A stretch of 64,000 nucleotides of DNA from Taurinivorans muris. GTDB lineage: Bacteria > Desulfobacterota > Desulfovibrionia > Desulfovibrionales > Desulfovibrionaceae. Location of the stretch: positions 1,302,001 to 1,366,000 of the forward strand of contig NZ_CP065938.1 in the NCBI RefSeq assembly GCF_025232395.1, written 5' to 3'. This document shows positions 1 to 64,000 of this stretch, piece by piece (positions within the stretch are counted from its first letter, which is position 1; the number at the start of each line of letters is the position of its first letter). The notes under the pieces are model-generated. The model was not told the DNA's origin. It saw nothing but the letters and a program-made list of their open reading frames with translations, and did no database searches. A program made the translations under genes and the position numbers.

Positions 1-1
1 T

Positions 2-1390
2 TTGGCAGGAGGCAGGCTTGGCGACGCGCCTAGCATGCATTTGTCCGAAGCGCTCAGACGCTTGGGCATAGAGCTCGGGCGCCTCAAAACAGGCACAACG
101 CCCAGAATACGCTATGATTCCATTGACTTTGACGCGCTGGAAGAACAGCAAGGCGATTTTCCTCCCCCCACGTTCAGTTTCCACGGCGAAGGAGCGAAAC
201 TGCCGCAGGTTTCCTGCTACATCACTTGGACCAACGAAAAAACCCACGACATCATCCGCTCAGGAATGGACAGATCCCCGTTGTTCACAGGCGTTATCGA
301 AGGAACCGGAGCAAGATACTGCCCTTCCGTGGAAGACAAGGTCGCCCGCTTTCCGGAACGTGAGCGCCATCAGGTGTTCATCGAACCGGAAGGGATAAAC
401 AGCGAAGAATGTTATCCCAACGGCATTTCCACAAGCCTGCCCCTTGACATCCAGGAAGGCATGGTCGCCAGCATCACGGGTTTGGAAAATGCAAAAATCG
501 TCCGTCCCGGTTACGCTATCGAATACGATTATGCAAATCCCATTCAACTCAAACCCACCCTTGAAACAAAAAAAGTCGAAGGACTATGGTTTGCAGGACA
601 AATCAACGGAACATCAGGCTATGAAGAAGCCGCCGCCCAAGGCTTATGGGCAGCTTTCAACGTAGCGGCGCGCCTTGAAAACCGCGAACCGTTCCTTTTG
701 CGGCGTGACCAAGCTTATTTAGCTGTTTTAATTGACGAACTTGTAACAAAAGGCACGGAAGAACCTTTTAGAATGTTCACTTCCCGCGCGGAATACCGCC
801 TGCTTCTGCGTGAAGACAATGCAGACCAAAGGCTCACTCCTATCGGACGCGAACGCGGACTTGTGAGCGATGAACATTTTGCGCTTTTCACCAAAAAACA
901 AAAAATTTTGCAGGAAATTTTAACCTTGCTTCAAGAAAATACCATACGGCCTGACGCAAAAACAAAGGCTATCCTCGAGGAAATGAACGAAGCCGCCCCG
1001 ACAAAAGCCATCACGCTGGAAGACCTTTGCCGCCGCCCCAATATGCAGCTGAAAGACATTGCGAAATTCTTGCCGGAACTTGCAAAATATTTAACCGCCT
1101 ATCCGGAAATCTGCGAAACAGCGGAAATCATCACCAAATATTCAGGCTACTTGTCACGGCAGGAAGAAATAGTCCAAAAAACAGCCAATCAGGAAAAAAT
1201 ACTCCTGCCAAAGGATTTGGACTATACGGACATGCCGGGGCTTTCCCGTGAAATCCAAGAAAAACTCAACCGGGTGAAACCGCTCAATTTGGGGCAAGCC
1301 GCCAGAATTTCAGGAGTGACGCCCGCCGCTCTTTCCTGCATTGAAATCGCCCTCAAGAAAAAGGCGATGGAAGAGGAAAAAATAAATTAA
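2..1390 (+). CDS. mnmG: MnmG, tRNA uridine-34 carboxymethylaminomethyl synthase (3' part)
   Basis: This is the C-terminal portion of MnmG (GidA), the FAD and NADH dependent partner of MnmE that builds the cmnm5 group on U34 of certain tRNAs. The beginning of the gene lies before the window, so the first codon here is not the real start. About 462 residues are visible. The family signature around [21 protein letters not shown] lies near residue 200, followed by the helical C-terminal region that contacts MnmE and tRNA. It ends in TAA, and a promoter for the following tRNA genes begins about 17 bases later. The identification is secure. MnmG is related in sequence to TrmFO, which is also encoded in this window. 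Confidence 0.96.
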
Positions 1391-1407
1391 AAAACAGCAT
1401 TTTTTTA

Positions 1408-1436
1408 TTGACAAACTTTCAACTTCCATATACATA
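1408..1436 (+). promoter_or_regulatory. Sigma-70 promoter of the tRNA-Asp pair
   Basis: TTGACA at 1408-1413 and TACATA at 1431-1436 are separated by 17 bases, which is an almost ideal sigma-70 promoter. Transcription would begin near 1443, about 20 bases before the first tRNA-Asp. A small hairpin (GTGGCT, short loop, AGCCAC) lies in the leader just before the tRNA. Confidence 0.7.
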
Positions 1437-1465
1437 TTTTTTTCCGGTGGCTTTCAGCCACTTGC

Positions 1466-1542
<77 letters not shown>

Positions 1543-1601
1543 CTAAAAAAAAAAATAATGCTTTGCATTTTTATATATTGAAATACGTTTCAAAACATTA
1601 C

Positions 1602-1678
<77 letters not shown>

Positions 1679-1708
1679 TTTTTTTTCATACTCCCCCAGT
1701 ATGATATG

Positions 1709-1738
1709 AGGTCAATCATAAGATTGACCTTTTCTTTT
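1709..1738 (+). terminator. Intrinsic terminator of the tRNA-Asp transcript
   Basis: AGGTCAAT (1709-1716) pairs perfectly with ATTGACCT (1723-1730) across a 6-base loop and is followed by TTTCTTTT. It lies 30 bases after the second tRNA-Asp. Confidence 0.85.
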
Positions 1739-2096
1739 AACAATTAACCACAAAATTATTTTTTTCATTCCCGCAGCTTCATGATAATAATGCAATGACG
1801 CTCATCATGGGAAAATGCCACGCAGAAAAAACTCTCTCCCTACCCTGCTCTCAAAACTTTTCATAATAATTTTCCTGCAATATTTTGGAAATGCTCCAAA
1901 CACGTTTTAGCAATACCCAAAATTACACAAGAGCAAAACCGTTATGGACAAAACCTATAAAGTTTTTTTTCGTATAGAGGGAAGGGGAATAATTCCCCAA
2001 AAAAGAAGAAAAAAACGATAATAAGATAATGATAACAAAACGATATGAAAATCATACGGAATTGTTATTTTACAAAATATACTATATGATTTTTCT
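1739..2096. other. Gene-free interval, possible unannotated plus-strand RNA
   Basis: About 360 A/T-rich bases with no convincing reading frame. It holds a short palindrome GGGGAATAATTCCCC at 1984-1998. The region ends at a strong hairpin (2097-2134) whose U-tract faces the plus strand although no plus-strand gene precedes it. No good promoter was found, so a small RNA is only a possibility. Confidence 0.3.
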
Positions 2097-2141
2097 ATAA
2101 CAAAGAGCAGGAAAATTTTCCTGCTCTTTGTTATAGTTTTT
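2097..2141 (+). terminator. Perfect 38-base palindrome with plus-strand U-tract
   Basis: The 19 bases at 2097-2115 are the exact reverse complement of 2116-2134. On the plus strand the hairpin is followed by AGTTTTT. On the minus strand it lies 20 bases after the stop of the Dabb-family gene but is followed there by AGAAAAATC, not a U-tract. It may still serve both strands. Confidence 0.6.
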
Positions 2142-2154
2142 ACTTTTGCAAATT

Positions 2155-2463
2155 TTATACAATATAATCGATGGCTTGTCTTGAACTTGCATATTGTTTC
2201 AATTCACCGGCAAATTCCACATGGACGGGGTGCGCCGCATATTCCGCCAAAGCCTGCTCGTCCTTATGGGTGCTGTGGAGCAGCAGCTGCATTTCCTGCG
2301 TTGTCGTCTTCGCAAACTGCGCCGTCATTTCCAGGGAAAGCAATACGTCGATTTTTCCCGCCATTTTTTCCATGCCAAGCTTAACCAAGTAATCAGCGGC
2401 TTCCTTTGCCGATTTGCCGTTGACGCCGTCTTTGAGCGTCCACCAAACCACATGATGTATCAT
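2155..2463 (-). CDS. Dabb-family (stress-responsive A/B barrel) protein
   Basis: A 102-residue protein beginning MIHHVVWWTLKDG and containing the pattern of the Dabb (stress responsive alpha-beta barrel) family: an N-terminal strand with His-Val-Val, a central helix with MTAQFAKT, and a C-terminal stretch HPVHVEFAGELKQ. Family members are small dimeric ferredoxin-like barrels with varied or unknown roles. The start at 2463 is chosen because GAGGTGG stands just before it; a longer reading frame extends upstream but lacks a ribosome site and would run through the divergent promoter. It is transcribed away from the 84-residue gene at 2560. Confidence 0.75.
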   Translation of the reverse strand: MIHHVVWWTLKDGVNGKSAKEAADYLVKLGMEKMAGKIDVLLSLEMTAQFAKTTTQEMQLLLHSTHKDEQALAEYAAHPVHVEFAGELKQYASSRQAIDYIV

Positions 2464-2485
2464 ATTCCACCTCGCGTTTTTTTTA

Positions 2486-2535
2486 ATCATACCCTTGCTT
2501 TTTGACTTTGACAAGTCAAGATAAAGCCGTATAAT
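2486..2535. promoter_or_regulatory. Overlapping divergent promoters with shared operator-like palindrome
   Basis: On the plus strand TTGACA (2508-2513) and TATAAT (2530-2535) are 16 bases apart. On the minus strand TTGTCA (2509-2514) and TATGAT (2486-2491) are 17 bases apart. The two -35 boxes overlap inside the palindrome TTGAC-AA-GTCAA (2508-2519), so the divergent genes cannot easily be read at the same time. Confidence 0.55.
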
Positions 2536-2559
2536 ATGAAAAAAACAGGAAATACTATT

Positions 2560-2814
2560 ATGCAAAACCCCATGAAACCAAATGCCCGAGTCGCTCAGCG
2601 CATTGAAGAACTGTTGCGTGAGCAGCTGGAAGAACTTGGCGTCAATATAAAAAAACTCACCCCTGATGAGATTTCCGCCAATATGAAATGCCACATCGGA
2701 CCTGACAACAGCTTAAGTTATTTTTGGAAAAACCGAGCCATACTTGACGTTGTTCCGGAAACGACAGAAAACGGCACGAATTGGCGCATGTTCACAAAAG
2801 AAGATACCATATGA
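2560..2814 (+). CDS. Conserved-looking small protein of unknown function
   Basis: An 84-residue soluble protein, not recognised. It has an amphipathic, Glu/Leu-rich helix near residues 9-30 (RIEELLREQLEELGV) and a C-terminal part with Trp and Phe (SYFWKNRAILDVV, NWRMFTKED). The start at 2560 is preferred over the earlier in-frame ATG at 2536 because that ATG directly overlaps the -10 box of its own promoter (TATAAT at 2530-2535, start of transcription near 2542) and AGGA lies about 9 bases before 2560. It ends 27 bases before the cysteine synthase gene, so the two are probably co-transcribed. Confidence 0.6.
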   Translation: MQNPMKPNARVAQRIEELLREQLEELGVNIKKLTPDEISANMKCHIGPDNSLSYFWKNRAILDVVPETTENGTNWRMFTKEDTI

Positions 2815-2841
2815 AAATCATAATCAAATAAAGAGGCTGTT

Positions 2842-3765
2842 ATGGATATGTTAACAAGCATCGGCAATACGCCCCTCATTCATTTAAAAAATCTCTCCAA
2901 AGAAGCGGGAGCGAATATTTACGTAAAAGCGGAAATGCGTAATCCGGGAGGCTCAATCAAAGACAGAGCGTCCCTCGCCTATGTCAAGGACGCGCTCGCC
3001 ACAGGAAAACTTACCCAAGACGGAACAGTGATTGAAGCGACAAGCGGCAATTTAGGCATAGGGCTTGCCGTTGTCTGTGCGGAACTTGGCATAAGGCTCA
3101 TTGTCTGCATGCCGGAATCGGCAAGCATTGAACGCCGCAAACTTATGCAGGGCTTGGGCGCTGAAATTATTTTAACGCCCGCGAATAAGGGCATGAGCGG
3201 GGCTCAGGAAAAAGCGGAAGAACTCTATAATAACAGCAAAAACGCTTTTCGTCCCAATCAATTCAGCAACCCCATAGGTCCGAAAGCCCATTATGAAAGC
3301 ACAGGACCGGAAATCCGCGCCCAAGCCATGCAAGAAAAAATAAGCATTGACGCATTTGTGGCAGGAGCGGGTTCCGGAGCTACGTTTATGGGTGTCGGCA
3401 AATATTTAAAAGAATACTATCCGCTTATTTTCTTAGGCATCATCGAGCCGGAAGAATCCGCCGTTTTATCGGGAAAACCGGCTGCCCCCCATGGCATTCA
3501 AGGCATAGGCGCAGGCTTTGTTCCTGATATTGTTGACAAAAGCCTTATTACTGAAATTTTGACGGTGAACACACGAACAGCCAAGGAAACAGCGCGCAAA
3601 GCCCTTAAAACGGATGCTTTGAACGGAGGAATTTCCACGGGCGCGAATATTGCGGCAGCCCTTGAACTTTCCAAACGCAAGGAATTTCAAGGCAAGAACA
3701 TCGTCACCATTGCCTGCGACACGGGCGAACGCTACATGTCCACAGATTTGTTCATGCAGGAATAA
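2842..3765 (+). CDS. cysM: Cysteine synthase (O-acetylserine sulfhydrylase)
   Basis: A 307-residue PLP enzyme of the CysK/CysM family that makes cysteine from O-acetylserine and sulfide. The PLP lysine is K40 in the motif GGSIKDRA, and the substrate loop TSGN is at 67-70; it is followed by Leu where Thr is usual. The Gly-rich phosphate loop GAGSGATFMGVG is near 175, and the C-terminal CDTGERYMSTDLF is typical of the family. The length is normal. AGAGG precedes the start. The A or B isozyme (CysK or CysM) cannot be decided with certainty by eye; the symbol is given for the shorter form. A broken acetyltransferase gene follows after 7 bases, which recalls the serine acetyltransferase pairing but belongs to a different (GNAT) fold. 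Confidence 0.88.
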   Translation: MDMLTSIGNTPLIHLKNLSKEAGANIYVKAEMRNPGGSIKDRASLAYVKDALATGKLTQDGTVIEATSGNLGIGLAVVCAELGIRLIVCMPESASIERRKLMQGLGAEIILTPANKGMSGAQEKAEELYNNSKNAFRPNQFSNPIGPKAHYESTGPEIRAQAMQEKISIDAFVAGAGSGATFMGVGKYLKEYYPLIFLGIIEPEESAVLSGKPAAPHGIQGIGAGFVPDIVDKSLITEILTVNTRTAKETARKALKTDALNGGISTGANIAAALELSKRKEFQGKNIVTIACDTGERYMSTDLFMQE

Positions 3766-3772
3766 AAAAAAC

Positions 3773-4419
3773 ATGCTCATAACGATACGCCGTGAAGCAG
3801 AACAAGATTATTTTACCGCAGAAAACTGCTGCCGCAACGCTTTTTGGAATGTTTACACACAAGGCTGTTATGAGCATTTCCTCATCCATTCCATGCGCAC
3901 GCACAAGGATTTTATTCCCGAATTGAGCTTTGTCCTTGAATACGGCAAGAAAATCATCGGCGGTATTTTTTATACCCGTTCAAACATTATCCGCTCCGAC
4001 TCACCCTCTGTTCCGGCAATAACGTTCGCCCCTGTTTTTATTGAACTGAAATTCCAAAGACAAGGCTTCGGCAAAAAATTAATTCTGCACAGCATATAAA
4101 AAGCACGGCAATTGGGATATTCCGCAATTCTTATTTTGGGCGGTCCGAAAGAATATGCGCCCTACGGTTTTTGCTGCGCAAAAAATACCGGAGTTCCATG
4201 CCGGACGGGCTTTATTATCAAAGCCTGCTTGCACTTCCCCTGCAAGAAAACGCGCTGTCCGATGTTGCCGGATATGTGCAATTTTCCAATGTATTTGAAA
4301 TAAATAATCAAAATGCGGAGATTTTTGATAACAACTTTCCGTCTAAAGAAAAGCGCATTCTGCCCTCACAAAAGGAATTTGAAAAAGCCTGCTCTTTACC
4401 TGACAATGCTGAATACTGA
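3773..4419 (+). pseudogene. GNAT-family N-acetyltransferase, disrupted by a stop and a frameshift
   Basis: The gene starts 7 bases after the cysteine synthase stop and reads as a GNAT acetyltransferase, but carries two lesions. A TAA at 4097-4099 interrupts the helix following the acetyl-CoA loop (RQGFGKKLILHSI, stop, KARQLGYSAILILGGP). The frame then continues through the typical YAPYGF strand and shifts at a run of six A (4180-4185); adding one A restores KKYRSSMPDGLYYQSLLALPLQ to the end at 4419. The ancestral protein would be about 215 residues. Either lesion alone destroys the enzyme, so a single sequencing error does not explain the state. Its former substrate cannot be told. Confidence 0.8.
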
Positions 4420-4428
4420 CAGCAGTTT

Positions 4429-5925
4429 TCAGTTATCCCAAAAATGCCGTTTCCATTCCGCAAAATCCCGTTTGGCACGCTCCGCCATGAGGGTTTTCCT
4501 ATTGGCTTTTTTAGTTTTTTCCTCTAAATCGGGCATAAGTCCGAAATGAATATTCGAGGGCTGGAACTGTTTCATTTGCGCATTTTTCAAATGGTTCATC
4601 AATGCCCCTAACGCCGTTGTCAAAGGCAAATCTTCAAGCTCTTTTCCAAGCAGGCGGCTGGCGAGCTTTATTCCCGCCCATAACCCGCAGGCGGCTGATT
4701 CCACATACCCCTCGACACCTGTGATCTGCCCTGCCAGAAGAATATGTTCATGCCCCTTTATGGCTAAATTGCCGTCCAAGCATTTGGGCGCGTTGACATA
4801 CGTATTCCTGTGCACGGAGCCGTAACGCAAAAATTCCGCATTCTCAAGTCCCGGAACCAAGCGAAAAACACTGTCCTGCGCCTTGTAGGTCATTTTGGTT
4901 TGGCAGCCTACCAAATTAAACGCGTCAGCACTGGCATTTTCCGCCCGCAGCTGCAAAAGGGCGTAAGGGCGCCTGCCGGTTCTCGGATCTGTAAAGCCAA
5001 CAGGCTTCAGAGAACCGAATGTCAGCGTTTTTTCCCCGCGTTCCGCAAGGGCTTCAATGGGCATGCACCCTTCAAAATGCACTTCTTTTTCAAAATTGCG
5101 GGAAGGCACCTTTTCCGCATCAAGCAAAGCCTGATAAAATGCCTCATACTCGAATTTATGCATGGGGCAGTTTAAATAATCGCCGTCGTTTTCTTCCTGC
5201 ATTTCTTGCTGTCCGCCCTTTTCCGCGGCCTGCTTCTGTTTAAATTCCAGCATTTCCGCCTGCATTTTTTCACGCCATTCTTTTGACAATTCCGCACTCC
5301 GCGCAACTTCGTCATTATAAGGCGGCGGTGCGACATTATCATAACGGGAACCGCGGAAAATACTATCCGTATTCAAAGATTCGGCAGAAACAATCGGTGC
5401 AATGGCATCATAAAAATAACAATATTCACTGCCCACGGCAGCGGACAAAGACTGCGCCAAACTTTCGGACGTGAGCGGTCCCGTCGCCAAAACCACATAT
5501 TCCGCCCCGTATTCCGCTTTCAAGGCTTCAATTTCTTCCAAATTCCGCACGCTTTTGCGGATAAGCCGTATATTGGGATTTTCTTCGACTTTTCCTGTCA
5601 GAGCCTTTGCAAATTCTTCCCTGTTCACGGCAAGAGCTTTTCCCGCCGGCACGCTGTGGGCATAGGCAGCAGCCATAACATGGCTGCCCAGTTCGTGCAT
5701 TTCCGCCTGAAGCAGACCGATACCCGAACTTTGCGGACCTTCATCGCGCATGGAACGGAAAGAGTTGGAACAAACCAATTCTCCCAAATATCCGCTCACA
5801 TGGGCGGGAGAAAACTGTATCGGTTTCTGTTCAAACAAAAAAACGGTGATTCCATGTTTCGCCAAATACAAAGCACATTCGCAGCCTGCCAAGCCTCCGC
5901 CGACCACAAGTACGGTTTTCGCCAT
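4429..5925 (-). CDS. trmFO: TrmFO, folate-dependent tRNA m5U54 methyltransferase
   Basis: A 498-residue flavoprotein that methylates U54 of tRNA using methylene-tetrahydrofolate. The N-terminal dinucleotide motif VVGGGLAGCECALYLA, the segment ELVCSNSFRS, and the C-terminal GQITGVEGYVESAACG are diagnostic and separate it from MnmG. The family is usually near 440 residues. The extra length is a charged, Gln/Glu-rich insertion at about residues 197-248, between SRYD and YLNCPM, which looks like a mobile helix or coil. It is transcribed toward the GNAT pseudogene with 9 bases between them. A candidate -10 (TATAAT) lies at 5965-5970 upstream. Confidence 0.95.
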   Translation of the reverse strand: MAKTVLVVGGGLAGCECALYLAKHGITVFLFEQKPIQFSPAHVSGYLGELVCSNSFRSMRDEGPQSSGIGLLQAEMHELGSHVMAAAYAHSVPAGKALAVNREEFAKALTGKVEENPNIRLIRKSVRNLEEIEALKAEYGAEYVVLATGPLTSESLAQSLSAAVGSEYCYFYDAIAPIVSAESLNTDSIFRGSRYDNVAPPPYNDEVARSAELSKEWREKMQAEMLEFKQKQAAEKGGQQEMQEENDGDYLNCPMHKFEYEAFYQALLDAEKVPSRNFEKEVHFEGCMPIEALAERGEKTLTFGSLKPVGFTDPRTGRRPYALLQLRAENASADAFNLVGCQTKMTYKAQDSVFRLVPGLENAEFLRYGSVHRNTYVNAPKCLDGNLAIKGHEHILLAGQITGVEGYVESAACGLWAGIKLASRLLGKELEDLPLTTALGALMNHLKNAQMKQFQPSNIHFGLMPDLEEKTKKANRKTLMAERAKRDFAEWKRHFWDN

Positions 5926-6120
5926 AACTATCCTTTTTCACATGATTTCTGTTGTCATATTTTCATTATAAGGCTCACAAAACCGCGGGCAAGTCAAGTT
6001 TTTTTTCTCAATGCTTGACAAATTGGTTGCAAACACAGTAAAACGTATACTAGATAGAAAATTATTTCCGCATGGAAAGAATGCATATATTTTCTATTAA
6101 TTTCAAGTTAGGAGAGCAGT

Positions 6121-8184
6121 ATGTCAAACTCTTTGCAAAATCAACGCACGTATGCATTTATCGGAACAAGCGGCTGCGGTAAAACGTCCATTGCCGAAAT
6201 GCTTTTATTTCAATCCGGCATTATCAACCGTTTAGGATCCATTGAAGACGGTACGACTGCTCTTGACTATGAGCCGGAAGAAATTAAACGCCGTGGTTCA
6301 ATCCAGCCGGGTTTTGCAAATTTCACTTGGAATAAAAACCCCCATTCTTTAATTGATATTCCCGGAGACAATAACTTCAACGCCGACACGGAGCTTTTGC
6401 TCAAAGCCGTCGACGGTGCGGTATTGGTTATCGACGCCATTGACGGCGTGCGTCCTCAAACCAAAAAAATGTGGGCGTATATCCAGCAGGAAAAACTTCC
6501 GACCATTGTTTTCATCAACAAAATGGATCGGGAACTCGCTAATTTCGATATGGCGTTCAACAGCCTTTCCACCACGCTCGGCATGAAACCCGTTGTGTTC
6601 TATATGCCTATTATCGAGCATAATGAATTTGTCGGACTTATCGATATTTTCCCCGCGAAAGCCCTTTATTTCATCGGGGACGGCAAGGTCGAGGAAAAGG
6701 AAATTCCCGATGAACTCAAAGACGAAGCCCATTTGCTCCGTGATATTTCAGTGGAAAACATCGCCGGCTCAAGCGAAGAACTTATGGAAAAATTCCTTGC
6801 GGAAGGCACACTTTCCATGGAAGAAATCCATAACGCCCTGCGTTCTGCGACAATACACCGCGACATTGTGCCCGTTTTGGTGGGCAGCGCTTTGGCGAAC
6901 AAAGGCGGACGCCGCCTGCTCAATTCCATTGACGCGTACATGCCTTCTCCTCTTGATAGGGCTCCTTACGAAGGCAAAGACGGCAGCACCCGCAAGGCGG
7001 ACGATGAAGCTTGTTCCGCTTTTGTCTGCAAAACCCTCAACGATCCTTTTGCGGGACACATCAATATCATGCGCGTGATTTCCGGTTCCCTTTCTTCCGA
7101 TTCCACCCTTAAAAACGTCTGCTCCGGTGAAAATGAAAGAATGAGTTCCTTAATCACCCTGAACGGAAAAGTGCAAAATCCATGCAAAGACACATTGCAC
7201 GCAGGAGCGGTTATCGCTGTCGCAAAGCTTAAAAATACGCAAACAGGCGATACCCTTTGCGATGAAAAAGCACCCTTTGAAGTGCCTTGTCCGGACCCGC
7301 TTCCGCAGCTTATCAGCTATGGCGTAAAAGCCGCCGTAAAGGGTGAGGAAGATAAAGTTTTTGCCGCAATACAAAAACTCACGGAAGAAGATTTAAGCCT
7401 GAAACTCACCCGTGACGAAGAAACGGGCGACACCCTCCTTTCCGGCATGGGACAGCTGCATATTGAAATTTCCGTTGAAAAGGCGAAACGCCGCGGCAAA
7501 ATCGAAATCGAGCTTACCACGCCGAAAATTCCTTACCGCGAAACCATCAAAGGCAAAGTGCAAGTGCAGGGCAGACATAAAAAACAATCCGGCGGAAAAG
7601 GCCAGTTCGGGGACTGCTTTATTGAAATGGAACCGCTGCCGCGCGGTGCAGGCTATGAATTTGAAGACGCCATTGTCGGCGGCGCAATTCCGAAACAATA
7701 TATTCCCGCTGTTGACAAAGGTATTCAGGAAAGCGCAAAACGCGGTTTCCTTGCCGGTTATCCGGTCGTCGACTTCAAAGTGAAACTCTATGACGGCTCT
7801 TACCACAACGTGGACTCTTCCGAAATGGCGTTCAAATTAGCCGGTTCCGTCGCTTTCAAAAAAGCCATGGAAGAATTGAAAGTCGTTCTTCTGGAACCTA
7901 TCGCCCTTGTCACCATTTCCATTCCTGACGAATATATGGGGGATATTATCGGCGATTTGGCTTCAAGGCGCGGAAAAGTTTTAGGCTCCGACACAGACAA
8001 AGGCGTTACTGAAATCAAAGCCAATGTGCCTATGAGCGAAATCATGCAATATGCTTCGGATTTAAGAAGCATGACCGGCGGACAAGGCTTATTCCTCATG
8101 GAGTTTGACCATTACGACGAAGCTCCGCAGCCCGTTGTGGAAAAAGTCATTGCCGAATACGAACAAAGCAAGTCGGAAGATTAA
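6121..8184 (+). CDS. EF-G-like translation GTPase (EF-G2 type)
   Basis: A 687-residue protein with the full EF-G domain order: G domain, domain II, and the C-terminal domains III-V. Visible nucleotide motifs are G1 GTSGCGKT (15-22), G3 DIPGD (79-83) and G4 NKMD (133-136). In canonical EF-G the G3 motif is DTPGH and the His drives GTP hydrolysis; here it is Asp83. The N-terminal switch I sequence DYEPEEIKRRGSI is kept in modified form. This pattern fits the EF-G-like or EF-G2 group, paralogues whose role is not settled and which may hydrolyse GTP slowly or act in recycling or stress. AGGAGA lies just before the start. A Gly/Cys-rich terminator-like hairpin follows at 8213. Confidence 0.9.
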   Translation: MSNSLQNQRTYAFIGTSGCGKTSIAEMLLFQSGIINRLGSIEDGTTALDYEPEEIKRRGSIQPGFANFTWNKNPHSLIDIPGDNNFNADTELLLKAVDGAVLVIDAIDGVRPQTKKMWAYIQQEKLPTIVFINKMDRELANFDMAFNSLSTTLGMKPVVFYMPIIEHNEFVGLIDIFPAKALYFIGDGKVEEKEIPDELKDEAHLLRDISVENIAGSSEELMEKFLAEGTLSMEEIHNALRSATIHRDIVPVLVGSALANKGGRRLLNSIDAYMPSPLDRAPYEGKDGSTRKADDEACSAFVCKTLNDPFAGHINIMRVISGSLSSDSTLKNVCSGENERMSSLITLNGKVQNPCKDTLHAGAVIAVAKLKNTQTGDTLCDEKAPFEVPCPDPLPQLISYGVKAAVKGEEDKVFAAIQKLTEEDLSLKLTRDEETGDTLLSGMGQLHIEISVEKAKRRGKIEIELTTPKIPYRETIKGKVQVQGRHKKQSGGKGQFGDCFIEMEPLPRGAGYEFEDAIVGGAIPKQYIPAVDKGIQESAKRGFLAGYPVVDFKVKLYDGSYHNVDSSEMAFKLAGSVAFKKAMEELKVVLLEPIALVTISIPDEYMGDIIGDLASRRGKVLGSDTDKGVTEIKANVPMSEIMQYASDLRSMTGGQGLFLMEFDHYDEAPQPVVEKVIAEYEQSKSED

Positions 8185-8212
8185 TACCTCACCCCCATAG
8201 CTTTCCCTCTTC

Positions 8213-8235
8213 GCCCCCTTTTCCAAGGGGGCTTT
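8213..8235 (+). terminator. Probable terminator after the EF-G-like gene
   Basis: GCCCCC (8213-8218) pairs with GGGGGC (8227-8232) across an 8-base loop and is followed by a short TTTCC. The U-tract is weak, so read-through to the next gene is possible. Confidence 0.5.
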
Positions 8236-8318
8236 CCGGTTTTGCCGAACTTAAAAAACATTGACCAAAAAAAAAGCCTGTGGCAAAACAATTTCCTACC
8301 CGCCCTTTTGGAGAAAAT

Positions 8319-9227
8319 ATGAAGTGTACACGCTGTAAAGCCACTGCCATTATTGATTTGCCCTCACACAATTCAGCATTTTGTGAGGAATGCTTTATCC
8401 GTTTTTTTGAAAAACAAGTCCAAAAAGGCATTGAACAGCATAATCTTCTTGAAAAAGGCGAAAAAGTGCTCGTCGCCCTTTCCGGAGGCAAGGATTCCCT
8501 TGCCCTCGCTCTTGTTCTTTCGCGTTTGGGCTATGACGTTACGGGGTTGCATATCGACCTTTCCATTGGTATTTCTTCTGAAAAGGCACGGGCGGTGGTG
8601 GAACGTTTTTGCGAAAAACACGCCATTCCCTTAATCATAAAAGAAATGGAAAAAGAGGGGCTCGCCATTCCGAAAGTCAAAGCCCGCCTTAACCGCCCGA
8701 TCTGTTCCGCATGCGGAAAAATCAAACGCTATTATTTCAACCAGACCGCCCGCGAACTCGGCTTTGACGCTTTAGCCACCGGACATAATCTGGACGACGA
8801 AATCGCCCGCCTCACGAGCAATACCCTGCGCTGGGACAGAGCTTATTTAAGCGACCAAGGACCGGTTCTTCCCGATGAGGAAGGGTTCCGCAAAAAAATC
8901 AAACCCCTCTGGCGGCTGAGCGAATATGAAACCGCCCACTATGCTTTTTTAATGGACATAGAGAACCATTACGCCCCATGTCCTTACAGCACGGGGGCGA
9001 GCTTCTCCGTCCTGAAAAGCCTTTGGATTGATTTGGAACTTGCCATGCCGGGACGTAAGCTTGATTTCTATCAGGGCTTTTTGGAAAGGGGTAAACCTGC
9101 GTTTTTTACGGAAGAGCAAAACAAGGGAAAAGAATTGAGCCCTTGCCCCCGATGCGGTTACCCCACGTCTTCCGGAGATTTGTGCGGAGTATGCAGGATA
9201 AAACTTGCCGTGCAGGAAAATGGCTGA
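8319..9227 (+). CDS. TtuA/Ncs6-type tRNA 2-thiolation ATPase
   Basis: A 302-residue PP-loop protein of the TtcA/TtuA family, which adenylates and thiolates tRNA uridine or cytidine. Visible are an N-terminal zinc site (C3, C6, C22, C25), the PP-loop SGGKDS at 55-60, a central Cys pair C129 and C132, C221 in CPYS, and a C-terminal zinc site (C276, C279, C289, C292). The three central Cys match the ligands of the iron-sulfur cluster of TtuA. The two terminal zinc ribbons favour TtuA/Ncs6 over TtcA, so U54 or U34 is the probable target. The start at 8319 is chosen because GGAG stands just before it; a GTG further upstream has no such site. TrmFO, which makes the m5U54 that TtuA modifies in thermophiles, is encoded nearby. 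Confidence 0.82.
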   Translation: MKCTRCKATAIIDLPSHNSAFCEECFIRFFEKQVQKGIEQHNLLEKGEKVLVALSGGKDSLALALVLSRLGYDVTGLHIDLSIGISSEKARAVVERFCEKHAIPLIIKEMEKEGLAIPKVKARLNRPICSACGKIKRYYFNQTARELGFDALATGHNLDDEIARLTSNTLRWDRAYLSDQGPVLPDEEGFRKKIKPLWRLSEYETAHYAFLMDIENHYAPCPYSTGASFSVLKSLWIDLELAMPGRKLDFYQGFLERGKPAFFTEEQNKGKELSPCPRCGYPTSSGDLCGVCRIKLAVQENG

Positions 9228-9502
9228 TTCGACAAGAAGTACAATTTTGTAAAAATTTTATTTTTATTTTCAGCCTCTGCAAAATTGTACAAAAAAATTT
9301 TTATTTTCCCAATATTCTTCCAACCATGTAAAATACGTATGCTATTTAAAAATAACTTTCATAATATCAAGCCATTACCCATACTTTTTTCTTACCGGAA
9401 AATCCCTTGCGTCCCTGCATTTTTTTTGATAAAACATTTTTGTAAAAACAAATAACAATACTGTTAATTCTTTACAAATTCTATCTTTTTATGGAGGAAG
9501 CA
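9228..9502. promoter_or_regulatory. A/T-rich control region before the TRAP operon
   Basis: This interval of about 270 bases holds an 11-base inverted repeat, GTACAATTTTG (9239-9249) and CAAAATTGTAC (9280-9290), and two copies of TTTTGTAAAAA (9245 and 9438). A possible promoter is TTGTAA (9440-9445) with GTTAAT 17 bases later. A similar motif recurs before the NhaC-family gene at 13397. The repeats look like operator sites for a regulator not encoded here. Confidence 0.35.
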
Positions 9503-10483
9503 ATGCATAAAATTTTTAACCGCTTTGCTCTTGCTTTGTTGGGTCTCGGCATGTTTTTCACGCCGGTAAGCGCAGAAGCCAAAACAACATTCATCACCAT
9601 CGGAACAGGCGGTATTACCGGAGTGTATTACCCTACCGGCGGCGCTATCGCAAAAATCGTGAATGACAGGGCTGACGAATTCGGAATCAAAGCAACCGCC
9701 GAAGCGACAGGCGCTTCTATTTTCAACATCAATGCGGTGAAAGGCGGAAACCTTGATTTCGGTATCGCCCAAGCTGACAGCCAATATCTGGCATATAACG
9801 GCAAAGGAGAATGGGAAAACGCCCCCATTGCCGAACTCCGCTCCGTATTTTCCCTGGCTCCTGAAATGATTACTTTTGTCGTTGCGGAGGATTCCGGCAT
9901 TAAAAGCATTGACGGCGTAAAAGGAAAAACAATCAATATCGGCAACCCCGGTTCCGGAAACCGCCAAAACGCCATTGATATTTTCAACGCCCTCGGCATC
10001 AACTATGAAAAAGATTTCAAAGCGGAAAGCCTGAAAGCCGCCGATGCTCCCCGCATGCTCCAAGACGGACGTATTGACGGCTTCTTCTATACTGTCGGAC
10101 ATCCGAACGGAAACATCAAAGAAGCGACTGCGGGCATGAGAAAGGCGCGTATCATCCCTATTCCTGAAATCAAAGCCCTTTTCGACGTCGCTCCTTACTA
10201 TTCCATGGACAGTATCGACATGGCGCAATATCCGGAAGCAACCAACGCAAGTGAAGGCAAAATCCCCACTGTCGGTATGAAAGCAACCCTCATCACTTCC
10301 GCCAATGTTGACGAAGAAGTTGTTTATAACCTTACCAAAGCGGTTTTTGAAAATCTCGAGGAACTCCGCACGCTCCACCCCGCCCTTGCCAACCTTACCA
10401 AAGAAGGCATGCTTGAAGGTTTGTCCGCTCCGCTCCATAAGGGCGCTGAACGGTATTATAAAGAAGTCGGCTTAATAAAATAA
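9503..10483 (+). CDS. TRAP transporter solute receptor, TAXI family
   Basis: A 326-residue periplasmic binding protein of the TAXI family of TRAP transporters. A signal peptide covers about residues 1-24 (FALALLGLGMFF, cleavage near VSA-EA). The mature protein starts with the family pattern TIGTGGITGVYYPTGGAIAK, and GFFYTVGHPNG lies in the middle. The start at 9503 is preferred to an ATG at 9491 because the latter contains the ribosome site GGAGG. The fused permease follows after a 86-base gap that contains a hairpin. Members of the family take up glutamate, tungstate-unrelated organic acids or other carboxylates and sulfonates; the substrate here cannot be read from sequence. Confidence 0.92.
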   Translation: MHKIFNRFALALLGLGMFFTPVSAEAKTTFITIGTGGITGVYYPTGGAIAKIVNDRADEFGIKATAEATGASIFNINAVKGGNLDFGIAQADSQYLAYNGKGEWENAPIAELRSVFSLAPEMITFVVAEDSGIKSIDGVKGKTINIGNPGSGNRQNAIDIFNALGINYEKDFKAESLKAADAPRMLQDGRIDGFFYTVGHPNGNIKEATAGMRKARIIPIPEIKALFDVAPYYSMDSIDMAQYPEATNASEGKIPTVGMKATLITSANVDEEVVYNLTKAVFENLEELRTLHPALANLTKEGMLEGLSAPLHKGAERYYKEVGLIK

Positions 10484-10502
10484 GCCTTTCCTGCTCAATA
10501 CG

Positions 10503-10526
10503 GGGGGAAGCAATTCCCCCTTTTTT
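10503..10526 (+). terminator. Intercistronic hairpin between receptor and permease
   Basis: GGGGGAA (10503-10509) pairs with TTCCCCC (10514-10520) around a 4-base loop, followed by six T. In this position it probably acts as a partial terminator, giving more receptor than permease message, as is common in binding-protein operons. Confidence 0.75.
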
Positions 10527-10569
10527 ACGGCAAAATTTGTTTTGCACGCTTTTTATTTAAAGGTCGCTT

Positions 10570-12675
10570 ATGAAAAGAAAAAAAGAATCAGCATTTAAAC
10601 CCGACTCCTATCGCGAAGAAATGCTCAAGGTCGAGCACGGGCTTCGGGGGGAAGGATCCGGCTTTACAGAAAACCTGACCCTCATTATCGGGCTCATGTG
10701 GTCTTTATTCCAACTCGCGTCAGCAGGTTTCATTCTTATTGACGCCATTTTCGTCCGTGCAATTCATTTGACTTTTGCCATCAGTTTGGTTTACCTCAAT
10801 ATTCCCATGCTCAAGCAAGGCAAAACAGGCGACTGGGACAAGCGCATTTTGCTGGCGATGAACAGAGTTACCGTCATTGACTATATTTTTGCGATTTTTG
10901 CGGCTTTTTCCGCCCTTTATATCATTCTTGATTATACGGGTATCGCCTCACGCGCGGGGCTTCCCATCACCCGCGACTTGATTTTCGGCTTTTTGCTGAT
11001 CATTTTATTGCTGGAAGCGACACGCCGCGTTATCGGCCCCGCTCTTCCGACTATCGCCACAGTTTTTATCGTGTATGTTTTTTCAGGTCCGTATTTGCCT
11101 GATTTTCTGGCTTTCAAAGGAGCGAACATTTCCCGTTTCATTTCGCAAATGACCATGGATTCCGAGGGAATTTACGGAGTCCCTCTGCAGGTTTCCGCAA
11201 CGGTCGTTTTTCTCTTCGTTTTGTTCGGCACCATGCTTGAACGGGCGGGCGGAGGACAATTTTTTATCCGGCTCGCCATTGCGGGCTTAGGGCATTTCAA
11301 AGGCGGCGCCGCCAAAGCCGCTGTTTTGGGCAGCGCCCTGACAGGCATGATTTCCGGTTCGAGCATTGCAAACGTTGTGACAACCGGTACGTTTACCATC
11401 CCTCTTATGAAAAAAATGGGCTACCCTTCGGCAAAAGCGGCGGCTATTGAAGTTGCCGCCTCGACCAACGGACAGCTCGCCCCTCCGGTCATGGGCGCCG
11501 CAGCCTTTATTATTGCGGAATACGTCAACGTTCCTTATATCGAAGTCGCCAAAGCCGCCGCCATTCCCGCGTTTGCGTCTTATGTGGCTTTGCTTTGGAT
11601 CACCCACGTCGAGGCGAGCAAGCTCGGCATGCAGGGACTTCCCAAGTCAGCCTTGCCAAACGCCAAGGAAACCCTCAAAGAAGGGTGGATTTTTTTAATT
11701 CCTATCTGCATGCTGCTCTATGAACTCATTTTCGCGCAGCATTCAGCCGAAATGAGCGTTTTCAGAGCGATTTGCGTCCTAAGCGTCATGATGCTCGGGA
11801 CAAGTTTCATCCGAAACCGCATATACGGGCTTTCCCGTTTCGAATGCGCGAAACTGGCGCTCAAAGAATGGCTTCTGTCCCTTTCGGCAGGCGCTACCAA
11901 CATGGCGGGAGTCGCCCTTGCCACGGCCTGCGCCGGCATTATCGTCGGCTGCATTTCTCTCGGTCTCGGACAGCAAATCACGACATTTGTCGAAATCCTG
12001 TCCATGAACAATATCATACTGCTCCTTGCCATTACCGCCATTGCCAGTCTTTTGCTGGGTATGGGGCTGCCCACCACCGCAAACTATATCATCATGGCAT
12101 CGCTCACCGCTCCTATTTTGGTCCGTCTTGCCTCCAATGTGGATATTCACGGCGTGGACCTTGCCGTTCCGCTTTTAGCCGCCCACTTGTTTTGCCTGTA
12201 TTTCGGCATCTTAGCGGACGATACGCCTCCCGTAGGCCTTGCCGCCTATGCGGGAGCCGCCATTGCCGAAGCCTCCCCTATCACTACCGGTATCCAAGGC
12301 TTTTGGTATGACATCAGAACGGCGATTTTGCCTTTGATGTTCTTTTTCAACCATGACATCATTTTATGGAATATTCATTCATTCCCCATGGGAATGTTCA
12401 TTTTCGGAATGACGTGCCTTGGAACTGTCTGTTTCGCCTCTTTTACACAGGGCTGGTTCGTTAATAAAAACAATACGTTGGACAAAATCATTTTGGCACT
12501 TTGCACAGTTCTTTTCCTCAATCCGTTTTTAATCACCGGGTTTATTCTTCCTTATGAATACCGCTATGCCGGCTCCCTAGTCGGCATGGCACTTATGGTT
12601 TTCGTTTATTGCACGCAAAAAGCGCGCCCCAATACGGTTAAACCTTTAAAAATGCCAAAATATGAAAGCATATAA
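10570..12675 (+). CDS. TRAP transporter fused permease (4TM/12TM)
   Basis: A 701-residue integral membrane protein that joins the small DctQ-like and large DctM-like subunits, the usual partner of TAXI receptors. Residues about 30-160 hold the four helices of the small subunit; from about 190 onward the DctM-type part follows with GTMLERAGGGQFFIRLA, the conserved ALTGMISGSSIANVVTTG, and near the C-terminus ADDTPPVGLAAYAGAAIA. Transport would be driven by a sodium or proton gradient across the inner membrane. The length is normal for the fused type. A zinc-ribbon membrane protein gene starts 12 bases after its stop, so all three genes probably share a transcript. Confidence 0.93.
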   Translation: MKRKKESAFKPDSYREEMLKVEHGLRGEGSGFTENLTLIIGLMWSLFQLASAGFILIDAIFVRAIHLTFAISLVYLNIPMLKQGKTGDWDKRILLAMNRVTVIDYIFAIFAAFSALYIILDYTGIASRAGLPITRDLIFGFLLIILLLEATRRVIGPALPTIATVFIVYVFSGPYLPDFLAFKGANISRFISQMTMDSEGIYGVPLQVSATVVFLFVLFGTMLERAGGGQFFIRLAIAGLGHFKGGAAKAAVLGSALTGMISGSSIANVVTTGTFTIPLMKKMGYPSAKAAAIEVAASTNGQLAPPVMGAAAFIIAEYVNVPYIEVAKAAAIPAFASYVALLWITHVEASKLGMQGLPKSALPNAKETLKEGWIFLIPICMLLYELIFAQHSAEMSVFRAICVLSVMMLGTSFIRNRIYGLSRFECAKLALKEWLLSLSAGATNMAGVALATACAGIIVGCISLGLGQQITTFVEILSMNNIILLLAITAIASLLLGMGLPTTANYIIMASLTAPILVRLASNVDIHGVDLAVPLLAAHLFCLYFGILADDTPPVGLAAYAGAAIAEASPITTGIQGFWYDIRTAILPLMFFFNHDIILWNIHSFPMGMFIFGMTCLGTVCFASFTQGWFVNKNNTLDKIILALCTVLFLNPFLITGFILPYEYRYAGSLVGMALMVFVYCTQKARPNTVKPLKMPKYESI

Positions 12676-12687
12676 GGGAAATGAACT

Positions 12688-13185
12688 ATGCGATTTACCA
12701 AAAACACCCATAAAAACACCATTCCGAAACTCAACAGGCCTATCCATACGTTCCAAAAAAAACGGCGTTTGCAGAAACACGGCAAAGAACCCGTGCTTGT
12801 CTGTTCCAAATGCAAAACGGTCTTTCCTGAATTTCTGGCGCGTTGTCCCGAATGCGGAAGCCGCGACTGGCAAGGCTTATCCGAAGTCAACCCTTACAAC
12901 AACGCCCCGCTGGAACAATTTTTAAAACTTTGCGGCCACCTTATGTGGCTCGGCGGCTGCATTGCCTGCATATTCCTTTTATGGCAAACTACTTCGAACG
13001 ATAAGTCCTATAATGAACTGCTCATTTTGTCGGCTATCTTGGTTGCCGCCTTCGGGGTTTTCGCCTCTGTCGGCTATTTTGGATTAAGCGAAATCACCCG
13101 CCGTGTCGAACGCATTCAAAAGCGTTTGCGTGTCTTCCATGAAAATTTCCGTATCCATCAAAGAAAACCGCGCTATAAGCATTGA
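12688..13185 (+). CDS. Zinc-ribbon membrane protein of unknown function, linked to the TRAP operon
   Basis: A 165-residue protein not assigned to a known family. The N-terminal 35 residues are strongly basic. A zinc ribbon follows (CSKC at about 38-41 and CPEC at about 52-55). Two membrane helices are visible, roughly 87-105 (HLMWLGGCIACIFLLW) and 114-137. The basic C-terminal tail (RIQKRLRVFHENFRIHQRK) would lie in the cytoplasm. It starts 12 bases after the TRAP permease with AGGGAA before it, so it is in the same operon. It could be a small accessory or regulatory subunit of the transporter, but nothing in the sequence proves this. Confidence 0.75.
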   Translation: MRFTKNTHKNTIPKLNRPIHTFQKKRRLQKHGKEPVLVCSKCKTVFPEFLARCPECGSRDWQGLSEVNPYNNAPLEQFLKLCGHLMWLGGCIACIFLLWQTTSNDKSYNELLILSAILVAAFGVFASVGYFGLSEITRRVERIQKRLRVFHENFRIHQRKPRYKH

Positions 13186-13197
13186 TAATGTTCCGAT

Positions 13198-13252
13198 ACA
13201 TGAATTTTCCAAAGCATACCGCTTTGGAAAATTCATGTTAACCATTTTTTTA
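13198..13252 (+). terminator. Strong terminator ending the TRAP operon
   Basis: An 18-base perfect stem (13198-13215 with 13221-13238) around a 5-base loop, followed after a few bases by TTTTTTT (13245-13251). It begins 12 bases after the zinc-ribbon gene. Confidence 0.85.
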
Positions 13253-13676
13253 TATTCTCTTCATAGCAAACACCGCGCCCTAAAAGCAGCAGAATTTATG
13301 CCGGCAGGACTTTTTTCAAAAGGAATATGTGAACATTCAATTCCGGCAATTCCCCTGAACGGGGGAATACCCCCTTTTCCGCGGTAGAAAAATTAATTTT
13401 GTAAAAACTATCAGAGCAAAAGCATTATTTTTACAAATTTGTAAATTCAATACGTATTTTTTCTTGTCTATCCTCACCCCGGCATATTTTCTTTTTTTCA
13501 ATATCCTTTTCAGGATGTCAATGTTTCATTCATGAATAAACTCATAATTTAAAAAAGCGGTATCCATTCAAGCACATTCTCCATAAAAAATTTACCAATT
13601 TTGTTAAAAAATACTTGAGTATTAAGATATTTTGATATAGTAATACTGCATATAAACTCTAAAACAGGGAGCCGCT
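13253..13676. promoter_or_regulatory. Long leader or control region before the NhaC-family gene
   Basis: About 420 bases without a gene. It holds two mutually exclusive hairpins at 13349-13374 (ATTCCCC with GGGGAAT, or GGGGG with CCCCC followed by TTTT), a TTTTGTAAAAAC motif at 13397-13408, the perfect palindrome TTTACAAATTTGTAAA at 13430-13445, and the palindrome AATACT-TG-AGTATT at 13610-13623. The latter partly overlaps a possible promoter, TTGAGT (13615) with TATAGT (13636). Regulation by one or more DNA-binding proteins is likely. Confidence 0.4.
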
Positions 13677-14993
13677 ATGAATACACCAAGCCCTAAAGCT
13701 TCTGCTTTATTGCCACTTATCGTATTTTTAATACTTTTCATAGGAACCGGTGCATATTTAACCTTTCAAAATGTCAATATGGCATTTTATCAGCTTTCCG
13801 CCGCCGTCGCTATCGTTCCTGCCATCATTATCGCCATCGCGCAGTTCAAAGGCAAGCTCAACCAGAGAATCGCCCTTTTCCTGCAAGGCGTCGGCGAAAG
13901 CAATATCATTACCATGAGTTTCATTTATATTATGGCGGGCGCTTTCGCTGCCGTGGCAAAATCCATTGGAGGCGTCGACGCGACAGTGAATTTCGGGCTG
14001 TCTTTAATCCCCGTTGATTTCATTGTTCCCGGATTTTTCATTATTGCCGCCTTTATTGCCACAGCAATGGGAACAAGTATGGGAACCATAGCCGCCATCG
14101 CCCCGATCGGGCTCGGTATCAGCTCACAGACAGAAATCAGTTCTGCGCTTATGCTTGGCGTGATTGTAGGCGGAGCAATGTTCGGCGACAACCTTTCCAT
14201 GATTTCCGACACCACCATTGCGGCGACAAGAACACAAAACTGTGAAATGAAAGATAAGTTCATTTTTAACTCCAAAATCGCCCTGCCAACCGCAATTGTC
14301 ACTATCGTTCTTCTTTATTTTACGACATCCAGCCCCTCAGCCGTTGAAATTCACGACTACGAATTTATAAAAGTTCTTCCGTATATTACTATTTTAGTCA
14401 TGGCAGTCTGCGGAGTGAATGTTTTTGTCGTTCTTTTGACCGGAATAGTTTTCAGCGGCATAATCGGCATTTATTCCATTGAAGATTACGGATTTTTAAC
14501 GTTCAGCCAACACGTTTACAACGGTTTCGCAAGCATGAACGAGATTATGATACTTTCCATGATGCTTGGCGGACTTGGCGAACTTATCAAACAAAACGGC
14601 GGTATCGCCTTTGTTTTGCAAGCCATTGACAAATTCGCAAAAAAGAACAGCGACGAACACAGCCCCAAAACCGGTGAATGGAGCATAGCAGCCCTTGTGA
14701 GCTTTGCCGATATTTGCCTTGCGAACAATACTGTCGCCATTATTTTAACAGGCGGGCTCGCCAAAGAAATCAAAGACAAAAGCAAAATCGACCCCCGCCG
14801 TTCCGCAAGCATTCTCGATATGGCTTCCTGCGTATTTCAGGGACTTATCCCCTATGGCGCCCAGCTTTTGCTTGCAGGTTCCCTATCCAAAATATCGCCT
14901 ATGGAAATTGCCGTGAACAACTGGTATTGCATTCTTCTTGCTCTTGCCGTCATCTTATCCATCAGCTTCGGATTTCCCAAGAACAAGGCTTAA
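13677..14993 (+). CDS. NhaC-family sodium/proton antiporter-like transporter
   Basis: A 438-residue membrane protein of the NhaC family (ion transporter superfamily). Typical stretches are the ATAMGTSMGTIAAIAPIG region near residue 140 and the MFGDNLSMISDTTIAATRTQ region near 180, which carries the acidic residues of the ion path. About 11 to 12 hydrophobic helices can be counted. Members exchange sodium for protons, and some exchange organic acids or amino acids. GGGAG precedes the start. It is the first of two NhaC-like proteins in the window, the other at 57256 being longer and only distantly similar. Confidence 0.88.
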   Translation: MNTPSPKASALLPLIVFLILFIGTGAYLTFQNVNMAFYQLSAAVAIVPAIIIAIAQFKGKLNQRIALFLQGVGESNIITMSFIYIMAGAFAAVAKSIGGVDATVNFGLSLIPVDFIVPGFFIIAAFIATAMGTSMGTIAAIAPIGLGISSQTEISSALMLGVIVGGAMFGDNLSMISDTTIAATRTQNCEMKDKFIFNSKIALPTAIVTIVLLYFTTSSPSAVEIHDYEFIKVLPYITILVMAVCGVNVFVVLLTGIVFSGIIGIYSIEDYGFLTFSQHVYNGFASMNEIMILSMMLGGLGELIKQNGGIAFVLQAIDKFAKKNSDEHSPKTGEWSIAALVSFADICLANNTVAIILTGGLAKEIKDKSKIDPRRSASILDMASCVFQGLIPYGAQLLLAGSLSKISPMEIAVNNWYCILLALAVILSISFGFPKNKA

Positions 14994-15002
14994 AAGTTTA
15001 TA

Positions 15003-15031
15003 TTGAAATTCCTTTACTCCTCTGCTAGACT
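15003..15031 (+). promoter_or_regulatory. Sigma-70 promoter of the symporter pair
   Basis: TTGAAA (15003-15008) and TAGACT (15026-15031) are 17 bases apart, in the short gap after the NhaC-family gene. It indicates that the two symporters can be transcribed separately from that gene. Confidence 0.5.
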
Positions 15032-15055
15032 AAATACTTTACAAAGGGTTAACTT

Positions 15056-16426
15056 ATGACGAAACAATCAAGAGAAGAACTTGCCACACGCCTCGGCTTT
15101 CTGCTCCTTTCAGCCGGCTGTGCCATCGGACTTGGAAACGTTTGGCGTTTTCCTTATATTGCGGGGCTTTATGGCGGCGCATACTTTTTAGCAACCTATT
15201 TTTTCTTCTTGCTTGCCGTGGGGCTTCCTATCATCATCATGGAATTTGCCATCGGGCGCGCTTCCCGAAAAAATATGGGCAATGCCCTGCACATGCTTGA
15301 ACCTATCGGTACAAAATGGCATAAATCAGGCTGTTTCGCACTTATCGGTTCAACCATACTGATGATGTTCTATGTGCCGGTTTCAAGCTGGCTTATCGCC
15401 TACTGCTATCACACGGCGACGGGGGCTCTGAACTTGCCTCCGCAGGAAGTAGGCACGTTTTTCGGCACCATGCTTGCAGAACCGATACCCATGATCAGCT
15501 GGTCTTTGCTTGTCATCGCAATCGGCGTCGGCGTCTGCTCTCTCGGAGTGCAAAAAGGCGTTGAAAAAATCGTTAAAATCCTCATGCTCGGCTTACTCGT
15601 TCTGTTGATCGTGCTTGCAGGAAATTCCCTTTCCCTTTCCGGCGCCGGCGAAGGCATACGTTTTTACCTTGCTCCCTCTTGGGAACGGGTGATGAGCGCG
15701 GGCTTCTTCAATATGGTCAACGACGCCATGAACCAAGCATTTTTCACCTTGAGCGTCGGTATCGGGGCTATGCTGATTTTCGGTTCATACCTCAACAAAA
15801 ACAAAGCCCTCACCGGCGAAGCCGTTTATATCGTGGGTTTGGATACGTTCGTCGCCATTATGGCAGGTTTCATCATTTTCCCCGCCTGCTTCACTTACGG
15901 GGTTCAGCCCAATGCCGGTCCAGGACTAATTTTCATCACGCTTCCGAACGTTTTTAATGAAATGCCCGCCGGTAATTTCTGGGGAACATTATTCTTCATT
16001 TTTATGGCGGCGGCTTCCCTCACCACTGTCATTGCTGTTTTTGAAAACATCATTTCCTATTATATGGACGTGCACGAATGGTCACGCAGAAAAGCGACCG
16101 TTGTGACGGGTGTTTCCATTACCGTTCTCATGCTCCCCTGTATTTTCGGTTTCAACATCTGGTCGCATATCGCCCCCTTAGGCGAGGGTTCCAATATTTT
16201 GGATTTGGAAGATTTCATCATCAGCAACAACATGCTGCCTATCGGCTCTTTTCTCATTCTTCTTTTCTGCACAAGCCGTTACGGTTGGGGATACGATAAA
16301 TTCCTTGAAGAAGCGAATATCGGCGAAGGCATGAAATTCCCCCGCTGCCTGCGGTTTTATCTGAGTTATATCTTGCCTGCCATCATGTTCTTTGTCTTCA
16401 TTCAGGGATATGCCCGTTTTTTCTAA
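15056..16426 (+). CDS. Sodium:neurotransmitter-family (NSS) symporter, copy 1
   Basis: A 456-residue transporter of the NSS (SNF, LeuT-like) family, which brings amino acids or related compounds into the cell with sodium. The N-terminal signature SAGCAIGLGNVWRFPY forms the unwound helix 1 that binds sodium and substrate (about residues 17-32). The conserved NDAMNQAFFTLSVGIGAM lies in helix 6, near residue 225. About 11 to 12 helices are present. AAAGGG lies before the start. A paralogue follows 27 bases downstream. The substrate cannot be read reliably; small amino acids or taurine-like compounds are possible. Confidence 0.93.
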   Translation: MTKQSREELATRLGFLLLSAGCAIGLGNVWRFPYIAGLYGGAYFLATYFFFLLAVGLPIIIMEFAIGRASRKNMGNALHMLEPIGTKWHKSGCFALIGSTILMMFYVPVSSWLIAYCYHTATGALNLPPQEVGTFFGTMLAEPIPMISWSLLVIAIGVGVCSLGVQKGVEKIVKILMLGLLVLLIVLAGNSLSLSGAGEGIRFYLAPSWERVMSAGFFNMVNDAMNQAFFTLSVGIGAMLIFGSYLNKNKALTGEAVYIVGLDTFVAIMAGFIIFPACFTYGVQPNAGPGLIFITLPNVFNEMPAGNFWGTLFFIFMAAASLTTVIAVFENIISYYMDVHEWSRRKATVVTGVSITVLMLPCIFGFNIWSHIAPLGEGSNILDLEDFIISNNMLPIGSFLILLFCTSRYGWGYDKFLEEANIGEGMKFPRCLRFYLSYILPAIMFFVFIQGYARFF

Positions 16427-16453
16427 CCCAGAAACAGCAAATAAGGATTTTTT

Positions 16454-17821
16454 ATGAACAAAACAAGAGATCAACTCGCATCACGCTTAGGCTTTCTTCT
16501 GCTTTCCGCAGGCTGCGCCATCGGGCTTGGAAACGTTTGGCGTTTTCCCTATGTCGTCGGCAAATACGGAGGACTTCTCTTCCTTGTCGCCTACTTTTTC
16601 TTTTTGCTTGCAGTAAGCTTGCCTATCATGGTCATGGAGTTTTCCGCGGGACGCGCCTCGCAAAAAACAATGGCGCGCTGTTATCATGAACTCAGCCCCA
16701 CCAAGAGCTGGCGCATGTTCAGCTGGTTCGGTTACGTTGGTCCGTTTGTTTTGATGATGTTTTATATTCCCATTGCAGGCTGGCTTGTCAGTTATTGCTA
16801 CAATATCGCCATCGGCACCCTCGCCCCGCTGAACCCGCAGGAAGTCGGCGCGTATTTTGAAAATATGCTCGCGCAGCCGATCCCCATGTATGTCTGGGGG
16901 CTTATCGTCACGGGCATTTGCTATGTGATTTGCGCCCTCGGTGTGCAAAAAGGCATTGAACGCTATGCAAAATTCATGATGATGGGTCTTTTATTCATTC
17001 TCCTCGTTCTTGCAGGGCATTCGCTCACCCTTTCGGGCGTGAAGGAAGGCTTGACGTTTTATCTCGCCCCTAACTTTGAAAAAATTCAGGAAGCGGGTCT
17101 TTTCAATATGATTAACGATGCCATGAACCAAGCGTTCTTCACTCTCAGCGTCGGCATGGGCGGCATGATGATTTTCGGCTCTTACCTCAATAAGGAAAAA
17201 TCTCTCACCGGCGAAGCTCTGTACATCGGCGCATTGGACACCTTTGTCGCCTTCATGGCAGGTATCATCATTTTCCCTGCCTGTTTCACGTTCGGGGTTG
17301 AGCCGGGCGCGGGTCCAAGCCTTATTTTTATCACCTTGCCCAACGTTTTCAATGAAATGAACGGCGGTTTGTTTTGGGGCACGTTGTTCTTTGTTTTCAT
17401 GTCTTTCGCAGCCCTGACAACCGTTATCGGCGTTATGGAAAGCATTATCGCTTACAGCATGGACGCCCTGCACTGGAGCAGGAAAAAATCCATCAATATC
17501 AATTTCGGCGCCATGTTCTTCCTTATTCTTCCTTGTATTCTGGGCTTCAGCGTCTGGAGCGGCATCAAACCATTCGGTGAAGGTTCCGTCATTCTCGACC
17601 TTTTGGACTTCATCGTAAGCAACAATATTCTGCCTCTCGGAGGATTGATTCTCTTATTGTTCTGTACCCATAAATCCGGCTGGGGCTTTGAAAACTTCTG
17701 CAAGGAAGCCGACACGGGAAGCGGGGCGAAATTCCCCAAATGGCTGTATTTTTATCTTGCCTATATTTTGCCGTTCATCATCGGTATCATCATTTTGCAA
17801 GGTTATTCACGGTTCTTTTAA
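16454..17821 (+). CDS. Sodium:neurotransmitter-family (NSS) symporter, copy 2
   Basis: A 455-residue paralogue of the preceding gene with the same topology and the same signature SAGCAIGLGNVWRFPY near the N-terminus. The two proteins are alike through most of their length, including MNQAFFTLSVG in helix 6 and NILDL/ILDLLDFI near the end, but differ at many positions in helices 3, 5 and 8, so they probably differ in substrate. AAGGA precedes the start. A strong terminator follows directly. The arrangement points to a tandem duplication that has diverged for a long time. Confidence 0.93.
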   Translation: MNKTRDQLASRLGFLLLSAGCAIGLGNVWRFPYVVGKYGGLLFLVAYFFFLLAVSLPIMVMEFSAGRASQKTMARCYHELSPTKSWRMFSWFGYVGPFVLMMFYIPIAGWLVSYCYNIAIGTLAPLNPQEVGAYFENMLAQPIPMYVWGLIVTGICYVICALGVQKGIERYAKFMMMGLLFILLVLAGHSLTLSGVKEGLTFYLAPNFEKIQEAGLFNMINDAMNQAFFTLSVGMGGMMIFGSYLNKEKSLTGEALYIGALDTFVAFMAGIIIFPACFTFGVEPGAGPSLIFITLPNVFNEMNGGLFWGTLFFVFMSFAALTTVIGVMESIIAYSMDALHWSRKKSININFGAMFFLILPCILGFSVWSGIKPFGEGSVILDLLDFIVSNNILPLGGLILLLFCTHKSGWGFENFCKEADTGSGAKFPKWLYFYLAYILPFIIGIIILQGYSRFF

Positions 17822-17854
17822 AAAATTTCACCCGCATATGCGGGTGTTTTTTTT
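17820..17854. terminator. Bidirectional terminator between NSS symporter and addB
   Basis: CACCCGCAT pairs with ATGCGGGTG (17829-17846), with eight T on the plus strand side and a run of A on the other, so it can end both the symporter transcript and the convergent addB transcript. Confidence 0.9.
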
Positions 17855-17888
17855 ATATGGACAAAAGGGGCGCCGTGCCCCTTTTTCT

Positions 17889-20800
17889 TTAACAATATTC
17901 GGCAAACGGACAATATCCGCAATACTTGCCCTCTTTGCATTTCCATTTTTCTTCCTTTACCATGTGGTTCAAGATAAAATGCAGGATAGTATCCATATGC
18001 TTTTCCCGCATATCTTTCAATATCTCCCACGCTGTCCGCCCGCTTTTGACATTTTCAGAAACAAGAGCAAGCTCACAGGGTTCTTTCCGCTCGCTTAAAA
18101 ATATCCAAGACGCATTAATGTTCGCATTCCCGTCAACACGGTTTTGCTTATCAATAAAATCTCTTGCAAACAAATACAAATAAAAAGGCAATTGAATATC
18201 GGAAAGCTCCGCCGCCAATTCTTCAAAGCAGCGTTCCGCCTTTTCTTCCTGCCAATTTCCGTTCATTTCTGCCAACTCATGCAGCAGGCTCTCATTTTTC
18301 CATATTGCCGCCTGCTTTTTATTGATTTTCGTCGTTTTATAATCGACAATCCAATAACTGTCATCCCGCTTGTCTATCCTGTCGGCATATCCTATCAAAT
18401 GAACGGGAACAGAAAAAGCCCCATGCCGCAATAAATGGGAAAACTGCTGTTCCAATGCAAGGATTTCAAGCTGGCTGGGCATTTCCTGACAATATTTGTT
18501 CAAAAAGTATTTCCCGGATTCCTGAAGCATGAAATAACTTTCGGCGGAAAAACACTCCTGCCAGTTTTTCTTGTTGAATTTTTCATGAAAACCCTGCAGC
18601 AGCTGCCGGGCGAACGCCTCATCATGCTTGACACGGCTTTTGCCTTGATACTGTTCTTTTAACAGTTCATGGATTTTCGTTCCGAAAAGCGAATGATTGT
18701 CTCCCGCTTCCGGCTCTTCCTTTCCGCCTATTTTCGCCAAATACTGATAATAAAACTTTACAGGGCATTGCAAATACGCGTTCAAACCTTTTGCGGAAAG
18801 CCCGAACGCAAGAACACTCTCCAGCGCGGCAAATAGAGCGCCGTTCATCGGAATACCGCGTTTTTTCCGCCGTTCGGGAACATTGAAACCGCAATCAACA
18901 GCCCTTAGAAAAGGAGTGCTTATCCCCTCTTTTTTATTGTTCTTTTCTTTTTCCCAAATCAATTCCTCAATAAAGCGGGAACGGATATTTTTTGAACTTT
19001 GAATTTCTGAAGAAAGCACGCCTTCCTGCCAATAGCAGTACACGTTTTCCGCCCCATTGATAAGCCGGTAAAAGGTATGGGCGACCAAAATCTCCCGGCT
19101 GTGCCTATCCGGCAAACCAATCATATTCCGAAGGGAATCGGGCATCAGCGGATCTTGGTTCTGCTGGGCGGGCAAAGCGCTCTCAATGCAGTCAAGTACA
19201 AAAACATTTTCAAAACGAAGCAAGCGGGTTTCAAGCATGCCGAGAACCTGCAAACCGGTTAACGGATCCGCCTCAAAAGGAACACGTTCCGCATGAACAA
19301 GCTGTTCCACAATACCGTATAACACTTTCAAAGGAAGTACCTTTTCCGCCATGCCGTTTTGCATGACGGAAGGCACGGTGTTTTGCAAAAATCGCACAAG
19401 CCCTTCCTTATCCAAAGGAAAACGATACCAAACCCCGGCTCCGTAACGTATTAAAAAATCAATCAACGCATAAAGCCGTTCGCCGATATCACGCAAATTT
19501 TCAACTTGTTCCCAGGAAAAAACCGTCAAATCGAAAAAATTGTCAATAAATTCTTCCAAGGTTTCATTCAACGCATAGGGCAGGTTTTCATTATCCAAAT
19601 CAAAAAGCGTATTTTGTACAAAATCGGCACAATCCGCATACACGCCTTGTTCCGCCAATTTTTTCTCGGCATAATACAAAACTTTACGCCATGTGCTGAA
19701 ATTATCATCGGAAACAGCGGCTTGCTCCGCCCTTGCCTTGGAATTTCCCTGCTTGCCCTGCCCCAAAAGCATTTTCGCGTAGGGGTGCCGCAATAAGGCG
19801 CGCAAATCTTCCGCCCGGTATGAATACCCGCCAGCATTTCCTTTTTTTTGCAGCTGCAAAGTGAAAATACATTCCATAAACTGCCAAAGCAGCGTTCTTT
19901 GTATGGGATAGCCAAGGGATATATTGATATTCTTATTGGGAAGCTCATGCAAAACAGGCATGAGCAAAGACGGGTTCGGCAAAACAACGGCACAGTAATC
20001 ATCACGTTCCTGCGCAGTTTCAATATAAGGCATGATGTCTTTTTTTAAACTTTGCAGCTGCGAATGGACATCATAAGCGGGCAAAAAAGAAATTTTGGGT
20101 TTTCTTTCCCCGCCGGCGCCCAATAAATAAGCCTCTGCCCGCCATTTTTGCAGCCATTTCCCATGCTCTTCGCAGGAATAATGCAAAGCCCGGATATCGG
20201 TCACAAGGCGGCTGTCCGTATGAAAGCAAAGGCAGGCGCCCCGCTCCCAAAAATATTTCAAAATCACTTCCTCCGCCTGCGAAACAGACACGAACCCTGC
20301 GAAAATAATGCATTTTCCCTGCAATAAATAGGGCATGAAATCAGAAAAACACTCCGCATCTCCCTTATTTTTTTCAAAAGGCATATCTGCCATTTCAGGC
20401 GTTTTTCCATTTTGATATTGATAATAGGACTCGATATAGCGGGCTGTCCGAAAAAGACCATACGCCGGCGTTGATTGTCTTTTTTCCTGCATGGAACGCA
20501 CATATTCCGTGAAAATTTCTTTCAAATCGGCAAGCAGGCTTTGGGCGAAGGGAGAAACCTCCCCGTCGGCATATTCAATATTCCTTGGAAAAATCAAATG
20601 CTGAAAACATTCTTCAAACAGCATGTCAAGGCTTTCCGCCCATGGGTAGAATTTCGCCATTTGCAAAACGCCGTTTTCTTCTTTTTTATAAGAAACATCT
20701 GTTTCACCGGCTTCCAATTGCCGGATTTCCACGCTGGCTGAAAAGTGGGTGTTCCTTTTCTTTTGCAAAATATTTTTTACGATTTCATATAATTTCGCAT

Positions 20801-21128
20801 ACCTATCCAAAGGTTCCTGCTCTGAAAACAAGGACTGCCCGCGCTCGAAATGATGCAGACAAAGCGCATAAAATTCCGAGCTTGTGTAAATCTGCGGCAA
20901 AATGCCTGCCTGTTGTTTCTGCCCTGCCGATTTTTTATAGCGCGCGGTCAAATACCGTTTGGGTCTGGCATTCGGAAAAACAAGCACTATGTCCTGCATG
21001 GAAATATTTTGCTCTTGTATGAAACAATCGACAAGTTCTTGAAGCTTATAAAGAAAATCATCTTGCCAAGAAACAACCGCAAACGGATTCTGTTCGTTTT
21101 GCCTATACTTTTTACAATACTGACGCAT
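17889..21128 (-). CDS. addB: AddB-like helicase-nuclease subunit with PD-(D/E)XK domain
   Basis: A 1079-residue protein that resembles AddB, partner of AddA in resecting double-strand breaks for recombination. The N-terminal part is a degenerate helicase core without a clear Walker A. The C-terminal nuclease is seen from GLSAKGLNAYLQCPVKFYY, through GTKIHELLKE, to the catalytic YADRIDKRDDSYWIVDYKTT. A 4Fe-4S cluster would be held by the Cys in LQCPVKF and the three Cys at the extreme end (CGYC, EYC), as in AddB. The start lies 2 bases after the stop of addA, so translation is probably coupled. Confidence 0.85.
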   Translation of the reverse strand: MRQYCKKYRQNEQNPFAVVSWQDDFLYKLQELVDCFIQEQNISMQDIVLVFPNARPKRYLTARYKKSAGQKQQAGILPQIYTSSEFYALCLHHFERGQSLFSEQEPLDRYAKLYEIVKNILQKKRNTHFSASVEIRQLEAGETDVSYKKEENGVLQMAKFYPWAESLDMLFEECFQHLIFPRNIEYADGEVSPFAQSLLADLKEIFTEYVRSMQEKRQSTPAYGLFRTARYIESYYQYQNGKTPEMADMPFEKNKGDAECFSDFMPYLLQGKCIIFAGFVSVSQAEEVILKYFWERGACLCFHTDSRLVTDIRALHYSCEEHGKWLQKWRAEAYLLGAGGERKPKISFLPAYDVHSQLQSLKKDIMPYIETAQERDDYCAVVLPNPSLLMPVLHELPNKNINISLGYPIQRTLLWQFMECIFTLQLQKKGNAGGYSYRAEDLRALLRHPYAKMLLGQGKQGNSKARAEQAAVSDDNFSTWRKVLYYAEKKLAEQGVYADCADFVQNTLFDLDNENLPYALNETLEEFIDNFFDLTVFSWEQVENLRDIGERLYALIDFLIRYGAGVWYRFPLDKEGLVRFLQNTVPSVMQNGMAEKVLPLKVLYGIVEQLVHAERVPFEADPLTGLQVLGMLETRLLRFENVFVLDCIESALPAQQNQDPLMPDSLRNMIGLPDRHSREILVAHTFYRLINGAENVYCYWQEGVLSSEIQSSKNIRSRFIEELIWEKEKNNKKEGISTPFLRAVDCGFNVPERRKKRGIPMNGALFAALESVLAFGLSAKGLNAYLQCPVKFYYQYLAKIGGKEEPEAGDNHSLFGTKIHELLKEQYQGKSRVKHDEAFARQLLQGFHEKFNKKNWQECFSAESYFMLQESGKYFLNKYCQEMPSQLEILALEQQFSHLLRHGAFSVPVHLIGYADRIDKRDDSYWIVDYKTTKINKKQAAIWKNESLLHELAEMNGNWQEEKAERCFEELAAELSDIQLPFYLYLFARDFIDKQNRVDGNANINASWIFLSERKEPCELALVSENVKSGRTAWEILKDMREKHMDTILHFILNHMVKEEKWKCKEGKYCGYCPFAEYC

Positions 21129-21130
21129 GG

Positions 21131-24100
21131 TTATTCACTCTCTACAATACAGCATTTCCGTACATCCAAATACACCAATAACCCGACCGCCTTTTTCCCT
21201 GTCGCTTTTGCCAACAATTCGACATAATTCAGAATTTGCTCCCTATTGCTCTTTATCGGCAAATCCTCTCCCGCATATCCTGTTTTATAATCGATGGCTA
21301 TATAGGCGCTATCCTGATATTCCCTGCGGAGCCGCTCCGGCATTTCCACCAACAGGTCCACGCGGAACAAGCTGCCTTTTTCATCGGCAATCCCGTGTTC
21401 CTTATATCCATATTTAAACCACAAAGCGGCACCGCCAAACGGTTCTTCCAAAGAAGCGAACCACCGCAAATCTTTTTGCACTTCATCATACAAAACTTCA
21501 TATTGGGAAGCATTGCCTGAAACAATGTTTTGCCCGCCGCTGTCCAAAAAACGCCCAAAAGGCAAATATTTCATCGCCTCATACACCGCCCGTTTGCAAT
21601 CCTCGGCAATATTTCCGGAAAGCACTAAATACTCCAGACTCTTGTGAATAAGCGTTCCCCGTTTGTTAGCGGATAATTTCTTATGCCCCTGCACTTCCTC
21701 CAAATCGGAGCGGAAAATACGAAGCTGCGGCAGCCAGCCCATACTGTGTTCATAATCGACCGTTTCTTTCGGTTTTGCCTTTGTTTCCCTCTCTTTTTCC
21801 TTTTCCTTTCGGACAGGGCAAAGAATATGCGAAAGTTTTTTGGCAACATGGAACGCATCGTCAGCCAATATCCTGAGTTTCAAATCGTCGCCGCCGCCAT
21901 TTTTCACCATATAGCCGGCAAGCAGCAAATCGACAGCTTGTTTTTTGTTTTCCTGCAAGCCCTCATACGTTTCATCCCCAAAAAGGGCATACTTCGCAAG
22001 CTGCAAGCTCTCTTCAGAAATAATTGGAAAATCGGATTGCTTGCCAAACCGCAGCAGGTTTTCATTTTTATCCAATTCCATTTCCGGAGATTTCTCAAGC
22101 TCATGAAGCAATGCGCCCATAAAACGGTAAAAATTCCTTTCCGTTTTTTCCCTGCAAACAGCAGGCATAAAAATATGCAATTCAGATTTAGCCCTTGTCC
22201 AAGCGACATACGTATCATTAATGCTTTCTTTGACTTTCTCCAGAAGCGCTTGCTCGTAACGTTCCGCGCATTCTTTGTTCAGCGCGGAATAAACGGTATA
22301 CGTTTTACCCCCGTAAGGAATGCTCATTTTTTGAACATTGTCCGGAACGGCGATCCTGAAATCATGCCATGGAACAATAACGGCGTCATATTCCAAGCCT
22401 TTTGATTTATGAATGGTTAAAACGGAAACGGAATTCAAGCCTTCAGGCAAAGGGGCTTTTTCCTCATCCCCGTTTTCCTCCCACCACGACAGAAAGGCGT
22501 TTATATCGACAATGCCGTTCTCTTCCGCCAAATACGCAAGTTCTTTCAGGCGCAGCAAATATAAGGAAGCGTCGGGATTTCTCTCCAGTACCGCCATGCG
22601 TTCATACAGTTCGCACAATGTGTCATACGCTGTCAAAAGGCTTGCGCCGTCTACAAGCACATGAAAATATGTTTGCCACAAAAGAGGATATTTTTCTCTG
22701 AAGGCATTAAAACAAGCCCCTTTGCGTTCGGCAATCAAAAAATTCCATACTTCTTCCGCAGGACAGGCGGAGTAAAAATCTTCAAGAAAAATATGCCGGC
22801 TTAAAAGGACTTGGCAAAAAGCGCCGTCGTCCAGAGGATTTGCCAAAAAACGCAGAAAAGCCATCATTTCAACGATGACGGGGTGTTCTTTCAAGCCCAA
22901 ACTGCCTTGGCTGACAACGGGAATGCCGTGACTCAAAAGAACCTGCGAAACCCGGGAAGCTTGTTCGTTTTTCACTGTCAAGATTGCGATTTTGCCGTAT
23001 TCCTTATGTTTTTCATATAAATTCCGCACTATTTCCGGAAGCAGGGCAAGCGCCGCAATATCAAAATAATCTTCTCCCGGCAAAAAATGAACCTCGACAA
23101 GTCCCTCTCCCTCGGTCTTTTCTCTGCGGCTCTCCGGAATTTTTTGTTCAATAAATTCATAATCGGCTTTTAAACTTTCTTTCATTTCAGCAAAAAGCGT
23201 TTCCGAACTCCCCTCTTTCGCGGAATTTGGCAAAAGCAATTCCAATGCATTGCCTTTATCCAAATCCAACAGGCTTTTAAAAAAAACATTGTTCCATTGA
23301 ATGATATTTCCCGCACTCCGCCAATTATAGGCTAAATTTCCCTCATTCAGCTTACCGGCGTAAGGAATCAATTCTTTCGGCGCATTATGAAAAAGAGAAG
23401 AATCTCCCCCCCGCCAGCCGTAAATAGCCTGCTTCACATCACCCACAAAAAGAACGGAACCGCCGTTTGCGAGAGCTTCAGCCGACAAATCTTTCAACGC
23501 TTTCCATTGCGCCTTGCTTGTGTCTTGAAACTCATCGTATAAAATATGTTTGAGCCTTGTTCCCAAACGGCAAAAAGCGGCGGAAACAAGCTGCTCTTCC
23601 TCTTTTTTCTGCACCAGAAAATCGCTTTGCAGACCGCATTCTTCCTTGCCGAGAAGCCATGCGATAATATGGGGCATTTTTTGCGTATTGACACGTTGCT
23701 CTTCTTGTTCGTAAAGAGTCAAGGCAAGATTGATAACACGGCTGAGTTTCATCAAAGGAAGATTTAAACGGAAACTATCCGACAAAAACTGCGCCTCACC
23801 GGCTTTCGCAATATTTTTTTTCAATTCCTCATACAGAAAAGAAGCCTCGTCTGTATCCGCTTTATTTCCTTTTAAAAGAACTTGGCTGAAATTTTCTTTT
23901 TTCAGGGTAGCCGAAGAAAAATCACCGTCAAACGCATTGTTCAGCGCTTTTTTAAAATATGCGTTCACGGCGATACCATCGCTCTCTATCAGATTTTGCA
24001 GGCTTTCCAAATTCGACTTGATGATAGTTGCGCATTTTTCCTTTTCTTGCCGGAAAAAAGCATAATTTTGTTCCGCTTCCCGTATTTCATCAAAAACAAA

Positions 24101-24748
24101 ATAATGATTGTGCGTAATCGAATATTCGATAAGTTTAATAAGCCGTTCTTTCACGGATGATTTGGCAAAAAACGTGTCATAGTTATCGGAGTCAAACACG
24201 TTTTTGCAAAGTTCGTGAAAAACAGGCGCATAATTGATTGTTCCGCTTTCCATGCTTTCTTCGTTCGCAAGGCTTTCTTCGGCAAGACGGGCATAGAGTT
24301 CGTCAATACAGTCCCTGGAACCGAAACTTGCTTTAAAATGAGGGGAATATCCGAGTTCCAAAGCGAAAAGCCCTAAAATCTGATTGAGCAAACTGTCGAT
24401 GGTCCGAATATTCAACGCCCCGTATTGCCGGAAAATACTTTCAAGCATGGCATGGGCTTGTTTTGATTTTTCTTCTTTTTCTTCTTCGCTTGCGCATGGT
24501 ATTTCTTTAAACGCATACTGCTTTAAAATTTGAATTACTTTTTCTTTCATCTGGTTGGCTGCAAGATTGGTAAACGTAATCGCCAGCAATTCGGAAAAAT
24601 TATATTTTTTCTTATTTGTTGCGGGCTTACAGCTTTCACAGGGGGCAAGATCGCTTGCAAAAAGCAAATCCACAAATTGATTGGTCAAAGCATAGGTTTT
24701 TCCGGAACCTGCTGACGCATTCATTTTTGTTAATGGATATTCAATCAT
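21131..24748 (-). CDS. addA: AddA-like UvrD-family helicase-nuclease
   Basis: A 1205-residue superfamily 1A helicase with a C-terminal nuclease. Visible helicase motifs are Walker A ASAGSGKT (11-18), Walker B ILYDEFQDT, motif III GDVKQAIYGWRGGD, motif V VLTIHKSKGLEYDAVIV, and motif VI YVAWTRAKSEL. The C-terminal RecB-type nuclease shows KRGTLIHKSLEYL and AIDYKTGYAGEDL. It works with AddB in break repair and degrades unprotected DNA ends. Its start overlaps the stop of the phosphofructokinase gene in an ATGA, which implies that the three genes form one operon. The length is normal for AddA. Confidence 0.9.
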   Translation of the reverse strand: MIEYPLTKMNASAGSGKTYALTNQFVDLLFASDLAPCESCKPATNKKKYNFSELLAITFTNLAANQMKEKVIQILKQYAFKEIPCASEEEKEEKSKQAHAMLESIFRQYGALNIRTIDSLLNQILGLFALELGYSPHFKASFGSRDCIDELYARLAEESLANEESMESGTINYAPVFHELCKNVFDSDNYDTFFAKSSVKERLIKLIEYSITHNHYFVFDEIREAEQNYAFFRQEKEKCATIIKSNLESLQNLIESDGIAVNAYFKKALNNAFDGDFSSATLKKENFSQVLLKGNKADTDEASFLYEELKKNIAKAGEAQFLSDSFRLNLPLMKLSRVINLALTLYEQEEQRVNTQKMPHIIAWLLGKEECGLQSDFLVQKKEEEQLVSAAFCRLGTRLKHILYDEFQDTSKAQWKALKDLSAEALANGGSVLFVGDVKQAIYGWRGGDSSLFHNAPKELIPYAGKLNEGNLAYNWRSAGNIIQWNNVFFKSLLDLDKGNALELLLPNSAKEGSSETLFAEMKESLKADYEFIEQKIPESRREKTEGEGLVEVHFLPGEDYFDIAALALLPEIVRNLYEKHKEYGKIAILTVKNEQASRVSQVLLSHGIPVVSQGSLGLKEHPVIVEMMAFLRFLANPLDDGAFCQVLLSRHIFLEDFYSACPAEEVWNFLIAERKGACFNAFREKYPLLWQTYFHVLVDGASLLTAYDTLCELYERMAVLERNPDASLYLLRLKELAYLAEENGIVDINAFLSWWEENGDEEKAPLPEGLNSVSVLTIHKSKGLEYDAVIVPWHDFRIAVPDNVQKMSIPYGGKTYTVYSALNKECAERYEQALLEKVKESINDTYVAWTRAKSELHIFMPAVCREKTERNFYRFMGALLHELEKSPEMELDKNENLLRFGKQSDFPIISEESLQLAKYALFGDETYEGLQENKKQAVDLLLAGYMVKNGGGDDLKLRILADDAFHVAKKLSHILCPVRKEKEKERETKAKPKETVDYEHSMGWLPQLRIFRSDLEEVQGHKKLSANKRGTLIHKSLEYLVLSGNIAEDCKRAVYEAMKYLPFGRFLDSGGQNIVSGNASQYEVLYDEVQKDLRWFASLEEPFGGAALWFKYGYKEHGIADEKGSLFRVDLLVEMPERLRREYQDSAYIAIDYKTGYAGEDLPIKSNREQILNYVELLAKATGKKAVGLLVYLDVRKCCIVESE

Positions 24749-26046
24749 AACATGCCTTTTAAATGCCCCTGCCCTGTCGCAGCCAAAACAGAATGCCAGT
24801 AATGCGAAGCAATATCCAGTTTCCTGCGCTGCTTGGTCACCAGTTCAAAAGGCAAATGCACAAAACGTCCCATAAGTTTTGACACCACCATTTCCGTCTT
24901 GCCGCTCATGCCTGCGTCAACCGCAAGCCGTCCCAAAAAACCGCAATAAACCCTGTCATGGGCATTGGCGGGCACAGCACGCACCATATAGCTGGGGTCG
25001 ATATATTTTATTACCACGGGAAAATCTTTTTCCCTGAAATACGCTTTTATCTCTTTTTGCAAATAACCGCCGATATCCTGTAAAATAATATTTCCGGAAC
25101 TGTCTTTCTGCCCGGTTTCCTGCATGAGGTATTGCCCCGCCCCCTCTGCGACCACGATGACAGCATGATGCCGTTTGGCAAGCCTTTCTTCCAAAGCGGG
25201 CAAAAGCCCTCCTTCCCCGTGCAATGCGAAGCGCACTTCAGGAATAAGCACAAAATTCACCAAACTTAAAGAAACAGCGGCATGGGCGGCGATAAAGCCC
25301 GACTCGCGTCCCATAAGCTTGACAATTCCTATGCCGTTATTCATGCCGACAGCTTCGGTATGCGCCGCCGCAATGGCTTTTGTCGCCTCGTCAACAGCGG
25401 TGGCGAACCCGAAAGACTGCTCCACAAAATTGATGTCATTATCGATAGTTTTAGGAATACCGATAACCGACAGGGTCAAACCATGCTCTTTCACCGCTGT
25501 TGAAATAGCCTTTGCGGCTTTCATGGTACCGTCGCCGCCAAGCACGAAAAGCAAATTAATCCCTTTCTCATTCAAAAAATCCGCTATTTCGTCAAAATTC
25601 TGCGCTCCGCGTGAAGAACCTAAAATTGTTCCGCCCAACATATAAATTGTTGAAACAACATCAGGGGTCAGCTCAATAAGCTTATGTCCGTATTTTTTAG
25701 GGATAAACCCCTCCAAGCCGTAAGGAATGCCGATAATGTCCCGCACGCCGTATCCATGCCATAATTCCATGACAATGGAACGGATCACATCGTTGAGCCC
25801 CGGGCACAAACCGCCGCATGTCACAATGGCGACCTTTGTTTTTTCCGGTTCAAAGAAAATTTTTTCTCTCGGACCTGCTTCCTGAAAATATAATGTGGCT
25901 GCGTCATTTTCCGACGCATTACCGCACGCTTTCATAAATTCTTCGGAAACATAAACAGGAATGTATTCGTCGCTGATGGCGCCATGCTTTCTCGGATTGT
26001 CAAAACCGCACTGCCCCAAGGTTTTTATCGTAAATGTCTTTTGCAT
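24745..26046 (-). CDS. pfkA: ATP-dependent 6-phosphofructokinase
   Basis: A 433-residue phosphofructokinase that phosphorylates fructose-6-phosphate in glycolysis. Motifs seen are VTCGGLCPGLNDVIR at about 74, GGTILGSSRG at about 133, GGDGTMKAA at about 165, GIPKTIDNDI at about 200 with the catalytic aspartates, and MGRESGFIAA at about 245. The Gly after Asp in GGDGT favours ATP over pyrophosphate as donor. The protein is longer than the 320-residue E. coli type and fits the long group that includes plant and spirochaete enzymes. It overlaps addA by 4 bases, an unusual partnership. The symbol is given by function. Confidence 0.88.
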   Translation of the reverse strand: MQKTFTIKTLGQCGFDNPRKHGAISDEYIPVYVSEEFMKACGNASENDAATLYFQEAGPREKIFFEPEKTKVAIVTCGGLCPGLNDVIRSIVMELWHGYGVRDIIGIPYGLEGFIPKKYGHKLIELTPDVVSTIYMLGGTILGSSRGAQNFDEIADFLNEKGINLLFVLGGDGTMKAAKAISTAVKEHGLTLSVIGIPKTIDNDINFVEQSFGFATAVDEATKAIAAAHTEAVGMNNGIGIVKLMGRESGFIAAHAAVSLSLVNFVLIPEVRFALHGEGGLLPALEERLAKRHHAVIVVAEGAGQYLMQETGQKDSSGNIILQDIGGYLQKEIKAYFREKDFPVVIKYIDPSYMVRAVPANAHDRVYCGFLGRLAVDAGMSGKTEMVVSKLMGRFVHLPFELVTKQRRKLDIASHYWHSVLAATGQGHLKGML

Positions 26047-26100
26047 AATTCCCCCTGTCTTCCCGCTTCTTACCTAAAAAAGAACGAACTGCCGCGGTGA

Positions 26101-27396
26101 TTATTCCGCAATATCGCCGAGCAAAGCTTTTGCGAAATCATCACAATCGAAAGGACGCAAATCTTCCATTTTTTCCCCAAGCCCCACATAGGTTATCGGA
26201 ACTTCAAAAGCATGGGCGACAGCCATGGCGACACCGCCTTTGGCGGTTCCGTCAAGCTTGGTCAAAATGATTTCCGTCACCCCGCCGATTTCTTTAAATA
26301 CTTTTGTCTGCTGAATGGCGTTTTGCCCTGTGGTCGCGTCAATGACAAGAATGCTTCTGTGGGGCGCGCCCTCATGCTTTTTGCCAAGCACATTTTTAAT
26401 TTTTTGCAATTCGTCCATTAAATTGCTCTTATTATGCAGCCTGCCTGCCGTATCGATGAAAACCAAATCGTAATTCCCCGCCAAAGCCTTATCCATAGCC
26501 TCATAAGCGACAGCTGCGGGATCGGCGCCGCTTCCTTTTGAATAAAAATCAACGCCGATACGCTTCGCCCATTCTTCCAACTGTTCCACGGCGGCGGCTC
26601 TGAACGTATCAGCCCCTGCAATGAGGATTTTCTTTCCCTGCATTTTGGCTCTGTAAGCGAGTTTGGCGATAGTCGTCGTTTTCCCGACGCCGTTCACCCC
26701 TACCAAAAGCACCACTTCAGGCAGATTGACAGCGCTGATGCGCCGCGGCGTTTTAAAAAGTTCACGCACTTCTTTCTGCAAAAAAGGCAGCAGCTCTTTT
26801 GTGCCCTCAATATTGTTCTGCTTGGCGTGACGACGTAATTTTTCAACCAGCTGCAAAGACAATTCCGCCCCGATGTCCGACATGATGAAAAGTTCTTCCA
26901 AATCCTCGAAAAAGGCTTCGCCCGCTTTACCGTGCCCGGCGATAACGGCTTGCAGACCCTTACCAAGCTGATTTCTCGTTTTTTCCAGCCCGCTTTGCAA
27001 TTTTGCAAAAACAAGGTCCTTTTCGCTTTCTTCGTCTTCCATATCAAGGGCGAGCGCCAAACGGTACTGCAATTCCGAACGAAAATCGGCAACTTGCCGA
27101 TAATCCATTTTTTTCGTCCAGGCACGAAAATCACCGATGAATCGTTTTGCTTCCTCTTCCGGGGTTTCAAGGGCGTTCAGCAAAATTCCGAGTCTCGCCC
27201 ATAAAACATCGTCCGCCTTATCCACGCCTCCCAGAATGACTTGCAGCCATGCGGAAAGCTTCGGCTCACACTGTCTTAATTGAATAGTGAACTGTTCCAG
27301 CTCTTCCGCGCTTGCGCTTTCAAGAAAAACTTCCTGCGTATTCTCTTTTGCCGTTTCGGAGCCGAATAACTTTTTGACTGCAGAAAAAAATCCCAT
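26101..27396 (-). CDS. ftsY: FtsY, signal recognition particle receptor
   Basis: A 431-residue SRP receptor that guides ribosomes making membrane proteins to the Sec translocon. After an N-terminal acidic stretch comes the four-helix N domain, then the G domain with GVNGVGKTTTIAKLA, the insertion box ADTFRAAAVEQL, DTAGR, and TKLDGTAKGG. The start at 27396 (MGFFSAVKKLFG) is preferred to the upstream ATG because GGAGG lies just before it. The C-terminal ends in the family's membrane-contact segment. It is followed on the minus strand by the phosphofructokinase gene after about 54 bases. Confidence 0.96.
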   Translation of the reverse strand: MGFFSAVKKLFGSETAKENTQEVFLESASAEELEQFTIQLRQCEPKLSAWLQVILGGVDKADDVLWARLGILLNALETPEEEAKRFIGDFRAWTKKMDYRQVADFRSELQYRLALALDMEDEESEKDLVFAKLQSGLEKTRNQLGKGLQAVIAGHGKAGEAFFEDLEELFIMSDIGAELSLQLVEKLRRHAKQNNIEGTKELLPFLQKEVRELFKTPRRISAVNLPEVVLLVGVNGVGKTTTIAKLAYRAKMQGKKILIAGADTFRAAAVEQLEEWAKRIGVDFYSKGSGADPAAVAYEAMDKALAGNYDLVFIDTAGRLHNKSNLMDELQKIKNVLGKKHEGAPHRSILVIDATTGQNAIQQTKVFKEIGGVTEIILTKLDGTAKGGVAMAVAHAFEVPITYVGLGEKMEDLRPFDCDDFAKALLGDIAE

Positions 27397-27547
27397 ATAT
27401 TCCTCCACGCATTATAGCCATATGCTTTGATAGCATATAATATCAACTTTGAACAGAATAAAAAATTCCATTTTTTTATGAAAAAACCTAAAGTCCTTAA
27501 AAAAATATCCGAAAAGAGAAAATGAGTATCATTAAAAGGATAAGAGC

Positions 27548-28024
27548 ATGTCTAACATCTTAGACAAAAACAGTTTACAGCAAGTGCAAAAAGCCAGTGT
27601 CCGGGCTTTGCTGCAAGGTTTGCCGCAATATCAGACAAAAAGCAGCATACACCAATATGAAAAACAATTGGTGGAAACCCGCACAATGATTTATCACAAG
27701 CAAACAAGACGGCTCTTATCCAAAGAAGAACTCAAAGACCCCCAAGCGCGCAAAGCCTTTGTCATCGCCCGTGTTGCGAGGGAACTTTGGACGAATTTCT
27801 GTATCCGGGGTCAGGAAACCCCTATGCTCCGACACTTGCAAACAGAACTCTGCAAAATATTCGACGCAAAACTGCATTTTCTTTATCTGCCCGGCAGCAT
27901 TGAACTTGTTATCAGTAAAGAAGTCAACGACACATTGGTCAATGTCAGCCGTGAAGAACATATGGCTGTTGTGAATAAGGCATGGGACATTTGCCAGGAA
28001 GTGGTCGCTTCCTATATGATTTGA
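27548..28024 (+). CDS. Hypothetical protein of unknown function
   Basis: A 158-residue soluble protein, not recognised. The first third is Gln-rich and polar; then comes a helix with HKQTRRLLSKEELKD and a part VIARVARELWTNFCIRG. No signal peptide, membrane helix or metal motif is seen. AAGGA lies before the start. It stands alone: ftsY is divergent upstream and the next gene has its own promoter at 28101. Base composition and codon use are like the neighbours, so it is probably a native gene of narrow distribution. Confidence 0.7.
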   Translation: MSNILDKNSLQQVQKASVRALLQGLPQYQTKSSIHQYEKQLVETRTMIYHKQTRRLLSKEELKDPQARKAFVIARVARELWTNFCIRGQETPMLRHLQTELCKIFDAKLHFLYLPGSIELVISKEVNDTLVNVSREEHMAVVNKAWDICQEVVASYMI

Positions 28025-28100
28025 TTTTCCCAGTTCTCTTTCCGTTCATCTTACCGCTTTCACCGAAAATCTCCCTTTCTACTCTTATCAGGAATAATTC

Positions 28101-28129
28101 TTGACAAGTACCCCATGATGTTTTATATA
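28101..28129 (+). promoter_or_regulatory. Sigma-70 promoter of the 118-residue protein gene
   Basis: TTGACA (28101-28106) and TATATA (28124-28129) are 17 bases apart, and transcription would begin near 28136, leaving a leader of about 25 bases with AAGGAG before the ATG at 28160. Confidence 0.7.
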
Positions 28130-28159
28130 TGAATCATACTGGAATAAAAAGGAGCTTAT

Positions 28160-28516
28160 ATGGCTTTAGAAATAAAAACATTGAAAGATGCGGCTTCTCT
28201 CAACATAGATTGGAATCTTGCGCCGGAAGACGCCGTAACCCTCTATTTGGAATGGGGAAACAACAATTGGCATGCGGAGCACGCACCGGTCCGTTCAAAA
28301 GATGATTTCGCAACCTATTTCGTCGTGGACAATTGGGAAGAAAAACCCACGCTGCGCCTTGTCCGCCGCAACTCCGAACAGGCCGTCGATCTGCTCGTTC
28401 TTGATTTGCCTAAGGATTTGGAAGAAGAATTTAAAAAAGAACACGAAGGCTTAAAAGGTTTGTATTCTCCTTCCGAAAAAATCAAAGACTGGCTGAAAAA
28501 AGAAATTTATGCATAA
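28160..28516 (+). CDS. Small acidic protein resembling the DVU0772 family
   Basis: A 118-residue soluble, acidic protein. The pattern PEDAVTLYLEWGNNNW followed by VRSKDDFATYFVVDNWEEKPTLRLVRRNSE recalls a small conserved family found in Desulfovibrio (DVU0772-like), whose function is not known to me. Trp residues and aromatic pairs dominate the conserved part. It has its own near-consensus promoter and a ribosome site (AAGGAG) and is followed by a terminator, so it is a single-gene unit that is likely to be expressed strongly. The family name is given from memory and should be taken as tentative. Confidence 0.65.
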   Translation: MALEIKTLKDAASLNIDWNLAPEDAVTLYLEWGNNNWHAEHAPVRSKDDFATYFVVDNWEEKPTLRLVRRNSEQAVDLLVLDLPKDLEEEFKKEHEGLKGLYSPSEKIKDWLKKEIYA

Positions 28517-28601
28517 CATGTTTTAATCATGACAAACAGCAATCAATCCTAAAAAAACAACCTCTCTTTACACTCTTTTTTTTACAACCCTCTCTTTGCA
28601 G

Positions 28602-28624
28602 CTCCCCCTTTGCGGGGAGTTTTT
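28602..28624 (+). terminator. Terminator after the 118-residue protein gene
   Basis: CTCCCC (28602-28607) pairs with GGGGAG (28614-28619) around a 6-base loop, followed by five T. It separates this gene from convergent lnt. Confidence 0.8.
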
Positions 28625-28633
28625 ATTTGGCGC

Positions 28634-30343
28634 TTAATCCGTTCCTGCGCGGTCTTTGCCGCCATGCGGTGTTTCCAGCCGGTGCCGCAGCACGCCGAAC
28701 ATTTGCAGAAAGCCGAAAAGGACAATTCCTATATAAGGCAAATAAGGGGCAAGCCCGATAAAAACAGTCGGTTCATAGGTTCGGACAGCAAGGGGCATGG
28801 TCAGACTTTCATCAGTGAAAAGTTCCGTCTGCATTTGAATTTGTCCGTATTTATCGATAAATGCGCTAATTCCCGTATTGCTTGCGCGTATCATGGGCAA
28901 ACCGCTTTCCACGGAACGCATGACTGCCGAATACAAATGCTGGTAAGGAGCGGAAGTTTTGTCATACCACGCGTCATTGCTGACATTCAGCAAAACATGG
29001 GCGGAATTTCCCTGCAAACGCTTCCACGTAAGCTCCGGAAAAATCGCTTCATAACAAATAAGAGGCAAAACAGAAACGGTTTTATCCTGAAAACGAAAAT
29101 CGATAATACCTTTTTCATTTTTTCCCGAAGTATATGCGCCGCCATATTGTGCGAGTATCTCCTCAAAATAAGACAGAAAAGGCAAAGACGGTACATATTC
29201 GCCAAAAGGCACCAAATGCTCTTTTGCATAACGGGCGAGGCTTTTGCCGTTCTGTATGAGTTCCATGCTGTTATAATAGTTCCCGCCGTCAAAATACGGA
29301 ATACCCAAAAGAAGCGTCTTATCGCCGCTCCAGTCAAGCAATTCCCGATATAATTCCTTATGATGATAAGATGTTATGGGAAAGGCGATTTCCGGATAAA
29401 CAAGAATGCTCTTGCCGTTCAGAGTTGACTGGGCTTCCTCGGAAAGCCGTATGAATTTCTTCATGCAATCTTCCTGAAACAAAGGGGACCACTTGATGTT
29501 TTGCGAGATATTGCCTTGAATGACGGAAAAATAAACCATGTCCCTATCGGTCCATTTATACGCCTTATGCACCGCCTGCCCTTGGACAGAGGGAAATTCA
29601 TGCACGGCACGGTAAGGAATATCAAGCTTTTTCCGCATGACTTTCACCGTACTTTGGTATTCCATGGGCACGGCATTCTGCAAAACCGTAGCTCCGTAAA
29701 AATAAAGCGAAAACAAAACGATAACGCCCGAAAACTGCCCTATTCCCCTTACGGAACGCAAAACAGAACCGCGCTTAGCCTGTCGGGGCATAAGCACGAG
29801 CTCCGCAAAACAAAATGCGGACACAGCAAAAATTCCGGACAAAACATAGGAACCGAAAATATTTGCGCCTTGTATCATCACCGGAAGCGGCGCAAAGGCG
29901 GAAGAAAGCGTGAACCAAGAAAAACCGGTTAAAAACCAGCCTCGGAACAATTCGCAAAAATACCAGAACAAACCTAATCCGCACACTTTGCACAAAGGCG
30001 GAAAATGCCTGATCTTCCTGGCATAAAAAGCGACAGCCGTTCCGTATAAGCCAAAATAAAAGCCGAGCAGCAAAGGAAAAAAAACAGCCAAAACATACGG
30101 AACAGCCCCGTAAATATTGGCTGTCACCGCAATCCAATAAAAGGCGCTTCCATAACCGATCATGCCTGTGACAAGGCTTTCCCGCAAATAATTTTTACTG
30201 GTGTGCGCAAGCAGATACAGGCTGAAAGGATAAAGAAGCACTAAAAAAGGAACGGTCTGAAACGGGTTCGCATATCCAAAAAAAATCCCCAAACCGCCCA
30301 ACATGATCAATATATGTTTTTGCAACAGGTATTTTCGTATCAT
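28634..30343 (-). CDS. lnt: Apolipoprotein N-acyltransferase Lnt
   Basis: A 569-residue inner-membrane enzyme that adds the third acyl chain to lipoproteins, the last step before sorting to the outer membrane. About six N-terminal helices are followed by the periplasmic nitrilase-like domain. The catalytic Glu lies in LVYPEIAFP (about 317), Lys in YAKEHLVPFGEYVP (about 377), and Cys in PLICYEAIFPE (about 429). The start at 30343 is chosen because GAGGA lies just upstream; a longer frame reaches into the leader of pyrK and is not credible. An intact Lnt confirms a two-membrane envelope. Confidence 0.93.
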   Translation of the reverse strand: MIRKYLLQKHILIMLGGLGIFFGYANPFQTVPFLVLLYPFSLYLLAHTSKNYLRESLVTGMIGYGSAFYWIAVTANIYGAVPYVLAVFFPLLLGFYFGLYGTAVAFYARKIRHFPPLCKVCGLGLFWYFCELFRGWFLTGFSWFTLSSAFAPLPVMIQGANIFGSYVLSGIFAVSAFCFAELVLMPRQAKRGSVLRSVRGIGQFSGVIVLFSLYFYGATVLQNAVPMEYQSTVKVMRKKLDIPYRAVHEFPSVQGQAVHKAYKWTDRDMVYFSVIQGNISQNIKWSPLFQEDCMKKFIRLSEEAQSTLNGKSILVYPEIAFPITSYHHKELYRELLDWSGDKTLLLGIPYFDGGNYYNSMELIQNGKSLARYAKEHLVPFGEYVPSLPFLSYFEEILAQYGGAYTSGKNEKGIIDFRFQDKTVSVLPLICYEAIFPELTWKRLQGNSAHVLLNVSNDAWYDKTSAPYQHLYSAVMRSVESGLPMIRASNTGISAFIDKYGQIQMQTELFTDESLTMPLAVRTYEPTVFIGLAPYLPYIGIVLFGFLQMFGVLRHRLETPHGGKDRAGTD

Positions 30344-30448
30344 AACATCCTCGCAAGAGGAACATTCTTTCACAGCCTTAAGAAGTTTGCAAGAAAATTC
30401 ATAAACAAAATCACCGATAAGAAAATATTTTTTTTTAGCCTGCTTAAC

Positions 30449-30477
30449 TTGACCCAAAGAAAACATCATACTAAACT
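30449..30477 (+). promoter_or_regulatory. Promoter of the pyrK operon
   Basis: TTGACC (30449-30454) and TAAACT (30472-30477) are 17 bases apart. Transcription would begin near 30484, followed by the strong ribosome site AGGAGG before the ATG at 30515. Confidence 0.5.
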
Positions 30478-30514
30478 TATTCCAATTATGGATTTTTTCG
30501 GCTAGGAGGACACT

Positions 30515-31339
30515 ATGGAAAATGCACCCATATTGCCTATACGTGCGGAACTTGCCGTTACGGACCTCATTCCTTTCGGATACGACAAAGAGAGAAGTTT
30601 TTTCGCCCTCACCCTTGCCCGTCCGCAATGGGCGGAATGGAAACCAGGACAATTCATCATGCTCCGTCCAAATTCATGGAACTGCGAGCTCACTTGGGCG
30701 AGACCCTTTTCCATTTGCCGTGTCACTCCCCAATCGCTTGTGCTTTTTTTCCAAGTAGCAGGACGCGGAACAAAAGAAATCGCAAAACTCAAGCCAAAAG
30801 ACACAGTGACTGTCTGGGGACCTCTTGGCACGCACTTCGCCGTTGAAAATAAACCGACGCTGCTGCTTGCCGGCGGAATAGGCATTGCGCCTTTTGCGGG
30901 TTATGTGGAACAGCACCCCGTGCAAAATCAATTATCCATGTTTTTCAGCCACCGGCTTCCCGAACAGTATTATCCTGTGGAAAGCCTGACCCGCCATATC
31001 GAAGTTGAAACCCGCTATGAGCAAAAACAAGAAGATTTAACAGGAACAATTCAAACGATCCGCCAAAAAATGGAAGAAACGGCAAAAAAAAACGGCTTGG
31101 TTTTAGCCTGCGGTCCCATGCCTTTTTTGAAAACCGTTTGGAAAAACGCTCTTGAACTGAATGTTTCCGCACAGCTGTCCCTTGAACAACGCATGGCTTG
31201 CGGTATCGGAGCCTGTCTCGGCTGTGTTTCCGTAACTTCCGCCCTCTATCCTGACAAGGAAAAAGCCGGACTGCCGGTGCAAACCTGTACAAAAGGTCCT
31301 GTTTTTTGGGCGCACGAACTTAATTTAGACGCACAATAA
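30515..31339 (+). CDS. pyrK: PyrK, electron-transfer subunit of dihydroorotate dehydrogenase B
   Basis: A 274-residue flavo-iron-sulfur protein that carries electrons from the PyrD flavin to NAD. The FAD pocket is at RPFSIC near residue 69, the NAD-binding LLLAGGIGIAPF is near 115, and the 2Fe-2S ligands are in the C-terminal motif CGIGACLGCVS plus a Cys in TCTKGPVF. The FAD motif and its length match PyrK from pyrimidine operons. The gene starts after AGGAGG and pyrD follows after 43 bases. Together they reduce NAD while oxidising dihydroorotate. Confidence 0.95.
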   Translation: MENAPILPIRAELAVTDLIPFGYDKERSFFALTLARPQWAEWKPGQFIMLRPNSWNCELTWARPFSICRVTPQSLVLFFQVAGRGTKEIAKLKPKDTVTVWGPLGTHFAVENKPTLLLAGGIGIAPFAGYVEQHPVQNQLSMFFSHRLPEQYYPVESLTRHIEVETRYEQKQEDLTGTIQTIRQKMEETAKKNGLVLACGPMPFLKTVWKNALELNVSAQLSLEQRMACGIGACLGCVSVTSALYPDKEKAGLPVQTCTKGPVFWAHELNLDAQ

Positions 31340-31382
31340 CCAAGTCCGGCGCAAACAAAGATTTATCATAAGGTTCGACACA

Positions 31383-32315
31383 ATGATCAATATGCATACA
31401 ACCCTGCGGGCAAAGAACGGCTCCGCTTTGGAATTGAAAACCCCTGTCATGAGCGCTTCCGGAACATTCGGCTATGGAACGGAATTCATGCCCTACGGCG
31501 ACATCAGCAAATTAGGGGCCATCATCGTAAAAGGGCTCTCGCTCAAACCCCGCGCAGGCAACCCTTTGCCCCGCATCGCCGAAACCCCCTGCGGCATGCT
31601 CAATGCCGTCGGACTGCAAAACGACGGGGTGGAAGCTTTCATCAGCCAAAAACTTCCTCTCCTGCCGGCAAGCGAAGTTCCCATTATCGCCAACATTTAC
31701 GCCACAAGCGCCGAGGACTTCGCCGAACTTGCCAATGTGTTGTCCCATGAAGAAAAAGTATCCGCCCTCGAAGTCAACATTTCCTGCCCCAATGTCAAAG
31801 CGGGGGGCGTTCTTTTCGGACAAAACCCGCTTATGGCGGGTTCCATCGTGCAAGCGGTCAAAAAAAATGCGGGCAGTCTGCCTGTGATTGTCAAATTGTC
31901 CCCCAATGTCACCAATATTGCAGAAATGGCGAAAGCCATTGAAGAAGCCGGCGCGGACATGATTTCCTGTATCAACACCATTACGGGTATGGCTGTCGAT
32001 ATCCGCTCCCGCAAGCCCCTGCTCGCGAATATCGTAGGCGGACTTTCCGGACCGGCTGTCAAGCCTGTTGCGCTCCGCTGCGTTTGGCAAGTCGCACAGA
32101 CCGTAAGCATTCCCGTTATCGGCATCGGCGGAATCGCAAGTGCGAAAGATGTTTTGGAATTTATCCTCGTCGGAGCGAGCGCGGTGGAAATCGGCACCGC
32201 CTCTTTTACCGACCCTGCGGCAATTTTTAAAATCATCCAGGACTTGCCCGGACTTTGCGAAGAATTAGGTGTCAAAAACCTTGAACAATACAGAAATTCC
32301 CTCATCACAGGATAA
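31383..32315 (+). CDS. pyrD: Dihydroorotate dehydrogenase PyrD, class 1B
   Basis: A 310-residue FMN enzyme of pyrimidine synthesis. The catalytic Cys is in NISCPNVKAGG (about residue 135), typical of class 1B; the phosphate-binding region GIGGIASAKDVLEF is near 246. It works with PyrK, encoded just upstream. An alternative start nine bases later (MHTT) is equally possible. Translation of pgpA begins 2 bases after its stop. Confidence 0.95.
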   Translation: MINMHTTLRAKNGSALELKTPVMSASGTFGYGTEFMPYGDISKLGAIIVKGLSLKPRAGNPLPRIAETPCGMLNAVGLQNDGVEAFISQKLPLLPASEVPIIANIYATSAEDFAELANVLSHEEKVSALEVNISCPNVKAGGVLFGQNPLMAGSIVQAVKKNAGSLPVIVKLSPNVTNIAEMAKAIEEAGADMISCINTITGMAVDIRSRKPLLANIVGGLSGPAVKPVALRCVWQVAQTVSIPVIGIGGIASAKDVLEFILVGASAVEIGTASFTDPAAIFKIIQDLPGLCEELGVKNLEQYRNSLITG

Positions 32316-32317
32316 AT

Positions 32318-32827
32318 ATGCGTTATTCACTTCTGACCAATATTGCGACGCTCGGTCTTGTCGGACGTATCAAAAAAGCCCCGGGAACGGCAGGTTCCTT
32401 TCTTGCGGTCTTATGCGCCCCGCTTTGTTTTTTACCTTTTTCACTGCCCATACGTCTGCTGATTTTGTCCGTCCTTTTTCTTATCGGCATAAAAGCGAGC
32501 GAACAAGCGGAAAAAGAACTTAAAGAAAAAGACCCTTCCAGCGTCATTATTGACGAAGTCGTGGGACAGTGGCTTACGCTCCTGCCGGTCAATGCGCTTT
32601 CCTATTTCAATTCTCAAACCATCACGCCTCAGGATTGGTTTGTGCTTATGATAGGGTTCTTGTTTTTCCGTATTTTCGATATCGGCAAAATCGGACCGGT
32701 AGGGCTTTGCGAACGTAAACTGCAGGGCGGTCTTGGCATCATGGCTGATGATGTCATGGCGGGATTTTTGGCGGCACTTCTGATGTATCCGCTGCAATTT
32801 TATGGCAATCTCATTTTTGGTTACTGA
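32318..32827 (+). CDS. pgpA: Phosphatidylglycerophosphatase A
   Basis: A 169-residue membrane enzyme that dephosphorylates phosphatidylglycerol phosphate, giving phosphatidylglycerol. The metal-binding sequences are SSVIIDEVVGQW (about 69-80) and GIMADDVMAG (about 146-155); four hydrophobic helices are present. Length and motifs match PgpA. It starts 2 bases after pyrD, so it is translated from the same transcript even though its role is in lipid rather than pyrimidine synthesis. Confidence 0.93.
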   Translation: MRYSLLTNIATLGLVGRIKKAPGTAGSFLAVLCAPLCFLPFSLPIRLLILSVLFLIGIKASEQAEKELKEKDPSSVIIDEVVGQWLTLLPVNALSYFNSQTITPQDWFVLMIGFLFFRIFDIGKIGPVGLCERKLQGGLGIMADDVMAGFLAALLMYPLQFYGNLIFGY

Positions 32828-32859
32828 GAACACCCCTAACCTTCAACAAAGGAAACGAT

Positions 32860-33456
32860 ATGGATTTTTTACCTATTAAACGCGCCTTATTAAGTGTCAC
32901 AGACAAAAGCGGCTTGAAAGAATTTGCGGAATTTCTGCATTCACGACAAGTTGAAATTGTTTCCACCGGCGGAACAATGAAATTTTTAAAAGAAGCGGGC
33001 CTGCCTGTGACCGCTGTTGAATCCGTCACAAGTTTTCCGGAAATTTTAAACGGCCGCGTCAAAACCTTGCACCCCAAAATCCATGGCGGCATTTTGGCGG
33101 ATAAGGACAATCCGGAACACATGGAAACCCTGAAAAAACACGAAATAGCCCCTTTTGATTTGGTTTGCGTCAATTTATACGCTTTCGCTTCCGCTTTGCA
33201 AAAAAAATTGCCTGTCCGCAACATGGTGGAAGAAATCGATATCGGCGGTCCGTGCCTCATGCGCGCCACGGCAAAAAATTTCCACAGCATGCTTGTTCTG
33301 CCTGACCCTAAATATTATCTCCGCGCTATGGAAGAAATTAAAAATCCCGACGGGGTAAGCCTTGCTTTCAGAAAGGAAATGTCCGCCCAAACCTTTAAAA
33401 TCACTTCCGAATACGATGCAATGATTTCCCTTTATCTTGAAGGAGTCGGCGTATAG
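32860..33456 (+). CDS. Stand-alone IMP cyclohydrolase (PurH N-terminal domain)
   Basis: A 198-residue protein equal to the MGS-like cyclohydrolase half of PurH, which closes the ring of formyl-AICAR to give IMP. Visible motifs are RALLSVTDKSGLKEFA at the start, STGGTMKFLKEAG near 45, GRVKTLHPKIHGGIL near 75, and EIDIGGPCLMRATAKN near 125. The usual second domain, AICAR formyltransferase, is absent, and the protein ends cleanly at a stop with hflX following after 17 bases. This shows a split arrangement: the formyltransferase must be encoded elsewhere as its own gene. Confidence 0.92.
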   Translation: MDFLPIKRALLSVTDKSGLKEFAEFLHSRQVEIVSTGGTMKFLKEAGLPVTAVESVTSFPEILNGRVKTLHPKIHGGILADKDNPEHMETLKKHEIAPFDLVCVNLYAFASALQKKLPVRNMVEEIDIGGPCLMRATAKNFHSMLVLPDPKYYLRAMEEIKNPDGVSLAFRKEMSAQTFKITSEYDAMISLYLEGVGV

Positions 33457-33473
33457 CTCTTTTAGAAGGAAAT

Positions 33474-35327
33474 TTGGCAGGGCTGAAGCCTAATGAGCTA
33501 AAAGCCCTGCAGCGCCTCATCAACCGCCGTTATGACACGCATACCGGCTATACCCCGGAGCAAGCAAAAGAACTTGCCGCTTTATCGCGCCTTATTGCCC
33601 GGCAAATCGGTTTGCTTATCAACAGGCAAGGGAAAGTCGAACTCGCCATTGTCGGCGACGCCCACGGAATTTTAATTCCGACCCTCGCCCGTGAACGCTC
33701 CGCCGGACGCTTGCGGGGTATACGCCTCTTGCATACCCACCTTACAGACAGCGCTCTTTCCAATGAAGATTTGATGGATTTGCTTTTCCTGCGTTTGGAC
33801 AGCATTGGCGTATTAACCGTCAACGAATTCGGTTCCCCCCTGCATTTTCAATCCGCCCATTTGCTCCCCGCCCTTATTTCCGACGAATCGTACATCCATG
33901 ACGCGGGCAAACCGGACAAAATCCGAAAACAGCTTGAATTTTTCGGCAATACCCAAGAAACAAACACAAATTTACAAGCGGAAGACATTGATTTCATTCT
34001 TACGCAAAATCTTTATAACGCCCCCCTTGAAAAGCCCGGAACGCAAACAGGAAGTCCAAGCGTTCCATACCATGTCACGGAGTTTTTCGCATGGGACAAA
34101 ACCCCTCTTGATTTATCTGCCGAAATTGAAGCCGTTGAAGAAGAATTCGCCCGTCTTATGCGCGGTTCCCATTCCACGGAAAACGCAAAAAATCCCCCTA
34201 AATACGATGCAAACGGCTCATTGGGCACTTTTCAGGCAGGCTCGCGTTCCGTGCTTGTTTCCGTAAGCAAAGCCCCTAAGACCATTCAGGAACGCAACCT
34301 GGCGGAACTGGCGGAACTTGCCGGAACGGCGGGGCTCAATGTGGCAGGCAGTTTAATCCAGCGTGTCACATCGATAAATCCAAGGCAAATTCTCAGCCAA
34401 AACAAACTGGCGGAACTTGAAGTCATAGCCCTGCAAGGACATGCGGGCGTCATTGTTTTTGACGGAGAACTCTCCCCCGCCCAACTGCAAAATTTGGCAG
34501 AACTTACGGAACGGAAAGTCTTGGACAGGACACAGCTCATCCTTGATATTTTTGCCCAGCACGCCAAAACAGGAGCGGGAAAACTGCAAGTCGAAATGGC
34601 GCAGCTGAAATACACCCAGCCCCGTTTGGTCGGAAAAAACCGCGCCATGGACAGGCTCATGGGCGGAATCGGCGGACGTGGTCCCGGAGAAACAAAGCTC
34701 GAAACCGACAGACGCCGTATCAAAGACAGAATTGCCAAAATAAAAATCGAACTCGAAAAACTCAAAAAACAGCGCCAAGCCAACAGGGCGAAGCGCAGGC
34801 GGTATGATTTGCCCGCAGCAGCCCTTGTGGGGTATACCAATGCCGGAAAATCAACCCTCTTGAACAAACTCACAAAAAGCGAAGTCCTTGCCGAGAATAA
34901 ACTGTTCGCAACCCTCGACCCAACAACACGACGGCTCCGCTTTCCTGAAGAACATGAAATCGTCCTTGCCGATACCGTAGGCTTTATCCGCGATTTGCCC
35001 AAAGAGCTTATGGAAGCCTTCCGGGCGACCTTGGAAGAACTCAACGAAGCGGACATGTTAATCCACGTGCTTGACGCTTCCCACCCGGAAATGGAACAAC
35101 AGCTCGAATCTGTTGAAAAAATTCTGGAAGAATTGGGACTTTCGGATATTCCGCGGATTCTTCTGCTCAACAAATGGGATAATATTCCAAAAAATGCCCA
35201 AGACCCGCTGCTGGAACGCTTTTCAAACGCGTTTCCCGTTTCTGCGCTTTCCGGTTTCGGCTTGGCGGAAGCGAGCGCATTTATCGAAAAGACACTTTTC
35301 AGTAAAAACACGCCGCTTCATGAATGA
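33474..35327 (+). CDS. hflX: HflX, ribosome-associated GTPase
   Basis: A 617-residue GTPase that binds stalled 50S subunits and ribosomes. The N-terminal region is longer than in E. coli (426 residues). The HflX core domain is followed by the marker GGIGGRGPGETKLETDRRRI near 400, then the G domain with GYTNAGKST, DTVGFIRDLP, and LNKWD. The only usable start is a TTG at 33474 with AAGGA close before it; the sequence EGNLAGLKPNELKAL continues in frame to the left without ATG or GTG. It is the last gene of the pyrK transcript by spacing. Confidence 0.92.
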   Translation: MAGLKPNELKALQRLINRRYDTHTGYTPEQAKELAALSRLIARQIGLLINRQGKVELAIVGDAHGILIPTLARERSAGRLRGIRLLHTHLTDSALSNEDLMDLLFLRLDSIGVLTVNEFGSPLHFQSAHLLPALISDESYIHDAGKPDKIRKQLEFFGNTQETNTNLQAEDIDFILTQNLYNAPLEKPGTQTGSPSVPYHVTEFFAWDKTPLDLSAEIEAVEEEFARLMRGSHSTENAKNPPKYDANGSLGTFQAGSRSVLVSVSKAPKTIQERNLAELAELAGTAGLNVAGSLIQRVTSINPRQILSQNKLAELEVIALQGHAGVIVFDGELSPAQLQNLAELTERKVLDRTQLILDIFAQHAKTGAGKLQVEMAQLKYTQPRLVGKNRAMDRLMGGIGGRGPGETKLETDRRRIKDRIAKIKIELEKLKKQRQANRAKRRRYDLPAAALVGYTNAGKSTLLNKLTKSEVLAENKLFATLDPTTRRLRFPEEHEIVLADTVGFIRDLPKELMEAFRATLEELNEADMLIHVLDASHPEMEQQLESVEKILEELGLSDIPRILLLNKWDNIPKNAQDPLLERFSNAFPVSALSGFGLAEASAFIEKTLFSKNTPLHE

Positions 35328-35539
35328 TTTTCAAGTGTTCGCCGTTAAATCGCCTTGCCTGCCATAAAAGCCTCTTTTGATGAAACGGCGGTCCTTTGAC
35401 CTCTCCTGCCTAACTCCTTCTGTTAAAATTTCCCGCAGCTATCCCGTCCAAGAAATAAAAAAAGCATGGCAATACTGCAAAACAGGTTCACAGCCCTCTT
35501 TCGGATTACCCTCTGCCGCCATATTAAATAACAATCCTT

Positions 35540-35802
35540 TTAAGCAGTCAGATATGGTCCATTTAATTCCGCCACGGCAAAAAAACTATCAAAAATCGTC
35601 TTCCATTTCCAAATACCGTATATGAACTTGGGATATTGACCTGCGTCGCACCGCATAGTTCCTCCATAGGCGCAAAAACATACTCTTTATCCCGAAAAAC
35701 CTGCAAAGTTTTCCGGCACCGAATCTCCGACAAATTCCTGCGGTCTTCCCACCGTTCTTTTCCTTTCTTCTTTAACACGCTTTTTCATTATTCATAAAAA
35801 CA
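35540..35802 (-). pseudogene. Possible remnant of an IS5-like transposase (N-terminal part)
   Basis: Read on the minus strand, an ATG near 35790 begins a short basic peptide (MKKRVKEERKRTVGRPQEF) that ends in a stop. A further block in the same or a neighbouring frame reads YPKFIYGIWKWKTIFDSFF, which is reminiscent of the conserved YGxWKTIxxRFxRW segment of IS5-family transposases. The blocks are separated by stops and frame changes, and no terminal inverted repeats or target duplication were found. The match is by eye only and could be chance. Confidence 0.25.
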
Positions 35803-35860
35803 TGCCGCTTTCCCCGGTATCACAGAAGAACAGTCCTGCCTGACAACGGACAGACAAAAA

Positions 35861-35995
35861 ATAACAAATTTGTCATTCATAATTTTTAATAATGAAAAAA
35901 ATAACAAAATCAATCATATTTTATTGCTTGACAGTGCTTTTATTTAGTGCAATGATAAAAGCGTTGTCACAAAAAATTAGATATAACAAATTTGT
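35861..35995 (+). promoter_or_regulatory. asd promoter with repeated ACAAATTTGT palindromes
   Basis: TTGACA (35928-35933) and AATGAT (35951-35956) are 17 bases apart. The palindrome ACAAATTTGT occurs at 35864-35873, upstream of the promoter, and again at 35986-35995, in the leader. Both have ATA before them. This looks like an operator pair. The same palindrome is found before the NhaC-family gene (13433-13442). Confidence 0.5.
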
Positions 35996-36016
35996 TTATT
36001 AAGAGAGGAACCCGCT

Positions 36017-37060
36017 ATGAAAGAGAAATTGGTTGTTGCTGTTGTCGGTGCGACAGGCGCTGTCGGACGAGAAATGCTAAGCACGTTATATTCCCGCAAT
36101 TTCCCTGCCACAACCATAAAAGCTCTTGCTTCTTCCCGCTCTGCCGGAACCAGGGTTCCTTACGGCGATGACGAGCTCGTTGTTGAAGAATTGACAGAAA
36201 ATTCCTTTGAAGGCGTTGATATTGCTATTTTTTCAGCAGGAGGCGGCACAAGCACGCAATTTGCGCCTCACGCCGTGAAATCCGGCTGCGTTGTTGTGGA
36301 CAATTCCAGCGCTTGGCGCATGGACGAACGCTGTCCCCTTGTCATTCCGGAAGTCAACGCCCATGCCCTCAAAAAACACAACGGCATTATTGCGAACCCC
36401 AACTGCTCCACCATTCAAATGCTTGTCGCCCTCAAACCTATCCACGATGTGAGCCCTATCAAGCGCGTCGTTGTTTCCACCTACCAAGCAGTTAGCGGCA
36501 CCGGGCAAAAAGGCATACAGGAACTTGAAACCCAAGTCCGCCAGCTCTTCAACGGCATAGAACCGGAAAACACCGTATACCCTCACCGTATCGCTTTCAA
36601 CTGCCTGCCGCATATCGACGTTTTTCTCGACAACGACTATACCAAAGAAGAAATGAAAATGGTCAACGAAACCAATAAGATTTTTGAAGACCCCAATATC
36701 AAAGTCACGGCAACGTGCGTTCGTGTTCCGGTATTTTACAGCCACAGCGAAGCCGTCAACATAGAAACGGAAAAGAAAATCACCGCAAAGGAAGCCCGAG
36801 CAATCCTGGCGACAGCCCCAGGAGTGCAGCTTTATGACAATCCGAAAGAAAACATGTATCCGCTGGCGACTGTCGCGGCAGGCGAAGACGCAACATTCGT
36901 CGGTCGTATCCGTGAGGACGAATCCATCGCAAACGGTCTGAACATGTGGATAGTTGCGGATAACGTCCGCAAAGGTGCTGCGCTGAACGCGGTACAAATC
37001 GCCGAAAAACTTTTGGAAATGGATTTAGTCTGCGTCAAGGACAAAAATCTCTTCATGTAG
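36017..37060 (+). CDS. asd: Aspartate-semialdehyde dehydrogenase
   Basis: A 347-residue enzyme that reduces aspartyl phosphate to aspartate semialdehyde, the branch point to lysine, methionine, threonine and diaminopimelate. The NADP-binding VVGATGAVGREM is at 10-21, the catalytic Cys130 is in NPNCST, and the catalytic His lies in FYSHSEAVN near 243. Length and motifs are normal for the shorter bacterial type. AGAGAGG precedes the start, and a terminator follows. Confidence 0.96.
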   Translation: MKEKLVVAVVGATGAVGREMLSTLYSRNFPATTIKALASSRSAGTRVPYGDDELVVEELTENSFEGVDIAIFSAGGGTSTQFAPHAVKSGCVVVDNSSAWRMDERCPLVIPEVNAHALKKHNGIIANPNCSTIQMLVALKPIHDVSPIKRVVVSTYQAVSGTGQKGIQELETQVRQLFNGIEPENTVYPHRIAFNCLPHIDVFLDNDYTKEEMKMVNETNKIFEDPNIKVTATCVRVPVFYSHSEAVNIETEKKITAKEARAILATAPGVQLYDNPKENMYPLATVAAGEDATFVGRIREDESIANGLNMWIVADNVRKGAALNAVQIAEKLLEMDLVCVKDKNLFM

Positions 37061-37078
37061 TCCCTAAAAATCTTGCAA

Positions 37079-37112
37079 AAAGCCCTCCTGCATGCACATG
37101 GGGGGCTTTTGT
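37079..37112 (+). terminator. Terminator after asd
   Basis: AAGCCCTCC pairs with GGGGGGCTT (one G-T pair) and is followed by TTTG TT. It lies about 20 bases after the asd stop. Confidence 0.7.
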
Positions 37113-37157
37113 TATTAAAAACTTGGTTCATGAATTTTTTCGCATAATATTTTTCTT

Positions 37158-37186
37158 TTGCACAAAATTTGCATATATAGTATAAA
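37158..37186 (+). promoter_or_regulatory. Promoter of the HlyD-like gene
   Basis: TTGCAC (37158-37163) and TATAAA (37181-37186) are 17 bases apart; transcription would start about 20 bases before the ATG at 37212. Confidence 0.55.
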
Positions 37187-37211
37187 CTGCATTATTCACA
37201 GTGAGGCTCTT

Positions 37212-38270
37212 ATGAAGAAATTAAAAGCATTGCCCGGCAAAAGTTTGGAAAACATGGCGATCATCAAACAAAAAATGCCGGAAAAAAAGCACTTGATCAT
37301 CGGTATCTGCCTTTGTTTCCTGCTTGCTTTCCTTCTTTTTTTATTGAGCCAAAAAGTCGTCAGCGAAAAGGCGGAACTCACCAGGCAGGGAGAGGCAATT
37401 TATTCCCCTGTTGAGGGCATAATTTATGAAGTTCTTATTCCAAAAGGAAAAACTGTCCGCAAAGGAGACGCCCTTATCCGCTTCGACCCTGCCTATATCC
37501 GCTCCAAAGTTTCGGAAATCCGCGGATATTTGCAGTTATTCAAAGAAAACCGGCATAATTCCGGAACACTCAAACAAATATTCAAACCTCTTTTGAATGA
37601 TGTGTTTGCGGGAATTACCCAAGAAGTTCTCTCGCTGTCCGAAACGGAAAAGAAAAAACTGGCGGAATTGCAGCAAATCACACGGGAACACACCAAAGCC
37701 CAAGTCGCCATGCGGAGCCCTTCCTCTTTTGTCGACGGCAAACCCGATGCCGCACTCGTGCAAAAAGAACAGGAACTGCAAAAAAAATATGAAGAAGCGG
37801 AACAGGCTTTTCACGAAGCCAGTACCGCCCGCGCCTTGGCTGATAAAAAATACCGCGATTTAACCAATTCCTTGGGAGAACCCAACAGTATCTTATACCG
37901 TTATTTGGAAGAAGAATACAATAAAACCCTCGCCTTGCAAAAAAACGAATATATTTACGCGCCTTTCAATGCCGTTGTCGGCATAACCTACGTAAAGGCA
38001 GGGTCGATAGTGCAGCGGAATGAAATACTTATGGATATTCATCCGGAAAATGCAGAAGAATGGTGGGTGCTTGCGGAATTTTCCAAAAATGACGCAAAAA
38101 AACTCAAGGAACGGGATATCTGTACCGTCCTCACCGAAGACGGCGAAAAACTCGAAGCCCGCATTTTCAAGATTGAAGAAAAACAAGAAAAAAGCCTTGT
38201 CAAACTTTATATCATAAACCCGCCTGAAAACCTGAAAGCCTCTGAATTTGTCACCGTAAAAAGCAAATAA
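37212..38270 (+). CDS. HlyD-family membrane adaptor of the O-acetylation module
   Basis: A 352-residue protein with one N-terminal membrane helix (about 27-46) and a periplasmic HlyD-like part. The lipoyl-like half EGIIYEVLIPKGKTVRKGDALIRFDP lies at about 68-93, a long coiled hairpin covers about 110-230, and the second lipoyl half NEYIYAPFNAVVGITYVKAGSIV is near 250. HlyD and Alg44 proteins have this layout, but no PilZ domain is seen. Given the MBOAT and AlgJ-like genes that follow, it is probably an adaptor of an envelope polysaccharide or lipid acetylation complex. The start at 37212 is preferred because the earlier TTG is part of the -35 box. Confidence 0.75.
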   Translation: MKKLKALPGKSLENMAIIKQKMPEKKHLIIGICLCFLLAFLLFLLSQKVVSEKAELTRQGEAIYSPVEGIIYEVLIPKGKTVRKGDALIRFDPAYIRSKVSEIRGYLQLFKENRHNSGTLKQIFKPLLNDVFAGITQEVLSLSETEKKKLAELQQITREHTKAQVAMRSPSSFVDGKPDAALVQKEQELQKKYEEAEQAFHEASTARALADKKYRDLTNSLGEPNSILYRYLEEEYNKTLALQKNEYIYAPFNAVVGITYVKAGSIVQRNEILMDIHPENAEEWWVLAEFSKNDAKKLKERDICTVLTEDGEKLEARIFKIEEKQEKSLVKLYIINPPENLKASEFVTVKSK

Positions 38271-38273
38271 AAC

Positions 38274-38302
38274 TTGACTGTCCAGGTGTTCTTAGCTATT
38301 TT
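38274..38302 (+). promoter_or_regulatory. Possible internal promoter before the MBOAT gene
   Basis: TTGACT (38274-38279) and TATTTT (38297-38302) are 17 bases apart, between the adaptor stop and the MBOAT start. It may add to transcription from the promoter at 37158. Confidence 0.35.
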
Positions 38303-38331
38303 TTCAAAAATTTTTCATACTTAGGGACAAT

Positions 38332-39714
38332 ATGGTCTTTTCTTCCTTACCGTTTCTCTTTTTAATTTTTCCATTTTTTTTAGCTGCGCTTTTATGCGGC
38401 TCATTTTTTAAAAATGCGGCGTTCAGAAACTGTTCGGTCCTCATCATCAGCTTATTTTTTTATATTTGGGAAGAATCAACCAATACGTTGATACTCATAG
38501 CAATTTGTCTGATCAACTATTACGGCGCATCATACCTTGCCAATGAAAAACACGGCAAAAAAATTTTCATAGCGCTCATTGCTCTCAATCTTCTTCTGCT
38601 GTTCATTTTTAAATACAGCCTTTGGTGCCTGTCTTTCGTGACAGACAGATTTATCGATAAAAATATCATGCTCCTTGGTATCAGCTTTTTTATTTTCCAT
38701 GCAATAAGCTATCTCGCCGACGTCTATACAAAAAAAATCCAAGCCTCAAAAAACCTGCTCGATTTTTCAACGTACTTTTGTATGTTTCCCCATTTGGTGG
38801 CGGGTCCCATTGTGCGTTATGCGCAAATCAAAGACGATATTCGCGCTTACCGAGCTTCCAAAGAACTTTTTTCCTTCGGCATGTATAGGTTTTTATTGGG
38901 ACTGAACAAAAAAATCATTATTGCGAACTCTGTTTCCATACTTGCCGACTTCACCTTTTCCGCCACTTCGCCAAAAGTTTTCTCTTTTATGGATGCCTGG
39001 ACCGGCATTATCGCCTACGGACTGCAAATTTATTTTGACTTTTCTGCCTATTCCGATATGGCTGTCGGACTTGCCGCCATGGCGGGTTTCCGTTTTGAAG
39101 AAAACTTCAACCGTCCTTATATCAGCACGTCCGTTCGGGAATTTTGGCGGCGCTGGCATATTTCCCTTTCCACGTGGCTGAGAGATTACCTCTATATTCC
39201 CCTGGGCGGAAGCAAATCCGTACATGCCTATATCACCTATCGCAATCTTTTCCTCGTTTTTCTCCTTTGCGGAATTTGGCACGGAGCGAATACGACTTTC
39301 GTTGTTTGGGGATTATGGCATGGTATTTTCATTTGCCTGGAAAGGCTGTGGCTCGAAAAGAAACTTAACGCACTGCCCGCGTTTTTCCGACATGCTTATC
39401 TGCTCCTGATCATTCTGCTCGGCTGGGTATTTTTTAAAGCGGAAAATTTGCCCTATGCCCTTGAATACTTTTCCGCACTTTTTAATTTCACCTCTTTTTC
39501 CTTTTCATTCGCTTCCGAAACATTTCCCCTAATTATGCTGGCAATCGGAACAGTCATCTGCTTTTTGCCCCAAAAATACATTGTCGTTCCAACTTCGCAC
39601 GCTCCTGCGAATTTTAAGCTCCGCCATTTGATTTTTCAATTCCTTCTCGGCTGCTTCGCCATATCGCTTTTGCTTTCATCAAGCAGAAATCCTTTTATTT
39701 ATTTTAATTTTTAG
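38332..39714 (+). CDS. MBOAT-family O-acyltransferase (AlgI-like)
   Basis: A 460-residue polytopic membrane protein of the MBOAT family. The segment WHISLSTWLRDYLYIPLGGS (about 278-297) and the catalytic His in CGIWHGANTTFVVWGLWHGIF (about 312-332) match AlgI, PatA and DltB. AlgI moves acetyl groups across the inner membrane to periplasmic polymers such as alginate. About 11 to 12 helices can be counted. It is followed by an AlgJ/AlgX-like protein after 3 to 9 bases, the usual partner that completes the transfer. The polymer is not known; no glycosyltransferase or polymerase gene lies in the window. Confidence 0.93.
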   Translation: MVFSSLPFLFLIFPFFLAALLCGSFFKNAAFRNCSVLIISLFFYIWEESTNTLILIAICLINYYGASYLANEKHGKKIFIALIALNLLLLFIFKYSLWCLSFVTDRFIDKNIMLLGISFFIFHAISYLADVYTKKIQASKNLLDFSTYFCMFPHLVAGPIVRYAQIKDDIRAYRASKELFSFGMYRFLLGLNKKIIIANSVSILADFTFSATSPKVFSFMDAWTGIIAYGLQIYFDFSAYSDMAVGLAAMAGFRFEENFNRPYISTSVREFWRRWHISLSTWLRDYLYIPLGGSKSVHAYITYRNLFLVFLLCGIWHGANTTFVVWGLWHGIFICLERLWLEKKLNALPAFFRHAYLLLIILLGWVFFKAENLPYALEYFSALFNFTSFSFSFASETFPLIMLAIGTVICFLPQKYIVVPTSHAPANFKLRHLIFQFLLGCFAISLLLSSSRNPFIYFNF

Positions 39715-39723
39715 GAAATGCCC

Positions 39724-40830
39724 ATGGATAAGAAATTCCTTTTCTCATGCTTGATTTGTGTCTTCATTTTCGCTTTTTCCACGGCTTTTTATTTCAATGA
39801 TGAAACAATCATAAAAAGCGAAAACAGAATGGTCACGGCGTTCCCGAAACTTCCGGAAAAGTTTTCCACATCGAAAATAAAGCATTTTTTCACGCAGCTT
39901 TCTCAATTTTATAATGACAACTTTCCGAACAGGGAAAAAATAATCCTGACCCTGACAACACTGATCCCGTCCGTAAAAACAGAAAACCTTTCCATTGACA
40001 CGGTCATAAGCGGCAAAGAAGACTGGCTGTTTTTGGGAAACAACTATAACAACACCATTGATAAGCTTACCGGCAAATTATATTATCATGACAGTGACAA
40101 TAAAAAATACGACGTGACAAAACGATATGACTTTTACAAAAATATCGCAGAAAAGGTTTTAGCGCACAGCAAGGAAGTTTTTTTCCTGATCGCCCCCGAC
40201 AAAAGCACTGTTTATCCTGAATTTCTGCCGGAAACGATTATTCCCGCCCCAAAACCGTTTCATGAATTTCTCACGCAAAAAATGCAGCGGGAAAATCTGA
40301 ACGTGTATTATCCCCGTCAAGATTTATTGCAAAACAAAGAAAAAGCGCTGCTTTATTATGTGACGGATTCGCATTGGAACAATTACGGCGCATTCATCGC
40401 CTTCATACGTTTGATTTCCCGGCTCGACCCGGCTCTTCCCGAAATGATAAAAGAAGAAGATTTCCGTTTCAAACCGCTGAAAAGCACTGCCGGTGATTTA
40501 ATCAGCCTTGGGAATTTCCTTTTTAAGGATAAAGACTATAAGGATACATTCCAAGTGTCGTATAAAAACATGCCGATGGAAACGCCAAAAGCGGAACAAA
40601 CGGAAAACAAACAAAACGGATTGATACAAACGGTCAATCCTGAAGCTTTGACAGACAAAACCGTTTGGATTATCGGCGATTCTTTCTCCACGGCTTTACG
40701 TCCGTATTTTTCATTTTTCTTTAAAAATGTTTATTTTATCCACAAAGATACGTTCAATGCTTCCCCTGCAGGTTTTACGGATATTCAAGCCGACTTCGCC
40801 GTGTACGAATGTGTTGAACGCTCATTTTAA
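39724..40830 (+). CDS. AlgJ/AlgX-like SGNH acetyltransferase partner (DHHW-like)
   Basis: A 368-residue protein with an N-terminal membrane anchor (about 4-22, FLFSCLICVFIFAFSTAF) and an SGNH-hydrolase-like periplasmic domain. The motif DSHWNNYG at about 214-221 corresponds to the DxHW block of AlgJ, AlgX and DHHW proteins, and GDSFST at about 318-323 carries the catalytic Ser. These proteins pass acetyl groups from the MBOAT protein to sugars. The start at 39724 is preferred over an ATG at 39718 because AGGAA needs the spacing. It ends in a structured region before a convergent lipoprotein gene. Confidence 0.85.
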   Translation: MDKKFLFSCLICVFIFAFSTAFYFNDETIIKSENRMVTAFPKLPEKFSTSKIKHFFTQLSQFYNDNFPNREKIILTLTTLIPSVKTENLSIDTVISGKEDWLFLGNNYNNTIDKLTGKLYYHDSDNKKYDVTKRYDFYKNIAEKVLAHSKEVFFLIAPDKSTVYPEFLPETIIPAPKPFHEFLTQKMQRENLNVYYPRQDLLQNKEKALLYYVTDSHWNNYGAFIAFIRLISRLDPALPEMIKEEDFRFKPLKSTAGDLISLGNFLFKDKDYKDTFQVSYKNMPMETPKAEQTENKQNGLIQTVNPEALTDKTVWIIGDSFSTALRPYFSFFFKNVYFIHKDTFNASPAGFTDIQADFAVYECVERSF

Positions 40831-40848
40831 AACTTTTGGATAAAATGA

Positions 40849-40879
40849 ATACTGCCGGACCAATAGTCAGCGGCAGTAT
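40849..40879. repeat. Inverted repeat between the AlgJ-like gene and the lipoprotein
   Basis: ATACTGCCG (40849-40857) and CGGCAGTAT (40871-40879) form a 9-base stem with a 13-base loop and no U-tract. It lies between convergent genes and may slow transcription or protect message ends. Confidence 0.5.
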
Positions 40880-40907
40880 CCACCATGCGCAAAAACGCTC
40901 TGAAAAA

Positions 40908-41270
40908 TCATTCTTCCGTTTGTTTATGATATTTGATTGTCAAGTCCTCATTTTTCAAAATCAATTCTTCATCGGAAAGTTTTTCAATGAGATAAGTGTC
41001 ACTGAAATCAATGGTCACGCCATTGCCAAGGCTTTTTCCAGAAAGAATGAGCGTATCGCCTTTTTGTTCCCATTTTTCATAAAGCAAAGTTGCACTGTTG
41101 ACAGAACGTGCTTTACCGCCTTTTTCCAAGCACACACCCTGCACTTGTCCTTCCATTCCGGGAATCGGTTCGACCCATTTTCCCTCAAGACTCTTTCCCG
41201 CACAGGCGGTCAGCATAAAACCCAATACAGCCGCAGCCGCAGCTTTGCATACGGAACGTTTTGTTTTCAT
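40908..41270 (-). CDS. Small lipocalin-like lipoprotein
   Basis: A 120-residue lipoprotein. The signal peptide ends in the lipobox LTAC at about 20-23 (GFMLTACAGKSLEGKW), so the mature protein begins with a lipidated Cys. The rest is beta-rich (GKWVEPIPGMEG, TLLYEKWEQKGDTLILSGKS, TIDFSDTYLIEKLSDEELIL), a pattern found in lipocalin-like and META-type domains. No fixed function can be given. It stands alone, convergent to the AlgJ-like gene and divergent from valS. Outer-membrane delivery would use Lnt, encoded in this window. Confidence 0.75.
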   Translation of the reverse strand: MKTKRSVCKAAAAAVLGFMLTACAGKSLEGKWVEPIPGMEGQVQGVCLEKGGKARSVNSATLLYEKWEQKGDTLILSGKSLGNGVTIDFSDTYLIEKLSDEELILKNEDLTIKYHKQTEE

Positions 41271-41405
41271 AATCCATTTTCCTTTTTTTAATAAACTCTG
41301 TTTATAACAGATACGTTAATCAGCGGCGAAAATCTACAAAAAACATATCCGCATTCCATAAAATTCTCTCCGCTGCGCAAAAAAATTTCCGCAAACAAGT
41401 TTTAC

Positions 41406-41433
41406 TTGAAAGCAAAATTTATTTTGCTATACT
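41406..41433 (+). promoter_or_regulatory. valS promoter with an operator-like palindrome in its spacer
   Basis: TTGAAA (41406-41411) and TATACT (41428-41433) are 16 bases apart. The spacer is occupied by the perfect palindrome AGCAAAAT-TT-ATTTTGCT (41411-41428), which would place a bound repressor exactly over the polymerase site. Confidence 0.55.
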
Positions 41434-41483
41434 CATTTCACATTATTTAAATTTTGACAACTATACCACCACATGAGGCAGGC

Positions 41484-44135
41484 ATGGCTTTAAAAGAATT
41501 ATCAAAGGCGTACGAACCGCAGGAAGTCGAAGAATATTGGCGTGAATATTGGGAAAAACATCAATGTTTCACTCCCGACATGAACAGCAAGGCTGAACCC
41601 TATTCCATTGTCATCCCTCCCCCGAACGTCACGGGAGCACTGCATATCGGGCATGCTTTCAACCAGACATTGCAGGATATCCTCGCCCGTCATGCACGCC
41701 AGAAGGGTAAAAAGGTTCTTTGGATCGTAGGCACTGACCATGCAGGCATTTCCACCCAAAACGTCGTGGAGCGAAAACTGCTGAAAGAAGGCGTTTCCCG
41801 TCACGATTTGGGGCGTGAAAAATTTCTTGAAAAAGTCTGGGCTTGGAAAGAGGAATACGGCGGAAAAATCCTCAAACAAATCCGCCATCTTGGTTCTTCT
41901 GTCGACTGGACGCGGGAACGCTTCACCATGGACGAGGATCTCGCCAAAGCCGTCCGCAAGGTTTTTGTCCGGCTTTATGATGAAGGACTTATTTATAAAG
42001 GAAAATACATTGTCAACTGGTGCCCCCGCTGCCATACGGCTTTGGCTGACGACGAAGTTGAACACACACCCCAAAAAGGCGCGTTGTGGCATGTGAAATA
42101 TATGCTTGAGGACGGTTCCGGCTCCATTGTCATCGCCACATCCCGTCCTGAAACCATACTCGGGGACTCCGCCGTTTGCGTGCACCCTGACGATGAACGC
42201 TACCAACATCTTATCGGCAAAAAAGTCATTGTGCCCATTGCGAACCGCGCCGTGCCCATTATTGCCGACCGTTATGTCGACAAGGAATTCGGGACGGGAG
42301 CGTTGAAAGTCACGCCTTGCCACGACCCCAACGACTGGAACTTGGGACACACGCACCGCATTGACTTTATCCAAGTCATAGACGACAACGGAAATATGAA
42401 CGAGGAAGCCGGCGTTTACAAAGGGCTCAGCCGTGAAGAATGCCGCGAACGCATCGTCAAGGATATCGAAGCCCTCGGACAGCTTGTCAAAATCGAGGAA
42501 CTGGACCACAGCGTCGGCACCTGCTACCGATGCAAAACCGTTATCGAACCCTATGTTTCCGTGCAGTGGTTCGTGGCGACGACGAAACTCGCCCCCAAAG
42601 CAAGAGCCGCCGTACCCGCCGAAATTGAAATTCTGCCGGAAACATGGACAAAAACCTATTATAACTGGCTCGACAATATCCGTGACTGGTGCATAAGCCG
42701 TCAGCTTTGGTGGGGACACCGCATTCCCGCATGGACTTGCCAAGACTGCGGAGAACTTATCGTTTCCGAACAAGACCCTGCCGTCTGCCCGAAATGCGGC
42801 AAAAGCCGTTTGGAACAAGACCCCGATGTGCTGGACACATGGTTTTCTTCCGCTCTTTGGCCCTTTTCCACCATGGGCTGGCCCAACAACACGGAGGAAT
42901 TAAAAACATTCTATCCGTTAAACATACTTGTGACAGCCTTTGACATCTTATTTTTCTGGGTCGCCCGCATGATTATGATGGGTCAGCACTTCATGGGCGA
43001 AGTTCCTTTCAGGCAAGTTTATATCCATGCCCTCGTGCGTGACGCCCAAGGCAGAAAAATGTCCAAATCCTTAGGCAACGGCATTGACCCGCTGGATATG
43101 ATCAATAAATACGGGGCGGACGCTCTGCGTTTCACGATGGCGTCCTTAGCAGCCATGGGTCGTGATATCCGCCTTTCGGAAGAACGTATCGAAGGATACC
43201 GCAACTTTGTGAACAAGGTTTGGAATGCCGCCCGCTTCGCCCTTTTGAATTTAGAGGGAAACAAACCCGAACCGCTTGCGTTGGAAAAGGTTTCAGCCCT
43301 GCACCATGTATGGATTTTGCACCGCTTGGAAGAAGTGAAAGCCGAAAGCGAAACGGCAATCAACGCATACCGTTTCAACGACTTGGCACAATGTTTGTAC
43401 AAATTCGTCTGGAATGAATTTTGCGACTGGTATCTCGAACTTGTCAAAGGCGATTTCAAGGGAACGGCGGAACAAAAAAAGGAAGCCTCCTTTGTGCTGT
43501 ACACCGTCCTTTCCGAAACCCTTATCCTGCTGCACCCCATCATGCCTTTTGTGACCAGCGAAATTTGGCAGGCTTTGCCCGGCAATGCGGACGGCAACCT
43601 TGCCGAAATGCTCCGTCCCGAAATGCGTCCGGAATGCCTGAAAGAAAAAGAAGCGAACGCAATGCTCTATATTCAGGAAGTCATTGTCGCCATCCGCGCC
43701 ATGAAGAGCGAACTCGGCATTGCGCCTTCCATGAAACTGAACGCGCTGATAAAGCCTCTTAACGATGAACAAGCGGAACTTCTGGAACATGCAAAAGCAT
43801 GGCTCATGTTCCTTGCCCGCCTTGAAGATTTTGAAATTTCAAAAACAGCGGCGGCGCCAAAAGCAAGCGCAAGCAATATTATTCAAGGCACTGAAATCAC
43901 AATCCTTTTAGAGGGTGTTTTAGACTTCAAAGCGGAACTTGCCCGCCTTGAAAAAGAGCTTGTGAAGCTTGAAAAGGAATTGGCAGGCATTGAAACCCGC
44001 CTTTCCAACGCGAACTTCGTAGCCAACGCCCCGGAAACCGTTGTTGCAAAGGATAAGGAAAGAGCAACGGATTTAACCGATAAAAAAGCGAAACTGCTTG
44101 CACTGCAAAAGCGTTTCCAAGAAGCCTTAGCATAA
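41484..44135 (+). CDS. valS: Valyl-tRNA synthetase
   Basis: An 883-residue class I aminoacyl-tRNA synthetase. The HIGH-type motif is in PPPNVTGALHIGHAFNQ (about 42-58), the editing domain follows, a zinc-binding CxxC pair is at WTCQDCGEL and VCPKCGKS (about 418-450), and the KMSKS motif is in GRKMSKSLGNGIDP (about 528-541). The C-terminal coiled coil (LARLEKELVKLEKELAGIE) is intact. The start at 41484 is chosen because GAGG and AGG lie before it, whereas the in-frame TTG at 41454 has no ribosome site. It is followed by a weak hairpin and an alcohol dehydrogenase gene. Confidence 0.97.
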   Translation: MALKELSKAYEPQEVEEYWREYWEKHQCFTPDMNSKAEPYSIVIPPPNVTGALHIGHAFNQTLQDILARHARQKGKKVLWIVGTDHAGISTQNVVERKLLKEGVSRHDLGREKFLEKVWAWKEEYGGKILKQIRHLGSSVDWTRERFTMDEDLAKAVRKVFVRLYDEGLIYKGKYIVNWCPRCHTALADDEVEHTPQKGALWHVKYMLEDGSGSIVIATSRPETILGDSAVCVHPDDERYQHLIGKKVIVPIANRAVPIIADRYVDKEFGTGALKVTPCHDPNDWNLGHTHRIDFIQVIDDNGNMNEEAGVYKGLSREECRERIVKDIEALGQLVKIEELDHSVGTCYRCKTVIEPYVSVQWFVATTKLAPKARAAVPAEIEILPETWTKTYYNWLDNIRDWCISRQLWWGHRIPAWTCQDCGELIVSEQDPAVCPKCGKSRLEQDPDVLDTWFSSALWPFSTMGWPNNTEELKTFYPLNILVTAFDILFFWVARMIMMGQHFMGEVPFRQVYIHALVRDAQGRKMSKSLGNGIDPLDMINKYGADALRFTMASLAAMGRDIRLSEERIEGYRNFVNKVWNAARFALLNLEGNKPEPLALEKVSALHHVWILHRLEEVKAESETAINAYRFNDLAQCLYKFVWNEFCDWYLELVKGDFKGTAEQKKEASFVLYTVLSETLILLHPIMPFVTSEIWQALPGNADGNLAEMLRPEMRPECLKEKEANAMLYIQEVIVAIRAMKSELGIAPSMKLNALIKPLNDEQAELLEHAKAWLMFLARLEDFEISKTAAAPKASASNIIQGTEITILLEGVLDFKAELARLEKELVKLEKELAGIETRLSNANFVANAPETVVAKDKERATDLTDKKAKLLALQKRFQEALA

Positions 44136-44155
44136 AAAGGGTTTTTCGCCCTTTT
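44135..44155 (+). terminator. Weak terminator-like hairpin after valS
   Basis: AAAAGGG (44135-44141) pairs with CCCTTTT (44149-44155) around a 7-base loop, overlapping the valS stop codon. The U-tract is the arm itself, so termination is probably partial. Confidence 0.4.
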
Positions 44156-44181
44156 ATCCTTCTTTTATCTGTGAGGAAGCC

Positions 44182-45315
44182 ATGAATTTTACTTTTAATA
44201 ATCCTGTGAATATCCTTTTCGGCAGCGGAAAAATCAATCTTGTGGGCGAAGAATGTAAAAAATTCGGCAAAAACGCCCTCATCGTCACCGGCGCGAACAG
44301 CACCAAAAAAAGCGGGCTTTTGCAAAAAGTGCAGGACCTCTTGGCAAAAGAAAACATCACCAGTTTTGTTGCGGACAATATTCCCCAAAACCCGACGACA
44401 GACGCCGTCATGCTCGCCGCGAAACTCGCCCGGGAAAACAACTGCGACATGGTCATCGGCTTAGGGGGAGGCTCTTCCCTTGACGCCGCGAAAGCCATTG
44501 CGTTCATGGCTAAGCACGAGGGGCACGTCAGCGAATACATTTTGGCAAAACGCACCACGAACGGCACGTGCCTGCCCGTTATCGCCGTTCCGACCACCTG
44601 CGGCACCGGCTCCGAAGCCGATTGTTTTGCGGTTCTCAATGATACCGCCACCAACGACAAACGCACACTGCGGCAGATGATAACCCTGCCCCAAGTTTCC
44701 ATTGTCGACCCCGACCTCATGCGTTCCATGCCCGAAAGCGTTCTGCGTTCTGTCATGTTCGACGCGTTCTGCCATAATCTTGAAGGCTATATCTCACGCC
44801 ATGCGAGCCCTGTTTCTGAAATGTTCTCCCTAAAAGGCGTTGAACTTTTTGCCGAAAACATGCCAAAACTGTTAAATGATTTGAATGATAAAGCGGCATG
44901 GGACGCAATATGCCTCGCCAGCACCTTCGGCGGATTTTCTTTGCAAAGCGCAGGCTGTATCGCCGTGCACGGAATCGAGCACCCTGTGAGCGGACTGCGC
45001 AACGTCATCCACGGCAAGGGCCTCGCCGCCGTCATCATTCCCGTGCTTGAGCAAACCATAGCCTGTTGCCCGAAACGTTTTGCCGTGCTTTCAAAAATCC
45101 TCGGCGGAAACAATGAAAACGATTTTCTCGATCAAGTGGAAAAAATCAGGAATATGCTGGGACTGAACGACAGACTTCAGGATCTGGGCGTGCTGGAACA
45201 TGATTTGCCATGGCTTGCCAAGAACGCCTTGGAAGTTTCCAAAACCCTCCTTTCCAATCATCCGCTTTCTTATACGGAACAAGAAATTTTGGCTATGTAT
45301 AAAAAAGCGTTCTGA
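44182..45315 (+). CDS. Iron-containing alcohol dehydrogenase
   Basis: A 377-residue group III (iron) alcohol dehydrogenase. The cofactor loop GLGGGSSLDAAKAI is at about 94-107, and the metal ligands are probably Asp and His in DAFCHNLEGYIS (about 194-205), His in HGIEHPVSG (about 260), and His in VIHGKGLA (about 274). The family reduces aldehydes or oxidises alcohols of many kinds. In relatives of this organism such enzymes include a sulfoacetaldehyde reductase of taurine metabolism, but no partner gene for that pathway is near, so the substrate stays open. It lies between valS and ispE; its stop is 1 base before ispE. Confidence 0.9.
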   Translation: MNFTFNNPVNILFGSGKINLVGEECKKFGKNALIVTGANSTKKSGLLQKVQDLLAKENITSFVADNIPQNPTTDAVMLAAKLARENNCDMVIGLGGGSSLDAAKAIAFMAKHEGHVSEYILAKRTTNGTCLPVIAVPTTCGTGSEADCFAVLNDTATNDKRTLRQMITLPQVSIVDPDLMRSMPESVLRSVMFDAFCHNLEGYISRHASPVSEMFSLKGVELFAENMPKLLNDLNDKAAWDAICLASTFGGFSLQSAGCIAVHGIEHPVSGLRNVIHGKGLAAVIIPVLEQTIACCPKRFAVLSKILGGNNENDFLDQVEKIRNMLGLNDRLQDLGVLEHDLPWLAKNALEVSKTLLSNHPLSYTEQEILAMYKKAF

Positions 45316-45316
45316 C

Positions 45317-46162
45317 ATGCTCATAAAAAGCGGCTGTAAAATCAATCTCGGTTTGAAAATATCGGATAAAAGAGAAGACGGTTATCATAATCTCGAAACC
45401 GTCTTCTATCCCTTGTCCATGCCCTTTGATGAAATCCATCTTGAAAAAACAAAAGAAACGGGCATGAAACTTTCCTGTAACATTCCCGGTATCGACCCTG
45501 AAAACAATACGCTTACCAAAGCCTACGACCTTTACAACCAATATCACGCCCTTGATTTCGGACTTGATATCCGGCTGATAAAAGGCGTGCCCCACGGCGC
45601 AGGGCTTGGGGGAGGCTCCGCCAATGGCGCGGAACTCCTGAAATATTTGCAGAAAGAAACCGGCAATGCCTTGCCTTTTCAAACACTTCTTGAAATCGCC
45701 GCCAAAATCGGCGCGGACGTTCCGTTTTTTCTGTATGACACCCCCTGCAAAGGCGAGGGCATAGGCGAAAAATTAACCCCCATATCCTTGGATCTGACAG
45801 CATACTCCCTTTTGCTCATTTTACCCGATATCCATATTTCCACGGCTTGGGCTTTTAAAAAATTAGCCGAGCGAAAAAAAATATTGACAAGCAAAAAAGA
45901 ACAAGCTAATAAATCACGTTCCAAACGTTTAGGGGCTGATTTTTTGGTCAACGACTTTGAAACCATTGTCTTTGAAGAATACGGAAAATTGGAAAAAACA
46001 AAGGAAATCCTGCTTCAGCAGAAAGCGGTTTTCGCTTCCCTGAGCGGCACGGGGTCCGCGCTTTTCGCTTTTTTTGAAGAAAAAAAACATGAGGAGCAAG
46101 CCGTGTCAACGCTCTTGCGGCAAGATTTTTTTCATGCATGGAAGTGCATACGCCGCCCATAA
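45317..46162 (+). CDS. ispE: 4-diphosphocytidyl-2-C-methyl-D-erythritol kinase
   Basis: A 281-residue GHMP kinase of the MEP route to isoprenoids. Visible are the N-terminal KINLGLKI, the ATP loop PHGAGLGGGSANGAEL (about 91-106), ADVPFFLYDTPCKGEGIGE (about 134-152), and the C-terminal SGTGSALFAFF. The start at 45317 is chosen because the gene begins with the family's usual KINLGL segment only ten residues in; a longer frame begins inside the upstream dehydrogenase gene and is not credible. Together with tRNA-Gln, prs and rplY it forms an order common in Desulfovibrionaceae. Confidence 0.94.
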   Translation: MLIKSGCKINLGLKISDKREDGYHNLETVFYPLSMPFDEIHLEKTKETGMKLSCNIPGIDPENNTLTKAYDLYNQYHALDFGLDIRLIKGVPHGAGLGGGSANGAELLKYLQKETGNALPFQTLLEIAAKIGADVPFFLYDTPCKGEGIGEKLTPISLDLTAYSLLLILPDIHISTAWAFKKLAERKKILTSKKEQANKSRSKRLGADFLVNDFETIVFEEYGKLEKTKEILLQQKAVFASLSGTGSALFAFFEEKKHEEQAVSTLLRQDFFHAWKCIRRP

Positions 46163-46199
46163 AGGTATTGAGAAAAATTAAATTTTTTGAAAATTTAAC

Positions 46200-46228
46200 T
46201 TGCAATAGCAAATAAGTTTGTATATAGT
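46200..46228 (+). promoter_or_regulatory. Promoter of tRNA-Gln, prs and rplY
   Basis: TTGCAA (46200-46205) and TATAGT (46223-46228) are 17 bases apart, about 18 bases before the tRNA. The run of T after the tRNA may reduce but not abolish transcription into prs. Confidence 0.55.
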
Positions 46229-46245
46229 TTGTTTCTGCAATTTGT

Positions 46246-46320
46246 TGGGATGTCGCCAAGCGGTAAGGCAGCGGGTTTTGGTTCCGCCATTCAGAGGTTC
46301 AAATCCTCTCATCCCAGCCA
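46246..46320 (+). tRNA. tRNA-Gln (TTG)
   Basis: A 75-base cloverleaf with CCA encoded. The acceptor stem TGGGATG pairs with CATCCCA, the discriminator is G, and the anticodon loop TTTTGGT gives TTG, which reads CAA. The T arm holds AGAGGTTCAAATCCTCT. It lies between ispE and prs. Confidence 0.97.
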
Positions 46321-46356
46321 TTTTTTTTTATTCAACACGAAAACAAGGATTTTTTC

Positions 46357-47295
46357 ATGTACGGAGATATGAAAATTCTCACAGGTACTGCTAATCCAAA
46401 ATTAGCCCAAGATATTTGCGAACATCTTGGTTGCCATTTAACAAATGTGTTAACCTCTGAATTTAGCGACGGGGAACTTCGTGTTGAAATTATCGACAGC
46501 GTGCGCGGGCAGGATGTTTTTGTCGTCCAGCCTACCTGCAGCCCAAGCAATAAAAATTTAATGCAGTTATGCCTTGTGCTTGACGCATTGAAGCGCGCCA
46601 GCGCAGGTCGCATCACCGCTGTTGTTCCTTATTTTGGCTACGCTCGCCAAGATAGGAAGGTTAGCCCCAGGGCTCCTATCAGTGCAAAGCTTGTTTCTGA
46701 TTTTATCAGTGTCGCAGGCGCCCAACGCGTTGTCACCGTTGATTTGCACGCGGGACAAATTCAAGGTTTTTTCAACTGCCCTGTCGATAACCTGTACGCC
46801 GCTCCTGTTCTGCTCAACAAATTATCCCATATCAAAGGGGAATTGGTCATTGTTTCTCCTGATGCGGGCGGTGTGGAAAGAGCCAGAAGTTTTGCAAAAA
46901 AAGTAAACGCAGGTCTTGCGATTATTGATAAACGCCGTGATCGTCCGAACCAAGCGACCGCAACCCACGTTATTGGTGATGTTGAAGGAAAAATCGCTAT
47001 TTTGGTCGATGATATGATTGACACCGCAGGCACAATTTGTGCAGCAGCCAATGTTTTATTGGAAAACGGTGCGACAGAAGTACATGCATGTGCAACCCAC
47101 CCTGTTTTGTCTGGTCCCGCAATCGAACGCTTGAACGATTCGCCTTTCAAATCAGTGCTTGTTGCCGATACCATTCCTCTTGGCGAAAAAATAGAGAAAT
47201 GTCCGAAGCTTCAAGTGGCGAGCATTGCAAGTCTTTTGGCGAAAAGTATTCGTAATATTCACGACGGTGCGTCCGTAAGTGCCTTGTTTAACTAA
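46357..47295 (+). CDS. prs: Ribose-phosphate pyrophosphokinase
   Basis: A 312-residue PRPP synthase that makes the sugar donor for nucleotide, histidine and tryptophan synthesis. Motifs are [12 protein letters not shown] at about 34-45, [11 protein letters not shown] with the flexible arm at about 92-102, [11 protein letters not shown] at about 132, and the PRPP loop [10 protein letters not shown] at about 222-231. AAGGA precedes the start; an internal ATG at 46369 is a weaker choice. rplY follows after about 60 bases. Confidence 0.97.
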
Positions 47296-47353
47296 TACTA
47301 CTTATACGATATATGAAGCCTCGAACGAGGCGTAGTACACTAAGGAGATTACC

Positions 47354-47944
47354 ATGTCAGAAATGAAAACACTTTCAGTGCAAAAACGTGATGCCCTTGG
47401 AAAAGGTCCTAACCGCCGCTTGCGTGAAGAAGCTCTTGTACCTGCTGTGTACTATGCGCCCGATGGAAAAAATATTTTGGTTCAAGTCGCACTCAATCCG
47501 CTTAACAAAATATATGAACAAGTTGGTCGTACCAATGTTTTCAATCTTGAAATCGAAGAAAACGGCACAAAAACAGCATACCCCGTTTTTGTTTGGGACG
47601 CTCAATACCACCCTGTGAAAAACACGTTTACGCACGTTGATTTTTACGGCGTCGACCTTGACAAAGAAATCCACGTGAAAGTCCGCCTGCGTTTCGTCGG
47701 AACTTCCAAAGGCGTGAAAGCCGGCGGTAAAATGGAAGTTTACCGTGAAGAAGTCACCCTTATTGCAAAACCTCAGGATATGCCAAGGATTGTTGACATT
47801 GACATTACCGATTTCGAAATCGGCACCAATCTTCGCGCTTCCGAACTCAAGCTTCCCGAAGGCGTGAGAGTTGAATATAAATCAGATTTCTCCATTCTTA
47901 CCGTAATGTCAAAAGACAAAGCTAAGGACGAAGGCGATGAATAA
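47354..47944 (+). CDS. rplY: Ribosomal protein bL25 (Ctc form)
   Basis: A 196-residue 5S-rRNA-binding protein of the long, two-domain Ctc type. The N-terminal bL25 domain starts LSVQKRDALGKGPNRRLRE and the C-terminal domain runs from about residue 95 to the end (RLRFVGTSKGVKAGGKMEVY). AGGAGA precedes the start. In many relatives pth comes next, but here a terminator and a 320-base gap follow. Confidence 0.95.
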   Translation: MSEMKTLSVQKRDALGKGPNRRLREEALVPAVYYAPDGKNILVQVALNPLNKIYEQVGRTNVFNLEIEENGTKTAYPVFVWDAQYHPVKNTFTHVDFYGVDLDKEIHVKVRLRFVGTSKGVKAGGKMEVYREEVTLIAKPQDMPRIVDIDITDFEIGTNLRASELKLPEGVRVEYKSDFSILTVMSKDKAKDEGDE

Positions 47945-48263
47945 AAACCGTCTTGTATCTTTCAATGTATTTTGAAATACGGCACATTGATATTATAAAA
48001 CAAATCAATAAAAATACCCGATAATTATCCTGTACTTAGTGATAATATCGGGTATTTTCATATAGACTGCCCAGTACCGCTCCGACTTTTTATGGCGAAA
48101 TGCAAATTTTAAATAACGGTATCGTACCATTCAGGTAAAAAGACAAAGCCTTTTGCAGCGGCACAGACAATTTTGAACACATCGAGCCTTCATCGGGCAA
48201 AACCGGCAGTTTGAGACCGTACGTATCCCCAACAACCCTTTAAATTCATGCGAGCTTGCGCCT
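47945..48263. other. Gene-free interval with a terminator
   Basis: Holds the terminator at 48011-48058 and then about 200 bases in which no reading frame, RNA or repeat could be supported. No clear ribosome site is seen before the next gene. Confidence 0.5.
48011..48058. terminator. Terminator after rplY, probably bidirectional
   Basis: AAAATACCCGAT (48011-48022) pairs with ATCGGGTATTTT (48047-48058), with further pairing inside. The A-rich and T-rich ends suggest use on both strands. Confidence 0.75.
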
Positions 48264-49625
48264 ATGTTCCCCTTTTCCTCTTTCTCCAAACGCTCCGTTT
48301 TCATCCTTTGCATTCTTTTAATTTTAAGCGGTATTGCCAGTTTTTTCCTCGTCCAGCGGAAATTTCAAATAGAACACGGCAAAATGGAAATGATCATTCT
48401 CAACCAAAGCAATAAAATTACGAATGTCCTTTCCAAACTTCTCTACAAAACACAGGCTCTTGCCTCGCTTATCATTCAAAACAACGGCGAAATAGTGAAT
48501 TTTGAAAAAACAGCCCTCGCCATGGTGGACGACCCCGCCATTTTGAATGTTTTGCTCGCTCCAAACGGAATTGTCAGCGATGTTTATCCCAAAGCAGGCA
48601 ACGAAGCGGTGCTTGGGCTGAACTTCTTTTCCAAAGGTGCGGGCAATAAGGAAGCAATACAGGCTAAAAAAACTGGCGATATGGTTTTAGGCGGACCGTT
48701 TCCCCTTGTGCAGGGCGGCGAAGCGTTAGTCGGGCGTTTGCCCATTTATCTCAATGACGGGCATGGCAATAAAACATTTTGGGGACTGGTTTCCGTTACC
48801 TTAAAATTTCCTCAAGCCTTGGACGGTGCGGAACTCAACAGCCTGGGCGAACGCGGGCTTGCCTATGAAATTTGGAGGATGAGCCCGGATACGGGCGGCA
48901 AACAGGTTATTGCGTCAAGTCCGTTTTACAACAGCGACACCCCTTACCTTGAAAAATCGCTGCATATTTTGAATGCCCATTGGATATTCCGCATTTCTCC
49001 CATCAAGTTTTGGTATCAATACATCGAATCATGGCTCTATATCATTATCGGCATTATCGGCAGTCTGCTTATCACTGCCCTTATCCAGCATGCGCAGGAC
49101 CTTGGGCATATCCGCTCGCAGCTGGAAGATATTGTGTATAAGGATTCCTTAACAGGTCTGCTCAACAGGAGGGGCTTGTTTGAAACATTGACGGCACTTA
49201 TGCAAAAGGATGAACCCTTTTCCCTTTGCTACCTGGATTTGAATAAATTCAAATTCATCAATGATACCTATGGGCACAGTACCGGAGACAACGTACTGCT
49301 CTTTTTCTCCCAAGAAATACAGCGGTATCTGCGTGCCGTTCCGAATACGTTCGCACGTATCGGCGGAGATGAATTTGTCATACTTTTCCACAATGAAACA
49401 ACAGAAGAGGAACTCGCAAAATTCTTTGAAAAAATTCATCATTCTTTACAATCCGCAACAATCGTAAATAATAACGATTTTCTCATTTCTTTCAGCACAG
49501 GTACAGCCTGCTATCCCCGCGACGGAAAAGACATTGATACCCTTATCAATCACGCGGATAAAAATATGTATAAGGATAAACAAAATTCCCCAAAAAGGTT
49601 TAGAGGCTCAACCAGGGAAAGTTAA
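48264..49625 (+). CDS. Membrane diguanylate cyclase with CHASE-like sensor (GGDEF)
   Basis: A 453-residue signalling protein that makes cyclic di-GMP. A first membrane helix (about 11-30) and a second one (about 253-273) enclose a periplasmic sensor of about 220 residues with CHASE-type features (DPAILNVLLAPNGIVSDVYP, GNEAVLGLNFFS). The catalytic RIGGDEFVILF lies near residue 367, preceded by DSLTGLLNRRG and DLNKFKFINDTYGH. The product-inhibition site RxxD, expected five residues before GGDEF, is not seen. No clear ribosome site precedes the ATG. Ligand and target are unknown; motility genes lie downstream. Confidence 0.9.
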   Translation: MFPFSSFSKRSVFILCILLILSGIASFFLVQRKFQIEHGKMEMIILNQSNKITNVLSKLLYKTQALASLIIQNNGEIVNFEKTALAMVDDPAILNVLLAPNGIVSDVYPKAGNEAVLGLNFFSKGAGNKEAIQAKKTGDMVLGGPFPLVQGGEALVGRLPIYLNDGHGNKTFWGLVSVTLKFPQALDGAELNSLGERGLAYEIWRMSPDTGGKQVIASSPFYNSDTPYLEKSLHILNAHWIFRISPIKFWYQYIESWLYIIIGIIGSLLITALIQHAQDLGHIRSQLEDIVYKDSLTGLLNRRGLFETLTALMQKDEPFSLCYLDLNKFKFINDTYGHSTGDNVLLFFSQEIQRYLRAVPNTFARIGGDEFVILFHNETTEEELAKFFEKIHHSLQSATIVNNNDFLISFSTGTACYPRDGKDIDTLINHADKNMYKDKQNSPKRFRGSTRES

Positions 49626-49776
49626 TTGTCTGTTTGAGGAAAAGAGAAGGCTTTTGTTTTTAAATTCTTTCCTTATATTTTTTTGATGTATTCTGACAGA
49701 GCTTTTTTAATTTTAATTATCGCTTTATCATTACCACATTTTTGTAAAACAGATTTATTTTATGAAGCACATTTTT

Positions 49777-49816
49777 AAGGGAGAATGAAGAGGCAAGCCC
49801 CTTTTCATTCTCCCTT
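49777..49816. repeat. Long inverted repeat without U-tract
   Basis: AAGGGAGAATGAA (49777-49789) pairs with TTCATTCTCCCTT (49804-49816), and the loop pairs further (AGGC with GCCC). No T-run follows on either strand, so it is not a normal terminator. It may be the end of an old mobile element or a structured RNA. Confidence 0.5.
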
Positions 49817-49919
49817 ATCACTTATTTCTGTGCGGCTCGTTCCAAGCCACGGTTTTTAAAAGATAATTAATACTATTGTTGGTGAAGAATTTATTCCGGA
49901 AAAAGCTGAAAGCCCACGT

Positions 49920-50040
49920 CCACAATCGATTGTAATGAACTTCAGTCCAAAGAAAATGCGCAATTGGGACGACGTTCAAAGCTATCAACAGCCCTATCCG
50001 CCAAAAAGCCGCCTCTTCTGTAAGAGGGGAGGTCACAGCT
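49920..50040 (-). pseudogene. Possible remnant of an IS5-like transposase (DDE part)
   Basis: On the minus strand one frame reads GFLADRAVDSFERRPNC before a stop. Active relatives have LLADRAYDSxxxR at this place, the second catalytic Asp of the DDE triad. The flanks do not continue in any one frame, and no terminal repeats could be assigned. The match rests on a short block read by eye. Confidence 0.22.
50012..50027. repeat. Short hairpin before the CheW gene end
   Basis: CCTCTT (50012-50017) and AAGAGG (50022-50027) form a stem. A second hairpin-like GAGC...GCTC with seven T follows at about 50070-50090. Either may end transcription of the minus-strand cheW-type gene. Confidence 0.35.
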
Positions 50041-50089
50041 TAATCCTTAGTTACAGACTTTTTTCCGCGAGCTCTGCCGGCTCCTTTTT

Positions 50090-50920
50090 TTACCGCATGT
50101 TATTCATGAGTCTTTTGAATAATGCTTCCTGATTCAGATGATAAATGATGTCATCATCGTTTTTTCCTTTCAGAAATCGTTGGACTATGGAGCCGTACAT
50201 CAAGCTTTCTTTTTCCACAACAACTTCTTCAAGGTTTGTCACAGCAACAACTTCGTCTACCGCAATAGCTATCTGTTGTATGTCTTCAAGTACGATGAGC
50301 ATGGTCTGATATATATCTTTGAATATTGTCTTGGCGGAATCAAGCAAGCCGACAACAGTAACCATGTATTCATTCTCCACCTGACGAAGAATTTCCTGAA
50401 TTTGTTCATTTTTTTCATCTTCAGGACAGTCTTTTTCCTGAATCTTGGCAACATCGAGAGCCGCGTAGTGCAATTTGTTGTGCGGTTCCCTGATTCTTTC
50501 CATATGGAACATTATCTTTTTGTTCGGATGATCGTATTTATCATACCATTTGCCAAAAGCGCACTGATGAGGACATGTGGCAAGAGGAAAATGGGTATTG
50601 TTTCTGACGGATTCCTTCAGAGTATTCACCCAGTTGATATGGTCTTGTTTTCTTTGATCCAGCATTTTGATAAAATCACTGTATTCCTTTATTCTGGTCG
50701 GTAAACCAAATACGGTGCGCAAGTCCAATATGGATATCACATGATTGCGGAAATTGATGGAACCGAATACTTCATCCGGCGTATGCGGTGTCAGTGTAAA
50801 TTCTTCCATTCTTTGAATAGAGATTACGCTCGCACCGTCAACCGCACAAGTCATCTTTCCTACCTTGAAGACAATAAGCGGCATGCCGGGCGTACTGCTT
50901 TTTGGGGTGATATTATTCAT
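50090..50920 (-). CDS. CheW-like chemotaxis adaptor with inserted CZB zinc-binding domain
   Basis: A 276-residue protein. Residues about 14-85 form the first part of a CheW-like SH3 fold (LIVFKVGKMTCAVDGASVISI, GSINFRNHVISILDLRTVFGL), and about 205-235 the last part (TMLIVLEDIQQIAIAVDEVVAV). Between them sits a CZB (chemoreceptor zinc-binding) domain: HINW at 94-97, CAFGKW at 120-125, and HNKLH at 147-151, giving the expected ligands H94, C120, H147 and H151. CZB domains sense zinc or oxidation by hypochlorite, and here the sensor would act on the receptor-kinase array directly. No other chemotaxis gene is close. Confidence 0.87.
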   Translation of the reverse strand: MNNITPKSSTPGMPLIVFKVGKMTCAVDGASVISIQRMEEFTLTPHTPDEVFGSINFRNHVISILDLRTVFGLPTRIKEYSDFIKMLDQRKQDHINWVNTLKESVRNNTHFPLATCPHQCAFGKWYDKYDHPNKKIMFHMERIREPHNKLHYAALDVAKIQEKDCPEDEKNEQIQEILRQVENEYMVTVVGLLDSAKTIFKDIYQTMLIVLEDIQQIAIAVDEVVAVTNLEEVVVEKESLMYGSIVQRFLKGKNDDDIIYHLNQEALFKRLMNNMR

Positions 50921-51298
50921 AATTTAGTGTCTCGATATTATTAGATGGTTTATTTTATTGTATTATATGTATACTGTTAACAAAAAAAAACAAATCTCGC
51001 TTTACATCCATATCGGCAGTAACTGTCAGGTCTTTAGTGCAGATAATGCTAAAAATCATACTGTCCCCTACTGCTTACTGCCAAAAAACGTTTGTCTCAT
51101 TTTCAGCATGATAAGAATAACATATCAATTCAAAAAAAACAACCGGTACGGATTGCTATAAAAAAAAGCGTACGGGAAAAATTTTCCCCATAAAAAAATC
51201 CTGAAAAACAATGGGGGCTTAAGTCATTATTTTTCGAGGACGAGTACTTTTTAACTTGTTCTAAGCTCTTTATGCCTTACGGCATGCCAACAACAAGT
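50921..51298. other. Gene-free interval between CheW-CZB gene and flgE
   Basis: About 380 A/T-rich bases. A TATAAT on the minus strand (50962-50967) may be the -10 of the cheW-type gene. A small palindrome GGGAAAA-A-TTTTCCC lies at 51174-51188. No gene or RNA could be supported. Confidence 0.4.
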
Positions 51299-51326
51299 AA
51301 AAAAGCCCCCTTGAGGGAAAGGGGGC
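51299..51326 (-). terminator. Terminator of the hook operon
   Basis: GCCCCCTT (51305-51312) pairs with AAGGGGGC (51319-51326), and on the minus strand six T follow. It lies about 130 bases after the flgE stop. Confidence 0.8.
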
Positions 51327-51457
51327 GAAATAAGCGAGTTGAGGGAAAACTCGTTGGAGTATGCAAGGAAGAATTATTCTTCGGGTTGGTAATTTTTGTG
51401 TTGTGTCACTCAGGCGAGCAATGTGCCCGCCCGGCTGACACCCACGTATTTTATTTA

Positions 51458-53737
51458 TTATCTCTTCATGTTGATAACGGTTTCAAGCATGGTGTCAACC
51501 GTTGTGACCATTTTGCTGTTTGATTGGTAACCGCGCTGGGTTGAAATCATGTAAACCATTTCTGTGGCAAGGTCGACGTTGGATTGTTCAAGGGTGTAAC
51601 TTGCTATATCGCCTAAGCCGCTGTTGCCTGCGGCACCCATTTTAGGATAGCCGGAAGCTCTTGTTTCGGAATAAAGGTTGTTGCCTTCGCGGCGCAGGCC
51701 TTGGGTGTTCACAAAGTCATACATGGTGATTTGCCAAAGGGGAAGGGTTACGCCGTTTGAATAAACGCCGTTCAATATACCGTCGGAATCGACTTCCCAG
51801 CTTGTGAGGTCACCGAAACCGTAACCGTTTTGAGCGTTGGAGCTTGAGAAAGCACCGTCAAGGTTGGTGGAAGCATAAGCTTCAATCACGGCAGGTTCTG
51901 TGAAATCAGCTAAAAGGTTGGCGTTGGCCGGATCCGCGGCGGAATACATATACAAATTCTTCGGAGAAGCTTTTTGCACGGCGTTTGTAATGGCATTTGA
52001 CACTGCCGCTAAAGTGCCCGGGTCGGTAAAGCTGATATCCGTGCCAAGAGTTGCCGTCGTTCCGTCAGCAAGAGTTGCCGTTCCGTTTCTCAAATCAATA
52101 GTGATGTCCTGTGTTCCCTGATTGCCTGCGTTATCCACATAATTGCCTGCTTTAACTTTTACCGTCTGAACATTATACAATTCGAGGCTTCTCCACATAT
52201 CGGCAATGGTAACCGTTCCGCCAGCCTTGTACTGGATAGCCGCCGTGGCATCGCCCTGAATATTTGTTAACAATGTATTCGTATCGGCTGGAACAGTTCC
52301 CCACAGGCTCAATCCGCTGACATCATAACGGCCGGTATTGATATTCCATTTGTCGTCCAATGAAGCGTCATACGTTTGATTCAGGAGAATGAATTCCGAA
52401 CCGGTTGAAGGATCGTTCGCTTTATAGGCATTATTGAAAACATATGCATCAACGTTGAGGTCGGCGAGACTGCCTTGAGAAGACCAAGGTTGGGAAAGGT
52501 TGCTTGCACGAAGACCGAAGTTGATTTCCGTATTGTATTTTGCGCCGTTTTGGGTTCCGGAAGTCTGAGCGTCCAAAATACCGCTGAAGTTCGGGACGAC
52601 GATCGGATAACCGCTGCTGGAAACGGGAGCGGGTTCCCAGTTGTTCATATCTGTCGGGTCAAGGCTGATAACATCCAAGTTATTCAATCCGCCCGCAGGG
52701 TCGGCTATGGATTCAAAAGAACCCGGGTTCTTTTCGGGAGTTTGCGTTCCGCCCCATGTGTAGGCTGATTGGTTCACAATGGCGCCTGCGGAGTTGAATG
52801 TGAGCGTGCCCGCCATGAGAAGTCCGCCTGCAGAAGTTGCGTTCACGTTTTTCAATTCACCGGTTGCCGTATCAAAGAATTGTCTTTTGTCTTCGGCAGG
52901 GTCCATGGTTACGATATATTCCCAAATTTCCTCACCGGAAGCGCCGCCTTCGTAATCGGTGCTTGAAACCTTATCAAAATATACGGTAACAGTGTGTTTT
53001 ACGCCCGCTTCATCGAAAATCTGCATGGTTGTCTGTTCCGCATAGGAAGTCTGGGCAAGAGGAGGAACATTGTTGGCACGTTCCACATCATTGCCGTTCC
53101 ATTGCTTAAAGAGGGCGGCAAAGGGGTTTTCGGTATTGACGGCGTTATCGCCGCCGGATTTCGGAAGCTGAACCTTGAAGTCCATTTTTGTGGTTTGTTG
53201 CGGGAAAACTGTGAAGGTATCAAGCTGAATATCAGTCGGAACGCCTGAACCTTTGATGGGGGAAGTAGAACCTTTTGCAGCGTTAACCATTTGGGCGTTA
53301 CCGCCGGTCGCCTGCATGACGCCGCCGGAGTTGTCAATTCTCCAGCCTTGCAAAGCAAAACCGTTGGGGTCTTTCAAGTAACCTTCCTTGTCAAAAGTAA
53401 AGTTACCGGCCCTTGTGTAGTATGTTTCATCGGAACCGACAGCCTGCACTTGGAAAAATCCTCTGCCTTCGATGGCGAGGTCGGTTGCGTTTGTCGTGCT
53501 TTCAAAAGGACCTTGGTGGAAGTTGCCGATAATGGTGCCAACCTTTACGCCTCGGCCGATTTGGGTCTGACCTGCAAGACTGTGCGCATCCTGATAAACA
53601 AAGTCTGCGAAGTCCATGCGCTGGCTTTTGAAACCTACTGTGTTTATGTTGGCGATGTTGTTACCGACAACGTTCATCTTTTCACCGTGAGCCAAAAGAC
53701 CGGAAACACCAGTCCATAATGTTGAAGTTACGCTCAT
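51458..53737 (-). CDS. flgE: Flagellar hook protein FlgE
   Basis: A 759-residue hook subunit. The N-terminal part has the rod/hook signature (MNVVGNNIANINTVGFKSQRMDF) and the C-terminal ends with a helix (SNSKMVTTVDTMLETVINMKR) as in all FlgE proteins. The protein is longer than the 400-residue enteric type, with added outer domains between about residues 200 and 620 that are rich in Asn, Thr and Gly; similar growth is common in hooks of this group. It is the last gene of the fliK-flgD-flgE operon, 60 bases after flgD. Confidence 0.95.
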   Translation of the reverse strand: MSVTSTLWTGVSGLLAHGEKMNVVGNNIANINTVGFKSQRMDFADFVYQDAHSLAGQTQIGRGVKVGTIIGNFHQGPFESTTNATDLAIEGRGFFQVQAVGSDETYYTRAGNFTFDKEGYLKDPNGFALQGWRIDNSGGVMQATGGNAQMVNAAKGSTSPIKGSGVPTDIQLDTFTVFPQQTTKMDFKVQLPKSGGDNAVNTENPFAALFKQWNGNDVERANNVPPLAQTSYAEQTTMQIFDEAGVKHTVTVYFDKVSSTDYEGGASGEEIWEYIVTMDPAEDKRQFFDTATGELKNVNATSAGGLLMAGTLTFNSAGAIVNQSAYTWGGTQTPEKNPGSFESIADPAGGLNNLDVISLDPTDMNNWEPAPVSSSGYPIVVPNFSGILDAQTSGTQNGAKYNTEINFGLRASNLSQPWSSQGSLADLNVDAYVFNNAYKANDPSTGSEFILLNQTYDASLDDKWNINTGRYDVSGLSLWGTVPADTNTLLTNIQGDATAAIQYKAGGTVTIADMWRSLELYNVQTVKVKAGNYVDNAGNQGTQDITIDLRNGTATLADGTTATLGTDISFTDPGTLAAVSNAITNAVQKASPKNLYMYSAADPANANLLADFTEPAVIEAYASTNLDGAFSSSNAQNGYGFGDLTSWEVDSDGILNGVYSNGVTLPLWQITMYDFVNTQGLRREGNNLYSETRASGYPKMGAAGNSGLGDIASYTLEQSNVDLATEMVYMISTQRGYQSNSKMVTTVDTMLETVINMKR

Positions 53738-53797
53738 AATAATTCTCCTTACCTTGCAATATTTTTTTCTATCCCCTCAGATAGATTTTTGGTTATG

Positions 53798-55078
53798 TTA
53801 CTGGCTGATTAAGCCTTGCATATAATTGTTGATTGCGCTTGAGGCCTTTTGCTTCAAAGTCGGAGCTGTTGCCGGCGCTGCGTTTTTCAATCCGTCGGCA
53901 AGGGCTTGGCTGAAAGTCTTTTGCTGCGGAGCCGCATTTCTTGCAAAAAAAGCAGCAGGTTCGGCAGTTCCGCCGGAACTTTCAATCACCTTTGAAGTAT
54001 CCAAGATTTCAATGGTTATTTTCTTATCACCCGTATAGGTCCATTGGTTCTTGCCTGCGTCTTTCCAGTTGTTTTGCCAGCTTGCGGCAGTCATATCGAG
54101 CTTGCCGTCCGTAATGGTCACACCAAGCTTTTCAAGAGCGTTCATGCTTTGCATACCTGCCGCGTCAGCACCGCGGATAACGGCTTCAATATGTTGGTAG
54201 TTGTCTTGCAGTTCGCCGTTTGCAATGAGGAAGTCGAAACCTTCGCCGCCGTCCACAAGCTTGTCGAAACTGTCGTAAACAATAATATCGTTGCCTGCGC
54301 CCGCTGAAATGGTATCTATGGCGCCTTCTTCACCGACGATGTAATCGTCACCGTCAGAACCGATATAATCTTTTCCTTGCGTTGCAGAACCCGTGTTTGT
54401 TGCTTCAAGAACTTCGCGCACATTGCTCAAAAGAACGGATCTTCCGCCTGTGAGGCTCAAATAGTATTGACCGTTATAAGAACTTGTGCCGGTAACGCGG
54501 CCTGATACTGAAGTATCGATATAAACCATGTCGCCCGCGCTGTTCTTGCCGGTAAGAGCCACGGTATAGGTACCGTCAGGAGCATTGGAACCGTCGGTCT
54601 TCTTGCCGTCCCATACGAAATCATGAATACCTGCGGACTGCGCGCCTAAATTTACGGTACGGATGATATTTCCGGAAGCGTCCAGGATATTGATGGAACA
54701 GGAAGCCATTTCTTCGCTGCCTGCAAATTGAATGAGAGAAACATCATCGCCGGACTTGCTGATGCCGTAACCGCGGGCAGAAACTTCCTTACCGATGTAA
54801 TTGGTAATGCTGATTGAAGTCTGCATCGCCGTTTCATTTATCAGATTGGTGATGTTCTCATTGGTTTGCATGGATTGTTCCAATGCGGAGAATTGCGCCA
54901 ATTGCGCGATAAATTCCTTATCTTCCATAGGGTTCAGCGGATCCTGATATTGGAATTGCGTGACAAGCAACATCAAGAAAGCTTCCTTATCAAGGTCGGA
55001 CTTACCGGTTTTCTTATTATTCTCACCAGAATTGTTGTATGCGCTGTCCAATGCTGTGTTGCCGCCAACGTTACTCAT
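53798..55078 (-). CDS. flgD: Hook assembly protein FlgD with an RTX-like insertion
   Basis: A 426-residue hook-cap protein, nearly twice the usual 230. Residues about 1-80 match FlgD (DKEAFLMLLVTQFQYQDPLNPMEDKEFIAQLAQFSALEQ). An Ig-like part follows with NLGAQSAGIHDFVWDGKKTDG and PDGTYTVAL. Residues about 232-282 contain RTX-type repeats (GSDGDDYIVGEEGA, SAGAGNDIIVYD, DGGEGFDFLI) that resemble calcium-binding nonapeptides of toxins and S-layer proteins. The C-terminal tail is Ala- and Gln-rich. The role of the repeat block is not known; it could bind calcium outside the cell during assembly. Confidence 0.88.
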   Translation of the reverse strand: MSNVGGNTALDSAYNNSGENNKKTGKSDLDKEAFLMLLVTQFQYQDPLNPMEDKEFIAQLAQFSALEQSMQTNENITNLINETAMQTSISITNYIGKEVSARGYGISKSGDDVSLIQFAGSEEMASCSINILDASGNIIRTVNLGAQSAGIHDFVWDGKKTDGSNAPDGTYTVALTGKNSAGDMVYIDTSVSGRVTGTSSYNGQYYLSLTGGRSVLLSNVREVLEATNTGSATQGKDYIGSDGDDYIVGEEGAIDTISAGAGNDIIVYDSFDKLVDGGEGFDFLIANGELQDNYQHIEAVIRGADAAGMQSMNALEKLGVTITDGKLDMTAASWQNNWKDAGKNQWTYTGDKKITIEILDTSKVIESSGGTAEPAAFFARNAAPQQKTFSQALADGLKNAAPATAPTLKQKASSAINNYMQGLISQ

Positions 55079-55090
55079 AATAAAATCTCA

Positions 55091-57016
55091 CTAAGCTATA
55101 ATATGAAGACCTTGCAAGGAAGTATTTTCCTTTCCGGCCGTTATACTTCCCATATTATGCATATTGTGTGCCAAACTATCTTCACTGGAAGAGTTTTTCC
55201 TTGCTAACGCACGTAAGTAATTGAGATTTTGAAGATTTTCCCTAAAAGCCTGTTCGCTGTTGTGTTGCTGCATGCTTTCCCAATTTTGCCCTGTCTGGCT
55301 GTCTGAATGGTTGGAAAGCCCCACTTCCACATCGATGTTTTCAACCTTGAAGCCTTGATTTTCAAGCTCTTGGCGGATAGTGTCCAACTGCTGGTTGATA
55401 AGGGAGGCGCTTTCCGCCTTGTCCGCTTGGATAACGGCATTAATTTCCCCGTTCTTCATGGTAAGCACAACAGCCATTTGTCCAAGTTCCACAGGATTTA
55501 AAGAAACTTCCAAACGCTTCGCGCCGCTCTTCATCATGGTCAGCACGGTATCCTGCACTTGCGTGCGTAAGTTTTCAGCCGTATCGGAAAAATTTGCAGT
55601 CTGCACGTTTTCAAAAACCGGACCTGCCTGCACATTTTGTGCACCTGCCATGCCCGCCATTCTTTCCGCGCTGTGCTCTTCATTCCTGCTGCCGGAAAAC
55701 GTATCGGAATGTTCTTTCTTGTTTTCCTGAGTATTTTTTACCGCTTCAACAGGACTGAAGCGTTCCGCCTGTTCCCTGCTTTGTTCCTTTTCTTCCGTCT
55801 TGCCGGCAAAAAACTTATCTTCTGCCTTTGCCGCCGCATCCCGTTCATCACGCACTATATTGGCGATGAGCGAGTTTTCCTGCTTCGCTTCCGCAAGCAC
55901 ATCGGTATCGCTCAGGCTGTCGGCTTGCTTGGTCACAATGCCCGGTTCCGCTTCATTTTGCGGGACAGCTGCCGCATTTTGCTTTACGGAAGAATGTTGC
56001 GCAGTCTCCGTATCCTGATTATTTTGAACGGGCTTTTGCGCTTGGGCGGACTTGTTCCGGCTGTCCTTTTCCTCGAGTTTTCTGCCGTTTACCGTACTGC
56101 GGTTTAAATCTTCGCCCATGACCTTGGTAATGACCGTATCTTCAATAAGAGTCTTTGAATATAAGACTTCCTTATTTTCCAACATCAAAGCGCGGCGTTC
56201 CTCCGCCTCTCTCTTTTGGGCGGATTCATACAAAGGCTTGAGGTTTTGCTCCAAGCTTTTCTTCATTACCGCAAAATCATTGGTCTTTGTTTCCAATAAC
56301 GCCTGCGCGTCCTTAAATATCGCGTCCACCTGCGTGTTTGATAACGGCTTATTCTTGTCAAACGAAGCAAGGGTTTGCTGCATAGCCTTTTGCATATCTT
56401 CCGGAAGCCCCAGCGCCTTGCCGAGAGCTGAAAGTTCTTCCTTGCTCAGGGTTGTGGGATTTTGCTTAATGGAAGCGAGAAAGTTCTTCATACCGGAAAG
56501 AGAGTCCTGAAAGCGGATACTGTCGTACAATACTGTCGGCTGATTGGGGTTTGCCCTGCCTGCCAAATTTTGCAGATAAGCGATTTCATTTGTGTCAAGC
56601 GCCGCATTTCCGCCCTTTGTGCTTTGCGAAAGAACGGAAAGCAGGTCTTTCAGCGTGGGACCGGTCGGGCTGTTCATAATATCAGCCAAAGCGTTTTGAG
56701 CTTCCATGCAAACATTGTCATTTTGAAACGCCTGTGCCAGCTTGGTCAATTCCTCTTGATTGAAACGGGGTTCTTGCGGAGCAAAAAAGGAATAAATTTC
56801 CGCTTTCACGGAATAAGGAGAATTTTTTTCCTCATCACCATGAGAGGAATCATCATCCTTATCACGCTTTGCATAACGTTCCCCGCCGCTGTCCGCTTCA
56901 GATAACGCGCTGTCTAACTCATTGGAAAAATTAGACATTGAATTGCCTTGAGCCGTATAATCGGTAAAAATCGTTTCAGTATTCACGGTATCGGTTGAAA
57001 TAGGCATTAATTGCAT
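55091..57016 (-). CDS. fliK: Flagellar hook-length control protein FliK
   Basis: A 641-residue secreted ruler protein of the flagellar hook. The first 500 residues are polar, rich in Gln, Glu, Lys and Asn, and have no clear fold. The C-terminal domain is typical of FliK: TMMKSGAKRLEVSLNPVELGQMAVVLTMKNGEINAVIQADKAESASLINQQLDTIRQELENQGFKVENIDV is the export-switching part at about 500-575 (quoted in fragments: RLEVSLNPVELGQ, ELENQGFKVENIDVEV). The start at 57016 is chosen because AAAGGAG lies just before it. It heads the hook operon and has a sigma-54 promoter at 57041-57056. Confidence 0.88.
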   Translation of the reverse strand: MQLMPISTDTVNTETIFTDYTAQGNSMSNFSNELDSALSEADSGGERYAKRDKDDDSSHGDEEKNSPYSVKAEIYSFFAPQEPRFNQEELTKLAQAFQNDNVCMEAQNALADIMNSPTGPTLKDLLSVLSQSTKGGNAALDTNEIAYLQNLAGRANPNQPTVLYDSIRFQDSLSGMKNFLASIKQNPTTLSKEELSALGKALGLPEDMQKAMQQTLASFDKNKPLSNTQVDAIFKDAQALLETKTNDFAVMKKSLEQNLKPLYESAQKREAEERRALMLENKEVLYSKTLIEDTVITKVMGEDLNRSTVNGRKLEEKDSRNKSAQAQKPVQNNQDTETAQHSSVKQNAAAVPQNEAEPGIVTKQADSLSDTDVLAEAKQENSLIANIVRDERDAAAKAEDKFFAGKTEEKEQSREQAERFSPVEAVKNTQENKKEHSDTFSGSRNEEHSAERMAGMAGAQNVQAGPVFENVQTANFSDTAENLRTQVQDTVLTMMKSGAKRLEVSLNPVELGQMAVVLTMKNGEINAVIQADKAESASLINQQLDTIRQELENQGFKVENIDVEVGLSNHSDSQTGQNWESMQQHNSEQAFRENLQNLNYLRALARKNSSSEDSLAHNMHNMGSITAGKENTSLQGLHIIA

Positions 57017-57040
57017 GGCAAACTCCTTTGCCTGTATAAA

Positions 57041-57056
57041 AGCAAATACCATGCCA
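57041..57056 (-). promoter_or_regulatory. Sigma-54 promoter of the hook operon
   Basis: On the minus strand TGGCAT-GGTAT-TTGCT has the invariant GG and GC exactly 12 bases apart, very close to the consensus TGGCAC-N5-TTGCW. Transcription would start near 57030, about 15 bases before the fliK ATG. Sigma-54 control of middle flagellar genes is well known in related bacteria. Confidence 0.78.
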
Positions 57057-57200
57057 CTTTCGTTTCATGTGTCCTTTCCGCAAAAAATCACAAAAGTATT
57101 ATAAAAAATAAAATTATTCCAACAAGATACAATATTTATCAAATACATAAAAAAAATATATACAAAACCAATCTCTTTCTATAAAATATTTGAGCAATCC

Positions 57201-57232
57201 GTATCAACTTCATTTTTTTAAGGATTTGATAC
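57201..57232 (+). promoter_or_regulatory. Inverted repeat before the second NhaC-family gene
   Basis: GTATCAA (57201-57207) and TTGATAC (57226-57232) lie 24 to 55 bases before the ATG at 57256, with an 18-base spacer. They could be an operator or form a hairpin in the leader. Confidence 0.35.
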
Positions 57233-57255
57233 AAAGTTTCATTTGAGAGGCAGTT

Positions 57256-58788
57256 ATGGACCCATATTATGCAGGGTGGCTTTCCATTGTTCCACCTGTT
57301 TTGGCTATTGTGCTCGCCCTTATCACCAAAGAAGTCTTTTCTTCGCTTCTTCTCGGTATTTTAAGCGGCGCACTGATTTATTCCATTGGCGTTGATGCCG
57401 ATTTCGTAGCTATCCACACTATTGACGTGACGTTCAAAACCATGGCTGAAAGAATCGATTTCAACATCATTCTTTTCTGCAGTCTGCTCGGAGCGTTGGT
57501 TTACGTTATTTCTTTGGCGGGCGGCACAAAAGCTTACGGCGTTTGGGCTACAAAACGCATTCGCAGCAGAAAAGCCGCCATGCTCTCCACCGGAGGACTC
57601 GGAGCAGCCATTTTCATTGACGATTATTTCAACTGCCTTACCGTGGGTACCGTTATGCGTCCCGTGACGGACAACTATAAAATTTCCCGCGCAAAATTAG
57701 CCTATATCATCGACTCCACAGCCGCCCCCATCTGCATTATCGCACCTATTTCAAGCTGGGCAGCCGCAGTTGGCAGCAACCTTAAGGCGACCGGCGCTTT
57801 CGACAGCGATTTTGCGGCGTTTGTAGCGACCATTCCTTATAACTTTTACGCTATCTTGGCTCTTGTCATGGTCTTCATGGTCTGCATGGGGAACTTCGAT
57901 TTCGGTCCCATGTTCAAAGCGGAAAAACAAGCCCGTGAAGAAGGCGTCATCGGCGATACGGATAATCAGAACCATCAGCTCAACGCCTCCAACCGCGGCA
58001 CTATTTACGACATGCTCATCCCCATTGTCAGCCTGATTGTTTTCGCCACCCTCGCCCTTTTATACAGCGGCGGGTATTTCGGCGACGACCCCGCCTACCA
58101 TACCCTGGGAGCCGCCTTCGGGAACTGTTCCGCCGCACCTTCCTTGGTTTGGGGCAGTTTCGGAGCTTTGACCGTCGCGTTTTTCCTTTTCGTACCCCGC
58201 GGTCTCTTGACACTGCATTCCTTTATGGACGGCGCAACGGAAGGTATCAAAGCCATGCTCCCCGCAAATATGATTTTGGTGCTCGCATGGACTATCAGCG
58301 GTGTTTGCCGCAACCTCCTGCAAACCCCAGAGTTTGTAAAAACCCTGTTTGAAGCCGACGGCGGAGCAACTGCCGGCTTCCTGCCCGCATTCATCTTTAT
58401 CGTGGCAGGCTTCTTAAGCTTCTCAACCGGTACGGCTTGGGGAACCTTCGGTATCTTAATTCCGATAGTCGTTCCCGTGGCGCAGGCTATCAATCCGGAA
58501 ATCATTACGGTTTGCCTTTCCGCAACCTTGGCAGGTTCCGTTTTCGGCGACCACTGCTCCCCCATTTCCGACACAACCATTCTTTCCAGCGCAGGCGCGG
58601 GCTGCAACCATGTGCAGCACGTTTCCACACAGCTGGGTTATGCCATAATCGTTGCCGCATGCAGTTTGGCAGGCTATATCATCGCAGGCTTCACAGATGC
58701 GAATATTTGGCTCAGCCTCGGCGGCGCTTTGCTCATGCTGGTCATAACCGTTTCAATCCTGCACATGCGAAGTGCGAAGCTGGCATAA
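57256..58788 (+). CDS. NhaC-family sodium/proton antiporter-like transporter (second)
   Basis: A 510-residue integral membrane protein of the NhaC family. Motifs seen are FIDDYFNCLTVGTVMRPVTD near residue 118, STAAPICIIAPISSW near 154, FSTGTAWGTFGILIPIVVPVAQ near 380, and GDHCSPISDTTILSSAGAG near 432. The conserved acidic and His residues of the ion path are in place. About 12 helices can be counted. It is longer and only distantly similar to the protein at 13677 and may carry a different substrate. GAGAGG precedes the start. A strong terminator follows. Confidence 0.9.
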   Translation: MDPYYAGWLSIVPPVLAIVLALITKEVFSSLLLGILSGALIYSIGVDADFVAIHTIDVTFKTMAERIDFNIILFCSLLGALVYVISLAGGTKAYGVWATKRIRSRKAAMLSTGGLGAAIFIDDYFNCLTVGTVMRPVTDNYKISRAKLAYIIDSTAAPICIIAPISSWAAAVGSNLKATGAFDSDFAAFVATIPYNFYAILALVMVFMVCMGNFDFGPMFKAEKQAREEGVIGDTDNQNHQLNASNRGTIYDMLIPIVSLIVFATLALLYSGGYFGDDPAYHTLGAAFGNCSAAPSLVWGSFGALTVAFFLFVPRGLLTLHSFMDGATEGIKAMLPANMILVLAWTISGVCRNLLQTPEFVKTLFEADGGATAGFLPAFIFIVAGFLSFSTGTAWGTFGILIPIVVPVAQAINPEIITVCLSATLAGSVFGDHCSPISDTTILSSAGAGCNHVQHVSTQLGYAIIVAACSLAGYIIAGFTDANIWLSLGGALLMLVITVSILHMRSAKLA

Positions 58789-58849
58789 GGGAAATGGTTC
58801 CGACTTTTAGGAACAAATACTGAACGGATTTTTCATGCAAAACAACAGA

Positions 58850-58876
58850 AAGGGGGCATTAAGCTCCCTTTTTTTT
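58850..58876 (+). terminator. Terminator after the NhaC-family gene
   Basis: AAGGGGGC (58850-58857) pairs with GCTCCCTT (58863-58870), with one G-T pair, followed by TTTTTT. Confidence 0.82.
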
Positions 58877-59137
58877 GGACATATCCGACTGCCCGCCAAA
58901 ATTCCGCAATGCCTTCCCCTTTTGCATTTGCCTTCCTTTTTTTCACCCGTTCCGCTTTATTATCAAAAAGAATATGCCGGAAGCACCCTATTGGATGATC
59001 TCCGCCGCTCCGCACGGGCAAATGTGTGTAAAAAAGAAACAATACGGAGTCCAATGTAACATTTTGTCCCATAATTTTATTCTCCAATTCCATACATAAA
59101 AATTGAATATCCAATAATTGCAATATGTTTTTAACTT
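58877..59137. other. Gene-free interval before the secreted protein pair
   Basis: About 260 bases. Short reading frames here have no ribosome site and no conserved features. The only signal seen is the sigma-54-like site at the end of the interval (59138-59153). Confidence 0.4.
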
Positions 59138-59153
59138 TGGTATGCACTTTGCT
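59138..59153 (+). promoter_or_regulatory. Sigma-54-like promoter of the secreted protein pair
   Basis: TGGTAT-GCACT-TTGCT has GG and GC 12 bases apart and keeps the TTGCT of the -12 element. Transcription would begin near 59164, about 30 bases before the ATG at 59193. The -24 half differs from consensus in two positions, so the site is weaker than that of fliK. Confidence 0.6.
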
Positions 59154-59192
59154 ATATTACAGACATACAAAGAAAAATCTCAGGAGCAAACA

Positions 59193-59393
59193 ATGAAAAA
59201 AAATATGATTTTCGCTTCACTGGCACTTACCGCCGCAGTACTTGCCGGCATGAACCATGCATACGCTTATGACTACGGCAACTCCCATAGTGGCATAAAC
59301 CATGAATACGAAGACAACGGAAATACGTACCACCACGGTTTCGGACACGGGCACAGAGAACACGGCGATTGTTATTACGGCAATGCGCAATGA
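59193..59393 (+). CDS. Small secreted His/Gly/Tyr-rich protein
   Basis: A 66-residue protein. A signal peptide covers about residues 1-24 (MIFASLALTAAVLAGM, AYA-YD). The mature part of about 42 residues is rich in His, Gly, Tyr, Asn and Asp (HHGFGHGHREHGD) and has one Cys, which suggests metal binding. Its leader is very similar to that of the next protein, and the His/Gly/Tyr-rich segment resembles that protein's N-terminal part, so it looks like a duplicated and shortened copy. The ribosome site AGGAG is present. The next gene starts 81 bases downstream. Confidence 0.72.
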   Translation: MKKNMIFASLALTAAVLAGMNHAYAYDYGNSHSGINHEYEDNGNTYHHGFGHGHREHGDCYYGNAQ

Positions 59394-59474
59394 CAAATTA
59401 CGTTCACCGTCCAAATACCGGTGATACCTATAACCAAACTCTACTGACAACGAAAAAACAATGAGGAATTATTT

Positions 59475-59993
59475 ATGAAAAAAAGCATGATTTTCGGAAC
59501 ACTGGCAATTATGGCGATGACAGCGGCAGGCGCAGGCATAGCCGGCGCCCATAACCCTTATCATGACGGATACCGCAGCGGATACCACCGCAATTATGAA
59601 TACGGACACGGCAATTACGGCTGCGACGGTTACAGGACCCCCCATATGTTCCGCGGCAGAAACAACGCCTATTACAATGACAATTATCAGGAAAACACAC
59701 TCACAAAAGAACAAATCAGCCAATTGGACGAAATGCGTGAAAAGCACTTCAAAACCATGCAGCCTCTTTTTGAGGAACTTCGTCTAAAAAATATGGAACT
59801 TGACGTATTCCGCAGCAATCCCAATGTAAAACCGGACCAGCTGGACAAACTTGTCAGAGAAATCATTGCGCTTGAAAACAAAGTTGATTCCGAAAGACAA
59901 AATTTCAGAAGCCAAATAGGAGAAAAATTCGGCATTGAATATTCCCGCGGCATGGGCAGACCGATGTACAGAATGTACGATAACGGCAATTAA
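59475..59993 (+). CDS. Periplasmic Spy/ZraP-like metal-stress protein
   Basis: A 172-residue protein with a signal peptide (about 1-25, ending AGA) followed by a His/Tyr/Gly-rich segment of about 45 residues and then a helical domain. The latter includes LTKEQISQLDEMREKHFKTMQPLFEELRLKNMEL and a second helix DQLDKLVREIIALENKVDSERQNFRSQ, as in the Spy, CpxP and ZraP families. ZraP is a zinc-linked periplasmic chaperone whose gene is read from a sigma-54 promoter in enterobacteria, matching the sigma-54-like site upstream. GAGGA precedes the start. Zinc or copper stress is the likely signal, by inference. Confidence 0.8.
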   Translation: MKKSMIFGTLAIMAMTAAGAGIAGAHNPYHDGYRSGYHRNYEYGHGNYGCDGYRTPHMFRGRNNAYYNDNYQENTLTKEQISQLDEMREKHFKTMQPLFEELRLKNMELDVFRSNPNVKPDQLDKLVREIIALENKVDSERQNFRSQIGEKFGIEYSRGMGRPMYRMYDNGN

Positions 59994-60014
59994 TCGGAAA
60001 CTTACCTGCATAAC

Positions 60015-60046
60015 AAAAAAATCGGGGAAATTCTCCGATTTTTTTT
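60015..60046. terminator. Bidirectional terminator between the ZraP-like gene and the methyltransferase
   Basis: AAAAATCGGGGAA pairs with TTCTCCGATTTTT, with A-rich and T-rich ends, between convergent genes. Confidence 0.85.
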
Positions 60047-60764
60047 ATTTTCTCCGCAGTTCCCAAACATTCACGCCGGCAGGCAAAATATGTTCGGAAA
60101 TTTTCGGACTTATCTCCGCATACACTTTTTCTACGGAAAAAGAAAAATTATTCGCTTCCGTTAAAAAATGCTGATAAATACTTCTGCCCGGTTCCGCTAT
60201 CCAGAATAAGCCCTCATCGGTTAACGCATAATCGAGAAACGTCAGAATTTCCGGCATGGATTTTTTTTCATACGCAATATCAGCCGCCCAAATAAAGGAA
60301 AACGCTTTTTGCTCAACGCACGGATTTCGCCAATCAAGTTTCAGCGTGCAGAGTGAAGCCGAGTTTGCTTCTTCAAATTTCCGAATATCGTCACAAAAAG
60401 GCACTGTGTTTTTCAAGGCGTTGAAACGGGCTAAGTTTAAGGCGTTTTCTTCATAATCGCAGGCTAAGACTTTAGCCCCGCAGTGCACGCCGCAAAGAGC
60501 GGTGAACCCTAAACCGCACCCCAAATCCATGCAGGACAGCCCTTTTAAAATATCCCTGTTCCGCCAAAGCCACGAGGCAAGCCCGAAACTGGAACCCCAT
60601 AATTCCGCCCAATAGGGCAAACGTTCATCATCATAAAACGCCTGCAAGGCTTCCCGATCATTATCCATATTCTCCCACAGGGTTTCCATGTCCGCGCGGT
60701 AAATATGCCACTGCCTGCCTATATGCGAAAAATGCACGCTGTCTTCTTCTTTGTAACACATCAT
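60045..60764 (-). CDS. Class I SAM-dependent methyltransferase (Methyltransf_16-like)
   Basis: A 239-residue methyltransferase with the SAM motif I in MDLGCGLGFTALCG (about 79-92) and a Trp-rich N-terminal stretch (LPYWAELWGSSFGLASWLWRNRD). The AELWGSSFGLASWL segment resembles the N-terminal PYWAxLWxSGxxLAxxL of lysine or protein methyltransferases (METTL21/PrmA-like). The substrate is not known. Its ATG overlaps the xerC stop by 4 bases (ATGA), so the two are co-translated. Confidence 0.8.
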   Translation of the reverse strand: MMCYKEEDSVHFSHIGRQWHIYRADMETLWENMDNDREALQAFYDDERLPYWAELWGSSFGLASWLWRNRDILKGLSCMDLGCGLGFTALCGVHCGAKVLACDYEENALNLARFNALKNTVPFCDDIRKFEEANSASLCTLKLDWRNPCVEQKAFSFIWAADIAYEKKSMPEILTFLDYALTDEGLFWIAEPGRSIYQHFLTEANNFSFSVEKVYAEISPKISEHILPAGVNVWELRRK

Positions 60765-61723
60765 TTCTTATCCCCAGCCTTGGTTAAATTTTCCGGAACC
60801 GTATCAGCCAAAGGATGGGCGTTATCATAACTTTTCATAAGCGCGTCCATATCCAAATGGGTGTAGCGCTGTGTCGTAGCGATTTTGCTATGCCCCAAAA
60901 GCTCTTGCACGGAACGCAAATCCGCTCCGCCTTCAAGCAGATGCGTGGCAAACGAATGCCTCAAATCATGAACGGAAACATGCGTCGCAATACCCGCTTT
61001 TTTACGGTAATATTCAATAATTCTGTTGGCTTCCCTGCGGTTAAGGCGCTTTCCCCTCTTGCCTATGAAAAAGGCTTTTTCCGTATGCTCCGAAGCAAGA
61101 GCAGTTCTTTTTTCAAGCCAGACCCGCAAGGCTTGGCGGCACGTGTCTGAAAGGGGCACAAAACGCTCCTTGCCGCCCTTTCCAAAAACTTTTATTTCTT
61201 TGCTCCCCTGCTTATAGTCCTGCACGTTCAAGGCAAGCGCTTCCGAAATACGCAAACCGGAACCATAGAGCAATTCCATCAAGGCATTGTCCCGATAAAA
61301 AAATTCATCTTCAAAATCCGTTTTTTCTTCATCAAGCATGCTGACCACCTGATCGACGTTAAGCATGGCGGGATGATGAATTTCCTGCTTAGGGTTCCGC
61401 ACGCCGAGCATGGGGTTTTTCTGAACGTATTTTTTTTGCAGCATGAAACGGTAAAATGACCGCAAACAGGAAAGTTTTCTCGCCATGGAACTTTTATGTA
61501 TTTTCTGCTTGTATAAAAAAACAAGAAATTCCTGAATATCTTTCTTGTGCACATTTTCCAGCTGCGCAAGGCTTTTCCCCTTTTCCCGCAAAAAAATTTC
61601 AAATTCCCGCAAATCAATGCGGTACGCGCTGACAGTCGCCGAAGAACAGTTTTTCTGAAATTCCAAATGGGCGAGGAAAAGAACAACATTTTTGCAAGCT
61701 TCAAAAGGTTCTTTATTCATCAT
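60761..61723 (-). CDS. xerC: Tyrosine recombinase XerC
   Basis: A 320-residue tyrosine recombinase. The N-terminal core-binding domain starts with FLAHLEFQKNCSSATVSAYRIDL, and the catalytic residues are Arg in LYGSGLRISEALAL, Lys in FGKGGKERFVPL, His-x-x-Arg in VHDLRHSFATHLLEGG, His in LLGHSKIATTQRYTHLD, and Tyr in the last. It resolves chromosome dimers with a partner at dif. Overlap of 11 bases with dprA upstream shows tight coupling. XerC rather than XerD is likely from the sequence start and gene order, but not certain. Confidence 0.9.
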   Translation of the reverse strand: MMNKEPFEACKNVVLFLAHLEFQKNCSSATVSAYRIDLREFEIFLREKGKSLAQLENVHKKDIQEFLVFLYKQKIHKSSMARKLSCLRSFYRFMLQKKYVQKNPMLGVRNPKQEIHHPAMLNVDQVVSMLDEEKTDFEDEFFYRDNALMELLYGSGLRISEALALNVQDYKQGSKEIKVFGKGGKERFVPLSDTCRQALRVWLEKRTALASEHTEKAFFIGKRGKRLNRREANRIIEYYRKKAGIATHVSVHDLRHSFATHLLEGGADLRSVQELLGHSKIATTQRYTHLDMDALMKSYDNAHPLADTVPENLTKAGDKK

Positions 61724-63326
61724 AAACCCTATACCTCGCCCCTGCTTCTTTGATTATTGCGCCTTCAACTTCCAATAGCAAAAGTTCGGATGAGAGCGCC
61801 GCCATATCCGTTTCCGCTTGTCCAGACTGCAAAAACCGCATGATTTCGTCAGCGGATAACGCCCCGTTTTTCGCCAATATCCGCACAATGGGATTATCGC
61901 TTTGAAGTATCCGCCTTTTTTCTTTCTTTTTGGGCGCGGGTATTGCGAGGGTTGCGGGAGTCGCGGGAGTCGCAGAAGAAGCGCTCTTTTTCTTGGAACC
62001 GAGCTTTTTTGCAGGATTTTCTTTCATCAAAATATGCCGCGCCATTTCCCCGAAATCAAGGGACATGGGCATGAGTTCCTCGTCGGCTTTAGGACGGGCA
62101 AGCAATAAACGGGCCTTATTTTTTTTCTTGTCTGACGGTACGGGATAAATATGCGTTTCCTGCCGCGCATTATTCGTACCGCTCCGCTCCTGAGGCAAAT
62201 CTTCGTTTTTTATTTGGGCGCTTTTTACAGAATTTTCTTCGCCTGTACCGTTTTTTGCGGAATGTTCCGCAGCCAAGCTTTTTTCTGCGCCGCGTTCCAA
62301 GCTGTTTTCATTTCGTATCGGCAACGCTGTATTATCGCTGATATTTCGTTTTTCGGCACTGTTTTTTCCCGAAGAGTTTTTTAACAGATTTTCATACTGC
62401 AAGGACAAATAAGGCACTAAATCCGCAACAATGGCATAACTGTCATCAACAAGCAAAGCACCCTCTTCAAGCAGTTTTTGTCCGCCGAGGCTGTGTTTTT
62501 CCGTCAAGGGACGGCAAACATAAACATTCTTATTTTGCTCCAAAGCAAGACGGGCTGTTATCAAACTGCCGCTTTTCAAAGCCGCCTCAACAATGAGGAC
62601 GCCCTCCGAAATACCGGTGATAAGCCTGTTTCTGACAGGAAAATTTCGTGCACTCGCCTGCGCAAAAGGTGGAAACTCACTGATTAAAAGCCCGTGTTCG
62701 GCTATGCTGTGATATAATTCCTCATGCTTTTGCGGATAGACAACATCAATGCCGGTGCCTAGAACCGCAATGGTTTTTCCCTGCGCTTCCAAAGCCCCTT
62801 TATGGGCTGACCGGTCAATGCCGAGAGCCATTCCGGAAACAATGACAATGCCTAGACCGGACAATTCCCTTGCTATTTCCTCTGCTTTTGCTTCGCTTTG
62901 CCAAGAAGCTTTTCTTGAGCCGACAACGGCGAGGGCGGGCGAAGAAAGCAAAGCACTGTCGCCTCTTGCGTAAAAAAAAGGCGGCGCATCGATAATCTGT
63001 TTTAATGCAAGCGGATAACGGTAATCCGTCCACAAAACAATTTCGCAATCAATCTTGCGGGCGTCCTGCCATTCCTGCAAAGCTTTTCCGCGCCATGTGC
63101 CGTTCTTAAGACACGTGCGGGCAGCTGATGGAATTTTTTGGGCGAACGTATCGATATTGGCAAGAGCCTGTTTTGAAGACAAACATTCATACGCCTGATA
63201 GGCAGACCCGTAATGCCGCAGCAGCTTTGCCGATAAACGGGGACTCATTCCCCCGCAATAGCGCAAAGCAAGGCTAGCCCAAAATTCCTTTTTGGCTTGC
63301 CCGGTCAGCCTATCAAGAGCGTTCAT
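61713..63326 (-). CDS. dprA: DprA, DNA-processing protein
   Basis: A 537-residue protein that loads RecA on single-stranded DNA during uptake. The Rossmann-like core holds AVVGSRKASWQSEAKAEEIARELSGLGIVIVSGMALGIDRSAHKGALEAQGKTIAVLGTGIDVVYPQKHEEL as fragments VVGSRKAS, IVSGMALGIDRSAH, and LGTGIDVVYPQKH (about 145-220). The C-terminal winged helix is at about 475-537. Between core and wing lies a long linker rich in Glu, Asn, Ser and Lys, including a run of ATPATPAT, which makes the protein some 150 residues longer than usual. The start lies 3 bases after the cpoB stop. Confidence 0.92.
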   Translation of the reverse strand: MNALDRLTGQAKKEFWASLALRYCGGMSPRLSAKLLRHYGSAYQAYECLSSKQALANIDTFAQKIPSAARTCLKNGTWRGKALQEWQDARKIDCEIVLWTDYRYPLALKQIIDAPPFFYARGDSALLSSPALAVVGSRKASWQSEAKAEEIARELSGLGIVIVSGMALGIDRSAHKGALEAQGKTIAVLGTGIDVVYPQKHEELYHSIAEHGLLISEFPPFAQASARNFPVRNRLITGISEGVLIVEAALKSGSLITARLALEQNKNVYVCRPLTEKHSLGGQKLLEEGALLVDDSYAIVADLVPYLSLQYENLLKNSSGKNSAEKRNISDNTALPIRNENSLERGAEKSLAAEHSAKNGTGEENSVKSAQIKNEDLPQERSGTNNARQETHIYPVPSDKKKNKARLLLARPKADEELMPMSLDFGEMARHILMKENPAKKLGSKKKSASSATPATPATLAIPAPKKKEKRRILQSDNPIVRILAKNGALSADEIMRFLQSGQAETDMAALSSELLLLEVEGAIIKEAGARYRVYDE

Positions 63327-63329
63327 GCC

Positions 63330-64000
63330 TTATTGCGCACCCATGGCTCTTGCTTTTTGCGCCGCGCCGGACTGCGGCCAATCCTCGATAAGCACGAGAT
63401 AATGCAGGCTCGCATTTTCCTTATCCCCGAGGCGTGCGTAGCTCATCGCTGTTTTCAATAAGGAATCCGCTGTCTTAGGGTGCTTCGGATACCTTGTCTG
63501 CACTTCTTTGAAAGAGAAAATCGCCTGCGGATAAATAGCCCTTGCATACAAGGTTTCTCCTTTCCAATACAAGGCATTCGGCGCAAGCACATCTTGCGGA
63601 TATTTAGCTAAAAACTCGTCAAAAACTTTTTCAGAAGCGGCATATTGCTTCTTCTGATACAAATTGTAAGCCTTATCGTATAATTGCCTGCTTGTCTGCG
63701 GCTGATCAGTTGTTTGAGCCGCCGTAGGAGGCTGATTCGCTTCAGCTTGAACCGTCGGTGCGGTTTGGTTTTGTACAGGCTGTGCCTGCTGCGCTTGAAC
63801 CGCTTGTCCTGTTCCAGATTGCGTTCCCTGTTGCGCCTGAGCTGTTTGCCCAATCGTTTCAACCGTTTTTTCGGAAGCTTGCGCTGAAGTTTCCGCTTTC
63901 AGCTCTTTGCCTGCAGGATTTTGCCCGGCATTTGCCTTTTGTTCCGGCTGAGTTGCTGTCTGAACCGCTGTTTCCTGCGGTTTGCCGGAAGCCGCAATTT
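63330..64000 (-). CDS. cpoB: CpoB/YbgF, Tol-Pal system protein (C-terminal part)
   Basis: The gene runs off the right end of the window, and about 222 codons are seen. The C-terminal TPR domain (SRQLYDKAYNLYQKKQYAASEKVFDEF, LAPNALYWKGETLYARAIYPQAI, KTADSLLKTAMSYARLGDKENA) is the YbgF/CpoB type, which links Tol-Pal with cell-wall synthesis at division. Before it is a low-complexity linker of about 110 residues rich in Gln, Ala, Thr and Pro. The usual N-terminal signal peptide and trimer coil are outside the window. dprA follows after 3 bases. Confidence 0.85.
   Translation of the reverse strand, partial: IAASGKPQETAVQTATQPEQKANAGQNPAGKELKAETSAQASEKTVETIGQTAQAQQGTQSGTGQAVQAQQAQPVQNQTAPTVQAEANQPPTAAQTTDQPQTSRQLYDKAYNLYQKKQYAASEKVFDEFLAKYPQDVLAPNALYWKGETLYARAIYPQAIFSFKEVQTRYPKHPKTADSLLKTAMSYARLGDKENASLHYLVLIEDWPQSGAAQKARAMGAQ

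Follow-up and report, generated by a model that had tools for sequence, protein, structure and literature searches.

A predicted sigma-54 operon for a His-rich peptide and a ZraP-like protein as a probable second target of a ZraSR-like system in a Desulfovibrionaceae genome

In Escherichia coli, the response regulator (RR) ZraR activates zraP and zraSR with sigma-54, and ChIP-exo has reported zraP, zraSR and mgtA as its direct targets, along with 12 further peaks that are possibly spurious (PMC7657598). The signal of ZraSR is debated, being either zinc itself or envelope damage, and the role of the system may be in envelope stress rather than zinc resistance (PMC7657598). ZraP with zinc is reported to damp the system (PMC10848872). 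In Desulfovibrio vulgaris, Table 1 of PMC4641369 lists the RR DVU3381, with targets DVU3382-DVU3381 and DVU3384, under "Envelope stress response"; PMC3333781 terms the DVU3381 targets hypothetical genes and gives DVU3384 as a target of the RR DVU0621 as well. Neither main text contains a word that starts with zra. In D. alaskensis, copper is reported to lower zraP mRNA (PMC8836040), and a survey of sigma-54 regulons mentions ZraR in Planctomycetota (PMC12316311). Among the literature matches listed, we found no report of a His-rich peptide encoded in a ZraP operon, or of ZraP in Desulfovibrio. DVU3384 is probably a ZraP homologue. The DVU3381 regulon resembles the system described below in that a sigma-54 RR acts on the operon that encodes it and on DVU3384.

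The locus studied here lies in a 64-kb stretch of DNA, called the window throughout (G000:C1:1302001-1366000; 45.8% GC), from a genome (G000) that consists of one contig of 2,172,708 bases. We read from its layout a two-gene operon on the plus strand at 59193-59993. The sigma-54 promoter, with its -24 and -12 elements (TGGTATGCACTTTGCT, 59138-59153, plus strand), is followed by a gap of 39 nt, ORF1 (59193-59393, a predicted secreted His-rich peptide of 66 aa), a gap of 81 nt and ORF2 (59475-59993, a predicted ZraP-like periplasmic protein of 172 aa). Transcription is predicted to start at 59164, 12 nt past the -12 C, and to end at a predicted intrinsic terminator at 60015-60045, a 14-pair stem followed by a T run, a pattern with two matches in the stretch against 1.5 by chance. 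Upstream lies a gene of the Na+/H+ antiporter family on the same strand, and downstream, on the opposite strand, a methyltransferase gene and genes whose translations read as xerC and dprA. The original prediction, made from the letters of the DNA, had placed TGGTAT-N5-TTGCT just ahead of two secreted proteins, which is where we find it, and its estimate of a start near 59164 agrees with the start predicted from sigma-54 spacing.

The promoter, TGGTAT-GCACT-TTGCT, has the GG and GC elements correctly spaced and differs from TGGCACG-N4-TTGCW by two substitutions, both C to T. The genome contains rpoN as well as 15 strong and 3 weak matches to the sigma-54 activator domain, and two predicted sites upstream of the promoter would supply the enhancers that such a promoter needs. 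Genome-wide, TGGYAYGN4TTGCW has 10 matches in 2,172,708 bases compared to 3 for a reversed control. Others precede genes that we identify from their translations as flagellin, flgF, fliK, lpxC and transporter genes, and one lies 231 nt from uvrA; at least two of the 10 (L016 and L022) fall within genes. With one mismatch permitted, the window holds 4 matches where 2.4 are expected, which is unremarkable, and because this count is near chance the promoter match needs outside support. The promoter letters alone are thus weak evidence, and their force would come from location, the enhancer pair and conservation.

ORF2 had been expected to be a protein of the Spy/CpxP/ZraP type, and this was borne out by its match to the Pfam family Metal_resist (PF13801; 32.9 bits, cut-off 29.2) and by a profile of six genus proteins, built without enterobacterial rows, which retrieved Salmonella ZraP (3LAY) at E 9e-10. 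ORF2 as a lone query did not retrieve 3LAY, and NCBIfam at E 0.01 gave no family for ORF1, ORF2 or the genome's own zraP. The AlphaFold model of ORF2 (mean pLDDT 61) contains two good helices, at residues 78-114 and 120-152, and in a Foldseek search with it the 3LAY chains took the top six places (TM by target 0.79-0.87) at E 0.012-0.051, where none of the 522 matches reached E 0.001. Together, these comparisons support grouping ORF2 with ZraP. Like 3LAY it appears to have the two-helix core; unlike 3LAY it carries ahead of the core a leader of about 50 residues, rich in His, Gly, Tyr and Asn, with pLDDT below 50.

We asked how often ZraP-like genes of the family stand behind a sigma-54 site. 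Relatives of ORF2 at E 1e-3 or better were found in 75 of 149 family genomes (100 matches), and stretches were fetched around 88 of the matches, 12 being omitted. The ZraP profile identified 93 ORFs on 82 stretches; after ORF1 and a short ORF in L170 were set aside, 90 of the 91 remaining ORFs could be evaluated. Sites were scored with hand-set weights (maximum 19.5) and counted at a threshold of 17.5 within 20-200 nt upstream. By this measure, 62 of the 90 ZraP-like genes had a sigma-54 site, compared to 7 of 521 control ORFs of at least 200 aa from the same stretches with the window excluded; spurious ORFs among these controls may depress their rate. The counts, which include near-duplicates (L056 and L079 come from a single species, and the two G101 copies do not differ), divide into 12 of 14 genes in the genus and 50 of 76 outside it. 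The genus sites stand 24-53 nt before the start codon, and the two genus genes without a site of their own, ORF2 and the second copy in G086, each come second behind a first gene that has one. Outside the genus, the first scan gave no good site for L080, L081 and L084-L087, and in L087 a sigma-54 site lies further upstream, ahead of two small ORFs.

Expectation maximisation on the 200 nt that precede each of nine promoters in four other species (G086, G101, G039 and G067) yielded a 17-base motif, TGAGTAAAAAAGTAACA, with which the upstream region of the operon was compared; the operon's own genome and a same-species draft, G113, were excluded from training. The enhancer words had been noticed by eye before training and were not part of the training set. 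When both strands of the 64-kb window were scanned, the top two scores fell just upstream of the promoter, on predicted ZraR-type sites 30 nt apart: 21.8 bits for TGTGTAAAAAAGAAACA (59025-59041, plus strand), an exact match to the consensus, and 12.9 bits for TGGGACAAAATGTTACA (59055-59071, minus strand), which is inverted relative to the first; the third score was 10.9 bits. A ZraR-type site within 150 bases upstream had been proposed as a check, and two candidates are thus present. Of the nine training promoters, six have a spacing of 30-32 nt and two a spacing of 20 nt; the ninth carries just one site. Three places in the genome match the consensus exactly, namely the zra intergenic region described below, this promoter, and a position within a gene. 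The motif pattern with up to one mismatch has 55 genome matches compared to 88 in a reversed control, so the loose pattern is meaningless. We read 30 of these 55 as loci, and five had a sigma-54-like word within 300 nt of the motif. Two of the five are the zra-type promoters; the others, L113, L119 and L121, were rejected as further targets, the words being intragenic and no ORF of at least 100 aa starting within 200 nt. One match among the loci read, in L098, has no sigma-54 site nearby and yet scores 17.3, practically as high as the genome's own zraP site. In other stretches of this genome (109,513 bases), the best scores besides that of its own zraP site were 15.2, 12.9 and 12.4.

The genus motif is not general in the family, reaching 14 bits or more in 3 of the 50 non-genus genes with a sigma-54 site. 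Upstream of non-genus genes (L080-L088 and L140-L199) we found TTGCACA or TGTGCAA words in 27 of the 50 with a sigma-54 site compared to 3 of the 26 without; these words are perhaps a second enhancer type, belonging to another RR subfamily.

About 780 kb from the operon, at G000:C1:579757-583662, a second zraP-like gene is divergent from genes for a 574-aa kinase and a 445-aa sigma-54 RR (RR gene, G000:C1:582325-583662), so that the earlier suggestion to look for zraSR in this genome was answered by a zraSR-like pair beside its own zraP. The best NCBIfam models for the pair are ZraS for the kinase and ZraR for the RR, at scores below the equivalog cut-offs (288.6 of 479 bits and 567.6 of 760 bits, respectively), and we call the pair ZraSR-like because these cut-offs are missed. 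Identity to the E. coli proteins is 53.4% for the RR (against ZraR) and 43% for the 242-aa core of the kinase (against ZraS). The arrangement is the one expected of ZraSR, with a sigma-54 promoter and one strong RR-type motif copy (17.4 bits) in the intergenic region between the divergent zraP and the pair. Orthologues of the pair are adjacent to zraP in G086, G101, G039, G067 and G113; in two of these, G101 and G113, the contig stops within the RR gene. The kinase carries a His-rich stretch, HSMHSQHRRERFMQH, a possible periplasmic metal site.

We consider it probable, from these comparisons, that the ZraSR-like two-component system of the cell also controls the operon at 59193-59993, as a second target unlinked to its own locus. 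In favour of this we counted the presence of rpoN, the ZraSR-like pair divergent from zraP, the first and second rank of the two sites in the window, the 17.4-bit site between the genome's own zraP and the pair, the spacing of the two sites, which recurs in most training promoters and in a related E. coli pair, the exact consensus match, the zraP-adjacent orthologues of the ZraSR-like pair in five other genomes, and the family counts of sigma-54 sites (62/90 vs 7/521). Against it we counted the missed equivalog cut-offs, an RR elsewhere that is closer to ZraR, the single good motif copy at the genome's own zraP, the loose motif occurring less often than its control, the 17.3-bit match in L098, an overlapping sigma-70-like match, and the lowering of D. 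alaskensis zraP by copper (PMC8836040).

Two of these points amount to other explanations of how the operon is expressed. The sigma-54 promoter might be driven by another enhancer-binding protein: the genome counts 15 strong matches to the sigma-54 activator domain, and a second RR, in L059 (G000:C1:1633500-1640500), is 58.8% identical to E. coli ZraR, above the zraP-linked RR. The distribution of the motif argues for the latter, as it is present between the genome's own zraP and the zraSR-like pair and in pair-adjacent zraP promoters of four other species, whereas no motif score exceeds 6.1 bits in the 7 kb around the L059 RR. In what we assume to be the recognition helix, moreover, the zraP-linked RR has RKTL, as does E. 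coli ZraR, while the L059 RR has RATL, and we therefore regard control by the L059 RR or another such activator as unlikely. Alternatively, a sigma-70 promoter, TTAACT-16-TATATT (59131-59158), could drive the operon, the sigma-54 match that it overlaps having arisen by chance. It fits at 9 of 12 positions and has TG ahead of the second hexamer, but sigma-70-type matches number three in the stretch against 3.2 by chance, and this explanation, which we find very improbable, would leave both the genus-conserved GG and GC elements and the enhancer pair without a reason.

With the operon as a second target of the ZraSR-like system, periplasmic metal or envelope stress would activate the ZraS-like kinase, and the phosphorylated ZraR-like RR would bind the two sites, which are predicted by comparison, 30 nt apart. 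By analogy with its family, the RR would form an AAA+ ring and open the sigma-54 polymerase waiting at 59138-59153, giving a transcript from about 59164 to 60015-60045 that would encode the secreted His-rich peptide and the ZraP-like chaperone. The chaperone would guard proteins of the periplasm and probably damp the system, as E. coli ZraP with zinc is reported to do; the peptide, judging by its composition, would probably buffer metal.

The circuit resembles E. coli ZraPSR in its sigma-54 promoters and in the divergent arrangement of a zraP-like gene with the genes for a kinase and a sigma-54 RR, and differs from it in the second unlinked target, where a His-rich peptide precedes the ZraP-like gene. 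In the K-12 zraP-zraS region (L134), CGAGTAAAAATGACTCG and TGAGTAAAAATGACTCG are inverted and 31 nt apart. Scored with the genus matrix they reach 7.6 and 8.7 bits, respectively the fifth and second best values in 12 kb, and the best hit in that E. coli stretch, at 14.3 bits, is upstream of the rRNA gene rrsE; the likeness is limited to a GTAAAAA half and the spacing of about 30 nt and does not extend to the whole site. The original prediction had proposed the pairing of zraP, sigma-54 and ZraSR in Desulfobacterota as a conserved circuit. The predicted enhancers and the zraSR-like pair lend support to the pairing itself, but its novelty is reduced: the circuit is of a known kind, since a sigma-54 RR with envelope-stress targets has already been described in D. 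vulgaris (PMC4641369). What this locus appears to add is the second operon with its His-rich peptide and a half-site and spacing common to both phyla, for which no report was found among the literature matches listed. These findings suggest that a ZraPSR-type circuit, down to the enhancer half-site and its spacing, is common to E. coli and another phylum, here with a second operon added. In a sulfide producer, free zinc and copper should be scarce, and of the 55 motif matches, the 30 that we read include only two ZraR-type promoters; such a genome would offer a clean setting for the question of zinc versus envelope damage.

ORF1 begins with a signal-peptide-like sequence and has AGGAG ahead of its ATG. 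His makes up 12% of the whole and 7 of the 41 residues past the presumed signal peptide, and the codon score is best in its own frame (0.17 vs -0.55 and -0.94). Synonymous codon use was tried as proof of coding and was uninformative (-0.01, a value that half of random windows reach). ORF1 and the start of ORF2 have 31 of 37 nt in common, and their whole-length alignments score above all shuffles (0 of 1000; 0 of 500), whereas their mature parts alone show no likeness beyond that of shuffles. The match of ORF1 to the ZraP profile, which has ORF2 among its members, is confined to the signal peptide and the first residues (E 8.9e-4), and within the genus ORF1 is most like the N-terminal part of the second G086 copy (38%, E 2.9e-4). 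ORF1 is thus probably the signal peptide and leader of a truncated ZraP-like duplicate, that is, a cut-down first copy.

Such a remnant could have been kept as a leader whose peptide has no function, a relic of the first gene of a tandem pair. This would concern ORF1 alone and is compatible with the second-target model of regulation. Tandem ZraP-like pairs do occur in G086 and G101, the G086 pair being syntenic with our locus on the downstream side, and the likeness to the start of ORF2 and to the second G086 copy fits such an origin; G113, of the same species, is uninformative because its sole matching contig stops within the antiporter gene. The intact frame, ribosome site, signal peptide, codon score and His enrichment of ORF1 speak against loss of function, as do two relatives that carry other small secreted His- or Met-rich peptides in ZraP-like operons. 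We give the relic a somewhat lower than even chance. A working ORF1 peptide would have a counterpart in the SilE/PcoE type, small periplasmic metal-binding proteins that are secreted, rich in metal ligands and presumably disordered; the two are alike by description, and ORF1 differs in its predicted sigma-54 control.

Small secreted ORFs lie in ZraP-like operons of three other species: a His-rich one in L069 (5088-5252); two 90-aa Met/His-rich ones in L087 (G096; 4454-5076), between the sigma-54 site and the ZraP-like gene; and a 107-aa Gly/Asn-rich one in L088 (G037; between 2999 and 3890), which is weakly rich, with 4 His and 3 Met in 83 residues. None is visibly akin to ORF1. The two G086 ZraP-like genes have between them a 54-aa His-rich ORF with a lipobox-like LTAGC. 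The evidence for recurrence of His/Met-rich peptides is a less strict scan in which 20 loci were read by eye and which gave the window, L069 and L087, with L088 as a weak fourth, and their repeated uptake by ZraP operons is a lead only. An automatic survey of 82 stretches found no enrichment of His/Met/Cys-rich secreted neighbours of ZraP-like genes (2 of 12 near candidates vs 7 of 18 elsewhere), a count that omits ORF1, taken there as a ZraP-profile match, the L088 peptide and one of the two L087 peptides. A broader proposal is that in Desulfovibrionaceae, regulators of the ZraSR-like type control satellite operons where a duplicate of ZraP has been reduced to a secreted His-rich metal sponge, and that small, mutually unrelated secreted peptides rich in His or Met have been added to ZraP operons of the family time and again, so that the periplasm is defended against metal in two parts. 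We put this forward as a doubtful conjecture, and the lack of enrichment in the automatic survey made it slightly more so.

Some further sigma-54 sites were seen along the way. The window has a second one, TGGCATGGTATTTGCT (57041-57056, minus strand), ahead of a fliK-like gene that likely starts at an ATG within the listed ORF; elsewhere in the genome, the presumed flagellin and flgF genes are preceded by sites of the same type. A perfect consensus, TGGCACGGTCCTTGCT (L024 1501-1516; G000:C1:1800360-1800375), lies 231 nt upstream of a UvrA-like gene with a hairpin-like AGGGGAGTTCGGAACCCCT in between, and the two may perhaps mark a sigma-54 small RNA. Another site (L023 1501-1516; G000:C1:1577808-1577823) is 45 nt upstream of an lpxC-like gene; in D. 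vulgaris, Table 1 of PMC4641369 gives DVU2917, of lipid A biosynthesis, as a target of the RR DVU2934.
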